Assembly (NCBI GenBank): GCA_014762625.1
Contig: JABURQ010000162.1
Span: 1-64,000, forward strand
Direction: 5' to 3'
DNA: 64,000 bases
Origin: Planctomycetaceae bacterium
GTDB lineage: Bacteria; Planctomycetota; Planctomycetia; Planctomycetales; Planctomycetaceae
Shown here: positions 1 to 64,000 of the stretch, in pieces
Position numbering within the stretch: position 1 is the stretch's first letter
How the letters are laid out: the number at the start of each line of letters is the position of its first letter
Made by a program: the position numbers and the translations under genes
Notes under the pieces: generated by a model
Told to the model about the DNA's origin: nothing
Database searches by the model: none
Seen by the model: the letters and a program-made list of their open reading frames with translations, nothing else

Positions 1-419
1 ATCGCTCGGCGGCCTGCGGTTACGCAAGTCGGCATGAGCGATGTTGAATGTTTAGAGAGGCAAATTTGAAACAAACCATGAGTGCCAACCGGGTGGCGTT
101 AGCACAAGAGGCCAGGCACCGTTCCATAATCCAAACTCAAAAATCCCCAATTGAGAGAACACCGATGACGCCGATCGAGCGGATGACCGCAGATTGGAAA
201 AGAAGACTCGCGCGGAGGCGCAAAGACGCAGAGTAAGAACACTCATTCTCGCTAATCATCACTCATCAGCCGAGTTCGTCCCGATTAGTGAGAATCAGCG
301 TTTATTAGTGTTCCTGTATTTCTCAATGAGAAAAGTATGAAGCTGGAAACTGAAAACCCAACACTTCACACTGAAAACTGTTTTTTCAACGACGAATGCT
401 GAAAATGCAACAGGCGACA

Positions 420-1337
420 CTACTTCAAACCCAGAGTTTGCCAGATCGTTTTACGAATCGGGCGTGCCGGTTTCTGTTGCTCAAATTCCAGACAGCGTTT
501 TTCAAACTCGCGGGTCACCTTCCGGGCATAGTCGTAGGCTGATCCAAACCGTTCTTTCAGCGTTTCGAAATCGCGTCGTTCATCGGTGGCGGTTTCCAGG
601 GCGGGCATTGGGGGCCAATGGTGAGCGAAGACCGGCGGCAAATCGCCGGCTTTCGAATATTTCAGGACACTGGGAAAGTTGGATTTGTATTGCTGAAAAC
701 GTTTATCGGTTGCGTTACTCATCAACCCTAATATGGCAGGACGACCGTTCGTATTGAGATCCTGCACATAGCGGATCGTGTCGAAAGTGAGCGGCAAGCC
801 TTCCAGAGAAATCCGCGACGGACGAGTCGGAATGAGAATAAAATCGCTCATCGCCAGACCGTTGATGCAGAACGTGGAGGATTTCTTGACATTCGCGGGA
901 AGATCGACGAGCACAAAATCGAACGTTTCCAAGGCCGGTTTCAGACGCGACAACATCAATTGCGTATCTTTCTTCCAGTTCATTGCTTCTTCCATCTCGA
1001 ACATGCGCGGACCGTCGGGAACCATGACGGCCAGTTCCCCGAGAGAACTGCCGCGCGTTTCGGTTCCCGCCCGCCAGCAGATGAAAGGTTCGACGTCGTC
1101 AATCGGCTTACGACTGCTTCGCAATTTCGCCATCAGCTCCGCACTGGTTTTGCCTTCTTCGGTCGCCTGGCGAATGATGCGGTTTCCCAGTAAGGCACAG
1201 GAACTGGAAGCCTGCGCGTCGAGATCGATGACGAGGACTTTCCTGTCCCGATTGCCGGCCAGAAATTCGGCCAGGCCGACGGTCACCGTCGATTTTCCTT
1301 CACCGCCTTTGTTATTGAAGATGGAAACAATTGTCAT
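420..1337 (-). CDS. ParA/MinD-like P-loop ATPase (AAA family), solitary
   Basis: ORF 420..1385 with likely start at 1337 (MTIVSIFNNKGGEGKSTVTVGLAEFL); deviant Walker A KGGEGKST, VLVIDLDAQ, FVLVDLPAN. Confidence 0.85.
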   Translation of the reverse strand: MTIVSIFNNKGGEGKSTVTVGLAEFLAGNRDRKVLVIDLDAQASSSCALLGNRIIRQATEEGKTSAELMAKLRSSRKPIDDVEPFICWRAGTETRGSSLGELAVMVPDGPRMFEMEEAMNWKKDTQLMLSRLKPALETFDFVLVDLPANVKKSSTFCINGLAMSDFILIPTRPSRISLEGLPLTFDTIRYVQDLNTNGRPAILGLMSNATDKRFQQYKSNFPSVLKYSKAGDLPPVFAHHWPPMPALETATDERRDFETLKERFGSAYDYARKVTREFEKRCLEFEQQKPARPIRKTIWQTLGLK

Positions 1338-1587
1338 AATGGATCTCTCAAGTGCAGGTTTGCAGATATTTGCTGTGTTGTACAAATGATTCTGCCATCC
1401 AGGCCGTCGAGATGCCAGATTCGATTGATCAGGATGCCGAAAAACGCGTCATCCGTCGTACATTCCCCGCACAAATTATCGAAATTCCGTGAGATGAAGC
1501 GATTCGGATAAGCGTACAAAGCGTGCTGGTTCGGTTTCTATTCTGATTCATCTGTTCACAACGAGAATTTCCTGCCATAGTGGATGG

Positions 1588-2337
1588 ATGAGCCGTTCCG
1601 ATCATTCACACTCTCTCTGGCGTTCCTCGCTGTCGCTTGTGCTGGCGACTGCTTGCTGGTCGGGTTATCTCATTTATCTCGCAGATTATCTGGGAACCAG
1701 TTTTCTGTGGGAGTTCACCGGTTTTGTCGCCACCATCCTCTGGGTGCTGTTTGCCTGCTTTTCACTCGCGTCGATGGAGTTTCTTTCGCCGCTCAGATTT
1801 CCGGCAGTCACGTACGGCATGATCTACTTCTGCTTTGGAATGCTGAGCTTTCTGCTGGGAGAAACAATCGACCAACCCCATCCCCATTATCTCTCGGATC
1901 ACTGGTCCTCAATCGCATTCCGTCGAAGCATTTCTGTAGGATGTTTTCACGGAATTCTGATAGGCGCCCTGATCTCACTCGACCAACTCCTTCAGCCAAA
2001 GGAAGAAGGATTGAGAGACACGGTGTATTGCCCTCGATTCATGCACCTTCCAGAACTCGTGAAAGATCCGAGAGCACGCCTTGTGCTGTTGATTGGCGGC
2101 AGTCTTCTCTTTGGATACTACCTCGCAATCAGCGTGGATGTCTGGTGGATGAAATCTCGCGCGACCGTCTGGCCTCCCAAACGAGTCTATGCCGCCTGCA
2201 TTGGAATGTGGTGCCTGCTCTGGTTTGCGGACTGCTTCACTCGACCACGAATCACGACGGCATTTGTTGTGTTTGTTTACTCCCTATTCATTTTTATCTT
2301 TCAAAGCCCTCTCTGGTTCGGAATCCTTCGAGAGTAA
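1588..2337 (+). CDS. Multi-pass membrane protein, unknown function
   Basis: 249-aa ORF with several hydrophobic segments; no recognised motif. Confidence 0.6.
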   Translation: MSRSDHSHSLWRSSLSLVLATACWSGYLIYLADYLGTSFLWEFTGFVATILWVLFACFSLASMEFLSPLRFPAVTYGMIYFCFGMLSFLLGETIDQPHPHYLSDHWSSIAFRRSISVGCFHGILIGALISLDQLLQPKEEGLRDTVYCPRFMHLPELVKDPRARLVLLIGGSLLFGYYLAISVDVWWMKSRATVWPPKRVYAACIGMWCLLWFADCFTRPRITTAFVVFVYSLFIFIFQSPLWFGILRE

Positions 2338-2376
2338 CTCTTCACAAGATGTACTTTCAGAATGCGAGAGATCACC

Positions 2377-3780
2377 TCACTCCCCCAAGACCAGCGGTTC
2401 CGGCGTTTCGTCCCGACCGACCGGTCGCACGCCGGGGCCGAAGTCGTCTCCTTCTCCCAAATCGGCGCGGATCCGTTCCGCGTAGACCGTCAATCGATTC
2501 ACGACGCCGGGGTTTTCCTCGGCAACGTCGTTCTCTTCCGCCAGATCGGTTGCCAGATTGTAGAGCCGTGCCGGTGACTGCACCCGTTTGGCGTTGAGCC
2601 CTTCCCGTTTCTGATCCAGAGGCAGATACAGTTTCCAGTACCCCGCACGGACGGCCTGGAGTTGATCGAGCTGGTAGTAAAAGAACGCCGTGTGCGGCGA
2701 CTTGGCCTGCTCCGGATGAAACAGCAACCCGCGAATATCCTGGCCGTCGATGACGCGGTCTTCGGGAACGTCGGCTCCCGCGAGTGCCGCGAAGGTAGGC
2801 AGCATGTCGATCGTGGAACAGAGTTCGTCGTTGACGGTGCCGGCAGGAACTTTCCCCGGCCAGCGGACAATGCAGGGAACCCGCATTCCCCCTTCAGCCG
2901 TCGAATAGCCCCAGCCTGAGAGGGGCAGATTACTTCCCTGTACCGGATTGCGGCGGGGCGCCCCGTTGTCCGAGGTCCAGATGACGAGCGTGTTCTCATC
3001 GAGACCGAGTTCCTTCAGAGCTTTCAGAATTTGTCCGGTCGACCAGTCGAGTTCTTCGATCGAATCCCCCCACGGGCCGTTGTCCGATTTGCCCTGAAAA
3101 TCGGGGCTGGCATAGGGAGATCGGGTACTTCCCGGCATCGCCTGCGGCATGTAGAGGAAGAACGGTTTCTCGCGATTCTCTTTCAAGAATTCAATCGCCC
3201 GTTCGGTGTAGCGTTTGGTGAGATAATCGCGATCGACGGGAGCTTCGATGACGGTCTCATTTTCCATCAGCGGCAATTTGGGCCACGGCTTTCCCTCGCG
3301 GGCGGTCATGTCGTCACTGTAGGGGATCCCGAAATAGGAATCGAACCCCTGCCGTGTCGGCAGGAACTGGGGCTGATCGCCTAGATGCCATTTACCGATG
3401 ATGGTCGTCACGTAACCCGCGTCCTTGAGGACTTCGGCGATCGTGATCTCCTCGGGGTTTAGACCGTTGGGAGAAACCGGACGCAGCACGGCTCCATCCG
3501 GATCGGGGTTATCGAGACCGACGCGACGCGGATAGCAACCGGTCATCAACGCAGCCCGGGAAGGGGTACAGACTCCCGAAGCGGCGTAGTAGCTGGTCAG
3601 TTTGAGCCCCTCCTCGGCCATTTTGTCGAGGTGGGGTGTTTTGTGTTTCGTGGATCCGAAACAGCCGATATCGCCGTACCCGAGGTTATCGCAGAAGATG
3701 TAGACAATGTTCGGTTTGTCGGCAGCAGAGAGAGTTGTCGAGAATAAAACGAGTAACAGGAAGAGGGCTGAACGATGCAT
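2377..3780 (-). CDS. Sulfatase (arylsulfatase family), secreted
   Basis: Signal peptide; KPNIVYIFCDNLGYGDIGC; C-x-P-S-R motif GVCTPSRAALMTG; GKWHLG. Confidence 0.93.
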   Translation of the reverse strand: MHRSALFLLLVLFSTTLSAADKPNIVYIFCDNLGYGDIGCFGSTKHKTPHLDKMAEEGLKLTSYYAASGVCTPSRAALMTGCYPRRVGLDNPDPDGAVLRPVSPNGLNPEEITIAEVLKDAGYVTTIIGKWHLGDQPQFLPTRQGFDSYFGIPYSDDMTAREGKPWPKLPLMENETVIEAPVDRDYLTKRYTERAIEFLKENREKPFFLYMPQAMPGSTRSPYASPDFQGKSDNGPWGDSIEELDWSTGQILKALKELGLDENTLVIWTSDNGAPRRNPVQGSNLPLSGWGYSTAEGGMRVPCIVRWPGKVPAGTVNDELCSTIDMLPTFAALAGADVPEDRVIDGQDIRGLLFHPEQAKSPHTAFFYYQLDQLQAVRAGYWKLYLPLDQKREGLNAKRVQSPARLYNLATDLAEENDVAEENPGVVNRLTVYAERIRADLGEGDDFGPGVRPVGRDETPEPLVLGE

Positions 3781-3798
3781 AAAATCCTCGGGGCGTGT

Positions 3799-4872
3799 CT
3801 ATTTTGAGAAGTGGAGGTCATCGAGTGAAACGGTATGGGACCGCTGGGTTTTGCCGTCGAGACCGATAATTTGAAATTTGAGTTCGACCGGTGACGACTT
3901 CCAGTCGATGTCGATCGTGCCGAAGTGATTGTCGCGATACGCTTCGCCGATCCGATATTTATTCGGTTCGACGTTATGCCAGTCTTCGGTGAGACCGCTG
4001 GCGGTTATATCGTAGATGGGGTAGAAACCTTCCGGTTGTCGTTTACTGATCTCGGCCCAATGAACGTCGCCGGAAATAAAGACGACTCCGTTCGCTTTGG
4101 TCGATTTGATGAGATCGAACATTTTCTGCTGTTGGGCGGGGAGGTTCGTCCACGATTCCCAGCCGTTGTATTCATGGCCGAACTGAATGGAACTGCAGAC
4201 GATGCGAACATCGGCCGGTGTTTGAAACTGCTTCTCCAGCCACTTCCATTGAGCCTCGCCGAGCATCGTTTTCGCGGGATTCGGATCGGGTTCGTAATCG
4301 TTCTTCCAGGGAGAGTTTTTATCCTCTTTCGTGAGGCGTTTCAGCGGATCGCGGAAGAACCGGGTATCCAGCAGAATGATCTGCAAACGTTTGCCGTCCT
4401 GTTCAAACAGGTGAGACCCGTAGATCCCCGGATGTTGGCGACGGGGGCTCTCTTCCGGCACTTTCCAGAAATCGAAGAAAATCTCTCGCGACTCGTTCTT
4501 CTTCGGGTACTCTTTGCCGGCATCGTTCCAGCCGTAATCGTGATCGTCCCAGATCGACAGCACGGTGATATTTTTTCGCAGCGCCTGAAATTCAGGCTTA
4601 CTGTCAAGTTGCTGGTATTTATCGCGCAGAACCTGCACATCTTTTGTATCGGCGTAAATATTATCCCCCAGATAGACAAACAGATCCGGCGCTTGGGCGA
4701 CGACCTGCTTGAGGATCGGCTGCGGCTTAAATTCTTTCGCGCAGGAACCGAACGCAATCCGCGAAGGGAGCCCCTCATAATCATCAATCGATCTGACGAC
4801 GGGAGAGTCGTCCGCGAAGACAAAGCCTGCCAGCAGAATCAGCGGAAGAGTGCAGTAAACCCGGATGTTCAT
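3799..4872 (-). CDS. PhoD-like alkaline phosphatase / metallophosphatase
   Basis: IAFGSCAKE, DLFVYLGDNIYAD, SIWDDHDYGWND, FISGDVHWAE. Confidence 0.88.
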   Translation of the reverse strand: MNIRVYCTLPLILLAGFVFADDSPVVRSIDDYEGLPSRIAFGSCAKEFKPQPILKQVVAQAPDLFVYLGDNIYADTKDVQVLRDKYQQLDSKPEFQALRKNITVLSIWDDHDYGWNDAGKEYPKKNESREIFFDFWKVPEESPRRQHPGIYGSHLFEQDGKRLQIILLDTRFFRDPLKRLTKEDKNSPWKNDYEPDPNPAKTMLGEAQWKWLEKQFQTPADVRIVCSSIQFGHEYNGWESWTNLPAQQQKMFDLIKSTKANGVVFISGDVHWAEISKRQPEGFYPIYDITASGLTEDWHNVEPNKYRIGEAYRDNHFGTIDIDWKSSPVELKFQIIGLDGKTQRSHTVSLDDLHFSK

Positions 4873-4965
4873 GACGTGTCGGCTTTTGATTCAAAAGTGG
4901 GGATCAAACAAACCAATACAAGCAGATCGGGGACGTCGAAGAGAAACTGACGTCTGTCCGAGGAT

Positions 4966-7900
4966 TCACCGCTCCACCGACGTCTGTCCCAGATCGATGG
5001 GCACATTGCCGTCGAGGTAGCGCCAGTTTTTGATGAACGAAATCAGATCGGCCATATCCTGTATAGTGATATTCTTTTCGAGTCCGTTCGGCATCAGGGA
5101 AACGCCGTCCGATTTCATTTCTTCGATGTTATCCTTCAGGATCGTAACGGTTTTGTTTTCGGGTTGTTTGAGGGTCACCGAGTTGCCGGTCTCGTTGGCG
5201 ATGATGCCGGTGAGTACCTTGCCGTCATCGAGCACGATTGTGTAGCTGAAATAGTTGTTATCGATGGCCCGGTTGGGATCGAGGATGTTGGTCAGTAACG
5301 CTTCCGGTTTCGCGGTCCGCGAGTCGGCGATATCGGGAGCAACGTTCACGCCGAGCTTTCCAATACGGTGACAGGCGGTGCAGTTCTTCTCGAAAATCGC
5401 CCGCCCCCGTTTCGGATCGGACGTCATCTTCAAGGCCGCTTGATACTTGGCGAGGACCGGCTTACGGTCTTCGGCGGCTGTTGACGCGAGAACCGTGTTT
5501 ATGCGTTTTTTCAGGTCAGCGTCTTTGTGACGCGCGAGGATGCGGCGATGATGGGCCTGAATCTCTCCTGCCGGCACCTTGCCGGCTTCGACCGCATCCA
5601 GCAGAAAGGGAACCATCGCCGAACTTCCGACGATGCTGCCGAGTATTTCGCTGCGGATGGCAGGGGTCTGGCGTGAATAATCGGCGAGCAACGCGGGAGC
5701 GGCGGCTTTCGGGTCGAGCGCCGACCAGATACCGATCGCCTGCTGCCTCAGGGCGGAATTCGTTTCGTGCAGGGCCAACTGCTCCAGCACTTTGAGAGAC
5801 GTTTCTCGCGGCGCGTATCGCAACAATTGCAAACTGTTGAGCCGTGTCGCCAGTTCTTCCTCGGGATTCGCGGCGGCCTGAGCCGATTGAGCAAAGACTG
5901 TTTGTAATTGGTCCCGAGCAGCTGGAGTGAGAGATTCGGATTGCGACAATGGACCGATCGTCGAACCAAGACCGAGCATAATCGTTTGCGACAACGGCAA
6001 CGCCAGAGGTTTTTTCTTATCAACCGGGTGTAACTCCGACAGCGTGTTGAGTGTTGCGATGATCTCGGCATTCTTCTGAACGGCACGTCGCGCCCCGATC
6101 AATTGCGACAGAGAAGAAATCACGGGCTTCAGAGCGCCGAAATTCTCGTCGGACGTTTGTATCAGCACTGCGGAAAGCAGATCGACAGGACGATCGTTGG
6201 CCGCAATCCGTACGGACGCCACCAACCAGGGATCGCCGCCCGTTTTCAGGGAGAGTTTCGTGAGCACGCGTGTTTTGAGCGGACTGGCTTGCATCTTGCC
6301 GGTGGAAATAGCGAGTTGCAGTTGCAGGTGACCATCTTCCAGCTTGGCAGTCTCTTCGAGCAGACTGTGATAGGCGGTCTCTTCGATAAGTCGTTTTTCT
6401 TCTGCTTTGAGAAGCTGGGTGATCAACTTCTGGTTGGCGGTATGCAGGACGGTCTTGAGATCCTCGTCGGTCAACTGCCCCCAATTCGACAGGAGCCACA
6501 GTGCGGAAACTGCGGCGGGAGTATGCTCGCATTCGGTGAGCATCTTGCGAAGCTGAACGGTGACTTCCAGATCGCGACGCTCGGTGAGCAATCGAAACGC
6601 GGTGTCTCGATGCCAGCCGTTCGAATGAGAGAGCAGGTAAACCAGATCTTCCGACGTCAGTTCCGCCAGATGACTCGGACGATGCTGGGATCGTTCCTGA
6701 ATCGGCTGTCGAGCGGAGAGTCGGTAGACGCGTCCTCGATCGTTGCCGTCGGTGAGGTCCTTCCGCACCTTCAGTTCGTCCGGCATGAACTGCGGGTGTT
6801 CGATAACCGCCCGGTACATGTCGCAAAGGTATAAAGCACCGTCAGGCCCGTGCGCCATATTGACGGGACGGAACCACGAATCTTCACTCGCCAGGAACTC
6901 GACTTCGTCACGACCGTAATGCGACGTGAAGGAACCACCTTGCGGTGACAACACATCGCGATGCAATAAACTGCCGGTCGGTTCGCAGGTAAAACTGTTG
7001 CCGTAAAACTTGGGACCGAGACCGTCGCCGCGATAGTTGGTCACACCGCAGGCGGCGGTAAATTGCCCGGCGTGCTGTGTCGAAGTAGTCCAGGCCGTCG
7101 TAATGGAATAGACGCGAGAATCCTGGCCGGCGGGAGAAACATCGTGTCGAAGGGACGGCAATAAGGCATACGGATTCTGTGCGAGATCGCGCTGCTCCAG
7201 GACAATATGCATACACGGATTGCGATTGCTACAAGTGAAGCGATTGCCGTAGTCGTCGAAGATCAAACCAAATTGCCCGGTTCCGGTGATCCCCTCATAC
7301 TCCCCTGTCTCGGGATGGAAACGGAAATCGACCCGCGACAAATCGAGGGGTTCGGCATCTTCAGCCCATTCTTTCTTGACGGCCACGACCTTTCCGCCAC
7401 GCAAACCGTTCGACACATAGATCCAGCCGTCGAGACCCAGCGTCGGATGATTGGCGCGGAGTTGGGGATTCTGTTCGGCGAATCCGCGAAACCAGGTTTC
7501 CTTCACGTCCATTTTGTCATCGCCATCGGTATCCTTCAGGTAGGCGATCTCGCCGGACATCGTGGTGATGACGCCCCCTTTCCAGGGAAGCACGCCGTTC
7601 GCAAAGAGCAGATGATCCGCGAAGACGGTCGCGGTTTCGTAATAACCGTCGCCGTCCTTGTCGCGGAGAATTTTGATTTGTGATTTCGGCGGCTCGCCTT
7701 CAGCAGGACCGTGCGGATAATCGGTCATTTCGACGACCCACAGTCGTTGATATTCATCGAAGGCAACCGCGACGGGATCGACGACCTGCGGCTCGGAAGC
7801 AACCAACTCGATTTTCACATCCGGATGGATCTGGAAATCCTTGAGTGCCTGTTTCGGATCGAGGGGACTGACAGGTTTTTTCTTTTCAGTAGACGCAGGT

Positions 7901-8028
7901 GCATCAGCTGTCACCGAGAGGTTTTGAGATTCCGGAGTTTGCGCGGGGGCTTCCGTAAACAAGACCAGTGAGGTGGTAAGAATCGTAAACAGACTGGCCA
8001 GGAAGGCGAATTTCATCGAGGACTCCAA
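4966..8028 (-). CDS. PVC-type heme-binding CxxCH protein (membrane-bound dehydrogenase-type beta-propeller plus cytochrome c)
   Basis: Signal peptide; propeller-type repeats; C-terminal FEKNCTACHRIGKLGVNVAPDI. Confidence 0.9.
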   Translation of the reverse strand: MESSMKFAFLASLFTILTTSLVLFTEAPAQTPESQNLSVTADAPASTEKKKPVSPLDPKQALKDFQIHPDVKIELVASEPQVVDPVAVAFDEYQRLWVVEMTDYPHGPAEGEPPKSQIKILRDKDGDGYYETATVFADHLLFANGVLPWKGGVITTMSGEIAYLKDTDGDDKMDVKETWFRGFAEQNPQLRANHPTLGLDGWIYVSNGLRGGKVVAVKKEWAEDAEPLDLSRVDFRFHPETGEYEGITGTGQFGLIFDDYGNRFTCSNRNPCMHIVLEQRDLAQNPYALLPSLRHDVSPAGQDSRVYSITTAWTTSTQHAGQFTAACGVTNYRGDGLGPKFYGNSFTCEPTGSLLHRDVLSPQGGSFTSHYGRDEVEFLASEDSWFRPVNMAHGPDGALYLCDMYRAVIEHPQFMPDELKVRKDLTDGNDRGRVYRLSARQPIQERSQHRPSHLAELTSEDLVYLLSHSNGWHRDTAFRLLTERRDLEVTVQLRKMLTECEHTPAAVSALWLLSNWGQLTDEDLKTVLHTANQKLITQLLKAEEKRLIEETAYHSLLEETAKLEDGHLQLQLAISTGKMQASPLKTRVLTKLSLKTGGDPWLVASVRIAANDRPVDLLSAVLIQTSDENFGALKPVISSLSQLIGARRAVQKNAEIIATLNTLSELHPVDKKKPLALPLSQTIMLGLGSTIGPLSQSESLTPAARDQLQTVFAQSAQAAANPEEELATRLNSLQLLRYAPRETSLKVLEQLALHETNSALRQQAIGIWSALDPKAAAPALLADYSRQTPAIRSEILGSIVGSSAMVPFLLDAVEAGKVPAGEIQAHHRRILARHKDADLKKRINTVLASTAAEDRKPVLAKYQAALKMTSDPKRGRAIFEKNCTACHRIGKLGVNVAPDIADSRTAKPEALLTNILDPNRAIDNNYFSYTIVLDDGKVLTGIIANETGNSVTLKQPENKTVTILKDNIEEMKSDGVSLMPNGLEKNITIQDMADLISFIKNWRYLDGNVPIDLGQTSVER

Positions 8029-8184
8029 GTCGGCTGGTAAGAAGGAGTGAGGCGGGACAGCGAGGCAACACTTCCATTATTCCGCAAGAGAATGCCGGTC
8101 TCAACGACATTCCCGTCAAAAGGCTTGGAATGTTTTCATTGCGTCCATTATTCTGAACAACGTGAGGCAAGTTTCAGGAAATAA

Positions 8185-8832
8185 TTGGAGGAAAAGATGC
8201 GTGCGTCTCTCTTTGCCTGGCTCATCCTGATCGCTGTCATGGGGGCCGCTTCGGCGGACGCCGGAAAATATAATATGGTTCTGTCGATCGGCGATGATGC
8301 ACCGGCGTGGAGCGAGCTACCGGGAGTCGATGGCGAGAAACATTCACTCGCCGACCTGAAAGATTTTCCGTATGTCGTCGTCGTCTTTTTCAGTAATAGT
8401 TGCGACGTGGCGGAGGTGTACGAAGAACGCATCAAGAAAATTGTGGAGACCTACGGCGGTCAGAAGAAGCAGGTCGCCGTCGTCGCCATCAACGTCAGCA
8501 AGGAAGAAGAAGATTTGCTGCCCGCCATGAAAAAGCGGGCGAAAGAACACCATTTCAATTTCGGATACCTTTTCGACGAATCACAGCAGATCGCCAAAAA
8601 GTACGGCGCCCTCTGGACGCCGGAATTCTTTGTCCTCGACCCCGATCGAAAAATAGCTTACATGGGGGGATACGACGACACTTCCGCCAGCCAATTTGTG
8701 AAGCATCATTATCTCATGGATGCTTTACAAGCGCTCACCAACGGAAAGAAACCTGAGATTCAAGAGACGCCGGCGATCGGCTGTTTGATCAAATTCGAGC
8801 GGAAACGACGACGTCGTCCGAGCGATGATTGA
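8185..8832 (+). CDS. Thioredoxin/redoxin-like exported protein
   Basis: Signal peptide; GDDAPAWSELPGVDGEKHSLADLKDFPYVVVVFFSNSCDVAEVYEERI; WTPEFFVLDPDRKIAYMGGYDD. Confidence 0.8.
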   Translation: MEEKMRASLFAWLILIAVMGAASADAGKYNMVLSIGDDAPAWSELPGVDGEKHSLADLKDFPYVVVVFFSNSCDVAEVYEERIKKIVETYGGQKKQVAVVAINVSKEEEDLLPAMKKRAKEHHFNFGYLFDESQQIAKKYGALWTPEFFVLDPDRKIAYMGGYDDTSASQFVKHHYLMDALQALTNGKKPEIQETPAIGCLIKFERKRRRRPSDD

Positions 8833-8835
8833 CGC

Positions 8836-9078
8836 TCAGTCGAGTTCCAGAGACATGATTCCTTTGAGCTGCTCTTCAAAAACGTCATACAATCGTGGAG
8901 AGAGACGCAGGGTCTCATCATCCAAGTCTGGATCGATCAGCAGATCGACGTTCTCCTGATTGACTCTTGCAGCCAGCTTCAAAAAAGTCAGGGGCGAGCA
9001 AAGAATCTGACTCCCCATAAGTGATGTATCCCGATGGATTTGAAAACTTGAAGCCATGATGTGTGTCTCAGCTAACAT
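8836..9078 (-). CDS. Hypothetical protein, 80 aa
   Basis: Short ORF filling an otherwise empty interval; palindrome just upstream. Confidence 0.45.
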   Translation of the reverse strand: MLAETHIMASSFQIHRDTSLMGSQILCSPLTFLKLAARVNQENVDLLIDPDLDDETLRLSPRLYDVFEEQLKGIMSLELD

Positions 9079-9353
9079 AGGTAATCTCTATCGATGATTT
9101 CGCCCACACCGATAAAGATAGGGGTATCCCCTATGACTGTAAAGTCCTTTTTTAGATCAAAAACCACAAATTTCAGAAACACTTTTGATAAGCGGAATCG
9201 GCTTAAATGGTTTGATAGATGGTGTTTTGTGCGCATCCTGTGTATTTGCATTCAGACTCTCTATGCCGGTCTCACAGACTTCATGAAATGATCTGGAACC
9301 TCTATGTTGGAAGTAAGAGGGTTCACAAAACACTACTTTTTTGATTGAAAAAC

Positions 9354-10043
9354 ATGGCAGGTCGAACATTTGCGGTTGGGGACATTCATGGCTGTCGAAC
9401 TGCTCTGGAGACTTTGTGCGATTCCCTGAAACTGACGTCTGAGGACACTTTAATCGTACTCGGCGACGTGGTCGATCGAGGACCGGACTCTCGGGGAGTG
9501 ATCGACCTCCTCCTCAAGATGCAGGAGATCTGCGAATTGGTCATGATTCTCGGCAATCATGACGAGATGCTACTCTCCGCCTTTGAATCGAAAGGCAACT
9601 TTGAGCAGTGGTTGATGGTTGGCGGTCGAGAGGCTCTCGATTCCTACGGCCAGAGACTGTCTCTCATTCCGGAATCTCATCTGAATTTTTTGCGTTCGGC
9701 GGAGGGCTACCATGAAACGGCGACTGAAATCTTCATCCACGCGAACCTGGAACCCGGCGTCCCCTTGCCGGAACAAAGATCGAGATGGCTTCGCTGGGAG
9801 CATTTGTCAGGAAAAGAATCTCCCCACGAATCGGGTAAACGGATCATCTGCGGCCACACACAACAGAAAAGCGGCAAGCCGCTCACCTGGGAGGGCTGGG
9901 TCTGTCTCGATACCGGGGCCTATCGATTCAATCCGTTGAGTTGCCTCGAAATCGAAACGAATCTCCTGCACCGTACGGATGAGAACGGCAAACTTTATGA
10001 TACCGTGCCTCTCAGCGAGATTGCTGAAACTCGGGGAGAGTGA
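9354..10043 (+). CDS. Metallophosphoesterase / Ser-Thr protein phosphatase (PPP-like)
   Basis: FAVGDIHGCRTALETL, LGDVVDRGPDSRGV, LGNHDEMLL, ICGHTQ; ATG at 9354 (track starts at TTG 9345). Confidence 0.87.
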   Translation: MAGRTFAVGDIHGCRTALETLCDSLKLTSEDTLIVLGDVVDRGPDSRGVIDLLLKMQEICELVMILGNHDEMLLSAFESKGNFEQWLMVGGREALDSYGQRLSLIPESHLNFLRSAEGYHETATEIFIHANLEPGVPLPEQRSRWLRWEHLSGKESPHESGKRIICGHTQQKSGKPLTWEGWVCLDTGAYRFNPLSCLEIETNLLHRTDENGKLYDTVPLSEIAETRGE

Positions 10044-10061
10044 CCTTCTCTGAATTGTCCG

Positions 10062-10502
10062 TCAGTTTGACTCGGAGGAATCCGTAATCTCGTCAGGGAG
10101 TTTGAGCGGCGGACGGTCGAATCGACTGCGCATCCAGTTGAGAGAGCGAGAGACTCTTTCTTGACGTAACAACCTCAATTCAAGGGTCCGTTTGCCGGGG
10201 AACGCCGAACAGGCCAGCCCCAGAAGAATGGTGAGAATCCCCTGCCCGGGAGCCACCAGCATGATGATGCCGCACAAAATCAGAATCACGCCGACCACGT
10301 TGCGGAAGGTGAGAGCCACGATCCTGAGGATTGGACGGGAAGCTTTCCACTGACTGAGGTAATCTTCGTGTTTGAGAAAATAGTCTTCGGGAATCAGAGA
10401 CAGCAGGAACGGCAACGCCAGCAGACTCCCCAGAAAGATCAAGGTCGAGATAAGGGCGATCCACTGCCAGGTTTCGGTTGTACCATCCAAGAAATCAAAC
10501 AT
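10062..10502 (-). CDS. PGPGW-type putative transmembrane protein
   Basis: Probable start MFDFLDGTTETW at 10502; VVGVILILCGIIMLVAPGQGILTILLGLACSAFPGKRTLE. Confidence 0.65.
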   Translation of the reverse strand: MFDFLDGTTETWQWIALISTLIFLGSLLALPFLLSLIPEDYFLKHEDYLSQWKASRPILRIVALTFRNVVGVILILCGIIMLVAPGQGILTILLGLACSAFPGKRTLELRLLRQERVSRSLNWMRSRFDRPPLKLPDEITDSSESN

Positions 10503-10690
10503 GGAAATCCGATTTGTACGGTAGTGATCCGAGTCAATTCTCCTTAGAGATAACTCAAAACCGCATCGATTCCAACACTCTAGCGGATCGAGTTTGCGTG
10601 AGTTATGGAACCACTTGACAGGCGAATGACTCACATTCACGACAAACTCACGTCTCTTTCCAGCCAATACCCGGAAGTTATTCGACTCAT

Positions 10691-10724
10691 AAAAAACGGG
10701 CGGCCATATTGATGACCGCCCGTT
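10691..10724 (-). terminator. Rho-independent terminator of the downstream Gfo/Idh gene
   Basis: On the minus strand: AACGGGCGG-TCATCAATATGG-CCGCCCGTT followed by a T run. Confidence 0.85.
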
Positions 10725-10747
10725 GAATTCTAATCTCTCACCACCGA

Positions 10748-12085
<1,338 letters not shown>

Positions 12086-12354
12086 AGGAGGTTCTCTCAT
12101 TGTCTGGGATAATTCGAAGGAAGGCCATACCATCGGCATTAAGAGTCTTAGTCGTGCAGTATAGCGTAAAAACTTTACGAACAAACAACAAAAAACGTTT
12201 GAATCGGTTTGTCAGAGCACTGGTTTTCTACAGCCGTCACTGAAAAATGATCCGCGATTTGAAGAAAAGAGGTCGCGGTGGCGGCATCTCCCGATGGGGA
12301 CGCGTATAATCGCATTCCATTTCTGTTGACGACGTCCTGTATCCGAGGCTTGAC

Positions 12355-15300
12355 TTGAATTCGCAACCTTCTTCTCGATCTTCCGTCGTGGAATCCACTC
12401 TGCTCGGAGAGATCGAACTACGCGACAAAGAAGGAGCTGCGCGCACCATTCGCTCGATGATTTCGTTGAGCCAGGACGAGGAAGCCATCTTTGAGTTTCT
12501 TCCGAAGTTAATCTCGGCCATTCAGCAGACGAGTTCGCCGGATCTCTGCCTGTCGCATTTTGAAAGATTTCTGCGCGTTACTCAACATCGCGACAAACTC
12601 CTCTCCTTTCTCTCCAACAACCCGCGCGCGGTCGAAATTCTGGTCCGAATCTTCCTCAACAGTCAATATCTGACGCAAATTCTGATCAAAGTCCCCGAAG
12701 CCGTCTATCAGTTTATCGTGCGTGAAGATTTGGTGGAACTGAAGAGTCGCGAACAATATCGCGATGAGGCTCTCCAATCCGCGTCGAACACCTCTTCTTA
12801 CCAAGACAGGTTGGATGCATTTCGACGCTATCAACACCAGCAAATCCTCCGCCTCGGCACCTGCGATGCTTTCGGCCTCCTCGACTTCCGATCCGTCACC
12901 GTCCAACTTTCACTCCTCGCGGACGGCCTGGTGCAAGCCTGTCTTTCCCTGATTACCCAAGAGACCGGCTTGTCACTGGACGGTTTTGTGGTGCTGGCGT
13001 GCGGCAAGCTCGGAGGCGAGGAACTCAACTACAGTTCGGATATCGATCTGTTGTTTCTCTCCGAGGAAGACCCTGTACCTTTCTGGCCGCTGGGGCAAAA
13101 ATTGATCCAGGCGCTCACGAACGCCTCTTCGGAAGGGTTTCTCTATCGCGTCGATATGCGTCTGCGTCCCTGGGGAGCTTCAGGGCCGCTGGTCAACTCC
13201 GTCGAAGCTTCTGTGAACTACTTAAAAAACGACGCCCGACATTGGGAACGCCAGGCGCTGGTCAAGGCCCGGGTCATTGCCGGCGATCAACGGGTCGGTG
13301 CGAAATTTCTCAAAGAGATCGACAAACTGGTATTTGATGATCCCCCTCCCGATTTGCGCGAACAGATTCGATCCACCAAGGAAAATATCGAGAGAAAGCT
13401 GCTCGAAAAAGGAACTCCCTGGGGCGAAGTAAAATCGGGAGCCGGATCGATTCGGGACGTCGAGTTCATCACGCAGTATCTGCAACTCAAACATGGCGGT
13501 AAGCGACCCGAACTGCGGACTTTCAACACGTTGGAAGGACTCATTCGTCTCGCCGATTTCGGTTTCATCCGACCGGACGAGTATCGCCAGCTTACAACGG
13601 GCTATCTGTTTTTGAGAAACGTCGAACACGCTCTGCAATTGATGCACAACAAACAACTGCATCAACTCCCTCAGGATGCAGCATCGCTCGACGCTCTCGC
13701 CATCCGTCTCGACTTTCCCTCTCGACAGCAATTCGAGCAGCAATACGAATCGCACTCAGCATCGATCCGAAAAATATTTGAATCTCATCTGGGGAGCGAC
13801 GACAACGAGGACGGCCCCCCTGAGGTTCGTGCGGCGGATCGTTTGTTAGCGCGGCTGGCGTTGTCCGAACCTGATTACCAATCCGTTTTCAGTGACACCG
13901 AACGAGTTCAACATCTCAACCTGCTCTCCGAAATCAGCGAGCAGAAGCCGATCGCCGTCACAACGACGCAACTTGAAGGTGATGAGACCTGGCAATTGAT
14001 CGTCGTCGGCTACGACGCACGCGGCATCCTCTCATTGATTTGTGGATTGTTATTCGCGGGAGACTGGAACGTGCTGGAAGGCCGAGTCTTCACCGATGAG
14101 GATGTCGGCTCCGTCGATGTGGAACCGACCGGTGATGACGACCGCAACCGCGTCCCCCTCTTTCTCAATTTCTTCAAGGTTCAGCAGCAGTTCCCGGAGA
14201 TTGAGGGACGACTGAAAAACTGGTCGGACTACGAAAGCGAACTCACGAAACAGGCCCTGCGCCTGCAATGTGATGAGGCGAAACGCGCGCAGGCTTCGGT
14301 GGCTCGCCAGTCGTCGCTACGGGTCGGACGCGTGGCCTCGAGCGAATCCTTACATTCGCTCCAGCCGGTCCGTTATCAGGTCGACAATATCAGCGATTCC
14401 AAACATACCATCCTGCATATTCAATCGGAGGACACCCCCGGTTTTCTCTACGAACTTACCAACGCCCTCACCCTCTCGAACGTGAACATCGTCCGCATGA
14501 TCATCGGCTCCGAACAAGAGCTGGTTCAGGACACGATGTATATCACCGATCGCGAAGGCAACAAGCTGAACGACGATCGGGAAATCCGAGAACTGACCAC
14601 TGCCGTGCTGTTGGTGAAGCATTGCATGCACCTGTTACCCGCCGCCCCCAATCCGGAAGTCGCCTGGCTTCATTTACGGGATTTCCTCGAAAAACTGTTC
14701 TCACAATCCGACTGGTACGAACAGATGGGCGATCTGGAAAGGCCGGATCGACTGGAGTCGCTTACAAGAATCCTCGGGGTCAGCCATCATCTCTGGCAGG
14801 ACTTCCTGCGACTGCATCACGATAGCGTCTTGCCGTTCGTCCAAAACGTCGATCAGCTTTCCCAGGAGAAATCCGAATCAGATCTGCGGAACGAACTCGA
14901 GGAGATGATTCTTGCGGCGGATGGTGACGACGCGAAAAAAGAAGAACTCAATCGATTCAAGGACCGCGAAACGTTTCGGACCGACATGCGGCATATTCTC
15001 GGATACATCCCGGTCTTCGGGCAGTTTTCCGAAGAGCTGACACGTGTGTGCGATGTCGTTCTTGAAGCCGCGTTGAAGCTGGCGGAGGAGAAACTCGAAC
15101 GTCGATACGGCGTTCCCATCGATACCCTCACCGGGCAACCCTGCCCGTTTGCGATTCTGGCTCTCGGGAAATGCGGCGGGAAGGAACTCGGATTCGCTTC
15201 CGATATCGAGCTGATGTTCCTGTATGAGGGAGACGGCAAAACCAACGGACCGCGATCCATCCGAGAAGTCTTTTATTTTGAAAGACTGATCAAGGAATTT

Positions 15301-16023
15301 CGCGAGTTAATCGTCGCTCGACGAGAAGGGATTTTTGAACTCGACTTCCGCTTGCGACCGTACGGGTCAGCCGGTTCTCTGGCGGTCTCCGTTGAAGCCT
15401 TTAAAACCTATTTCGCTCCCGACGGGCCGGCGTGGCCCTTCGAACGGCAGGCCCTGGTCAAGCTGCGTCCCATTACCGGTCATCGTTCGCTCTCTCACAA
15501 GATTCTGGCGATCCGCGATCAATTGATTTTTTGCGGGCAGTCGTTCGATGTCACCGCGATGCACGGAATGCGGGAAAAACAGGTGATGCAACTCGTCGAT
15601 GCCGGGGGGATCAACGCCAAACTGAGCCCCGGAGGCCTGGTCGATATTGAATACCTGGTACAGGGTCTCCAAATCGCCCACGGCGAACAAAACACATCGA
15701 TTCGTGTGCCGCATACGTTGAAAGCGTTAGAAAAGCTGCGCGACGCTCGCATTTTGACCGAGGAACAGTCTCGGGACCTGAGCGAGGCTTACAAATTTCT
15801 CAGAAAGCTAATCGACGCTCTCCGGATGGTTCGCGGTAACGCTCGCGATCTCGCCATCCCACCCCAAGACTCCGATGAATTTGAGTTCCTCGCCAGGCGT
15901 CTCGAATATTCGGAAAATCCGCGCCAACTCATACAAACGTTTGAAAGCTATGGGGCCCGGGTTCTGGAATTGATGCGACAACTGGAAGAAGAAGGCCTGT
16001 TTGAAGCCCCCGGAAAATCGTAA
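12355..16023 (+). CDS. glnE: Bifunctional [glutamine synthetase] adenylyltransferase/deadenylyltransferase-like protein with central ACT-like segments
   Basis: Two nucleotidyltransferase signatures: VLACGKLGGEELNYSSDIDLLFL and ILALGKCGGKELGFASDIELMFL; TTG start inferred; central HTILHIQSEDTPGFLYELTNALTLSNVNIV is ACT-like. Confidence 0.85.
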   Translation: MNSQPSSRSSVVESTLLGEIELRDKEGAARTIRSMISLSQDEEAIFEFLPKLISAIQQTSSPDLCLSHFERFLRVTQHRDKLLSFLSNNPRAVEILVRIFLNSQYLTQILIKVPEAVYQFIVREDLVELKSREQYRDEALQSASNTSSYQDRLDAFRRYQHQQILRLGTCDAFGLLDFRSVTVQLSLLADGLVQACLSLITQETGLSLDGFVVLACGKLGGEELNYSSDIDLLFLSEEDPVPFWPLGQKLIQALTNASSEGFLYRVDMRLRPWGASGPLVNSVEASVNYLKNDARHWERQALVKARVIAGDQRVGAKFLKEIDKLVFDDPPPDLREQIRSTKENIERKLLEKGTPWGEVKSGAGSIRDVEFITQYLQLKHGGKRPELRTFNTLEGLIRLADFGFIRPDEYRQLTTGYLFLRNVEHALQLMHNKQLHQLPQDAASLDALAIRLDFPSRQQFEQQYESHSASIRKIFESHLGSDDNEDGPPEVRAADRLLARLALSEPDYQSVFSDTERVQHLNLLSEISEQKPIAVTTTQLEGDETWQLIVVGYDARGILSLICGLLFAGDWNVLEGRVFTDEDVGSVDVEPTGDDDRNRVPLFLNFFKVQQQFPEIEGRLKNWSDYESELTKQALRLQCDEAKRAQASVARQSSLRVGRVASSESLHSLQPVRYQVDNISDSKHTILHIQSEDTPGFLYELTNALTLSNVNIVRMIIGSEQELVQDTMYITDREGNKLNDDREIRELTTAVLLVKHCMHLLPAAPNPEVAWLHLRDFLEKLFSQSDWYEQMGDLERPDRLESLTRILGVSHHLWQDFLRLHHDSVLPFVQNVDQLSQEKSESDLRNELEEMILAADGDDAKKEELNRFKDRETFRTDMRHILGYIPVFGQFSEELTRVCDVVLEAALKLAEEKLERRYGVPIDTLTGQPCPFAILALGKCGGKELGFASDIELMFLYEGDGKTNGPRSIREVFYFERLIKEFRELIVARREGIFELDFRLRPYGSAGSLAVSVEAFKTYFAPDGPAWPFERQALVKLRPITGHRSLSHKILAIRDQLIFCGQSFDVTAMHGMREKQVMQLVDAGGINAKLSPGGLVDIEYLVQGLQIAHGEQNTSIRVPHTLKALEKLRDARILTEEQSRDLSEAYKFLRKLIDALRMVRGNARDLAIPPQDSDEFEFLARRLEYSENPRQLIQTFESYGARVLELMRQLEEEGLFEAPGKS

Positions 16024-16424
16024 TCACAGAGCACCGGAAGTTGAAAGATCGTCCTGCATTGCCTGCAATTTCTACAAAGTCACCAGAATTTTTGTCCGTC
16101 AACGGCACGAAATCGCATCCCCTGATGAACTCAAATTCCGATAGAGCCGGGTACTATTCAAACATCATGATCCCTACTGGTAATTGGAATACAAATTGCA
16201 CATAATTCTATTTGGTGGTCTCACTCGTGGATTTGAACCAGAAATCCACCTGTCAGCTATTAGAACCGTGAAATTTCCAATTTGACATCATTCGCGCTCG
16301 CTGGTAGAACACTACTCATGATGGACAGCCTCGCTCTGGATGTCTGGAACTGGGTTTTTTGTTGGAGTCGTCGATTGTCGCACTCCGGGACTGTCTGTCT
16401 TAATTAACCGAAGGAGAAAGTTGC

Positions 16425-16772
16425 ATGCGTAAGATTTCGAAACAACTCTTCGCTGTTGCGGGAACTTTTGCTCTTCTGAGCGCCATGATGATGGCCCCGG
16501 AAGCGCAAGCTCGCCCTCAGTACTTGAAGGGCTTCATCGAAAAGTATCCCGATCTCGAAGATGCTGCCAAGATGAAGAAGTGTGGCTTGTGCCACCCGAA
16601 AGACAAGAAGATGCGTCTGGACTACGGCAAAGCCGTCGGTAAAGGCCTCCAGAAAAAGAATGAAAAGAATGCCGAAAAGATTGCCGACGCTCTCGGTGGA
16701 GCCGAGAAAGTGAAAAGCGAAAGCGGTAAAACTTTCGGCGAAATGATTGAAGCCGGCAAACTGCCCGAATAA
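16425..16772 (+). CDS. Small exported mono-heme cytochrome c-like protein
   Basis: Signal peptide followed by a single CGLCHP motif; 115 aa. Confidence 0.7.
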   Translation: MRKISKQLFAVAGTFALLSAMMMAPEAQARPQYLKGFIEKYPDLEDAAKMKKCGLCHPKDKKMRLDYGKAVGKGLQKKNEKNAEKIADALGGAEKVKSESGKTFGEMIEAGKLPE

Positions 16773-16793
16773 TCATTTCTCTTTGAGTATTCA

Positions 16794-16828
16794 GGCCGGT
16801 TTGGAGATGCTCCAAGCCGGCCTTTTTT
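16794..16828 (+). terminator. Rho-independent terminator
   Basis: GGCCGGTTTGGAG-ATG-CTCCAAGCCGGCC followed by TTTTTT. Confidence 0.92.
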
Positions 16829-17045
16829 CATGCGCTCCTAAATCAGAGGGGAACAATTTGACCCCACTCCCCCTCGGATTCTATAATGGTCTTACATCCT
16901 CATAGATGCCCCACCTGAGATTACCCCACCCTTGGAACGCAATTTGTGTCCGCGTTCTTGAATATCTGAGAAGCTGCCGCGAGAAATTTGTGGTCTCGAT
17001 TCTCAGCTTCCATTCAGATTCACCATTACCGTCTGGAATCAATTT

Positions 17046-19430
17046 ATGTTCCGCGCTCGACAAAAACTAATCTTCCTGCTGATCGCCTCTGTTTGCTGGA
17101 GCGGATTCTGTAATCGTGCCTCCGCGGAGGAATCCGCTTCCCCCGGTCAGAAGATCTATCAAAAGCTGTGTCTTGATTGTCACGGCGAGCAGGGACAGGG
17201 AGTCGAATCTGTCTATCCACAGCCGTTGATCGGCGATCTCTCCGTCAACGAACTGACAACCTATATCGAGAAAACAATGCCGGAAGGCGAACCGGAGAAA
17301 TGCGTTGGAGAGGATGCCTCCGCAGTCGCCGGCTACATTCACGAGGCGTTCTATTCGATCACCGCGCAGGCCCGCAACAGGAAGGCCCGGATTGACCTGG
17401 CCCGTTTGACAGTTCCTCAGTACCAGAACAGCGTCACCGATCTCGTGCAGAGCTTCACCTGGAGACGTTCGCTCGGAGACAAGAGAGGGCTGGAAGCCGA
17501 CTATTTTAAGTCGCGTCGCCGCAATCGCGAGAACCAGGTCCTGGAACGGACAGACGGACGCGTCGATTTTGACTTCGGAGAAAAACCGGCTTTTCTCGCC
17601 GACTTAATTGCCAAGGAAGAAGAGGCCAGGAAAGCGGCAGCCGACAAGGAAGATAAGGAGGACGAGGAGAAGAAAGAGAAGGATGAAGATCCTCCTGTGC
17701 AGGAGGAATATTCGGTCACCTGGAACGGGAGTCTGTATGCCCCCGAAACCGGTGAATATGTTCTCAACCTCAAGACTGAAAATTCCGGGCGACTCTGGTT
17801 CAACACGGAGCGCGACCCCCTCATCGACGCACGCGTGAAGTCGGGCGATCAGACGGATTACACAACAACCATCAAGATGCAAGCGGGGCGCCTGTATTCA
17901 CTCCGTCTCGAATACTTCAAAAACAAAACCGAAAAGACCGGTTTCGTACAACTCCGCTGGAAGCGTCCGCATCAGACTGAGGAAGTGATCGCCGAGCGAT
18001 ATCTCATTCCCGAAAATTCCCCCTGGTCTTTGGTGGTCGAAACTCCTTTTCCCCCGGACGATAAGAGCGTCGGCTACGAACGTGGGACCTCGGTCTCACA
18101 AGAATGGAATAATGCGACCACGTTCGCAGCGATTGAGGTTGCCGATAAAGTTTTGAAACGGATCAATGAGCTGGCCAAACTTCCCAAAGAAGAAGATAAG
18201 CACGCCGAGCACCTGCGACAGTTCTGTGAAGACTTCGCGGAACGCGCCTTTCGACGTCCACTCTCCGAGGAGGAAACGCAACTCTACATCGACCGACAAT
18301 TCGACCAGGCCGAGAATCCCTTAACAGCCGTCAAACGGGTCATCATTTTGACTCTGAAATCGCCTCGGTTCCTTTTCCCCGGAGCGGCAGAGCAGGATTT
18401 CGACGACTTTCGCGTGGCGGAGTGGCTCGCGCTGGCGTTGTGGGATTCGATTCCCGACGAACAACTTTTTCAGGCTGCCGCCCAGGGCAACCTATCGAGT
18501 AGAGAGCAGATCGAATCTCAGGTGCAACGCATGCTGCGCGACGATCGGGCTCGCGTGAAACTACAGGGATTCTTTCACCAATGGTTGAACGTCGATCACT
18601 TTCACGACTTGTCCAAATCGAACGAATTGTATCCCGGTTACGACGCGAAACTGCTGTCCGACTTGCGGACGTCGTTGGATCTCTTTCTGGAACGAGTCGT
18701 TCTTCAGGATGACTCGGACTACCGGAATTTGCTCACCTCGACGGAATATCCTTTGAACCGAAAACTCGCCGAGTATTATGGAATGCCGCAGCCCTCCGGA
18801 GAAGATTTTGAATTCGTGTCATTCGAGCCGGAATCACGGGCGGGCTTGTTGACGCATCCGTTCCTGCTGACGGGACTGGCTTACGATGATGCCAGCTCTC
18901 CGATCCACCGCGGCGTGTTTCTCTCACGTTCGCTGTTAGGCCGATTTTTGAAACCGCCTCCCGAAGCAGTGGCCCCGCTCCCCGTCGATCTTCACCCCGA
19001 CATGACCACCCGCGAACGAGTCGCGATGCAGACATCTTCCGCGACTTGCATGGCCTGTCATGGAATGATCAATCAATTGGGATTCACACTGGAGAATTTC
19101 GACGCGGTCGGACGTTTTCGTCAGCAGGAACACGGGAAGCCGGTCAATTCCCTAGGCCTCTATCTGGATCGAGACGGGGAGAAAGCTGAACTGGAGGGAG
19201 CGCGTGGCCTTGCCGACTATCTCATTTCCAGCGATGCCGCCCACAATGCATTTGTCGAACAGATGTTCCAATACCTGAACAAACAGCCGATTCAAGCGTT
19301 CGCCCCGAAAACACTCCAAAAGTTACGATCCGAATTTGAAGATTCCGGGTTCCATATTCGGAAGCTGATGGGAAATATCGCTTTAGAATCGGTGCTGGTT
19401 GCCCGAAAACTGGAACAGGCAGAGAATTGA
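17046..19430 (+). CDS. DUF1587/DUF1592/DUF1588-type protein with N-terminal cytochrome c motif and PA14-like region
   Basis: CLDCHGEQGQG; GSLYAPETGEYVLNLKTENSGRLWF (PA14-like); FAERAFRRPLSEEE; CMACHGMINQLGFTLENFDAVGR. Confidence 0.88.
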   Translation: MFRARQKLIFLLIASVCWSGFCNRASAEESASPGQKIYQKLCLDCHGEQGQGVESVYPQPLIGDLSVNELTTYIEKTMPEGEPEKCVGEDASAVAGYIHEAFYSITAQARNRKARIDLARLTVPQYQNSVTDLVQSFTWRRSLGDKRGLEADYFKSRRRNRENQVLERTDGRVDFDFGEKPAFLADLIAKEEEARKAAADKEDKEDEEKKEKDEDPPVQEEYSVTWNGSLYAPETGEYVLNLKTENSGRLWFNTERDPLIDARVKSGDQTDYTTTIKMQAGRLYSLRLEYFKNKTEKTGFVQLRWKRPHQTEEVIAERYLIPENSPWSLVVETPFPPDDKSVGYERGTSVSQEWNNATTFAAIEVADKVLKRINELAKLPKEEDKHAEHLRQFCEDFAERAFRRPLSEEETQLYIDRQFDQAENPLTAVKRVIILTLKSPRFLFPGAAEQDFDDFRVAEWLALALWDSIPDEQLFQAAAQGNLSSREQIESQVQRMLRDDRARVKLQGFFHQWLNVDHFHDLSKSNELYPGYDAKLLSDLRTSLDLFLERVVLQDDSDYRNLLTSTEYPLNRKLAEYYGMPQPSGEDFEFVSFEPESRAGLLTHPFLLTGLAYDDASSPIHRGVFLSRSLLGRFLKPPPEAVAPLPVDLHPDMTTRERVAMQTSSATCMACHGMINQLGFTLENFDAVGRFRQQEHGKPVNSLGLYLDRDGEKAELEGARGLADYLISSDAAHNAFVEQMFQYLNKQPIQAFAPKTLQKLRSEFEDSGFHIRKLMGNIALESVLVARKLEQAEN

Positions 19431-19535
19431 TTCCCATCAAATTCTTCTTGTATGAATCATCAGGAAGCCTATAATACATGTAAGCACTGAAGTGTTCCCA
19501 CCTTAAGTCATCCCACCACCAGAAAACAACCTGCC

Positions 19536-20849
19536 ATGAATCCTACTTCACGCCGTGAGTTTTTGAAACATTTCGGACTTGGTGCCGCGACGTTGCCGTT
19601 TCTCGGTAATTTGCCCAGTTTGGGGTTTGCCGGCTCATCGGAACGGAAACAGCGGCTGGTCGTGATGTTCAGCCCAAATGGGATTGTGCCCAAAAACTTC
19701 TGGCCGGATGAAGAAGGGACGGATTTCAAACTTAAACCGATCATGAGTCCGTTGGCCGATTATCAGGACCGGATGCTGGTTCTGAAAGGTGTCTGCGACA
19801 AGATTCGCGGCGATGGTGACTCTCACATGCGTGGTATGGGGTGTCTGCTGACCGGGACGGAACTGTTTCCCGGAAACATTCAAGGGGGTTCTCACACTCC
19901 CGCCGGTTGGGCCAGCGGCCATTCCATTGATCAGGAAATCAAACGCTATCTGCAATCGTCACCGGATTCTCAAACACGATTCGGCTCTCTCGAATTCGGC
20001 GTCGTCGTCCCCGAGCGGGCTGACACCTGGACGCGCATGGTTTACAGCGGTCCGAATCAGCCGGTCGCTCCGATCGACGATCCGTATCAGATGTTCTCCA
20101 AACTCTACGGTCAACTCAAAGATCGCGAGAGCCTCAAAAGCATTCTCGACGAACTGCAAACCGACCTGGGAAAAATCCGACAACTGGTGAGCGTGGAAGA
20201 CCGCAAATTACTCGACGAGCAAGCATCGTTCGTACGCGATATGGAACGCGAACTGCAACAGGAAAATCCGGCGGAAGTCGGCCATAAAGTTCCTGAACTG
20301 GAACCGGGCATTCAGGACACGAACGACAACATGCCCAAGATTTCCAAGATGCAAATCGACCTGATGATCAACAGTTTCCAGGCCGATTTCTCCCGTATCG
20401 CCACATTACAATTCACCAACTCGGTCGGTCAGGCCCGCATGCGTTGGTTGGGCGTGGAAGAAGGACACCACCAACTCTCCCACGAACCGGATGACAACGA
20501 CGACGCCCAGGACAAGTTGACTAAGATCAATACCTGGTACGCCGAACAACTGGCTTATCTCGTCAAACGACTGGACGAGACTCCCGAACCGGGTGGAACG
20601 GGTTCGATGCTCGACAACACGCAAATCGTCTGGACGAATGAGTTGGGCAAAGGAAACTCCCACACGCTGAACGATATCCCGTTCGTGCTGATCGGAGGCG
20701 GATGTGACTTCAACACCGGCCGCTCATTGAAATTCGATCGCGTCCCCCACAACCGGTTGTTGATGTCGTTTGCTCACGGCTTCGGTCATCACATCGAACA
20801 GTTCGGGAATCCCGACTACTGCGGCGACGGACCACTCAGTCTGTCGTAA
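19536..20849 (+). CDS. DUF1552 domain protein, Tat-exported
   Basis: [20 protein letters not shown] Tat signal; [32 protein letters not shown]; directly follows the DUF1592-type gene. Confidence 0.88.
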
Positions 20850-20882
20850 GCCCCCGACGACTTTCCGATATTCGGAGTATCT

Positions 20883-21695
20883 ATGGCGGCTTCATCGGAG
20901 TCTTGGATTCGTCTGGGTAGCTTTCTGGCGATTCTTCTGTTGATGAATCTCTGGGAATGGCTGAGCCCTCGCCGCTCTTGGAATGCCCGCAGGTCTCCAC
21001 GTCTCGTCAGCAATTATCTGCTCGCGTTTTTCAACACGATTGTGTTACGACTGCTGGGGCCGTTTTCGGCGGTCGCCGCGGCGATCTGGTGTGAGGAGCA
21101 GCAATTCGGATTATTTTATGGATTGTCCTTCGGATACACTCTGAACGTGATCGCGACGATCGTTATGCTCGATCTTGCCATTTACGCACAGCATGTCCTG
21201 TTTCACGCAATTCCGTTGTTCTGGAGAATCCATCGGGTGCATCATGCCGATCTGGATCTCGACGTCAGTTCCGGCCTCCGATTTCACACCCTCGAGATTA
21301 TCCTGTCGATGGCCATCAAAATCGGGATTGTGATCATGCTTGGTGCCGCACCGTGGGGAGTGATGCTTTTTGAAGTGATTCTTAACGGATGTGCGATGTT
21401 CAACCACAGCAACGTTCACCTTCCCCTTGGGCTGGATCGTTGGCTGCGAAAGATGATCGTGACGCCCGATATGCACCGCGTTCACCACTCGGTACATCGC
21501 CGGGAAACTAACAGCAACTTTGGATTCAATCTTTCCCTGTGGGATCGCCTGTTCCAAACTTACATCGATCAACCGCGCGACGGCCACGATGCGATGGAGA
21601 TCGGATTACCCGAATACCGCGATCAGAACATCGCGGATCGAATCCCCGGCATGCTCTCCATGCCTTTTCGCGCCAACAACTCGCAGGCCGATTGA
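20883..21695 (+). CDS. Sterol desaturase / fatty acid hydroxylase family protein
   Basis: Histidine boxes HVLFH, HRVHHAD, HRVHHSVHRRE; transmembrane segments. Confidence 0.88.
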   Translation: MAASSESWIRLGSFLAILLLMNLWEWLSPRRSWNARRSPRLVSNYLLAFFNTIVLRLLGPFSAVAAAIWCEEQQFGLFYGLSFGYTLNVIATIVMLDLAIYAQHVLFHAIPLFWRIHRVHHADLDLDVSSGLRFHTLEIILSMAIKIGIVIMLGAAPWGVMLFEVILNGCAMFNHSNVHLPLGLDRWLRKMIVTPDMHRVHHSVHRRETNSNFGFNLSLWDRLFQTYIDQPRDGHDAMEIGLPEYRDQNIADRIPGMLSMPFRANNSQAD

Positions 21696-21744
21696 TGCTC
21701 AGCACTGAGTCTCATCCGAGGAACGATCCTGAATTGCTGTGATC

Positions 21745-23355
21745 TTATTCGGCAGCCGATTCCTCTTCGGCGGCCGGTACTGGCTCTTGCTTGAGAGCGT
21801 AGAGAGGATTTTTCCCAAACGCGTTATTGCATTTCGGACACTTCGCTTTCGCGATGCTTTTCCCCGCTTTTCCGCCGATATTTTCTTTCTTACGTCCATC
21901 TTCACTGAGCGTCAAACCGCAGGCCTGGCACTTCCAGCCGATCAACTCGAGATCGAGCTCGGGATCGTTCTCGTAGAAGACGATGTTACTGAGATACTTG
22001 ACCGGCTGGTCGGTGTAATGGCAGAGCGACGGCGTCGTTTTATCGGACATTGGAATCTGATCGGCTTCGAACTTCAGTTCGATGTCGCACTGTTTCTGCA
22101 GTTGTTCGTGAAACTTGCGGAACTGGGATAATGTCAGCGCCAGAAATTCCAGTTTATTCTCTTCGCGTTTCGGGATTCGAATCGCAACCAGCCCCGGACC
22201 AAACACATCAATCCCGCCCAAAATCGACTCGTGGGCATAAGCGGTTGGATGGACCACCGACATCTGCTTGAGATCGTCGATGCTGAACAGGTGATTGTTG
22301 TCGCCGGGAGCTTTTTTCAGACCTTTGTCGAGAGACAGATATTCGAAGATTTCGCTTCGCAAATCATCAGGCTTGCCGCCTCCCCCTAACCAACCTCCCT
22401 TTTTCGACAGCGAAATGACTAACATACCGTCCTTGCCGAGACAAACATCAACCGTCTCAAAAGCTTTCGCCAGGCTCCCCGCTTTGAGTTTCAGCTTGCC
22501 GGGCTCGACGGCGTGCAGATGCAGATCAGTAAAGTAAGACTCGGGGACGGCGAGTGACTGGTCCTGTTCGCCGGCCTCTCCATCAGCCGGCTTGTCGGTT
22601 TGTTTAACGGGCACGGTGAAGGGAGATTTACACTTCGGGCATCTCCCGACGCGACCGCGATGGCGTTCCTGCACTTCGATACGGTGTCCGTTCGGGCAAT
22701 ATACAAGAACCGATCCGGGACGTACCTTGGTTGTTTTGCGGGCACGTTTTTGCTCTTTGTCGGAAGTATGTTCGGTTTTTGCGATTTCCCAAAGCGCTTC
22801 TCCGCCCGTCGCCACCGAATGATCTTCGGTGGACTCTTCGTCTCCCTGGGAGGAGGCATCACCGGACTCTTCATCAGAAGCCTTCTCTTCCGAATCGGAT
22901 TCCGCTTCCGTCGCCGCAAGTTGATAGTGATCGCTATCCTCGGAGGCTTCCTCCGTTTTGAGTGTTTCTTCGGAAGCCGCAGTCGATTCCTGAGTTGGCG
23001 GAGTCTCACTTACCGAAGAGGATTCCTCTCCCGCTAATTCAAAGTCCCCATCGTCCGCATAGAACGCCACGTCATCCCCCAGATCGAAATCGGCGGTCAT
23101 ATCGGTCGAGTGATCTTCCGACTTCGAATCGTGGACTTGCTCTTGCTCGTCCGGATTATCCTCGAGGTTGGAGTAAATTATCGGGCGATCCTGCGACATC
23201 ATTTCCTGATATTTCTGCTCGATTTCTTCGCGCATGAACGCCTGACAATTCCAACATCGCACCACCCCCACGCGGACCTGTTCGCCACATTTGGGGCAGT
23301 TGACTTCGGCTTTGTCCTGAGTCTGTTGTTCATTCTGTGTCGGCTGAGAATCCAA
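21745..23355 (-). CDS. Multi-zinc-ribbon protein with long acidic low-complexity linker
   Basis: CPKCGEQVRVGVVRCWNC; YCPNGHRIEVQERHRGRVGRCPKC; WKCQACGLTLSEDG...KCPKC; Ser/Glu/Asp-rich spacer. Confidence 0.75.
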   Translation of the reverse strand: MDSQPTQNEQQTQDKAEVNCPKCGEQVRVGVVRCWNCQAFMREEIEQKYQEMMSQDRPIIYSNLEDNPDEQEQVHDSKSEDHSTDMTADFDLGDDVAFYADDGDFELAGEESSSVSETPPTQESTAASEETLKTEEASEDSDHYQLAATEAESDSEEKASDEESGDASSQGDEESTEDHSVATGGEALWEIAKTEHTSDKEQKRARKTTKVRPGSVLVYCPNGHRIEVQERHRGRVGRCPKCKSPFTVPVKQTDKPADGEAGEQDQSLAVPESYFTDLHLHAVEPGKLKLKAGSLAKAFETVDVCLGKDGMLVISLSKKGGWLGGGGKPDDLRSEIFEYLSLDKGLKKAPGDNNHLFSIDDLKQMSVVHPTAYAHESILGGIDVFGPGLVAIRIPKREENKLEFLALTLSQFRKFHEQLQKQCDIELKFEADQIPMSDKTTPSLCHYTDQPVKYLSNIVFYENDPELDLELIGWKCQACGLTLSEDGRKKENIGGKAGKSIAKAKCPKCNNAFGKNPLYALKQEPVPAAEEESAAE

Positions 23356-23770
23356 GATCGATCTCTCCTTCGAATCCAGGCTGCTTGAAATTCAGAACTT
23401 CAAACAGGAATGGGTCGAATTATCTGCTGTGATGGGAAATAAAGAATCGTATGTAAGAAACGAAAAATCACTACCAACACTCCGTGAGTCTCATGAAAAT
23501 ATCTAAAAGATGGAGACCACGTAGTTTAGGGGAATCCCTAATTTGGTATTCTCAGTTTAACATCAGTCTGAAGCGATTTCAGCTTTGAATTCCTCAGACA
23601 GGCCTCCTGAACGAGTGTTTTTTCGGATAATCGACAAAATCGCCCCCTTCTGAAACCCAAATCAGGGTCTCAGACACTGATTTTGACAGTCCCGACTTCG
23701 CCTGACAAGCTCCAGTTCTGAAGGTGACTGCGTCAACTCAGGGATCGTACAGAATTGCCGGCGTCTTATC

Positions 23771-24424
23771 ATGATCGAACTCAAAAACGTCTCACTGCAA
23801 TCCGGCCAATTTCATTTGAAGAATCTCTCTGTCCGGATTGAAAAAGGAGAGTACGCGGTCCTGATCGGGAAAAGCGGCAGCGGGAAAACGACGCTTCTGG
23901 AAGGGCTTTGCGGATTACGTTCGCTGATCGATGGAGAGATCTGGCTATGCGGCCAGAATGCCTCCAGCTGGCCGCCGGCGCAACGAGGGATCGGGTTTGT
24001 GCCCCAGGATGCCGCCCTGTTCGACAGCATGACCGTGCGAGAGCAAATCGGTTTTGCGATGGAACTAAAATTTCGCCCCCCCCAGGAAATTGCCGACCGT
24101 ACGCAGTATCTCGCCGAACGAATGAAAATCACCGAGCTTCTCGATCGAAATCCTAAAGGGCTCTCCGGCGGAGAACAAAAACGCGTCGCATTGGCGAGAG
24201 CGCTCAGTGCCGAGCCGAAAATCCTCTGCTTCGACGAACCGCTCAGTGCGCTGGATGAAGAGACGAGCCATGACATGATCGAGTTATTGAAATCGCTCAA
24301 AGGTGAATACACCGTGCTCCACATCACCCATAATCGCTACGAGGTCGAGTTGTTGGCCGATCGTTGCCTGTTGTTACAGGATGGCATCTTGAAAAGGGTC
24401 GATCATTTATCAACGGTTTCGTAA
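23771..24424 (+). CDS. ABC transporter ATP-binding protein (ModC/PotA-like)
   Basis: Walker A GKSGSGKTT, LSGGEQKRVALARAL, ILCFDEPLSALDE. Confidence 0.9.
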   Translation: MIELKNVSLQSGQFHLKNLSVRIEKGEYAVLIGKSGSGKTTLLEGLCGLRSLIDGEIWLCGQNASSWPPAQRGIGFVPQDAALFDSMTVREQIGFAMELKFRPPQEIADRTQYLAERMKITELLDRNPKGLSGGEQKRVALARALSAEPKILCFDEPLSALDEETSHDMIELLKSLKGEYTVLHITHNRYEVELLADRCLLLQDGILKRVDHLSTVS

Positions 24425-24444
24425 TTAACATCGTCCATGAAACA

Positions 24445-24472
24445 AGCCCGACATGGAAAACCATGCCGGGCT
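24445..24472 (+). terminator. Stem-loop downstream of ABC ATPase gene, possible terminator
   Basis: AGCCCGACATGG-AAAA-CCATGCCGGGCT (12-bp arms, one mismatch), no clear T tract. Confidence 0.45.
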
Positions 24473-24683
24473 CGCGACGGACATGAGAGCCGACACAGCT
24501 CTCGGTCGATCAGTCAGGATGTGCTTCAGAGCGTGTCCAGCGAAAATGTAGCGTCGATGACGTCGCGAGGGGGAACTGGGGAAGGAGATCGAAGCAGGCA
24601 AATCTCACGATTTGTCGATGCAGATCGACGACGCCCGGTTCTTCCGCAGCAAGTCAGAACGCTACATTTAAGTTGGATGTGCT

Positions 24684-25043
24684 CTAGATCGTGTCGTCAT
24701 CCTTTTTCTCACTGTCGTCATCATCTTCTTCGACAAGAAGTTCGTCGTCTTTCTTGTCCTCATCGTCGTCTTCTTCATCGACGTAAGATTCATCTTCTTT
24801 TTTGTCCGAATCTTCATCGTCTTCGAGAATCAGGCGCGATGAGGTTTCATCCTCTTTCTTGTCCTTCTCTTCGTCGTCTTCCTCGAAGGAATACTCATCC
24901 TTCTTGTCCTCGTCGCTATCGTCCATGTCGTCACAGGCGATCGTTGCGGTCGGACTGCAGAACAGACTCGCCGAAACCAGGTTTGCCGGAAGCACGAAGC
25001 CAACAGCGGCCATCCAGGCACATAATGAAATCCATTTCATCAA
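24684..25043 (-). CDS. Secreted highly acidic D/E/K repeat protein
   Basis: Signal peptide MMKWISLCAWMAAVGFVLPANLVSASLF followed by repeats of the type EDDDxxDKKEDE + hydrophobic triplet. Confidence 0.7.
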   Translation of the reverse strand: MMKWISLCAWMAAVGFVLPANLVSASLFCSPTATIACDDMDDSDEDKKDEYSFEEDDEEKDKKEDETSSRLILEDDEDSDKKEDESYVDEEDDDEDKKDDELLVEEDDDDSEKKDDDTI

Positions 25044-25386
25044 ATCATCTCCTTAATCGATGTAGCCGTCGCCGGGCGACCGGTCGATGACCGGTTCTGT
25101 CCGTCCCGTCGACTGACGAGCGAAATATTACCGACAGGAATTTTTCGAGAGATCGCGAGAAACCCGTGTCGTGTTATCAGAAAAAAACGCGACAACGGGG
25201 AGTGAGTAACCTGACGGAAACAGCATGATGTCTGGATGCGTTGATGTTATTATGACAATAGAGTTTGTCATCTTCGGATAGTTCACTTCCAAAACGACGA
25301 TTTCCGCCGATGAGGAACTCTGATATAAAATCGAGTTCACTTTGTCAAAATGACAATCACCTCTCCACGGTTACCGGGAGCGTCGT

Positions 25387-25728
25387 ATGCCTGTTGTTTA
25401 TTCCGCCGAGAATCCTGCTGAGGCTCATCTCTGCCGACAATTTTTGTCGTCGGAAGGCATCGAGTCACGTGTTGATGGAGAAATCCTCTGGCAAGCCCGC
25501 GGCGACCTTCCCCCGAACGAATCCACCAATCCCACAGTCATCGTCTCGGACGAGGACTATGAAACAGCTCGAGCCCTCATCGAGCATTTCGAACAAAAGT
25601 TACAAGACGGTCGAGAACTCGACACCTGGAGTTGTCCTCATTGCGCGGAGGATAATCCGGGGAACTTTGAAGTCTGCTGGAATTGCGGCGAGTCGGCTCC
25701 TGCCGCGCAACAAACGGAGCCGTTGTGA
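25387..25728 (+). CDS. DUF2007-like signal-transducing protein fused to a zinc ribbon
   Basis: VVYSAENPAEAHLCRQFLSSEGIESRVDGE; TWSCPHCAEDNPGNFEVCWNCGES. Confidence 0.7.
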   Translation: MPVVYSAENPAEAHLCRQFLSSEGIESRVDGEILWQARGDLPPNESTNPTVIVSDEDYETARALIEHFEQKLQDGRELDTWSCPHCAEDNPGNFEVCWNCGESAPAAQQTEPL

Positions 25729-26138
25729 AAGAATCTGAAACGGAAGAAATAAACAAACTTGAACAGAACAGTCACCAGCCTTTCCTCACTAGCGTGCTAA
25801 ACGCCTGGAAGGGGGTGATCGCGATGGTTCGTGACGAAAGAAACTTCCGAATTGAAATTGCAGGGGCAGTCATATCATTCGCGCTGGCGGGATTTTTCAA
25901 TTTCCCCCTCTGGAAATGGACAACCATAATCCTGACAATTTCGCTGGTTCTCACCGCGGAGGCAATCAATTCGGCGGTGGAATCTCTGGTCGATCTGATA
26001 CATCCGGAAACACACCCCCTCGCGGGACGGGTGAAAGATATGGCCGCTGGTGCGGTCTTGATTGCGTTCTTGATCTCTGTGATCATCGGCGTACTGCTTT
26101 ATGGGCCGCCTTTGTATCAGCTTCTGTCCACACATTGA
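25725..26138 (+). CDS. Diacylglycerol/undecaprenol kinase family (DgkA-like) membrane protein
   Basis: GTG start overlapping the TGA of the upstream gene; NAWKGVIAMVRDERNFRIEI, LTAEAINSAVESLVDLI, VKDMAAGAVLI. Confidence 0.85.
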   Translation: MKESETEEINKLEQNSHQPFLTSVLNAWKGVIAMVRDERNFRIEIAGAVISFALAGFFNFPLWKWTTIILTISLVLTAEAINSAVESLVDLIHPETHPLAGRVKDMAAGAVLIAFLISVIIGVLLYGPPLYQLLSTH

Positions 26139-26149
26139 AAATTGATGAC

Positions 26150-28231
26150 ATGTCCAATTCATTCTATCTGAGTGCCATCGCCGTTCTTCTCTCTCTGCTC
26201 GGAACTGACGTTCTGACAGCCCAGGAAACCATCTCCATCGAACCGGACCTGATCCATGTTCGTAATCTGGAACCTCGCGAATGGAGCGAATTTCCGGAAG
26301 ACGCAGACGCAACCGAATTTCGAGGCCGGTTTCTCCTCGACAAAACCCTGAGCGGTCCCGCCGTCATTTGTTTCGAGCATCAGGACGTGAAACAAACCTG
26401 GAATGTGGCGTTGAATGGAGAGAATCTGGGACGTCTGGCTCGCGACGAGAACTCGATGCGGGTCTGTTTTGAGGTCTTCCCGGATCAACTGACGCGCGGC
26501 CTGAACGAACTGCGTGTCTGGACAAATTCCGACAAGCCTGACGACATCCGCATCGGTCGCGCTCAACTGGTCCAGCAGAATCGAGAGACCTACCTCAACC
26601 AGAGACGCCTGTCAGTCAATGTCTCCGCAGAGGGACAACCGGTGCCGTGTCGCCTCAGCGTTCTCAATCAGGACAAAGCGTTACAGACGACGAGCCTCTC
26701 CTCATCGGATCACTACGCAGTTCGCGCGGGAGTCATCTATTCGGCAACCGGTCACATCGATCTCGGCTTACCTCCCGGCAAATATACGGTGATCGCGGGT
26801 CGCGGTCCCGAATACGAAATCGCTCGGCGAGAGATTGACCTGACGCAGCATAATTCCGTGGCAGTTGAGCTGCCCATTCGTCGGGTCGTCGATACTTCCG
26901 GATGGGTTGCCTGCGACACCCACGTCCATACCCTGACACACTCCGGACACGGCGACAGCACCGAAGACGAACGCATCATCACAATCGCCGGCGAGGGGAT
27001 TGAACTCCCCATCGTCACCGAGCACAACAAGCAGATCAATTACTCACGTCGGCAGGCGGAACTCGGGCTGAACGACCAATACACGCTCGTCACTGGAAAT
27101 GAAGTCACCACCAAATGGGGACATTTCAATATCTGGCCGGTGCAGGCCGGCGGTCCCGTCCCCGGCTTCCGAGGAAATGAGTGGAAAAAGATCTTCGAGG
27201 ACATTCAGTCCGCTGCTCCCGAGATCGTCATTCTCAATCACGCGGAAGATATCCATTCCGGTTACACACCCTTCGGTCGCGAAAACCGTCATCGATTGAC
27301 GGGCCGACAACTGGCGGATTGGCAACTCCAGGCAAACGCCATGGAGATCGTCAACTCGGGAGCCCAGCAGACGGACATCATGCAATTGCCGCGTGACTGG
27401 ATGGTTTGTCTCAATCGGGGGCAGTTCCTGACCCCGGTCGGATGCAGCGATTCGCACGACGTCGCCCGTCACTTCATCGGACAGGGACGAACCTACATTC
27501 GCTGCGATGATTCCGATCCGGGTAAGCTCAACGTCGAACAAGCAGTCACGAGCTTTCAGGAGGGACGCGTTATCGTCAGTTGCGGCTTGATCCCCTTCCT
27601 GACGGTCGAAGAACAATACGGTCCCGGCGATCTCGTTCCTCAACAGAAGAACGGCGAACTGAAATTAACGTTGAGAGTCGAGCATCCCGAATGGATTGAA
27701 TTCAATCGCTATGTGATTTACGTGAACGGCGAACCGCTCCCCGCGATTTCTGTTCCACGGACGGACCTGGGGAGACTGTTTGAGCAGAGTTTCTCCATCC
27801 CAGCTACCGACCATGACGTGCATCTGGAAGTCGCCGTATTCGGACCGGGTGTGAAATCATTACATTGGCCGATCGCCAAACCGTATCAGCCGAATTCGCC
27901 GGATTGGGAGTCGTTGAACTTCGGCATCACGGGAGCGATCTGGTACGACGGGAACGGCGATGGACAAAGGAACTCCGCTCGCGAGATCGCGGAGTCACTT
28001 TGGAAAGACGCGAACGAGAAACCGACTGTCGCGATTCCACTGCTGAAAGATTACGACCGGGCAGTCGCTCTGCAAATGGCGGAACTGGTCCACCTGTCCG
28101 GCAAATCGATTCAAAGCGACGAAATACAGGAGGTCCTGAAGCAGCAACCTGAATTCGTCACACAGGCGTTTCAGGACTATTGGACCGAATGGCGACTCTC
28201 GGAAATCGCCCGTCTCGATCGAAACCAGTAG
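26150..28231 (+). CDS. CehA/McbA-family PHP-domain metallohydrolase, exported
   Basis: Likely start 26150 (MSNSFYLSAIAVLLSLLG signal peptide); VACDTHVHTLTHSGHGDST; IVTEHNKQ; VGCSDSHDV. Confidence 0.8.
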   Translation: MSNSFYLSAIAVLLSLLGTDVLTAQETISIEPDLIHVRNLEPREWSEFPEDADATEFRGRFLLDKTLSGPAVICFEHQDVKQTWNVALNGENLGRLARDENSMRVCFEVFPDQLTRGLNELRVWTNSDKPDDIRIGRAQLVQQNRETYLNQRRLSVNVSAEGQPVPCRLSVLNQDKALQTTSLSSSDHYAVRAGVIYSATGHIDLGLPPGKYTVIAGRGPEYEIARREIDLTQHNSVAVELPIRRVVDTSGWVACDTHVHTLTHSGHGDSTEDERIITIAGEGIELPIVTEHNKQINYSRRQAELGLNDQYTLVTGNEVTTKWGHFNIWPVQAGGPVPGFRGNEWKKIFEDIQSAAPEIVILNHAEDIHSGYTPFGRENRHRLTGRQLADWQLQANAMEIVNSGAQQTDIMQLPRDWMVCLNRGQFLTPVGCSDSHDVARHFIGQGRTYIRCDDSDPGKLNVEQAVTSFQEGRVIVSCGLIPFLTVEEQYGPGDLVPQQKNGELKLTLRVEHPEWIEFNRYVIYVNGEPLPAISVPRTDLGRLFEQSFSIPATDHDVHLEVAVFGPGVKSLHWPIAKPYQPNSPDWESLNFGITGAIWYDGNGDGQRNSAREIAESLWKDANEKPTVAIPLLKDYDRAVALQMAELVHLSGKSIQSDEIQEVLKQQPEFVTQAFQDYWTEWRLSEIARLDRNQ

Positions 28232-28263
28232 TCCCTCGCGATCATGTTATTGAATGATTTTTC

Positions 28264-29580
28264 ATGACCAATCTGATTGACAAACTGAACGACAAGACGG
28301 CACTCATCGGCATTATCGGCCTGGGATATGTCGGATTGCCGCTGGCGAACGCCTTCATCCGGTCCGGCTTCCGGGTCCTCGGTTTCGATACCGACCCCGC
28401 CAAAGTCGAAAAACTCGCGCGAGGAGAAAGCTATATCAAGCATCTGGAGTCTGCCACGATTGCAGACTGGATACAGCAGGAACAGTTCGAGGCAACTTGC
28501 GAGATGTCTCGACTCAGCGAACCGGACGTCCTGCTGATCTGCGTCCCGACGCCGTTAACCGACACGCGCGATCCCGATCTCCGTTACGTCGCCTCCACGA
28601 CCGCCCAGATTGCGAAAGTTCTCCGCCCCGGACAACTGGTCGTTCTGGAAAGCACCACTTACCCCACCACCACGCGCGATGTCTTGTTGCCGATTCTCGA
28701 TCAATCGGAACTGGAGTGCGGCAAAGATTATTTTCTGGCCTACAGCCCCGAGCGCGAAGATCCCGGCAACGCCCAATTCTCCGCCGACCGGATTCCGAAA
28801 GTCGTGGGAGGAATCGACGACGCCAGCCTCAAAGCTGCGGTGTCGTTGTACGAACAGGCGATCGTGGAGGTCGTTCCCGTCTCCTCGACCGAAGTGGCCG
28901 AGGCCTGCAAGATTCTCGAAAACACCTACCGCGCGGTGAACATCGCCCTCGTCAACGAACTGAAAATGCTCTACGACCGGATGGGGATCGACGTCTGGGA
29001 AGTGATTGAAGCCGCGAAGACCAAGCCGTTCGGATTTCAGGCGTTCTATCCGGGGCCGGGTCTCGGCGGACACTGTATTCCCATCGATCCGTTTTATCTC
29101 AGTTGGCTGGCCAAAAAACAGGGACTCTCCACCCGCTTCATCGAACTCGCGGGCGAAATCAATTCCGGCATGCCGGAGTATGTCATCCAACGGCTCTCCG
29201 AATTTCTCAATGAACGGGGAAAACCGATCAAGGGGTCGAAAATCTGTCTACTCGGCGTGGCCTACAAGAAAGATGTCGATGACCCGCGCGAATCTCCCTC
29301 GTTTGTGTTGCTGGAAAAACTGCTGGAACGGGGGGCCGAGTTGACCTATCACGACCCACACGTCCCCGTCTTGCCGTCGATGAGAAAACACAATCTACCG
29401 GAAATGACCAGCCGGGAACTGACCCCCGAGTTTCTCTCGAAACAGGACGCCGTCCTGATCGCCACGGATCACGCGGCGGTCGATTACCCGAATGTGGTGC
29501 AACATGCTCCTCTGGTGATCGACACCCGCAACGTCACACAAGGGATCTCCCCCGTCAACGATAATATCCGCCGCTGTTGA
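28264..29580 (+). CDS. Nucleotide sugar dehydrogenase (UDP-N-acetyl-glucosamine/mannosamine dehydrogenase type)
   Basis: GIIGLGYVGLPLANAF; STTYPTTTRDVLLP; SPEREDPGN; CKILENTYRAVNIALVNEL; GPGLGGHCIPIDPFYL. Confidence 0.93.
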   Translation: MTNLIDKLNDKTALIGIIGLGYVGLPLANAFIRSGFRVLGFDTDPAKVEKLARGESYIKHLESATIADWIQQEQFEATCEMSRLSEPDVLLICVPTPLTDTRDPDLRYVASTTAQIAKVLRPGQLVVLESTTYPTTTRDVLLPILDQSELECGKDYFLAYSPEREDPGNAQFSADRIPKVVGGIDDASLKAAVSLYEQAIVEVVPVSSTEVAEACKILENTYRAVNIALVNELKMLYDRMGIDVWEVIEAAKTKPFGFQAFYPGPGLGGHCIPIDPFYLSWLAKKQGLSTRFIELAGEINSGMPEYVIQRLSEFLNERGKPIKGSKICLLGVAYKKDVDDPRESPSFVLLEKLLERGAELTYHDPHVPVLPSMRKHNLPEMTSRELTPEFLSKQDAVLIATDHAAVDYPNVVQHAPLVIDTRNVTQGISPVNDNIRRC

Positions 29581-29758
29581 GGAGAATCCGCTGATCGGTC
29601 AGCTTGGGTGCTGAAAGATATTCTCCCCTGCAGGAAGCCGTTGGTAAGACTGTACCTACGAGAATTCGTCTGATATGATGCCCGAACTCAGCGAGACTGA
29701 GTCGCAATGTTCATTTCGACGACGAACACTTTTCTGCGGAGTGTGTCGTCATCATTAG

Positions 29759-29916
29759 CAGCGTGTTGAGAAACGGATTTATCGCGAGAATGAGAGTTTT
29801 GAGTTGAACACAAGGAAGAAATTCGCAGGTGAATCCAATGATTCATCGAGAATTTGTGACGAAGTGACTCAGTTCAAAAATCCATTCGCAGCAAAATCGA
29901 GTTTTTCAACGGGCTG
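29759..29916. repeat. MITE-like dispersed repeat, copy 1
   Basis: ~158 bp homologous to 53101..53259; imperfect terminal inverted repeats CAGCGTGTTGAGAAAC / CAGCCCGTTGAAAAAC; flanked by TTAG and CTAG. Confidence 0.8.
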
Positions 29917-29927
29917 CTAGCCCTCTT

Positions 29928-30013
29928 GCCGGAGTGGCGGAATTGGCAGACGCACGGGACTTAAAATCCCGGGACCGGTTACGGTCGTGCGGGTTCGAGT
30001 CCCGCCTCCGGTA
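29928..30013 (+). tRNA. tRNA-Leu (anticodon TAA)
   Basis: GCCGGAG acceptor pairs with CTCCGGT; GGGACTTAAAATCCC anticodon arm; class II variable arm; GCGGGTTCGAGTCCCGC T-arm; CCA not encoded. Confidence 0.96.
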
Positions 30014-30648
30014 CTGATTGCAGATTGTTATCGGGAGAGAGGCACGGCCGGGTGCCCTGTTCAACATTTTTGGTGCCATGCCCTCGCTTGCGTGGACATG
30101 CAGTTTTTCAAGCCAGCATACACGAACCGACCGAAGCCATCATCACCCAGGTGGCAGGACAAATCTACGCCGCCTACATCTCGACCGGCAAGGTGATTGA
30201 AGGATCCGAAGCAGAGTGGATGACCCGCTCCATTCGCGAAGCACTCCGCATCGCCCGCACGGTCGATGACAGGGTTCACGGAGCATTACAACGAGCGCCG
30301 GGCTCATAGCTCGCTCAAGTTCATGCCGCCCATTGGTGGTGACCCACCACCTGGGAACCAGGACATCAATCTGCATGAGATCGTTTGCCGGAAAGACCTC
30401 GGTGGCGTGATCAAGTCGTACGAACGACGAGCCGCGTAAGACTTCTCAGTCTCGTCAATCTCTCCGGTCACTGCGATGAAGGTGCGCCTTGATTACGACG
30501 ATACACTAAAAAACGTCACTTCTGAGACGATTTCGACGGCTCTGATTCGTGCCTGTGCACTCTGAAAGTCAGTTCTGGTTGTCAAAGATCAGTTTTGATA
30601 ACGACTTAACTCCGTTCGGTGTTTTTTGACCCCACGATATGACACATT

Positions 30649-31188
30649 CTAATAATTCCATGAATAAACGATTATCTCTCCTTGGACCGGCTGAACGACA
30701 ATGACTCCTCCTTGCGACGAATAATTGTGCGAGTATGGGAACTCTACCTTCCAGAAATAAGCGTTGGGAGATTCATGATACTTATCAAGTTTTCCACGGC
30801 TTGGGAAGTCTTTACCAATCGCTTCAACATCTGACGCTTTGATGAATTTTGCTTCATGTTTTGATTTGAGTTCGCGCATCCATTTTTTAAGGCGTTCAGA
30901 CTTGTCTTCATGATGAATTGCAAGTTCAGAGTAATTATCACTGTCGGAACCGAAATTTTCGGATGCTCTGGACTGGTGGCGAAGGCAAACGCATTCAGGA
31001 GGGGCCTTTATTCCCATGCGCCAAAGATGCCGCTCGCATTCGTTGAGGTGAAATCCCAGTAGATAATATGCAAAAGGGGATAACAACAACCAGGTAATGG
31101 CCGATATGGCGACCGCTTTCAGGTAAGACTTGACCAAAGAACGGGTTGGATCAGAAATGCTCTTTGCTGGGGTCTCTGGGGTATCCAT
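30649..31188 (-). CDS. Membrane-anchored hypothetical protein following a truncated RHS core (candidate orphan immunity or accessory)
   Basis: 179 aa with N-terminal hydrophobic segment; AGGAG Shine-Dalgarno 9 nt upstream of ATG; directly downstream of RHS core fragment. Confidence 0.55.
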   Translation of the reverse strand: MDTPETPAKSISDPTRSLVKSYLKAVAISAITWLLLSPFAYYLLGFHLNECERHLWRMGIKAPPECVCLRHQSRASENFGSDSDNYSELAIHHEDKSERLKKWMRELKSKHEAKFIKASDVEAIGKDFPSRGKLDKYHESPNAYFWKVEFPYSHNYSSQGGVIVVQPVQGEIIVYSWNY

Positions 31189-31475
31189 CTGACGCTGCTC
31201 CTGTTAGCTCGTAATCTGTCCAACCACAAACGATTCCCCCAGGCATCGTACGTGAACTCATCGGTGACGGCTTCTGTCTCGTCCGTCACGGTGCGGGTCG
31301 AGCCGAGAGCATCATAGTGGTACGTCAGCGTTTCGCCGGTGGAGACCTCTTCCTGGCTGATCAGGTGCGTGTAAGCGTCCGGCTCATTCGTGTAGAGCCG
31401 ATTGATTGTATCGGTCTCATCCGCCTCGGCCAGATACTGATTGCCGTCGTAAATGTAACGGGTGGTGGTGACCAT
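31119..31475 (-). pseudogene. RHS core fragment A2, truncated after DAWGNRL
   Basis: MVTTTRYIYDGNQYLAEADETDTINRLYTNEPDAYTHLISQEEVSTGETLTYHYDALGSTRTVTDETEAVTDEFTYDAWGNRL, then unrelated sequence. Confidence 0.8.
31217..31475 (-). repeat. Duplicated RHS core segment (copy A; partner about 33390..33638)
   Basis: High nucleotide similarity by eye over ~250 bp. Confidence 0.85.
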
Positions 31476-31566
31476 CGCATGGCTCCTTCGAAGTTGTACT
31501 GTAATGTCCAGATACGGACAGGGAAACAGCATTCTTCAAGTTGCTGTCGGGAATGGTGTTATCGCC

Positions 31567-31791
31567 TCAACTTTGCTTTTCCACGCGAATGCCGTCCGGG
31601 TTAAACGACATTGTCTCCCGGCTTAACGTTGGCAACTGGATAAGCGTGTTTTTGTTCTCGTAATCCCAACTGTAGGTGGTCAGATCGCCGTTCGGCTCCT
31701 CGACGATCTGCTGATTGCCGTCCGCGTCGAACATATAGGTCGTCGTGCCGTTGGCATCGAGGTCCACCTTTAAGTGGCTGTACCGACTCAT
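31567..31791 (-). pseudogene. RHS core fragment A1
   Basis: YMFDADGNQQIVEEPNGDLTTYSWDYENKNTLIQLPTLSRETMSFNPDGIRVEKQS*. Confidence 0.75.
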
Positions 31792-32270
31792 ATAACAGGG
31801 AAACTTATAGACAATTGTACGTACCATGCGAGATGAAAAACAGTTGCGCAGAATCCAACAGAAAGGTCAGGCAGTAACTCTCGCTTAAACGAAATCAGAT
31901 TGATCGCAATAATATACACCATAAATATAACGTAAATAGGATGAAATATAAAGTCCATCAGCACGATAGTATAAATGCTTAGTGGGGGAGCTGTAGTTAA
32001 CCACAGAGCTAGCATTACAAACAACACATGCATTATATTCATTGATGCAAGGCTATGAGACTGGCTGGCTCGTTGGCTAAATGAACGCAATAAGAACAAA
32101 AAGGGCTGACTTAATGATATAATAATAACTAAATTAAGTAAGAAGTATTGCGTGCGTACTAGAGTGCTGCTTCCGGCGGGGATTGGCCAGAGAGTATACG
32201 TTAATACTGAATACAGTATGAGAATCTCATAAGCTACTGCCAAAATAATTCGTACAGAGTTCATAGTCAT
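31788..32270 (-). CDS. Multi-pass hydrophobic membrane protein (candidate immunity protein)
   Basis: AT-rich ORF; several transmembrane segments; stop overlaps the ATG of RHS fragment A1 (ATGA). Confidence 0.55.
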   Translation of the reverse strand: MTMNSVRIILAVAYEILILYSVLTYTLWPIPAGSSTLVRTQYFLLNLVIIISLSQPFLFLLRSFSQRASQSHSLASMNIMHVLFVMLALWLTTAPPLSIYTIVLMDFIFHPIYVIFMVYIIAINLISFKRELLPDLSVGFCATVFHLAWYVQLSISFPVI

Positions 32271-32516
32271 AGCGTGAGTACATCCACTGTGGTGCAATCG
32301 TGTGCATATCTCGCTCATGAATGAGTGATGAAATGTATGTATGTGCCATAAGCCATATGGTCTAAGCGATTGATAGCGTAATCATGTGACGTAGTTCTGT
32401 GACGCATATTACAACTCATCCCCCAACCCTGTCCGGCTTTTCTTTGAGTCTGTGAAACACAGCATTTCGCACGTAAAAATATGGTTTTAGGACCGCTTCT
32501 ACTGGTTTGTTGCAGC

Positions 32517-33644
32517 TTATTTATACGGAGCATGTCTGCCGGGTCCTCGACTCGGAGGATGGGGGAAACTTGGTAATCGGTCCGGTTTCGGGGCACGCTT
32601 AGGAGGTGAAGAAGGCTTGGGGAATGGTGGTTTTGGGCACTCGCATAGTCCCCATTCTACGCAGCATTGCGTAAGCAGGCCACTCCCACCGAAAAGGCCT
32701 CCCCCAACAATTCCATACTTCTGGCAGCATTCTGCGTTCCATCCAACAGGATCTACGTTCCATGGTGTGTTGTCTGGTGCTGTCGACACTTGACATGCCT
32801 CGGTCAAGCATCTGAGACTCCAATTACTGTTTCGATTTAGAAGGGTGTATTCAGTTTTTGCGTTGATAAAACCATCGTAATAATTTTTTAAGCATCGGCA
32901 TGTTGAGTCTGGATAAAACAGTTCGTCACCTTGGTCTGCATCGGAGACAGGCCTATTCAGAAAATGATTTGGAGGATTTATTCCGCCTGTTATAGGTCCG
33001 CCAGTCGGTATAGGAATGTCTCTTGTAGGCCAAAAATCTAACCAGAAAGGACTTCCTTTTGTCTTCTTTGGTTCGCCAAAATGCTGATCAGTCGTAATAG
33101 TTAACCCGCAATGCAATATGTCAGACTCATAACCTTTATGGTCAACACCAAAACAATGTATGCCTATTTTGCACAAGAGCCCGCTTGGATCAATTAGCAA
33201 TAATGGACGATTCGACACATACCCATATACATTCAGCCCATCGACGAACCCGAGGGGATCCATGCTCCCCCAGCGGCCTGTGCTCGGCTGATACGTCCTG
33301 GCCATCACGTAATACGAATCCGTGGCATCTTCCCGGTAGTAGCCGTGTTCACCCACGTACTGAAACGGAATGTCGTTCGTGCCTGTTCGTGACAGCCGGT
33401 TCCCCCAGGCATCGTAGGTGAACTCATCAGTGACGGCCTCTGTCTCATCGGTCACAGTGCGGGTCGAGCCGACAGCGTCGTCGTGATAGGTCAGCGTTTC
33501 ACCCGTGGAGACCTCTTCCTGGCTAATCAGGTGAGTGTAAGCGTCCGGCTCGTTCGTGTAGAGCCGGTTAATCGTATCGGTCTCATCCGCCTCGGCGAGA
33601 TATTGGTTGCCGTCATAGATGTAATTGGTCACCGACATGGCCAT
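32517..33644 (-). CDS. RHS repeat-associated core C-terminal protein with Cys-rich polymorphic tip
   Basis: YVMARTYQPSTGRWGSMDPLGFVDGLNVYGYVSNRPLLLIDPSGL, then variable tip with ECCQKYG...CCVEWGLCECPKPP; AAGGAG upstream of ATG. Confidence 0.85.
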   Translation of the reverse strand: MAMSVTNYIYDGNQYLAEADETDTINRLYTNEPDAYTHLISQEEVSTGETLTYHDDAVGSTRTVTDETEAVTDEFTYDAWGNRLSRTGTNDIPFQYVGEHGYYREDATDSYYVMARTYQPSTGRWGSMDPLGFVDGLNVYGYVSNRPLLLIDPSGLLCKIGIHCFGVDHKGYESDILHCGLTITTDQHFGEPKKTKGSPFWLDFWPTRDIPIPTGGPITGGINPPNHFLNRPVSDADQGDELFYPDSTCRCLKNYYDGFINAKTEYTLLNRNSNWSLRCLTEACQVSTAPDNTPWNVDPVGWNAECCQKYGIVGGGLFGGSGLLTQCCVEWGLCECPKPPFPKPSSPPKRAPKPDRLPSFPHPPSRGPGRHAPYK

Positions 33645-33710
33645 GACTCCTTTTCGTGATTATCTGTTTATTGATGTCCTGTTGCAAGACATATTCGTAA
33701 CCCCTTGCTA

Positions 33711-33837
33711 TCACGACTCTTTTCGCACGCGAATGCCGTCCGGGTTAAACGACATCGTTTCCCGGCTTAACGTTGGCAACTGGATCAGCGTGTTTTTGTT
33801 CTCGTAATCCCAACTGTAGGTGGTCAGACCGCCGTTC
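33711..33837 (-). pseudogene. RHS core fragment B1 (5' end missing)
   Basis: Nearly identical to 31582..31693; encodes TTYSWDYENKNTLIQLPTLSRETMSFNPDGIRVRKES*. Confidence 0.75.
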
Positions 33838-33881
33838 CCTAACCGAGTCGGTCACAGCAGCGATGATAGAGACAGTGCGCA

Positions 33882-33911
33882 CAAAAAAAGCCGACGGAAG
33901 AATCCGTCGGC
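33882..33911 (-). terminator. Rho-independent terminator of the 33941..35230 gene
   Basis: Minus strand: GCCGACGGA-TTCT-TCCGTCGGC followed by TTTTTTT. Confidence 0.92.
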
Positions 33912-33940
33912 GGGAGTTTTGTCGAGTGTCTGTTACAGTC

Positions 33941-35230
33941 CTAGACGAACGGAGTTCGACCGGGGATCGAGACAGGTCGCATCGGCAGGTCTCCCCATTC
34001 GTAACTTTCGGGGGAGAGGTCGAGTTTCGAGTTCAGGCACTCTTCCCAGGTCAGTTGCTTGCCGGTGTAGGCCGACATACGACCCGCAATCGCCATCAAC
34101 GAGCTCATCGACATGTAGTAGCCGTTGTTGATCGGTTTGCCTTCGCGGATGCTGGCGAAGAATTCGTCGTGCTCGATCTGGTACATGTTGCCGCTCGGGC
34201 CTTTGTAACGCCAGATCAGCTCACCGTTCCAGTCGTAGATGCGATGCTTGAAGACATCGACGCGACCTTTGGTGCAGAAGATATGATCCGAAACGTCGTT
34301 CGTCGAACCGCTGAAGTGACGGCAGCGAGCAAACGCTTTCACGCCGCTATCGTATTCGTAGACGACGTTGAAGTGATCGTAAATATTGCCGTACTTGGGA
34401 TCGGTCCGTTGGATGCGTCCTCCCGTTCCGGAGACGGAGACGGGCGTTTCATCGAGCATGGCCCACGCCATCTTGTCGAGACTGTGGACGTGCTGTTCGG
34501 TGTTGAAGTCACCCGAGAGCCAGGTGTAGTAATACCAGTTCCGCATCTGGTACTCCATGTCGCTGTCGCATTCGTCGCGCGTCGCCCGCGGATCCCAGAC
34601 GCCGCCCGAATTGTAACTGCATTGCATGGCGGTGATGTCGCCGGCGGTTCCTTCGTGAATCTGCTCGAAGGTAGCCCGCATGCCGGGGTGATAACGCCAG
34701 CAGAGACCGGAGACAATCGAGAGACCCTTTTCGGCAGCGAGATCGCAGGTCTCCAGGACGGAACGAATGCCTTTCGCATCGACGCCGACCGGTTTTTCGA
34801 CGAAGACGTGCTTGCCGGCTTCGACGGCGGCCCGCAACTGCATGGGTCGGAAGTGCGGCGGAGTCGCCAGCAGGACGACGTCGCAGGAATCGATCACTCC
34901 TTTGTAAGCATCGAAACCGACGAATTTGTGATCGGCATCGACGGTCACGCGGTCGCCGATCGAAGAGGCTTTGATGTTGGCCAGTCCGGCTTCCAGGCGA
35001 TCTTCGAAGGCATCCGCCACCGCGTGCAATTCGGTATGCTGGTCGGCAGTCAACGCCTGAGCGGCGGCTCCCGAGCCTCGCCCACCGACGCCGATCAGAC
35101 CGACTTTGAGCGTCCCCGTCCCCTGGGCGTGAACCGCGGTTTGCAATTGAGACGTTAAGCCGGCCGCCAAGGCAGCCGTGGTCCCCGTCTTCAGAAAATC
35201 ACGTCGGGAGGAATTTGATTGATCGGACAT
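33941..35230 (-). CDS. Gfo/Idh/MocA family oxidoreductase, Tat-exported
   Basis: SSRRDFLKTGTTAALAAGL; VGLIGVGGRGSGAAAQAL; HVFVEKPVGVDAKG. Confidence 0.93.
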   Translation of the reverse strand: MSDQSNSSRRDFLKTGTTAALAAGLTSQLQTAVHAQGTGTLKVGLIGVGGRGSGAAAQALTADQHTELHAVADAFEDRLEAGLANIKASSIGDRVTVDADHKFVGFDAYKGVIDSCDVVLLATPPHFRPMQLRAAVEAGKHVFVEKPVGVDAKGIRSVLETCDLAAEKGLSIVSGLCWRYHPGMRATFEQIHEGTAGDITAMQCSYNSGGVWDPRATRDECDSDMEYQMRNWYYYTWLSGDFNTEQHVHSLDKMAWAMLDETPVSVSGTGGRIQRTDPKYGNIYDHFNVVYEYDSGVKAFARCRHFSGSTNDVSDHIFCTKGRVDVFKHRIYDWNGELIWRYKGPSGNMYQIEHDEFFASIREGKPINNGYYMSMSSLMAIAGRMSAYTGKQLTWEECLNSKLDLSPESYEWGDLPMRPVSIPGRTPFV

Positions 35231-35425
35231 TTTGGTCTCCGGTATTAGCGGGATTGAGGAGTGGTTTCAGGTGGGAAATCTCACTATATCATACCGGATA
35301 ATGAATTCAGAGTCGGAAATCTGAATTGCGCGTTTTCTGAATATTTTGCCTTCCGGCTGAACGACCCGAATTGAGAGCGCCGTCAGCAGCGACTATGATG
35401 CACCGATTCTCGATCGAGACTCCTC

Positions 35426-36331
35426 ATGAACGAACAAATCGCCTGGCTCAACGGAGAGTATCTCCCCTTTTCCGAGGCCGCTCTCCCTCTCAGCGACTCG
35501 GGGATCGTTCACGGCGATGCTGTGACCGAAATGCTGCGAACGTTTCGTCAGCAACCGTTTCGAGTGGCTGAGCATCAGGATCGGTTTCGACATTCGCTTG
35601 CAGCATCGCTGCTGGAATGTCCGTATGCGGATGAGGAATTGAGCGAAGTCATTGAGCAAGTGGTTCGTCGTGCGACAGAAGACCTCCCCGGAGAAACTGA
35701 TCTGGGCGTGATCCTGTTTGGGACGGGTGGCCCCAATGTCACCTATGTGGGGAAGTCGGCAGCCTCCGCCCCCACAATTTGCGTCCATACATTTCCCCTC
35801 CATTTTGAGTTGTGGAAAGAAGCTCTGCTTCAGGGACAGCATCTGGTCGTGTCAGAACATCCCGCCATTTCAGTCGATTCGCTCGATCCGACGATCAAAT
35901 CGCGCAGTCGAATGCACTGGCGGATTGCCGACCGGAAGGTGCGGCGACAGGTGCCGGGGGCGTCGGCCCTGTTCGCCACCCGCGAGAAGCAGATCACCGA
36001 GACGAGTAGCGGCAATCTGTTCGCGGTCCTGAATCGGGAGATCGTCACGCCACCGGCGGAGTTTGTCCTGAACGGGATCAGTCGTCAGATGGTCATCGAG
36101 CTGTCCCGACAACTTGACTGGCCGGTGACGGAACGGCCTCTCCTGGTTGAAGAAGCGTTGGAGGCGGAGGAACTGTGGACGTCTTCGACCCCTTACTGCT
36201 TACTGCCCGTCACCCGATTGAACGATCGAGTGATCGGCAGCGGAGAACCGGGCGAACGTTACCAGCAGATCCTAAGTGCCTGGAGTGAACTGGTCGGGGT
36301 CGATCTCCGCGCTCAGCTTTTGAATGGATAG
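35426..36331 (+). CDS. Class IV aminotransferase (branched-chain aminotransferase / ADC lyase-like)
   Basis: AWLNGEYLPFSEAALPLSDSGIVHGDAV; ITETSSGNLFAVLNREIVTPP; NGISRQMVIEL. Confidence 0.85.
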   Translation: MNEQIAWLNGEYLPFSEAALPLSDSGIVHGDAVTEMLRTFRQQPFRVAEHQDRFRHSLAASLLECPYADEELSEVIEQVVRRATEDLPGETDLGVILFGTGGPNVTYVGKSAASAPTICVHTFPLHFELWKEALLQGQHLVVSEHPAISVDSLDPTIKSRSRMHWRIADRKVRRQVPGASALFATREKQITETSSGNLFAVLNREIVTPPAEFVLNGISRQMVIELSRQLDWPVTERPLLVEEALEAEELWTSSTPYCLLPVTRLNDRVIGSGEPGERYQQILSAWSELVGVDLRAQLLNG

Positions 36332-36340
36332 TACACACAC

Positions 36341-37057
36341 TTATTCGAAATCAACTTCCGACACGAGTTGCTCCGCCTGCTGACGGAGTTTGTCTCGATC
36401 GAGCCGAGAACTGAGAGGTTGCCAGCCCATGCCGTCGAGAATCAGAGAAACGCTTTGAAGAATCGTCTCCAGCGGTGCTTTGACACCATAAATTTTTGAA
36501 GATGGACCGGTCTGCCATAGAGTATGACCGCCGAACGCCGTCGCCCACAGTCCATAAGCCAGTTCTTCAGGAGTCATCCCGTCGGTCAGTTGCAGATCCC
36601 CTTGGGCGATGCCGTCTCGAATCAGCCCGGCAACGATCTGCAGGCAACGGGACTCACCGGCGCGCAGGCTTTCCTGCCTTTCGGGGGCCGCCTTTTCCCG
36701 GAGCGTCTCGGTTCGCAGAATGATTTCTGCTGCAAAATAGTGAGAATATTCCTGAACGAATCGTTCGAGCGACATCCACAAAACCAGCATTCGTTCGCGA
36801 GCGCGTCCCGGAAACGCGGCCGCTTGCGAGAAGAGGTCCGCCCGCGTCTCGACGCCGCGCGACGCCATGGCCATCAGGATGTCTTCCTTGTTGCGATAGT
36901 GACCGTAGACGGTTCCTTTGGAGCATCCGATTTCGGAGGCGATCTCCTCCATGTTAAGACCGTGATAACCGACCGTTCGAAAAATCCGGGCAGCGACGGA
37001 GAGAATCTTCTGTTCGCGTTCTGCGATCTCGCGTTGTTTTCGGGTCGAGCCACTCAT
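36341..37057 (-). CDS. TetR/AcrR family transcriptional regulator
   Basis: KILSVAARIFRTVGYHGLNMEEIASEIGCSKGTVYGHYRNKEDIL. Confidence 0.93.
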   Translation of the reverse strand: MSGSTRKQREIAEREQKILSVAARIFRTVGYHGLNMEEIASEIGCSKGTVYGHYRNKEDILMAMASRGVETRADLFSQAAAFPGRARERMLVLWMSLERFVQEYSHYFAAEIILRTETLREKAAPERQESLRAGESRCLQIVAGLIRDGIAQGDLQLTDGMTPEELAYGLWATAFGGHTLWQTGPSSKIYGVKAPLETILQSVSLILDGMGWQPLSSRLDRDKLRQQAEQLVSEVDFE

Positions 37058-37111
37058 GTCAGCGGTTGAGCTACAATTTTGGATGTGAGGAGAAACCTTG
37101 ATGCTGAGTCG

Positions 37112-38383
37112 TTATTGGAGTGATTCGCCAATCGCGTACAACGCCGAGTCGGTCCGCACGAACAACATTCCCGCGGCGGCTGCCAGCGTTGCTTTTCCTC
37201 CTTCCGGCATCTGGTTCTCCGCCAGTACTTCGGGTTCCCCTTTGAGAGAAATCACGAAGACTTTTCCGGTCACATCCAGATTGAACAGACGATCGTTGAC
37301 AACGATCGGTGACGCGAAGTACGTTCCTCCCACTCTCAACCGCCAGATCAATTCACCAGTTCGAGCATTGTGGGCCGAGACGACCCCTTTGTCCTCCCAG
37401 AGATAGAGACGGTTCTGATAGACAATCGGCGTCGGCACGTGCGGCGATGACTTGAAGACGCGATATTCTTCCTCGGCAGAGAGGATATTCTTTTCCTCGG
37501 TTTTGGTTTCCGTCAGCGGACGAACCGCCACGACATTTCGTTTGCCGCCGGCGGCACCGCTGCTGCCGATGACCAGTTCCTCGTAGATTACGGGAGAACC
37601 GACCGCTCGTTGCGAATGCCTGCCGAAAACATCGATATGCCACTTCTGAAGACCGGTTGCCGGATCGACTCCGATAATCCCCTCATAACAATGAGTAAAG
37701 ATGATTTCCGGTGATCCGTTGGGAGGTGAGTAGACGCAGGGAGTCGTGAAACAGGCGCGTTTCCCCTCTCGAGGAATTCGCCAGATCTCTTTCCCGGTTT
37801 TTCGATCGAGCGCCAGGAGCGCACTTCCCTCGCGATGATCGTTGGCGATGAAGATCCATTCCCGGTAAGCGATGGGAGAGGAGGCGCCCCCCTGACCTTG
37901 AGTCCACGGACCGAGGTCGTAAGTCCAGCTGGTTTCTCCCGAATGCGTCAGCGCGACCACAGAGGAGCCCTCCGCCGAACGCCAGATCGTATAAACGTAA
38001 AGCTCGTCAACCGCCGGTGTGCTGGAGGCGAAACTGTTGTTTTTATGCCGCTTGTATTTCGTAAAGGGAAATTCGTGCTTCCAGTTCTGGCGACCGGTGG
38101 CGACGTCGAGGGCGTAGAGATAACGTTTCCCTCCCTCTGCGTCGGCGGAGGTGACGAAGACCTGCCGATCCCAGACGACGGGGGAGGAATTCCCCTCGCC
38201 CGGAAGGTCGAACTTCCAATGGAAGTTACCTTGGTTCCACTCTGTCGGAATCGTCTCGATCCCGCTGATTCCACTGCCGTTGGGACCACGAAAACGGGGC
38301 CAGTTCTCCTGAGCATCGAGTGAGGACAAAACAACGGACAGCATCATCGCTACGAGCGCATACAATTTGGGTCGCATCAACAT
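37112..38383 (-). CDS. PQQ-like beta-propeller repeat protein, secreted
   Basis: Signal peptide; ENWPRFRGPNGSGIS; LYALDVATGRQNWKHEF; ALDRKTGKEIWR repeats. Confidence 0.9.
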   Translation of the reverse strand: MLMRPKLYALVAMMLSVVLSSLDAQENWPRFRGPNGSGISGIETIPTEWNQGNFHWKFDLPGEGNSSPVVWDRQVFVTSADAEGGKRYLYALDVATGRQNWKHEFPFTKYKRHKNNSFASSTPAVDELYVYTIWRSAEGSSVVALTHSGETSWTYDLGPWTQGQGGASSPIAYREWIFIANDHREGSALLALDRKTGKEIWRIPREGKRACFTTPCVYSPPNGSPEIIFTHCYEGIIGVDPATGLQKWHIDVFGRHSQRAVGSPVIYEELVIGSSGAAGGKRNVVAVRPLTETKTEEKNILSAEEEYRVFKSSPHVPTPIVYQNRLYLWEDKGVVSAHNARTGELIWRLRVGGTYFASPIVVNDRLFNLDVTGKVFVISLKGEPEVLAENQMPEGGKATLAAAAGMLFVRTDSALYAIGESLQ

Positions 38384-38483
38384 CTTCTTTCAAAAGCGTG
38401 AGGAAGACTCCCTTGTGTTCTTCATGCTAAATCACAGAACCCACTCAAGATAGACCGTTCCGGTAAGAAGTCAGCGGGCCTGC

Positions 38484-39347
38484 TTAATTCATCGCGGCTA
38501 ATAAGGAGCGGGCCTGTTCGATGGCATGTTCCATCGCCTGTTGCTCGTGTTCTTCGTTGCATGTCTGCAGACAACGGCTTAACAACTCCACGGCGAGTCC
38601 GGGTCGCCCCGCCTGCAATGAGACCATGCCGAGATCTTTTTGTTCCTGGCAGTTTCCCGGTTGCATAGCTGTCAGGCGGTGCTGCACTTTCCAAAGCGAA
38701 CGCCAGTTTTCGTGTTGTGCATACAATGATTTGAGGTTATTCAGCATCCGCATCACGATCAGTCGCGCATCAGTCGGAACTAATGAACTTCGAATCATCT
38801 CTTCCGGAAGTTGACTCACGCGTCTCAGCCATTCGAGGCATTGTTCCTCGGTCAGAATTCGACCTTTTGAAAAGGCATCCAGATAAACTGGGCCGTCCAG
38901 TGTCTGCAACTGACACACGAAATGCATGGGAGACGCGACACCATGCAATTCGATCCCCAATCGTCGAGCGATACCCATATAGACCAGCGACAGGGTAATC
39001 GGCAAGCCGCGGCCGGTGTCGATGACGCGATTGAGATAACTACAACGAGTGTCCCGGAAGGCTTCCGAATTTCCAGTGAATCCGCGATTTCCCGCCAGCT
39101 CTTCACAAATCAGCTTCAAAGCCCCCAACTCCGTGGGGCATCGCATCACGACCGGCTTGAGCGAGTCGGCCACTTCGTCAAACCACGTCAGATACGACTC
39201 AACGTCCAATTCCGGGTACTCATCGCGTGCAATTTCCAGAGCCACTCTCTGCAAATCCACATCCTGTTCCCGTTTGATCAGCCGTGAGAACTGAAGTTCC
39301 AAACTGTAATCCGGTTCGCTCGTCATCAAAAATTCGTGGTCTTCCAA
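38484..39347 (-). CDS. SirB1 / transglutaminase-like family protein
   Basis: YLNRVIDTGRGLPITLSLVYMGIARRLGIELHGVASPMHFVCQ; tail with TPR-like content. Confidence 0.83.
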   Translation of the reverse strand: MEDHEFLMTSEPDYSLELQFSRLIKREQDVDLQRVALEIARDEYPELDVESYLTWFDEVADSLKPVVMRCPTELGALKLICEELAGNRGFTGNSEAFRDTRCSYLNRVIDTGRGLPITLSLVYMGIARRLGIELHGVASPMHFVCQLQTLDGPVYLDAFSKGRILTEEQCLEWLRRVSQLPEEMIRSSLVPTDARLIVMRMLNNLKSLYAQHENWRSLWKVQHRLTAMQPGNCQEQKDLGMVSLQAGRPGLAVELLSRCLQTCNEEHEQQAMEHAIEQARSLLAAMN

Positions 39348-39755
39348 ATAGGCGGGACTGTCGAGTCAAATCCAAGGCAGATTATGACGGTGAGGTATAG
39401 TATGATGACTATTTCATCTCCTGTTTCAAGATAACATACACACGCCCTCCATGCGATTTGCTTTTGAAATTGGCTCCGGTTTACCAAAATCCCCGGATGC
39501 CTTTTTTCAGGTGATAAGGTTTGGAGAGAGAAATTCGCAATCGTCGAGCGCCGGACAGTTTCGAACATGGTGAATCTCCCGATACAAATTGTCCTACGAG
39601 GAACTGGCGGCGGATTCCTCCCATTTGACTTCACGAACGGCGTCAATTTTGATGGAGTTCAGATTTGATGGAGTTCAGAAAAGCACCGTCCCCTGAAACT
39701 GACACTTGATGATATTGAGATTCTCCACACCACCCATCTCCTGAAAGTCGCTTAC

Positions 39756-41207
39756 ATGTCCAGATATTCTTTTCTCCTGATCCTACTGCCGTTGATTCTC
39801 GGAAGTCAGACGAGCTCTTCTCTTGCTGCTGAGGATAAACTGAATGTACTGTTCATCGCCGTCGATGACTTGGGAAATGTCCTGGACCGCGACAGACCTG
39901 CCGGCATCAAAACACCCCATCTCGACGAATTGAAGGAACGCGGCGTCTTCTTTCAACGAGCCTATTGCCAGATTCCACTCTGTAATCCAAGTCGGGCGTC
40001 TGTCATGACGGGCAAGCGTCCCGATGCAACCACCGTCTGGGATCTGGACCGTCATTTCCGTGACCAAATCCCTGATGCGGTGACGCTCTCGCAGCAGTTT
40101 CGCCAACGAGATTATCAGGTCGCCCGAGTCGGAAAAATCTATCACTACAACGTCCCGAAAGGAATCGGAACCGATGGTCTGGATGACAAACCGTCTTGGG
40201 ACAAAGTGATCAACCCCAAAGGTCGCGATGTCGCCGAGGAAGCGTTGATCACCAACCCCACCCCCTGGAAACCGGTTTCCGCGGCCATGAGCTGGCTGGA
40301 AGCCGACGGAACCGACGAAGAACAAACCGACGGCATGATCGCAACAGAAGCGATCGGACTACTCAAGGAATTCCAGGAACAGCCGTTTTTCCTGGCGGTC
40401 GGTTTCTTTCGACCTCATACCCCCTACGTCGCCCCGAAAAAGTATTTCGAGATGCATCCGCTGGAAGAGATTAGACTGGAAGAAGTCCCTCAAGGAGATC
40501 GTGACGACATTCCCGCCGCCGCCATCCCTCACAACATTCCCAAGCCGGACTACGGCCTAGAAACGGAGATATTGAAAAATTCTCTGCAAGCGTATTATGC
40601 GTCCGTCAGTTTTGTCGATGCTCAGGTTGGACGGGTGGTCGCCGAGCTCGACCGTCTGAATCTCAGCGACAACACGGTGATCGTATTCTGGAGCGATCAC
40701 GGCTATCACCTGGGAGAACATCACCTCTGGCAGAAACGGACGCTGTACGATGAGTCGGCGCGAGCCCCCGTCATTATCGCTGCTCCGGGACTCGACACCG
40801 CGGGAACGACCTGCAATCGGGTGGTGGAATTCATCGACATTTATCCCACAGTCACCGATCTCGTTTTCGGGACTGTTCCCAAAGACATTGACGGCAGAAG
40901 TCTGAAACCGTTACTCGATGATCCTCAACAGAAATGGCGGCATCCGGCGTTCACACAGATTCTCAGACCAGGAGACGGTAAGCCGGTGATGGGTTCCGCG
41001 ATCACGCTGGGACGCTATCGTTATGTGGAATGGAACGGCGGTTCGGCCGGGCGGGAACTCTTCGACCACCGCACAGATCCTCGGGAATTGACGAATCTGG
41101 TCGACTCCCCCGACCATCAACAGATCATTCATCGTTTGCAGAAGAGGTTGCACGAGAATATCTCCACCGACGTCCCCGAAACACCGTTCAATCCGAAACG
41201 TCTCTGA
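39756..41207 (+). CDS. Sulfatase (iduronate-2-sulfatase-like), secreted
   Basis: Signal peptide; LNVLFIAVDDLG; CNPSRASVMTGKRPDATTVWDL; WSDHGYHLGEHHLWQKRTLYDE. Confidence 0.93.
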   Translation: MSRYSFLLILLPLILGSQTSSSLAAEDKLNVLFIAVDDLGNVLDRDRPAGIKTPHLDELKERGVFFQRAYCQIPLCNPSRASVMTGKRPDATTVWDLDRHFRDQIPDAVTLSQQFRQRDYQVARVGKIYHYNVPKGIGTDGLDDKPSWDKVINPKGRDVAEEALITNPTPWKPVSAAMSWLEADGTDEEQTDGMIATEAIGLLKEFQEQPFFLAVGFFRPHTPYVAPKKYFEMHPLEEIRLEEVPQGDRDDIPAAAIPHNIPKPDYGLETEILKNSLQAYYASVSFVDAQVGRVVAELDRLNLSDNTVIVFWSDHGYHLGEHHLWQKRTLYDESARAPVIIAAPGLDTAGTTCNRVVEFIDIYPTVTDLVFGTVPKDIDGRSLKPLLDDPQQKWRHPAFTQILRPGDGKPVMGSAITLGRYRYVEWNGGSAGRELFDHRTDPRELTNLVDSPDHQQIIHRLQKRLHENISTDVPETPFNPKRL

Positions 41208-41224
41208 CTTACACGAATCCGTCA

Positions 41225-42286
41225 ATGACGAACGCCAGTACCATCACATCAGATTCCCCGGCTCCGATTCTTTCCTCACGTCGTGAGGGGCCGCTGGAAA
41301 TCAAACCGCTAGCACTCGGAAACGTCCATATCGGTTTTCCCATCGTGCAAGCGGCTTTGAGCGGCTATAGCGACTGGCCGATGCGTGTTGTCGCTCGCCG
41401 ACTCGGAGCCCCCTATACCATTCACGAAGTTGTCATCGACCAATTCGTTCTCGATCTCAAGGACCGAGAGAAAACCAGGCACCATCTCTTCATCTCCGAC
41501 GAAGAACATCCCGTCGGAGGACAGTTGATGGGGGCACAGCCCGACGACTTCGTTGCCGCCGCCCGCAAACTGGTCGAGGTCGGTTTCGACGTCATCGACA
41601 TTAACTTCGGTTGTCCCGTGAAGTCGGCTGTTAACGGCTGTCGAGGCGGCTATCATCTCGGTCAACCCGATGTAGCCCTCGACATTATCCGAAAAGTGAG
41701 AGAGATCGTCCCGGCGGAGATACCGGTGACTCTCAAACTCCGCAACGGTATCGACGACACGTCCGAAAGTCGCGATCAGTTCTTTGAAATCCTTGAGGGA
41801 GCGTACGACGCGGGCATCGCCTCAGCGACGGTACATTCCCGTTCCGTCACCCAGAAATACATCGGCCCCAGCAACTGGGATTTTCTCCGAGAGGTCAAGC
41901 AGTTCGCAGGAACCCGTACAGTCCTCGGGAGCGGCGATCTCTTCACGGCGCAGGCGTGTCTCGACATGATTCACCAGACCGGTGTGGACGGCGTGACAGT
42001 CGCGCGGGGAGCCATCGGGAATCCGTGGATTTTCCAACAAGCTCGCGATCTTTCCGAAGGTCGCACGCCATTTGTTCCCGATCTCCAGGAACAACGTCGC
42101 GTTCTGGAAATGCAATACTCGCTTCATCTTGACTATCATCCTCCCAAAGCGGTCTCCACGATGCGCAAGTTCGGGATCAAGTTTGCGCCGCTGCATCCGA
42201 ACCCAGTCGATGTCCGTAACGCATTTGCCAGGATCAAAACCGAGGACGACTGGCGATTGGTTTTGGAGGAGTGGTACACAGTTTGA
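41225..42286 (+). CDS. tRNA-dihydrouridine synthase family protein
   Basis: VQAALSGYSDWPMRVVARRLGAPYTIHEVV; DVIDINFGCPVKSAVNGCRGGYHL; VARGAIGNPWIF; start at 41225. Confidence 0.9.
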   Translation: MTNASTITSDSPAPILSSRREGPLEIKPLALGNVHIGFPIVQAALSGYSDWPMRVVARRLGAPYTIHEVVIDQFVLDLKDREKTRHHLFISDEEHPVGGQLMGAQPDDFVAAARKLVEVGFDVIDINFGCPVKSAVNGCRGGYHLGQPDVALDIIRKVREIVPAEIPVTLKLRNGIDDTSESRDQFFEILEGAYDAGIASATVHSRSVTQKYIGPSNWDFLREVKQFAGTRTVLGSGDLFTAQACLDMIHQTGVDGVTVARGAIGNPWIFQQARDLSEGRTPFVPDLQEQRRVLEMQYSLHLDYHPPKAVSTMRKFGIKFAPLHPNPVDVRNAFARIKTEDDWRLVLEEWYTV

Positions 42287-42393
42287 TTTGTCATTGATCC
42301 TGTGAATCTCCCGCTGCATACTCCATACAGACGAACGTTTTCAGCACAATCTCAACTTTCATCACAAGTCCAAAAGTCTCAGGGGCTGATTTC

Positions 42394-43908
42394 ATGCGAT
42401 ACATGATTCATATTTCTTTCGCGGTTCTCTTCGCTTCAATGTCCACGAACGTCCCAGAGACGCAAGCTGACGACCGACCGAATATCATCCTGATGATGGG
42501 AGACGATCACGGCTGGGAAGAGACGGGATACAATGGACACCCCTACGTCAAAACGCCCGTTCTCGATGAAATGGCCCGAACGGGATTGAGACTGGATCGC
42601 TTCCATTCGGGGCACTCTTCCTGCTCACCGACGCGGGGAAGTTTTCTCACAGGCCGACATCCAAATCGGTACGGCACGTTCACTCCCGGCTGTTCTCTGC
42701 GTCCCGAAGAGATCACCATGGCCCAGCTTCTCAAAACAGCGGGATACACGACAGCACACTTCGGGAAATGGCACCTCGGTCCGGTCAAAAAGTCCTCTCC
42801 CACGAATCCCCACGAGATGGGCTTCGATCATTACATCTCTCACGATAATTTCTTCGAACTGAATCCCCAGTTTTCGATCAACGGCGGCCCTCCGACTCTG
42901 TTCGAGGGGGAAAGCTCCGAAATTCTGATTGACGAAACGATCAAATTCATCGAGCAGACTGAATCCGATCGGAAACCGTTCCTGATCGTCGTCTGGTTCG
43001 GATCCCCCCACGAACCATATCAAGGGTTACCGAAAGACCTGGCTTTGTACGACGAACTGCCTGCGAAGTATCCCGATCAAATGGTCCGTTTGACTTCCAA
43101 CGAAACCGGAAAGCAGACGCAGCGACCGCTCGGAGATGTGCTACGGGAACGCTACGCGGAGATTACCGCCATGGACCGTTCCATCGGAACGTTGCGGGAC
43201 TATCTCAAACAGCATGACCTGCGAGACAATACACTGCTGTTTTATTGCGGCGATAACGGGACACCACGCAGTGGCGTTCTGTCTTATCCATTACGAAATA
43301 AAACATTAAGTGGTCAGAAAGCACAAATTTATTCCGGAGGAACCCGCGTTCCCGGTCTCATCGAGTGGCCAGACAGGATTCCATCCCCCCGCGTCAGTGC
43401 CGTCAACACCGTCACGAGTGACTTGTTGCCGACGGTCTGTGAAATTGCCAATGTTGAACTCCCGCAACGTCCTTTGGACGGCATCAATTTGGTGCCGTTG
43501 CTCGACGGGAAGATGTCAGAGCGTCCAGAGCCGATCGGTTTCTGGCATTACAACTTGCGGCGAGACAGTAAAAACGATCCGTATATCGCCCCCGAACTTC
43601 AAACAGGAACCACGCCGCTCGTCAAACTCTCCGGCGGCATCCCCACCAGAAACTTCCGCAATTACAAGCACCCCAGCATCTCACCCGGGGATTACGGAGG
43701 AGACCGGTCGATGGTCGACAACCGGTACAAGCTGATTCTGAAAGGCGATGCTGAAGATCCGAAACGTGAGCTCTACGACATGCGTGAGGATCCGGCAGAA
43801 ACCACGAATCTGGCTGAAAAACATCCAGAGATTGCCAATCGTCTGCAAAATACGCTGAAAGAATGGCAGGATTCGGTGCTGGAGTCTCTCACCGGCCAGG
43901 ATTATTGA
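42394..43908 (+). CDS. Sulfatase, secreted
   Basis: RPNIILMMGDDHGWEETGYNGHP; SSCSPTRGSFLTGRHPNR; HFGKWHLGPV. Confidence 0.93.
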   Translation: MRYMIHISFAVLFASMSTNVPETQADDRPNIILMMGDDHGWEETGYNGHPYVKTPVLDEMARTGLRLDRFHSGHSSCSPTRGSFLTGRHPNRYGTFTPGCSLRPEEITMAQLLKTAGYTTAHFGKWHLGPVKKSSPTNPHEMGFDHYISHDNFFELNPQFSINGGPPTLFEGESSEILIDETIKFIEQTESDRKPFLIVVWFGSPHEPYQGLPKDLALYDELPAKYPDQMVRLTSNETGKQTQRPLGDVLRERYAEITAMDRSIGTLRDYLKQHDLRDNTLLFYCGDNGTPRSGVLSYPLRNKTLSGQKAQIYSGGTRVPGLIEWPDRIPSPRVSAVNTVTSDLLPTVCEIANVELPQRPLDGINLVPLLDGKMSERPEPIGFWHYNLRRDSKNDPYIAPELQTGTTPLVKLSGGIPTRNFRNYKHPSISPGDYGGDRSMVDNRYKLILKGDAEDPKRELYDMREDPAETTNLAEKHPEIANRLQNTLKEWQDSVLESLTGQDY

Positions 43909-43983
43909 AAACCACCCCAGATGGTGAGTTGAGTAAGCATCAATTTTCGTTGTCGAACATCCGCAATCTTGTGGTCGTTTGTG

Positions 43984-44163
43984 CTACTCGTCGGATTCAT
44001 CGCATTGATTCTCTGCGGATTGATCGGGAGCCTCGAGTTTCCGAAACAGGCGAACGATATCGACGGCGCCAAGCGGAACGATTACCAGGGCCAGGATCAA
44101 ATAGCTCCCCAATCCCAGGAACAACACTCCCTCCCAAAAAGAAATCCATTGCAATTCGTTCAT
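43984..44163 (-). CDS. Small single-TM protein, candidate accessory subunit of the adjacent sodium:solute symporter
   Basis: MNELQWISFWEGVLFLGLGSYLILALVIVPLGAVDIVRLFRKLEA...; ATGA overlap with symporter stop. Confidence 0.7.
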   Translation of the reverse strand: MNELQWISFWEGVLFLGLGSYLILALVIVPLGAVDIVRLFRKLEAPDQSAENQCDESDE

Positions 44164-45734
44164 GGCAGCACCTCGTCTGGAATTTCTTCTGAGTCCGGGT
44201 AGATGAGAGAGCCAGCAACAAACAGAATCACACAAGCAACATACACGGAAAGAGCCACCGACTCCGCGGAGATATACCCCGTGAGAAACTTGGGAGAAAT
44301 CTGACGTAGAGACTCCAGAAACAGCCCTGCAATTGCCAACATCCCTCCACACATCCCCCAGACTGCTCCGGTACTCGACGCCCGTTTCCAGTACATACCG
44401 CCAATGAGCGCCGTCGCCGAACCGCTGACATAGATGGTCCCCGTCACCCCCATGTAAGTCCAGACGCTCTCCGGCAGTTCATACCAGATCCCCCAGATCA
44501 ACAGCACGAGACCAATCAGAACCACAATCCAACGCGTGTAGCGAATACTCTCGGCATCTGTGAGTCGGTGTACTCGTTTGAGTGGCGCGATAATATCCTG
44601 TGAGGCAATCGATGCCCACGCCAACAGATAGCTGTCGTGGGTTGACATGAACGCCGCCATCAAACCCGCCACGAGAATTCCCAGTAATCCCGTCGGAACA
44701 ATTTTCCCGATCAATAGCGGCATCGCGTGCGAAGGATGACCGGGCGTCTCTGCTTCTCCATTGAGACCGAAGTACTGGCTCAGTTCGGGGTCCTGATGCA
44801 TAAAGGCAAAGGCCGTGATCCCCCACAAAGCGGGAACGGCAAAACGAGAGAAGAATCCCGGTGATCCCAGAAAAAAGGTTTTCTGTGTGGTTCGCACATC
44901 CTGTGTCGTGAGTGCCCGCGTCACTTCCGGAGCCCAACAGAGTGCTGCTGCAAACGTCAGACAAACCATCCAGATCACGTAAGCCCAGCCGAACGAGTCA
45001 GGATGAACCGGATTAAAGGCCGCTTCACCGTGCGATTCACTCCAGATCCGGACAACGTTGGTCCAACCGAGGCCCGGCGACGAATAACACATCCACAAAC
45101 CGAGACCGAGGCCGACACTCAGAATCACAAATTGCAAATAGTCCGTCACGAGTACCGCGACCATGCCGCCGAGGACCGTGTAAGCCAGCACCATCACGAT
45201 CAGCAAACTGGTGATGATATTCACGACGTTTTCCGCCGAGTCATTGGAGTCAACCATCCCGGTCGCGTAGGCGATGAAAGTGGCTCCCATTTTAGGAAAC
45301 AAGCCCATATTCAAGACACCCGCCAGGACACAAATGGAGCCCGCCAGAATGCGGACCTTGCGGCTGTAGCGAATCTCGAAATATTCGGGGATTGTCGTCA
45401 GATTGAGTTCTCGTAAATGGCTGATGACAAATCCCGAAGCCCCCAGTCCCATCGTGACGACGAGGGCCACCAACGGCACGAACAGATAGGCAAACCCACG
45501 ACTGAAACCGTCCATCGAGGCATACATTAACGTGACGAGGCCAAGCCCCGTTCCGATAAAGCTCGCGATGCTGAGCGCGGTTCCCGCCTGTCGTCCACCA
45601 ACAAGATAGTGACTGGCGCTGTGGACGTGACGATTGACGTACATGCCGAAGATCGCCGTCCCCAGCAGATAGACAGCCACAATCAGCCAATCCCAGTTTG
45701 TAAAATTTGTGTCCAGCATCAGGTGGAGTACCAA
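44160..45734 (-). CDS. Sodium:solute symporter (SSS family)
   Basis: MYVNRHVHSASHYLVGGRQAGTALSIASFIGTGLGL; multi-pass hydrophobic; TIPEYFEIRYSRKVRILAGSI. Confidence 0.9.
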   Translation of the reverse strand: MVLHLMLDTNFTNWDWLIVAVYLLGTAIFGMYVNRHVHSASHYLVGGRQAGTALSIASFIGTGLGLVTLMYASMDGFSRGFAYLFVPLVALVVTMGLGASGFVISHLRELNLTTIPEYFEIRYSRKVRILAGSICVLAGVLNMGLFPKMGATFIAYATGMVDSNDSAENVVNIITSLLIVMVLAYTVLGGMVAVLVTDYLQFVILSVGLGLGLWMCYSSPGLGWTNVVRIWSESHGEAAFNPVHPDSFGWAYVIWMVCLTFAAALCWAPEVTRALTTQDVRTTQKTFFLGSPGFFSRFAVPALWGITAFAFMHQDPELSQYFGLNGEAETPGHPSHAMPLLIGKIVPTGLLGILVAGLMAAFMSTHDSYLLAWASIASQDIIAPLKRVHRLTDAESIRYTRWIVVLIGLVLLIWGIWYELPESVWTYMGVTGTIYVSGSATALIGGMYWKRASSTGAVWGMCGGMLAIAGLFLESLRQISPKFLTGYISAESVALSVYVACVILFVAGSLIYPDSEEIPDEVLP

Positions 45735-46017
45735 CTTGCGGTCAATAATGTCGAACCGATTGAATCACCCTTCCCTCTCCAGTTCCAGCAGAAAATGGAG
45801 AATCGTGACATCGTCGATTGATTCTTCTATTTAAACCGAAGACACCAATTCTGATTTCTGAAGATTGAAACCTGTGAAACTTTACGGCCTGAAGCGATTG
45901 TTTCAGCCGTGCCGTATTTGGGGGACTTTCTCTGCTGGGCGTGCCGATAGTGACGATAATAGGCCCCATTTCCCAAGGTGGGATATCAGATAAATATCCG
46001 CTATTTGAGGACGCTCC

Positions 46018-47328
46018 TTGCTCTGCTCTCGACTGTCAATCACTTGTTTGATGCTGTTGGCGACGTGGGGGATGTGCGCGAATGCAGCAGCACAAACCAA
46101 CCAGCCTCCTCCCGCTCCCGCCAGTGATTCCGCAGAATCGGCTAATACCGGCATGACTTTGACCGACTTCCAGTCGCTCGCGTTGCAAAATAATCCGACA
46201 TTGAGTGCCGCTCGTGCCAGAATTCAGTCCGCTTCAGGTCGGCAAGTTCAAGCGGGTTTATTTCCGAATCCCATCGTCGGCTACCATGCAACTGAAGTCG
46301 GGAATCTCGATACATCCGGTGTTCAAGGGGGCTTTGTCAGACAGGAATTCATCACCGCCGGCAAATTAGGATTGGACCAAACGATTGCAGGTCAGGACGT
46401 CAAAGCGGCTCGCTTTCACTGGTATGCCCAAGAACGCCGTGTCCTGAATGATATCGAAATCCGCTTCTACGAAGCACTCGCCGCTCAGCGTCGAGTCGAA
46501 ATGGCGACCGAGTTGGCCCGAATTGGTGATGAACTGGTCGCTGCCACCGAAAAACTGCAACAAGGACGCCTGCGATCGGAAAACGATCTGCTGCAAGCTG
46601 AAATCCGAGCGGAAGAAGCTCATATCGAGTTGGACAACTCCCTTAATGAGCGGGAGGAAGCCAATCGTCGCCTGGCAACGATTGTCGGCACTCCGGAACT
46701 AAACGTTTCGTCGCTCTCAGGAACGCTGGAGGCCGACCTGCCCGATTTAGCCTGGGAAGATTGTCAAACGTTGTTGGTCAGCAATCATCCGGAGTTGAAT
46801 GTTGCTCGCACCCGTTCCGAACGGGCACGGATTGCGATCGAACGGGCGAAACGGGAACCAATCCCAAACGTGACGACTTTTGTGAGTATGCGGCATAACA
46901 ACATCACCGGGAGTGATGTCGCCAATGTCCAAATTGATGTCCCGATTCCCGTTTTCGACCGCAATCAGGGAAACATTGCCGCTTCCGAGTCGGATTGGAT
47001 CGCCGCGTACAAGAACATTCAACGAGTCGAACTCGATCTCCAGGATCGATTGGCGATTGCGTATCGTCAGTATGCAAATGCCCGACAGCAAGCCGAACGT
47101 TATAGCGAACGAATTATCCCCCGCTCCGAACGTTCGCTGGAACTGGTCACCCGAGCTTACGAAAAAGGTCAGGTCGAGTACCTGACCCTCTTGATCGCCC
47201 AGCAAACCTACGTTGAGGTTACCTTGTCTTATATCGATTCGTTGCAAGATCTGAGAACCGCTTCAGCCGTTATACAAGGACAATTATTAACGGGAAGCCT
47301 CACATCGGGGAGTGACATCTCTAATTGA
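46018..47328 (+). CDS. TolC/CzcC-like outer membrane efflux protein
   Basis: Signal peptide; LALQNNPTLSAARARIQSASGRQVQAGLFPNPIVGY; coiled-coil repeats. Confidence 0.9.
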   Translation: MLCSRLSITCLMLLATWGMCANAAAQTNQPPPAPASDSAESANTGMTLTDFQSLALQNNPTLSAARARIQSASGRQVQAGLFPNPIVGYHATEVGNLDTSGVQGGFVRQEFITAGKLGLDQTIAGQDVKAARFHWYAQERRVLNDIEIRFYEALAAQRRVEMATELARIGDELVAATEKLQQGRLRSENDLLQAEIRAEEAHIELDNSLNEREEANRRLATIVGTPELNVSSLSGTLEADLPDLAWEDCQTLLVSNHPELNVARTRSERARIAIERAKREPIPNVTTFVSMRHNNITGSDVANVQIDVPIPVFDRNQGNIAASESDWIAAYKNIQRVELDLQDRLAIAYRQYANARQQAERYSERIIPRSERSLELVTRAYEKGQVEYLTLLIAQQTYVEVTLSYIDSLQDLRTASAVIQGQLLTGSLTSGSDISN

Positions 47329-47368
47329 TGTTGATCGAAATCTCCATCAAGTCTAGAATATTTTTAAT

Positions 47369-47773
47369 ATGAATCGCATCACGCTCACAATTTTCATCAT
47401 TCTTGCGTTAATCATCTGTCCGATCAGGTGTGTCAACGGCGTATCGTGTTGCGCAGCGGATACTCTAGAAACAGCTTCTTTTTCTGCCTCAGACGCGTGT
47501 TGTTGCGAGGATTGTCATCACCATGATGAAGCCCCCGCCGCCCCTCCCTGCGATCAGGAATATACCTGTCAGGGTGTCTGCGGTGGTCTTATTCTGGGTG
47601 ACCCTGTCGTCATCACCGATGTCTCTCCTGAATTAATACACTATCTGACAACCGACCTACTCGAACCTGAATACTCTGCTTCCTCAGACCTATCCTGGGG
47701 AGAACGAGAGAGCGTTTCGGACCATGACAGCGGTCGCGGTCTGCGCACTCTCTTTTGCTCTTATCTTTGTTGA
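47369..47773 (+). CDS. Small secreted Cys/His-rich protein in efflux operon
   Basis: Hydrophobic N-terminus; SCCAADTLETASFSASDACCCEDCHHHDEAPAAPPCDQEYTCQGVCGGL. Confidence 0.6.
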   Translation: MNRITLTIFIILALIICPIRCVNGVSCCAADTLETASFSASDACCCEDCHHHDEAPAAPPCDQEYTCQGVCGGLILGDPVVITDVSPELIHYLTTDLLEPEYSASSDLSWGERESVSDHDSGRGLRTLFCSYLC

Positions 47774-47876
47774 GAACCTGACCGGGCATTCTCTCCTTGC
47801 CCGCTGAATCGTTTGTGCGTCGTCCCGTAGACATCGCACCTTCTTTCCGAGTTCTCAATTCTTCGGTGATTGTCTC

Positions 47877-49037
47877 ATGTGGTTCCGTTTACTCCCTTGG
47901 GAGTATGCCATCCGAAATCTCTTTCGTCGTCCACTCCGAACGTCTCTGACCTTCGTGGGACTGACGACGGTGATTGTGTTGGTGTTTGTCGTGGTCGGAT
48001 TTATCCGAGGTCTGGAAGCCTCTTTGGAGGTCAGCGGTGATCCGCAAACGGCGATCGTCTTCTCTCTCGGCATGGGAGAAAACCTGGAATATTCGTCCAT
48101 TCCGATGCGTACCAGCGATCTCGTCCCCGCCAGTGTGGCGGGAATCGTCGAACGCAACGGACAGAAGTACGTCTCTCCCGAGTTGTATCTCGGTACACAG
48201 GTCACAGTGGATGATTCGAGCTCAATGGGACTCGTACGCGGAGTGACACGGAGTGTCCTGTTAGTCCGCAACCGGGTCGAACTGGAATCGGGTGATTGGC
48301 CTGAGCCCGGCGAGATCCTGATTGGAGAAATGGTGGCCACCAAACTCGGAGTCGATGGCCGAAGTCTCGGTGTTGGCGATTCGCTCAATTTTGAAGATCG
48401 GGACTGGACGATCAGCGGTACATTCTCGGCAGGAGGAGCCGCGTTTGAATCGGAGATCTGGTGTCGACTTGACGAATTACAGCAAGCCATGAAACGACAG
48501 GATTTAAGTATCGTCGCTCTCACACTCAATCCAAACGCCGACTTTGCGGAACTCGACCTGTTCTGCAAGGAACGTCTCGACCTGGAACTCCAGGCAATTC
48601 GAGAAACCGAGTATTACCAATCGCTCCAGAAAGATTACCAACCGATCCGCTGGCTCTCCTGGCTCGTGGTGTTGCTGGTGGCGGGCGCGGGAGTCTTCGG
48701 CGGCTTGAACACGATGTATGGATCGGTCGTGGGACGTATTGCGGAACTGGCCACCTTGCAAACCATCGGTTTTGTCCGTCGGGCGATCGTCGTGAGTTTG
48801 ATCCAGGAAGGAGTTTTGTTATCGGCGGCTGCCAGTCTGCTGGCCGCCATTATTTCACTGACATTCGTGAATGGGTTAGCGGTCCGGTTCACGATGGGCG
48901 CATTCGCGCTCCGGATTGATAGTACCGCTGTGTTAACCGGCTGCGGAGTCGGGTTGTTACTCGGGCTGTTCGGCTCGATCCCTCCCATTCTCAAAGCCTT
49001 AAGATTACCCATCGTGGATGGGCTGAAATCTGTTTAG
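47877..49037 (+). CDS. ABC transporter permease (MacB/FtsX-type)
   Basis: [41 protein letters not shown]-terminal FtsX-type TM region. Confidence 0.88.
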
Positions 49038-49048
49038 AGTTTTTTTTC

Positions 49049-49073
49049 GCCCGGCTGTCACCGACAGTCGGGC
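49049..49073. other. Intergenic stem-loop between permease and lipoprotein genes
   Basis: GCCCGGCTGTC-ACC-GACAGTCGGGC. Confidence 0.6.
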
Positions 49074-49092
49074 CATCTTCAGAAAGGAATGA

Positions 49093-49632
49093 TTGATGAA
49101 AACGTTAATTACCAGCTTGGCTCTGTTCGGGATGCTTGCCGCGTTCGGCTGCACCCAGTCCGAGACAACGACCGAGACTTCCTCTAGCTCTCCGGAATCC
49201 TCCGAAACTCCTGTCGATTCAACCCTGGTTATTTCCGAAGAACCCGAAGGGGCGCAGGATGTCATCGCGATCCGCGAATCGGCAAAAGATGGCGATGATG
49301 TCGTGATCACCGGACGGATTGGCGGAAGTTCGAACCCCTGGATCGATGGACGCCTGGCGTTCTCCATTGTGGATGGATCGCTGAAAGCGTGTAGCGATAT
49401 TCCGGGAGACGGATGTGAGACCCCTTGGGATTACTGCTGCGAAACCGACAAACTCCCCGGAGCGACCGCGCTCGTCAAAATTGTCGATGCCGACGGAAAA
49501 CTTCTCTCCGGTGACCCCAAGAACGCACTGAACGTCAAAGAACTTTCGCGAGTCGTCGTGAAAGGAAAAGCCCAGCGTGATGACTCCGGCAATTTGACCG
49601 TGGTCGCCGACAGTGTCTATGTGAAAGAGTAG
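49093..49632 (+). CDS. Small predicted lipoprotein in efflux operon
   Basis: Lipobox-like LAAFGCTQSE; low-complexity T/S/E linker; 179 aa. Confidence 0.7.
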   Translation: MMKTLITSLALFGMLAAFGCTQSETTTETSSSSPESSETPVDSTLVISEEPEGAQDVIAIRESAKDGDDVVITGRIGGSSNPWIDGRLAFSIVDGSLKACSDIPGDGCETPWDYCCETDKLPGATALVKIVDADGKLLSGDPKNALNVKELSRVVVKGKAQRDDSGNLTVVADSVYVKE

Positions 49633-49636
49633 TTCG

Positions 49637-51214
49637 ATGAATACGTCTGTTGACCTGAAAGGTCTGACGATCGAGCGCAGCGATTCCCGCGAGCCTCAGG
49701 TGACGCCTCAGCGTCACCTCTGGTCGCGGTATGTCTTCCCGTTAGTACTGATCGTTGGATTTCTCTCACTCATTTCCTGGGCGACCTGGGATCGTATGTT
49801 CCCGCCACGCGAAGTGACCGTGATGCCGGTCATTTCCAGCACCGCCACCGTACAACAAGAGGGAACCCCTCTCTTCAGTGCGGCAGGTTGGGTCGAACCC
49901 CGACCGACTCCCATTCGCGTCGCGGCTCTTGCCCCCGGAGTCGTCGAAGAATTGCTCGTTGTTGAGGATCAGCCGGTCAAGAAACAGGAAGTCGTGGCGG
50001 AACTGATCAAGGATGACGCTCAACTCGCTTACGAACGGGCGCTGGCCGATCAGAAGTTGCGATCCGCTGAACTCTCGGAAGCAGAGTCGGATTTGATAGC
50101 CGCCATCACTCGATTCGAACAACCGGTTCATCTGGAAGCCGCTCTGGGAGAAGCCGACGCCACCCTGGCTAAAATCCAGACCGAATTGAAGAACCTGCCG
50201 TTCCAATTGCAGCGTGCGACTGCCGACGAAACAGCGTCGAGAAAGGATTATGAAGGAAAACGAGATTCGAAGGGAGTCGTCTCGGGAGTCCAGATCGACA
50301 TAGCGAAAGGGAAACTCGATTCAGCGGCAGCACTCGTCGCGGAACTCAAAGACCGCAAAGCGTCCCTGCAATCAGAACAGAAAGCATTGACTCAGCGTCG
50401 AGACGCTCTCAAAACACAACTGAAACTGCTCGCGGAAGAACTTAAGGCGAAGCAATCCGCCGAAGCCAGACTCGAAGCCGCAAAAGCCCGACTCAAACAG
50501 ACAGAGGTCATGGTTGCAGAAGCGAAACTGCGACTGGACCGCATGACGATTAAAGCTCCGGTGGACGGCCGCATCTATCAATTGATCGCGCATCCCGGCG
50601 CGAGAATTGGGAGCGGCATGACGCAAATGCAAGGGCATGACGGCAGTACGATCGTCACAATGTATCAACCTGACAAACTTCAGATACGCGTCGATGTCCG
50701 TTTCAGCGATATCCCCCAGGTCAGACTGAAACAAAAGGTCGAAATCGATAATCCCGCCTTAAAGAAACCGATCGAAGGCGAAGTCTTGTTTATCAGTTCC
50801 AAAGCCGACATCCAGAAAAACACGCTCGAAGTCAAAGTCGGGATTCCCGACGCGCCTCCGGTCTTCAAACCGGAAATGCTCGTCGACGTCACGTTTCTCG
50901 CTCCCGAACAAAAAAATAAGCCGACAGAACCGACCGAGAGTTTGAAACTCTATGCCCCCCAACAACTCGTCCAGTCTGACGACGGGGGAGACTTCGTCTG
51001 GATTGCCGACCAATCGGACGGCGTCGCCCGTCAAGCACGTATCGAAACCCAATCCCCCGCTCGAAACGGACTGGTCGAAGTGACAAGCGGGCTGACGGTC
51101 ACAAGCCGTTTGATTGTGGAAGGGCGCGAATCTCTCGAACCAGAACAGCGGATTCGCGTCATGGGAGAAGATCTCGATTTCGGACCGAGCGGTACACAAG
51201 CGGAAGGAGAATAA
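49637..51214 (+). CDS. HlyD/MacA-type periplasmic adaptor subunit
   Basis: N-terminal TM; GWVEPRPTPIRVAALAPGVVEELLVVEDQPVKKQEVVAEL; long coiled coil; LDRMTIKAPVDGRIYQL. Confidence 0.9.
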   Translation: MNTSVDLKGLTIERSDSREPQVTPQRHLWSRYVFPLVLIVGFLSLISWATWDRMFPPREVTVMPVISSTATVQQEGTPLFSAAGWVEPRPTPIRVAALAPGVVEELLVVEDQPVKKQEVVAELIKDDAQLAYERALADQKLRSAELSEAESDLIAAITRFEQPVHLEAALGEADATLAKIQTELKNLPFQLQRATADETASRKDYEGKRDSKGVVSGVQIDIAKGKLDSAAALVAELKDRKASLQSEQKALTQRRDALKTQLKLLAEELKAKQSAEARLEAAKARLKQTEVMVAEAKLRLDRMTIKAPVDGRIYQLIAHPGARIGSGMTQMQGHDGSTIVTMYQPDKLQIRVDVRFSDIPQVRLKQKVEIDNPALKKPIEGEVLFISSKADIQKNTLEVKVGIPDAPPVFKPEMLVDVTFLAPEQKNKPTEPTESLKLYAPQQLVQSDDGGDFVWIADQSDGVARQARIETQSPARNGLVEVTSGLTVTSRLIVEGRESLEPEQRIRVMGEDLDFGPSGTQAEGE

Positions 51215-51217
51215 AGA

Positions 51218-51949
51218 ATGGCGTTAATCGAAATATCGAATGTCACGAAAAGTTATTCCAAGGGGGAGGAAACGATCACGCCTCTCGACGATGTCTCCTT
51301 CTCCATCGAGCAGGGAGAGTTTATCTCTCTGATGGGAGCCAGCGGCACCGGAAAATCGACACTGTTGAATCTCGTCGCCAGCATCGATAAACCGGACAGC
51401 GGCACCATCAACATCGACGGGACCGAAATCACTCATCTCTCCCGCTCGAAACAGGCCGAATGGCGTGCCGCCAACCTCGGTTACATCTTTCAAACGCACA
51501 ACCTGATCCCTGTGCTCACTTCGTATGAAAATATCGAATTGCCGCTACTGTTATTGTCGATGTCGGCCGCAGAACGTCGCAAGCGCGTGGAAATCGCCCT
51601 CAAAGCCGTCGATCTGCTCGATCGCGCCGATCATTACCCCAGACAGATGTCCGGAGGACAGGAACAACGCGTCGGCATCGCTCGCGCGATTGTCGCTCAT
51701 CCAAAAGTGGTCGTGGCGGACGAGCCGACTGGCGACCTCGACCCTGAAACCTCCGATCAGATTCTGGAGCTTTTGCAACAGCTCAACAAACAACTCAACG
51801 TCACGTTATTGATGGTGACGCACGACGCGGAGGCAGCGCTCACCGCCGAACGACAGTTTCGTCTCGATCACGGCAAACTGATCGAAACCACTCAATCCCT
51901 CGAAACAACTCAACCCACTTCCCCGGTCTCGACCTCGCAGGCTACCTGA
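51218..51949 (+). CDS. ABC transporter ATP-binding protein (MacB/LolD-type)
   Basis: [58 protein letters not shown]. Confidence 0.95.
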
Positions 51950-53100
51950 TGAACATTTTCAAATTCCTGCCTTACGTTCTCAAAACTCTGTGGCGACACC
52001 GTTCGCGCACGTTTCTGACCGTCACCGGATCGGCAGTCGCGCTGTTCGTGTTCTGTTTCGTCGGCTCGGTTCAGGAGGGAATGAACGACCTCAAGCGACG
52101 ACAAGCCGCCAAAGGTTCGCTCGTCGTCTTTCAGGCCAACAAGTTTTGTCCGGCCACGAGCCACCTGCCGCAGGATTACAAAATGTTGCTCATGTCGCTC
52201 GACGGTGTTCGGGACGTCATGCCGGTCCAGGTCTTTACCAACAACTGTCGGGCGAGTCTCGATGTCGTTGTTTTTTACGGCGTCCCTCCCCGCATGCTCC
52301 AGGAAGCCCGCAACTTTGACCTGGTCTCCGGAAACTGGTCGGAGTTCGAACAGAATCAGGACTCCGCCGTCGTCGGACGGGCGGTTGCCTCACGTAGAGA
52401 CATTCATGTCGGCGACAAATTTACGATCGGCGATCTATCGGTGAATGTCGCCGGAATTTTCGAGAGCGAAGATCCGTCCGAAGAAAACTACATCTATTCG
52501 CACCTCGAATTTCTCCAACGCGGAAAAGGAATGAATCTCGTCGGGACGGTGACCCAGCTCGAAGTGCTTCTCAATGAAGGCGTCGACCAACTCGCAAAAA
52601 GCGAAGAGATCGACGAGATGTTTCGAGGCGGACCGGTGGAAACTGATACGCGTCCGAAGGGAGTATTCCAAGCCAAAGCGCTCGGTGACCTGACTCAACT
52701 GATCGAGATGGCCCATTACCTGGGTTATGCCTGCGTCGGACTGGTTCTTGCATTGGTCGCGACCACCACCATCATGTCGGTCGAAGACCGAATCCAGGAA
52801 CACGCCGTGTTACAGACTCTCGGCTTTCCCGGGGTGACCGTCTTTCAAATGGTGCTCACGGAAAGCTTCGTCCTCAGTATTCTGGGAGGAACTCTGGGAG
52901 TCGGCGCTGCGATATTCACACTCAAGCTGACCAGTCTCTCGGTCGGAGCGGAAGCGGTCACGATTGCCTTCACCGCGTCCCCCCGCCTGGCATTCACCGG
53001 ATTACTCGTGGCAGCAATCGCGGGAATTCTCGCCGGAATCGCTCCGGCCTGGCATGCCTCCCGCACGGAAATCGTCCCGGCTTTACGCCATAGTGGTTAA
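51949..53100 (+). CDS. ABC transporter permease (MacB/FtsX-type)
   Basis: TLWRHRSRTFLTVTGSAVALFVFCFVGSVQEGM; C-terminal TM domain; 1-nt overlap with ATPase gene. Confidence 0.9.
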   Translation: MNIFKFLPYVLKTLWRHRSRTFLTVTGSAVALFVFCFVGSVQEGMNDLKRRQAAKGSLVVFQANKFCPATSHLPQDYKMLLMSLDGVRDVMPVQVFTNNCRASLDVVVFYGVPPRMLQEARNFDLVSGNWSEFEQNQDSAVVGRAVASRRDIHVGDKFTIGDLSVNVAGIFESEDPSEENYIYSHLEFLQRGKGMNLVGTVTQLEVLLNEGVDQLAKSEEIDEMFRGGPVETDTRPKGVFQAKALGDLTQLIEMAHYLGYACVGLVLALVATTTIMSVEDRIQEHAVLQTLGFPGVTVFQMVLTESFVLSILGGTLGVGAAIFTLKLTSLSVGAEAVTIAFTASPRLAFTGLLVAAIAGILAGIAPAWHASRTEIVPALRHSG

Positions 53101-53259
53101 CAGCGTGTTGAGAAACGGATTTGTCCGTGAGAATGAGAGTTTCGAGAGGAACGCGAGTAAGAAATTCGCAGGAAAATCCCATGAATCATCGAGAATTTGT
53201 GACGATGTGATTCAGCTCAAAAAACCATTCGCATTCAAATCAAGTTTTTCGACGGGCTG
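53101..53259. repeat. MITE-like dispersed repeat, copy 2
   Basis: Homologous to 29759..29916; TIRs CAGCGTGTTGAGAAAC / CAGCCCGTCGAAAAAC; flanked by TTAA and TTAG. Confidence 0.8.
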
Positions 53260-53542
53260 TTAGGGGCACGTTCTCCTCCCAAGCTTTACATTCTCTCGGA
53301 ATCAACATAGGTCACTTGATGATGAAATTCCTGGGAATGGCAGAATCATAGAGTAATGGGATTATTTCAGGCAAAATTCCATTCTTGAAATAATGTCTGT
53401 CCTCCCCCCAGATATCGACGCCCCGCCGAAAGCTTTACCATTTTTTATTTGACACATGTGTACACAACAATTCCAATGACCAGATAAGGATTTCGTGATG
53501 CATACGAAGGAACGTCTTTGATGCTCTGGCGGGAGACTTCAA

Positions 53543-56500
53543 ATGACCGGGGAGACTCAGGCGCAAAACCAGCAATTAGAGGAGAAATTCAGCAATAACA
53601 TCATTGGCTCGGCTGAAAGCAAGTACTTGAAGGATCGACGTGACGCAGCCAATAAGTTCCTGGAGGAAAGCCGAAAAGCGAAGGAAGGAAACTCCAATTC
53701 TGAAGACATCCTTCCAGCGGATTGCCCCGATTACCGAGGCCCGAAAGATGAGTCAGACACCACAGGGCTGGCCCTTTCGGGAGGAGGGATACGATCTGCA
53801 AGTTTCAATCTTGGCTTCGTCCAGTATCTGATCAAAAATAAGTGTTTCCTCAAATTTGATTATCTGTCGACCGTTTCCGGAGGAGGTTATCTGGGCGGCT
53901 TTCTGGCCTCTCAATTCGCACATGCAGGCAAGGACTACCGTCAATTCGAATCTCAGGTGAGTCCGGAAGATAACCAGAAACAACCACAATCGGTGATGCG
54001 TTTGATCCGTTGCGGTCGTTATCTCAAAAGGGTCCCTCGGTTTATCAATCGCTATCTGATTGGGACCTTCTGGATCAATTTTTGGATCTTCGTCGCACTT
54101 GTGTGGTTTGGCTCACTGACCGCCGCGTTATTCAAAATTTCCAAGCTGCCTGCTGGAGGCCACATCCTCAATGGTTTGGGTTTCCAAGGCGACATCGGAC
54201 ATGCGTTCTCCCTTTCGTGCATCTCGGGCAGCATTTGGGTATTAATCTGGCTGATCCGATTTCTTCTCTATTTTATCTTTCCACACATGAATACGCGTAA
54301 CTCGGGACTGGTCCGTTGCATCGACTTTTCATCACGAACCGTGGCGATTCTTTCTCTGGTCTTGTTCGCGTTGGGGTTCGTGGCCGTGTTGGTCACGGGA
54401 GATATTGAACCTCCCGAATGGCAAGAAGGCCCGAACACAAGATCCTTTCTCAACCACGCCACGGATTGGCTTACTTTTGTTCTCGTCATGATCCAGCTTT
54501 TGGCGCTGTTGCCGATTTTCCGATTTGACGAGTTGCTGAAAAGCGGGACCAAGCAGCGCGGCACCTGGCAAAATACGTTTTTTACAGTGATTACAACCGT
54601 AATTCTCGTCGGTTTCCCGCTCTTTGCATTTGGTTACTTCGCTCGCGAAGACTTCGCGAGAACCATTCAGGATGACCGTTACAATTCGGTGCTCAACAAC
54701 GGTTCGCTCAACGAGACGGCTGTGGCAACGACCGCTTCAGCAGGGCTCGGAGTAATCGGAGAAAAGTTCGTTCCAGAGAATTTGGATTTTCGAAATCCAC
54801 GTCTCATCTGTCGCTACCACATACGGAACTGGCCTTTGTTTTTTCAGCTTTTGGAAGAGCGTGTTGGGAGTGAGTACCGGAACAATAACCAACAGGGGGA
54901 AACTCTCAAATCCGACGAGACTACAATCCTTTCCGATTACGGACCGACTGACCCCGTCGCCATGAAACTGTTGAATGCCGCTTATTCTGCAAAACTTCAC
55001 CCGGATGATGTGGAGAAAGAGAAAGCATTTCGCAAAAACCTCCCACAAAATGTATTTTCGCACCTAGAGACACTCGAAAAGGGCACCGAGATAAACGAAC
55101 GCGGTTTGTTATTTCAGAAAACACTCTATCTCTCGAAAACATTTTCAACCTACAAAAAAGAACTCCCCCTCTATCCGCTTTCATTGGTGAAACTTGAATG
55201 GTGGCAGTGGCCGCGACTAAGATTTTCAGAGACAAAAGCGCTCTCTCAACTGACGGAACTCTATCAACAGGCCGTCATTCGGCAGATCAATCATAGCTGT
55301 CTGAGTTCCCACGATTTCTTCAAATATTTCAATCCGAGAATTACCTCATCCTGGTCGGCACCTGGGGCCAAAGGAATGAACGGTGATACTCCTTCCAATG
55401 ATCCAAGTGACAGCGATTCCAGCGACAACCACCAGGCTGACCGATTTTCCGGCCCGTCACAAGAAGGAAGCCATATTCCGTTTCGCCCCGCCAACGTCGT
55501 TGATTATTTTCAACGCGCGAGTCTTTATCATTGCGCACATAACCCAGTCAATCACGATGTCCCCCAAGAAAACAAGTCGTCAAATAACTCGACCACGTCC
55601 ACTCACGATTCTCCGGAGGAAAGTGAGCCTGCTTCTGAAAACGAAGTGACGGCAAACAAACATGATCCTTGCCTCGGTATCGAAGAAAATCTCTCCGATA
55701 CCCGTCAATTAAACCGGAGGCTCTTGCAGAATTACTTCGGGCCGCGTCTCATACAACCCGCAGACACGATCTTCAATTATACCACTATTAAAGCCGATCA
55801 ATCAGCCCGCTGGTGGTACTGGGGAATTTCTAGCGGGATATGGGTTTTCCTGTCGTTGGTCGTCAATCTCAACCGAACTTCGCTGCATGAGTTTTACCGG
55901 GAGCGTCTCCAGGAGATGTGGCTCTATTCTAGCCGCCATCCGAGACCTTCCGCCGAACAAAGCTCGAAAGCCATACCTCAGACACAGGACGAAGATAACC
56001 CCCTGCTGTTCAGTAACCTTCGCCAGCCCCAGGCCGAGGATTCCAAGCACCCGTTTCCGTTCCTGATCATCAATGCCACCGCGAATTTGTTCTACGCCCA
56101 TCTGGGAAATCTCGTGAAATCAGATATTGATTCACGTCCCCGGCAATCCCGCTTCGAGTTCAATCCGTTGAAGGTCACCATCTACCATTCCGCGAACCCC
56201 GCCGAATCACCGGAAGAAACAAATGGCGACTCCGCAGAGACGAAATATGTCCAAAAGCGGACTGAAGAGGATGTGATTCAGTATCAGAACAAGCTCAACA
56301 GCAAACTGGACCTCTCTTCCGCGATGGCGATCTCTGGAAGCGCCGTCAGCCCCGTCATGACGACCAACCTGATGTTCCGCATCCTGCTCTTCCTGAGTAA
56401 TATTCGTTTCGGCCAGTGGCTCCCGAAGCCGAACCTCCCGGCAGCTCGGGACAAAAAGTTTTTCCGCAGACACCATGCCTCGATTGCCAGATGTCTTGCT

Positions 56501-57469
56501 GAGAGCAGGATTCCAAACTCGGAGGATCGTCGTTATTTGTTTCTGAGCGACGGAGGGCATTACGAGAACCTCGGAGTTGAGGCATTGCTCGCTCGTAGAG
56601 TCGAATACATTCTCTGCGTCGATGCGTCACAGGATGGTGACGGGCGATTTCTCGATCTCCTGAAACTGATTCGTCGCTCGAGAGCGATGGAAGGGATCAA
56701 TATCACCTCGGATCCTGAAGGACGGCAGCCTCTGGATATCTCCTGCCTCGACGCACTTAAGGGACATCCCGCCAAACGCCATTTCTTTGAAGCTTATATT
56801 CAATATCCTGACCGGCCCTATAAGTGCCATTTCTACTACGTGAAACCAAGCTTCGATCAGGACGAACCCGCGGAAATCACCAATTACAAATTAGACAACC
56901 CAGACTTTCCACACGATCCCACGCTCGATCAGTTCTATACCGAAAGACGTTTTGAATCGTATCGATTGCTCGGTTGGCATATTGCCGAATCGTTCGTGAA
57001 AAATCACCCGGAAATTTTCATCGGAAAACAAAAGTCGGATTCGAAAAAGCCTCCTCTCGACAAAAGACATCGGCACTTTAACGTCGAGATCCGGGAACTC
57101 GCTCATTCGGTTTGCGTTGCCGGAAAACAATGGGATTCCAAACTCCCGGATCTGGCCGACAAAATCGCCCACATGGATGAGAACACCGTCCTGGAAGACG
57201 AAACGGTCGCCATCCTCTACAAGGCCTTCAAGCATTGCATCCAGAATGCCCCTTCGATCGACTCAGAAATGTCTCCTCCGGATCGACGTAAAATAGTCAT
57301 CCTCAGCGAAGCTGTTTCCGTCATCCGTCGCGAGACCTATCTCTGGCAGGATAAACATGCCGCACAGCTATCAGGACTATTCCCTGAGTTCAAAGAAGAG
57401 CTGTTCGACATCGTCAATTATTACCAGCGCCGGAAACCGTATTCACCGACGACAAATACCGCTCAATAA
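53543..57469 (+). CDS. Large membrane-associated patatin-like phospholipase domain protein
   Basis: GLALSGGGIRSASFNLGFVQYL; YLSTVSGGGYLGGFLAS; C-terminal FLSDGGHYENLGVEALLARR; several TM segments. Confidence 0.85.
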   Translation: MTGETQAQNQQLEEKFSNNIIGSAESKYLKDRRDAANKFLEESRKAKEGNSNSEDILPADCPDYRGPKDESDTTGLALSGGGIRSASFNLGFVQYLIKNKCFLKFDYLSTVSGGGYLGGFLASQFAHAGKDYRQFESQVSPEDNQKQPQSVMRLIRCGRYLKRVPRFINRYLIGTFWINFWIFVALVWFGSLTAALFKISKLPAGGHILNGLGFQGDIGHAFSLSCISGSIWVLIWLIRFLLYFIFPHMNTRNSGLVRCIDFSSRTVAILSLVLFALGFVAVLVTGDIEPPEWQEGPNTRSFLNHATDWLTFVLVMIQLLALLPIFRFDELLKSGTKQRGTWQNTFFTVITTVILVGFPLFAFGYFAREDFARTIQDDRYNSVLNNGSLNETAVATTASAGLGVIGEKFVPENLDFRNPRLICRYHIRNWPLFFQLLEERVGSEYRNNNQQGETLKSDETTILSDYGPTDPVAMKLLNAAYSAKLHPDDVEKEKAFRKNLPQNVFSHLETLEKGTEINERGLLFQKTLYLSKTFSTYKKELPLYPLSLVKLEWWQWPRLRFSETKALSQLTELYQQAVIRQINHSCLSSHDFFKYFNPRITSSWSAPGAKGMNGDTPSNDPSDSDSSDNHQADRFSGPSQEGSHIPFRPANVVDYFQRASLYHCAHNPVNHDVPQENKSSNNSTTSTHDSPEESEPASENEVTANKHDPCLGIEENLSDTRQLNRRLLQNYFGPRLIQPADTIFNYTTIKADQSARWWYWGISSGIWVFLSLVVNLNRTSLHEFYRERLQEMWLYSSRHPRPSAEQSSKAIPQTQDEDNPLLFSNLRQPQAEDSKHPFPFLIINATANLFYAHLGNLVKSDIDSRPRQSRFEFNPLKVTIYHSANPAESPEETNGDSAETKYVQKRTEEDVIQYQNKLNSKLDLSSAMAISGSAVSPVMTTNLMFRILLFLSNIRFGQWLPKPNLPAARDKKFFRRHHASIARCLAESRIPNSEDRRYLFLSDGGHYENLGVEALLARRVEYILCVDASQDGDGRFLDLLKLIRRSRAMEGINITSDPEGRQPLDISCLDALKGHPAKRHFFEAYIQYPDRPYKCHFYYVKPSFDQDEPAEITNYKLDNPDFPHDPTLDQFYTERRFESYRLLGWHIAESFVKNHPEIFIGKQKSDSKKPPLDKRHRHFNVEIRELAHSVCVAGKQWDSKLPDLADKIAHMDENTVLEDETVAILYKAFKHCIQNAPSIDSEMSPPDRRKIVILSEAVSVIRRETYLWQDKHAAQLSGLFPEFKEELFDIVNYYQRRKPYSPTTNTAQ

Positions 57470-57550
57470 ACTTCCTCCGCCAATTCCAAATAAAGTTGTC
57501 CCGGCATCCTGCTGAGCAGAGACGGTAAATAGCTTAAAACATGGCGGCAT

Positions 57551-57592
57551 AAAAAATGCTCAATCCGCTGTCGAAACAGTCGAATTGAGCAC
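57551..57592 (-). terminator. Rho-independent terminator of the 57626..61564 gene
   Basis: Minus strand: TGCTCAAT...ATTGAGCA stem with inner CTGT/ACAG pairing, followed by TTTTTT. Confidence 0.8.
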
Positions 57593-57625
57593 AGTCGTCT
57601 CAGAATTTCCGAATCGTGTCGGCGA

Positions 57626-60600
57626 TCAACGTTTGCGGACTTCGAGCACGTATTTCATGAGATCGTTGAACTCCTGACGAGTCTTCAACTGCTTCACAAG
57701 TCCCGCCGGCATGATCGAGGTCCGAGAGTCGGCGATCTCATCCACCTTCGCTTTCGGAATCTTGATCGGTTGCGGTTGGGCGAGATTGCGAATCACGATT
57801 TCCCGATCGTTATCATCGACTCGGATTCCCGTGTAGATTTTCCCATCATCCGTAACCACGGTCACTTGAGCGAAATCTTTGTCGATCCGCTTGGAGGGTC
57901 TCAAGACCGAGTCCACGATTTCTTCCGGGCTTAAAACGGTCTTCATCTTCGTCAGATCGGGGCCGAGACGGGTGGTTCCCGACGGAGGATCGTGACACGC
58001 GAAACACGCCGCCGCCGACTTGTAGAAGAGGTTCTTCCCGCGTTCGGAATCCCCTTTTTCATACGCAACCTTCGCCAATTCAACCGACGGTATCGAGAGC
58101 AATTCGTCTTCCAGTTTCTGGTTCGAGAATCCTTCCGGATCGATCCCGACATCCTTCAACACCAGTTCCGCTTCCAGCGGATGCTCGGCCAGAATCTCTT
58201 CCGGTCTCCAGAACCGGGTCCGATCGCTGGTTTCCGCCCGCACGCGTTTCACGGAAGCGGGTGAGATGGTGGAAGCATTGTTGCCCCAGGTATTACGAAC
58301 GAATGTCAAGACGGCCGCCATCTCTTCGTCAGTGAGCAGATCACGAAAGGCGGTCATCGGCGGAACACCACGCACCGGGTCAAACGTCTTGCCGTGGACG
58401 GTGATCCTCCCCCACATTCCATGCAACGCCATCTTAATCAGACGATCTTCACTGCCGTTAACCCACGGACTTTGCACCAGAGATGGATACGTGATTCCGT
58501 TCCCTTTTCCGTGCGTCAAGTGGCAGGTCGCACAGTGAGATTCCCGCTGGAACACTTTCGCCCCGAGTTCGTAGACTTTCTGGTCCGCAGGACTGAGGTG
58601 TTTGGGAGGATCGAATTCCACATACTCGATTTCCGCCGGTGCCACGAATCCACTCGACCCTTTGGCATCGTAGGTGTACCAGAAGTGTTTTACGGTCTCG
58701 GCAGCTTTCGCGGCATGTCTCACTTTCGAGGCCAAAAGCGTATTCAGCAACTCGTCGTTTTTCACGTTATGTTGCTGATGCAACCACAAAGCTTCCAATA
58801 AGTGATGCGCTTCGTTTTCATCATTCGGATCGAAGTCAGCCATCCACTTTTTCGTCGCGGCAATGACTTCCTTGGAATCGCGGGCGCTCAATTCCACTCG
58901 CGAGCGGTGACGAACGCCGTTGACCGGATGCTTCAGATTCTCCAGCAGCACCGGAATCGGTTGACCGTCAATCTTGACCGGCTCCTGCAGCGGTCGCCCC
59001 TTCACTGTCAATCGGAAAATACGTCCGTGCTGGTGATCGCGATTGGGGTCCCGAATGTTGTGTTGCATGTGCCCGATAATCACATTGCACCAGTCGGACA
59101 CATACAATGCTCCGTCTTCACCGACGATGGCGTCCGTCGGTCGGAAGTTCCGGTCTTCACTGTCGAGCAGCGGTTTCACCGGAGTCCCCCAGACTTCGCC
59201 GAGCTTGCGTTCTTCCGGTTTGTCTCCTTCACTGATGTTGACGTCGACGGCAGCCACGACCTTGTCACCGTTAAAAAACTCAATTTTCCCGTTGTTAAAA
59301 CGGGATTCGAATCCCTTGCGATTCCAGACCTTGAAACTAGAAATCTGCACGGGTTCGGAGAAGTCTCCTCTCATCCACGGGTTGTTCTCCGGCTTAGTGT
59401 GAGCGAAATTGGTTGTGTTTCCGTCCACCAGAAGTTCCGGTACATAATTACTGAGTTGGCTCGACATCTTCAGCTTCGCGGTACTGGCAATGTTCTGGTT
59501 GCCGCTGAAGGCTTCCACCTCGCAAATATTCATTTGCTGCCGGCCTTTGACACTCAGTCTGAAGCCGGTGATTTTTGTTTCTTTCAGGGCCGGGTGATTG
59601 ACCGTAATCAATCCTCCCCCTTGCGTGATGGAAATTTCCTGCTGACTCTCCTCTTCAGGAGCTTCCTCCGCTGGGAGATCATCACCCCGATCGAGATCGT
59701 ACTGTTTGACGCCCAGGAATCCGATGGTGTTGCAAATCAGGAAGTCCTGTTGCAATTCTTCCGGGAAGTGCTGCGAGGAGAGAATTTCGTCGGCGGCCAC
59801 CGGTCGAAACTCTTTCTCCAGCAGCTTGAACATTTTGAACCCCTTCCCTTCGGGACGTACTTGATACGATCGTCCGCCGGTCCCGTCATTTGCGTAGCAA
59901 TAGCCCCAGTAGTCAAAACTGGTGCCGTGCGGATTCGGTGAATTGCCGGCGTGAGGAGTGATCACAAAGGTGCGGGGATCGAAACGATACATACCCGATT
60001 CGCCGATGTTGAGCGTCGGCTTCCAGGGGGTTTCGTGATTGTGAACCAGGAAAATACCGCTCTGCCAGTAAATCCCGCCATCCGGGCCGTAAATCAGGTT
60101 GTTCGCCGCATGATGAGTATCGGCGGTACCGAGTCCCTGCAACAGAATCTTGCGAACATCGGCCTTGTCGTCTCCGTCGATGTCCTGCAGAAACAACAGA
60201 TCGGGTCCGGAGGTCACGATCACACCGCCACCCCAGAACTCGAAACCGAGCGGGTTGTTGACGTATGCGAAAATCTTTCGTTTGTCGGCGACGCCGTCCC
60301 GATCGGTATCCTCGAAGATCATGAGGCTATCGTTCATCTCCTTCAACGGTTCCCACTTGGGATAGGTATTCCAGCAAGACGCCCACAGGCGGCCTTTGGA
60401 ATCGACCTGCATCTGGACGGGATTCGCCATATCCGGGAACATCTCCTCGGACGCGAACACATTCAATTCGTATCCTTCGGGAACTTTGATCTTCTGGCGA
60501 CTTTCCTCGGGCGTGAGGTAGTTAAGATTTCCTTCTTTCTCGGCACTGGAACTTTTACTGCCGCCTCCGACGTTGGAGATCACTTTCACCGGCGGAGGAA

Positions 60601-61564
60601 CGTTGCTGTCGTCAGGCTTGATCGTCTTTCCTTCCGACGCCGCCCAGATCACTTTGTCTCGGTTGGCGGTCATCACGTCGAGCATCTCGAGTTCATGTTT
60701 CAACACATCGGCGTTAGTCTGACCATCGACAAACGAAAGCGTGGAGCGACCGCCCCAGATATCATTACCGTCGGTCGCATGATAGCGGTTGTGCCAATAC
60801 CAGTTTTTATTGTCGACCGCGGCATACAACTCCGACAGACTCTCTCGGGTCGGTGTCGGCTTATCGAGCAATTCCCGGGAAATCATATCGGCTAACCGGT
60901 AGTAGCCATCGGCGTTCAAATGAATGCCGTTGATCGTGAACTGCTCTTTACTCGAACCGAACAACTGAAACGTCGGCGAATACAAGTCCACAAACGCCGC
61001 ATTCGCCTCGACAGCCGCTCGTCGTGTCGCCGCGGTATAGGCGGCGAGATTTGCATTCAGTTTGGTTCCTTCCGGCAGATTCGGATTATTGGTGTTTTCG
61101 TAAGCGATCGGGCTGAAGAGAACAAAACGGGCATCGACCCCCGCCTCTTTTCGCAGAGCGCGATATTTCTCGACCAGTTTGACAAGCTCCCCCTTATACG
61201 CCTCGGCTCCCTCAGGCCCCGCGAAGGACTCGTTATAGCCGTACATAATGAAGATCACATCGGGCCCAACGTGCTGCAGATATTCTTCGTCGTTGGTAAA
61301 CCCTTTGTTACGAGGTCGTTTGTTAACCATATCCCCGGAAAAACTCATATTCCGGAAACTGACATTCTTCCCACGAAGATAATGCTGAAGCACCGTCTCC
61401 ACCCAGGGAGAATGTTGCATCCGGTCGGCGAGACCGTTGCCGTAGATGGCGACGACATCGTCCTGTTGGAACGGAAACGGTTCATCGGCTCGAAGGGAAT
61501 TGGGAAGTAACATCGCTGCGGCCGACAGGCAGAGAATCAATCGAGTCAAGCTGTGTTTGAACAT
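57626..61564 (-). CDS. PVC-type heme-binding CxxCH protein with N-terminal SGNH-like domain
   Basis: Start [19 protein letters not shown] at 61564; SGNH-like [39 protein letters not shown]; propeller; [13 protein letters not shown] and [10 protein letters not shown]. Confidence 0.88.
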
Positions 61565-62008
61565 AGTCTCGCGGTGTCTTTTCGAGAGAGGGAGAAGTTG
61601 GTGTGTGGTCATGATTTCCTGGAAAGGGTCAGGAAAGACGTCCTGATCTGCACATCCATTTGTAGGCTCGCAAGCTCGAACGATCAACAGACAATTCAGG
61701 AAATGAAGTGTATCCAATCGTATCGAAATTGGCCTCAGAATTGTATCAAAAGAAACGCTTCCTCCGTCCACCTTCAAATACTGCTTTTTGAAATGACAGA
61801 CGGTCTCTGAGGCAAAGCCATCCGCTATACCAGATGACCTTTTGTTTTGGTCGCCTGGTTGACGTATGTGCTGCATCTACTGATCCCAACCTACGAGCCA
61901 ATTTCGAGGAATCAAATAATTTTCGTGATCTTACAGCACTGAACATGTAGACTGTACCTTCCATCTCCTGCGAAGCACGACTCTTACTTTCTGATATAGG
62001 GAACCGTC

Positions 62009-64000
62009 ATGCGAGCAAATTTCTTAGGCAGGCTTTGGCTCTCAATACTGGCTCTGGCACTCTTACTCTCCTCAGTTGTCGATGCACAGGAGATGACGGC
62101 ATCCGAATTACTTAACAAGTGCCAACTCGGCAAACCCGTTGATCTGCTGGCGGAGCATGATCTGGTGAAACTGGCAAAAACTGGTTCCTGGGAACTCGAT
62201 GGTGGCCTGCTCTCAGCGAACTCCCGTCAGATTAGCGAACTTTACATCCCGTACTCACTTCCCGAACGCTACATCATCAAGGCCAAACTGAAACGAGAGT
62301 CGGGACGCGGCGCGTTCGGATTTGGCATCACGATGGGAAAGGAGCAGACCAGCCTCATTCTGGACGGCTGGGGTAAGCGATTCAGCGGTCTGCACAAGCT
62401 AGATGGACGCGAAGCATCATTTCCCGAGAACCCGACTCGTGTTGAGAAAATGCTCTTCACCGACGGCAAAGAGAGTGAAATACAAATCATCGTACTCGCG
62501 CGTCAGATCATCGTCGTTCTAGATGGTCAAGAAATCATTCGCTGGGAAGGAGATCCTCAGCAACTGAAGCGCACCTCACCCACACCTCGCGGACGAGAAC
62601 AAATGCCGTACCTGTATTCCGTTCGGACCAAGTGGAGTCTGTCACAGTTTGAAATCACCCCGATTGATTCCGCTCCAGACGACGCATTGCTGGCGGAGCG
62701 GAAAAAACAAGAGGCGGACGATTTGCCGATGGCAGAAATTGTCAAGCAGTGTGACTTCGGCAAAACGGTCGATCTCCTATCCCTGCCGCAATTGTTCAAC
62801 CTGAGTCCACGGGGAGGCTGGTCTTTGGCTGACGGCGTCATTACATCAAATCCCGGAAAATTTGCGGAATTATACGTCCCTTACGAGTACCCGGACCGTT
62901 ACCTGATTCGCGCCAAGGTCAAGCGAGAATCTGGAATAGGGAATCTCAATCTCGGGCTGGTCATGGGAAACGGAGCGACGAGTGTGATCCTGGACGGCAA
63001 CGGTGGAGGACGCGTTGGTTTGTATCAAACCGATGGGAATCGGGACTGGTTTCGACCGAATCCTGCTTCGACTCAAGGGAGTCTATTCGAGGACGGTCAG
63101 GAGAGAGAGCTGCAGATTCTGGTTCTCTCAAATGGAATTTTCGTTGCGATCGACGACGGAGAGATCGTTCGATGGAGAGGGCACTCCAAACGGCTCACCA
63201 GAGGACCCCAACCACCTCGAACCGAACGTATTCGGATGCCTTATCTTTATTCGCTGAAATCGAAATGGGCATTTTCAAAATTTGAAATCGTTCCGATCAA
63301 ATCAGCTCCCGATGACGATTTTTATCTGCCGTCTATTCCATTGATGACTGAGTCTGAGTTGTTCGACAAAGTCAGGCCCCCCGTCTCAATGTACGACAGC
63401 CTCGATAAACTCCGTTCAGCTCCGGACCACACGCTGCTTCTGGATATTCACCATACCGCTTATCCGGTTGTCGAATATTTGCGAGGAGGCTTGGTTCGGG
63501 AAATCTCTCGTCAGGCGTTGTCTCTGTCAGCCAGAGATGAGTTAAGCATGTCAACACGTGATCGAGCCCAATTGGAAGCATTTCCACTCAATGATAGATT
63601 TAACAGACGAATGCGCCGAGAGCCGCTGAGTGCACCGCTGAGCGTATTCACTGAACTCATGGCCGATGGGCGAGCGCGAATTCAGGTTTTACGCGCCGGC
63701 GACCGCTTCACTTACATGCCGCTCTATCAGCAAGAATTTAAAGTCTCACCCGAGACTCCTTACTGCGATTTGGTTGGTGTGCTCGAAGAGTTGTCGCGTC
63801 ATGATTTTTGCGGTGTGCTCGAAAGAGAATACTCAGTAACCCGGAACATAAAGACTTGGGAAGAATCGGCGCCTGTTCCCGCCCAAGCCGAGTCTCTCCT
63901 GAAAAAATGGAATGTATTTTCACAGTTCCTCGGAGTTCGCGAATTGCATCGTGTGATTCGAGAGTCGGGAGAATCCCCGGAGCGACTCGCTGCGCTTTCT
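62009..64000 (+). CDS. Secreted protein with two tandem ~210-aa repeats, truncated by window edge
   Basis: Manual translation from ATG 62009 (MRANFLGRLWLSILALALLLSSVVDAQE...) stays open to base 64000; absent from ORF track because no stop lies in the window. Confidence 0.8.
   Translation, partial: MRANFLGRLWLSILALALLLSSVVDAQEMTASELLNKCQLGKPVDLLAEHDLVKLAKTGSWELDGGLLSANSRQISELYIPYSLPERYIIKAKLKRESGRGAFGFGITMGKEQTSLILDGWGKRFSGLHKLDGREASFPENPTRVEKMLFTDGKESEIQIIVLARQIIVVLDGQEIIRWEGDPQQLKRTSPTPRGREQMPYLYSVRTKWSLSQFEITPIDSAPDDALLAERKKQEADDLPMAEIVKQCDFGKTVDLLSLPQLFNLSPRGGWSLADGVITSNPGKFAELYVPYEYPDRYLIRAKVKRESGIGNLNLGLVMGNGATSVILDGNGGGRVGLYQTDGNRDWFRPNPASTQGSLFEDGQERELQILVLSNGIFVAIDDGEIVRWRGHSKRLTRGPQPPRTERIRMPYLYSLKSKWAFSKFEIVPIKSAPDDDFYLPSIPLMTESELFDKVRPPVSMYDSLDKLRSAPDHTLLLDIHHTAYPVVEYLRGGLVREISRQALSLSARDELSMSTRDRAQLEAFPLNDRFNRRMRREPLSAPLSVFTELMADGRARIQVLRAGDRFTYMPLYQQEFKVSPETPYCDLVGVLEELSRHDFCGVLEREYSVTRNIKTWEESAPVPAQAESLLKKWNVFSQFLGVRELHRVIRESGESPERLAALS

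What the first reader, a model, noticed from the sequence alone, without database searches (positions are those of the whole stretch)
31475..33718. Both RHS core copies are split at the same codon position and each has an SD-ATG restart
On the minus strand, unit A reads ...FNPDGIRVEKQS-TGA and unit B ...FNPDGIRVRKES-TGA. A non-homologous-looking spacer follows (about 91 nt in A, 66-72 nt in B). Each then has a strong Shine-Dalgarno (GAAGGAGCC-ATG-CG-ATG in A, AAAAGGAGTC-ATG-GCC-ATG in B) and the core resumes in frame as [VT]T[TN][RY]YIYDGNQYLAEADETD. Random pseudogene decay would not be expected to place a stop at the same codon and a ribosome-binding site before the resumed frame in both copies. 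Inference: the C-terminal RHS core plus tip is (or was) a separately translated cassette, or the split was inherited by duplication and then diversified.
Basis: partly seen in the sequence, partly recalled or inferred. Interest (0 to 1): 0.72.

Follow-up and report, generated by a model that had tools for sequence, protein, structure and literature searches.

The report
Two-gene split RHS toxin cartridges
In this bacterium's relatives, a large toxin-carrying protein is made as two neighbouring genes, a shell and a small swappable toxin 'cartridge' with its own start signal; the window holds two such cartridges that have lost their shell, one of them also broken.

Summary
In detail: both units stop at the same codon (…RVEKQS*, …RVRKES*), have unrelated spacers (91 and 66-72 nt), and restart behind a Shine-Dalgarno site. 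It is not random decay. The same split recurs at 20 loci in 14 other genomes (11 genera, two families). Seven intact shell ORFs of 1,487-1,763 codons end at this codon, and the core+tip restarts from its own SD-ATG. In 16 of 22 loci the stop-to-start gap is -1 to +4 nt, with the SD inside the last shell codons. One case lies in a single-contig genome. Fused RHS genes also exist but form mostly separate branches. The split falls in a two-residue turn between strands, and shell plus cartridge add up to the fused length within about one residue. Cartridges in one array share cores but not tips, as polymorphic toxins do. Between the window's two cores there are 26 synonymous and 2 replacement differences, so the restarted frame was under selection. 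The window's genome has no RHS shell: unit B is an intact orphan cartridge, unit A is truncated. Best reading: a two-gene RHS toxin system resembling TcB/TcC but cut at another site. Assembly of the two parts and toxicity are inferred.

The parts
33711..33837 (-). Unit B: tail of a shell gene (...LTTYSWDYENKNTLIQLPTLSRETMSFNPDGIRVRKES) with TGA 33713-33711, followed at once by TAG
   Evidence: matches the end of intact shells
33645..33710 (-). Unit B spacer, 66 nt, with SD AAAAGGAG at 33654-33647
32517..33644 (-). Cartridge B: intact 375-aa ORF, starts ATG 33644/33638; RHS core with DPSGL, then a ~219-aa Cys-rich tip of no known family
   Evidence: (TIGR03696 E 1.1e-18)
31788..32318 (-). 176-aa hydrophobic ORF after cartridge B; candidate immunity gene by position only
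31567..31780 (-). Unit A: tail of a shell gene (~70 codons) ending ...GIRVEKQS, TGA 31569-31567
31476..31566 (-). Unit A spacer, 91 nt, with SD GAAGGAG at 31489-31483
31119..31475 (-). Cartridge A: restart ATG 31475; core homologous to B only down to 31226 (...DAWGNRL), then unrelated sequence: truncated
   Evidence: dN/dS against B
30649..31188 (-). 179-aa ORF after truncated cartridge A; possibly the immunity gene of its lost tip (position only)

Best explanation
This is the orphaned remnant of a two-gene RHS polymorphic-toxin system found in planctomycete relatives. In an intact system, gene 1 encodes a 1,500-1,760-aa RHS-repeat shell that ends in a turn between two strands, just before the conserved C-terminal core. 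Gene 2, the cartridge, starts 0-4 nt later from an SD that lies inside the last shell codons (AAGGAG/CAGGAG/CGGGAG), so it is probably translated by coupling. It encodes the ~150-aa core that would close the shell, the DPxG site, and a variable tip. Further cartridges with other tips, each with its own SD-ATG and usually a neighbouring ORF, follow in arrays. Shown: the split, its recurrence, the SDs, selection on both halves, conserved cores with unrelated tips, and short shell tails in front of cartridges. Inferred: the two proteins assemble into one cocoon, any cartridge can load the shell, the tips are toxins, the neighbouring ORFs are immunity genes, and shell tails act as recombination arms. 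In the window the shell is gone, cartridge B is an intact orphan and cartridge A is truncated.
For: 20 loci in 14 other genomes carry shell-end, stop and restart at the homologous point; seven shells are whole ORFs of 1,487-1,763 codons; 16 of 22 stop-to-start gaps are -1 to +4 nt, including single-contig genome G083. SD of 5+ bases: 17/22 split, 11/21 array cartridges, 5/40 fused, 5.1% background ATG. Window cores A/B: 26 synonymous, 2 nonsynonymous differences (dS 0.80, dN 0.011); relatives' cores and shells are also mostly constrained. 34 of 37 split cores sit in one group with 3 fused (SH-aLRT 90); the split label needs 5 changes against 26.2 in shuffles. Split maps to a 2-residue turn between strands 134-139 and 142-149 of a modelled fused homologue that matches Rhs/Tc cocoons. 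Landmark-to-W distance: fused mode 36 residues, split mode 28+7=35. Array cores 58-87% identical, tips 21-33%. Classical orphan arrays in the same class start at scattered core positions, mostly without an SD-ATG.
Against: No shell in the window's genome, so the system cannot be working there unless the shell was not assembled. Window spacers (66-91 nt) are too long for tight coupling. No expression, proteomic or structural data. No tip matched a known toxin family in Pfam except a weak DUF3238. Three split cores (G098/G032) fall outside the main group, many branches are weakly supported, and three fused genes lie inside it. Survey loci were chosen from top hits, so frequencies are not prevalence.
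Confidence: 0.78

Rival explanations
1. Ordinary orphan rhs-CT modules: fragments of core plus tip left after C-terminal displacement, with a chance in-frame stop in the retained core, not translated.
For: The window has no shell and unit A is truncated. Orphan modules with retained core and an in-frame stop are described in Yersinia pseudotuberculosis (PMC3150448). Typical orphan arrays exist in other genomes of the class.
Against: Orphan cdiA-CTs are reported generally to lack translation initiation signals (PMC3150448), whereas here SD-ATG is the rule. Intact shells end at exactly this codon in relatives. dN/dS of the window cores is about 0.014. Classical orphans in the class begin at scattered positions.
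Confidence: 0.12
2. Standalone cartridges are expressed on their own inside the cell as toxin-antitoxin modules, without a shell.
For: Salmonella main and orphan rhs genes make toxin from internal promoters and a CTG start (PMC7043789). The window genome has cartridges but no shell. A promoter-like match lies in spacer B at 33687-33659.
Against: Most split loci keep the cartridge 0-4 nt behind the shell and keep the whole 150-aa core, which a bare toxin would not need. The promoter match count is not above chance (4 found, 3.8 expected).
Confidence: 0.2
3. The two frames are joined by recoding (readthrough, frameshift or ribosomal bypassing) into one protein.
For: Shell and cartridge are exact complements of the fused protein.
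Against: Relative frame differs between loci (gaps -1, 1, 2, 4, 63, 72, 91, 295 nt), so no single recoding event fits; spacer B has extra in-frame stops; SD and start codon are conserved.
Confidence: 0.03
4. Assembly or sequencing errors created the stops.
For: The window comes from a 208-contig draft.
Against: Same split in many independent assemblies, including single-contig genome G083; real spacers of 53-295 nt cannot be sequencing errors.
Confidence: 0.01

Closest known systems
TcB-TcC of ABC (Tc) toxin complexes, e.g. YenB with YenC1/C2/C3 (PMC11067744)
   Same: An RHS cocoon made of two proteins from two genes; several alternative C parts with conserved front and unrelated toxin ends can load one B shell.
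   Different: There the conserved front of TcC is about 680 residues (PMC11067744); here the split leaves only about 150. The shells here show RHS repeats but no Tc-specific domain in Pfam. No coupling arrays of this kind were found described.
T6SS and related Rhs effectors (RhsA, RhsP, Tse15, TseI)
   Same: Same C-terminal core fold and DPxG region.
   Different: They are made as one polypeptide and cleaved afterwards; here the break is in the gene, about 150 residues earlier.
Orphan rhs-CT / cdiA-CT modules (PMC3150448; Salmonella orphan rhs PMC7043789)
   Same: Arrays of core-plus-tip cassettes with neighbouring immunity-like ORFs.
   Different: Orphans usually lack initiation signals and break at no fixed point; cartridges here start at one fixed point with SD-ATG, and the first one directly follows an intact shell.

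Membership tests
Rhs/YD polymorphic toxins | Rhs-associated core domain (TIGR03696) | tested here: met
   Cartridge B E 1.1e-18, 67.4 bits against cut-off 32.5
Rhs/YD polymorphic toxins | RHS/YD repeats and core in one polypeptide | tested here: not met
   Separate ORFs in relatives; no shell in window genome
Rhs/YD polymorphic toxins | Conserved core with exchanged C-terminal tips | tested here: met
   Array pairs: cores 58-87%, tips 21-33%
Rhs/YD polymorphic toxins | Toxic tip with specific immunity protein | tested here: inconclusive
   Neighbouring ORFs present; tips unknown to Pfam
TcB-TcC | Shell and core/toxin encoded by separate genes | tested here: met
   (in relatives, not in the window)
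TcB-TcC | About 680-residue conserved N-terminal part of C | tested here: not met
   About 150 residues; Tc value from PMC11067744
TcB-TcC | Tc-specific shell domains (SpvB/TcdB type) and a TcA partner | tested here: inconclusive
   No such Pfam domain in four shells; TcA genes not searched
Classical orphan rhs-CT modules | No translation initiation signal, variable break point | tested here: not met
   SD-ATG at fixed core position; contrast set

The most novel reading that the evidence does not exclude
A distinct two-gene RHS architecture in which one shell is loaded in trans by any of several co-expressed, separately translated cartridges, so that one cell makes a mixed set of payloads without rearranging DNA; the gene break sits at a strand turn and the shell's last codons double as the cartridge's ribosome-binding site.
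Probability: 0.45. Interest if true: 0.82.

Novelty: new variant of a known kind. Interest (0 to 1): 0.7.

Why it matters
Rhs proteins are normally thought to change toxins by DNA rearrangement onto a single long gene. A separately translated core-plus-tip cartridge would let one shell carry several payloads at once, and makes the question of how Rhs cocoons are closed and loaded directly testable with two purified parts. It also changes annotation: many short 'RHS core' ORFs in planctomycetes may be working genes rather than debris. I found no description of this in the papers searched, which is limited to open-licence text.

Tried and rejected
Random decay (rejected: recurrence, SDs, dN/dS). 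Recoding (rejected: gaps fall in all frames). Spacer homology between A and B (none). Pfam and NCBIfam for tips and neighbouring ORFs (almost nothing). Relatives of tip B in 392 genomes of the phylum: only two weak matches. Structure of cartridge B: pLDDT 46, tip not modelled, not used. Plasmid search with the G083 split locus: no match. Phylum-wide search: no clear split locus outside the class; one doubtful case, L151.

Full report
What is in the window. On the minus strand two units follow each other. Each has the last 40-70 codons of an RHS shell, a stop at the same codon, a spacer and a restarted RHS core. Unit B's restarted frame is a whole 375-aa ORF with a recognised Rhs core, the DPSGL motif and a Cys-rich tip of about 219 aa. 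Unit A's core is cut after DAWGNRL. The spacers are unrelated, although both end in a similar SD-ATG. Comparing the two cores over 77 codons gives 26 synonymous and 2 nonsynonymous differences (dS 0.80, dN 0.011); reading the same alignment in the other two frames reverses the pattern. The restarted frame was therefore under strong selection as protein. The shell tails are closer to each other (dS 0.25) than the cores are, so the two parts do not share one history; recombination within the tails is a possible cause.

The split in relatives. A search of 59 related genomes gave core matches whose frames begin at the same place. Reading those junctions showed the same architecture with different sequences. 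In G025 a 1,593-codon shell ends ...FRRVKTEV and the DNA runs GGAGGTGTAGCCATG into MPVTEYTWD. In G026 a 1,587-codon shell ends ...FRRVQTEE, then GGAGGAATAGCGATG. G028, G023 and G032 are similar. A wider survey found 20 such loci in 14 other genomes of 11 genera and two families, plus 28 short ORFs classed as standalone; about 21 of these are SD-ATG cartridges like those in arrays. Seven shells are whole ORFs of 1,487-1,763 codons. In 16 of 22 loci (window included) the gap from stop to start is -1 to +4 nt; in six it is 53-295 nt. Genome G083 is a single 7.7-Mb contig and has both split and fused RHS genes. Fused genes have a continuous frame and seldom an SD at this point (5 of 40 against 17 of 22).

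History. In a tree of 78 cores, 34 of 37 split cores group together with three fused genes from one genus (SH-aLRT 90); the three split cores of G098/G032 lie elsewhere. One old gene fission with a few refusions, or two fissions, fit. Many inner branches are weak, so the number of events is not settled.

Structure. A model of a fused homologue (mean pLDDT 69; about 75-87 around the junction) places the split at residues 140-141, a turn between strands 134-139 and 142-149. The model matches Rhs and Tc cocoons in the PDB. From a fixed landmark to the conserved W, fused proteins have 36 residues most often, and split pairs 28 in the shell plus 7 in the cartridge. Nothing is lost at the break, which suits two parts that fit together. 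That they do assemble is inferred.

Cartridges as exchangeable parts. Within arrays the cores are 58-87% identical while the tips align at 21-33%, which is noise level. Short stretches of shell tail (about 30-190 nt) lie in front of many array cartridges; these could be recombination arms. ORFs of varied kinds (LRR, WD40-like, membrane) sit between cartridges and are candidate immunity genes by position only. As a contrast, arrays in other genomes of the class look like classical orphans: they begin at scattered core positions and mostly lack an SD-ATG.

State of the window copy. The genome has no RHS-repeat shell and only one other scrap of RHS core. A strong terminator separates unit B from the gene upstream. 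So unit B is an orphan cartridge that could be translated but has no shell in the assembly, and unit A is a remnant.

Comparison. It works like TcB-TcC, where one B shell can be loaded by three different C proteins (PMC11067744), but the cut is elsewhere: about 680 conserved residues precede the TcC tip, about 150 here. It differs from orphan modules, for which missing initiation signals are reported (PMC3150448), and from Salmonella's internal expression of orphan Rhs toxins (PMC7043789), which starts close to the tip. I file it as a new variant of the Rhs polymorphic toxin kind, not as a Tc toxin.

Limits. Loci were taken from the best matches to a profile that contained split members, so counts show recurrence, not prevalence. 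No expression data were available. The literature search covers open-licence papers only.

Noticed in passing
L036:534-2405 and L094:819-2846: A glycosyltransferase family 2 gene with a C-terminal Cys-containing part (weak DUF6171 match) sits directly upstream of the split shell in two genera; its role is unclear.
   Followed up: partly
L036:11216-11644, L094:359-787 and 14170-14658: Small Cys-rich proteins without Pfam match flank split RHS loci on both sides.
   Followed up: no
L130:280-1164, L075, L127: Fused RHS genes of G065/G067 nest inside the split group in the tree; they may be secondary refusions.
   Followed up: partly
L151 (genome G685, another family of the phylum): A 259-aa core ORF starting MGTTIFVYNGHN ten codons after a stop, possibly a split cartridge outside the class; no clear SD seen.
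   Followed up: no
L036:8819-9814: The tip contains DELDAICELHDCC, which resembles a phospholipase A2 active site by eye; not confirmed by Pfam.
   Followed up: no
L089:12271-12993: An AAA_24 ATPase, a type often found in phages, lies upstream of the G146 shell; the split locus may sit in a mobile region.
   Followed up: no
window 33687-33659, minus strand: A promoter-like match (TTGCAA-17-GATAAT) lies in spacer B just before the restart, but such matches are no more frequent than chance in the region.
   Followed up: partly
G000:C109:36382-36549: A further 83-codon scrap of RHS core in the window's genome, too degraded to place.
   Followed up: partly
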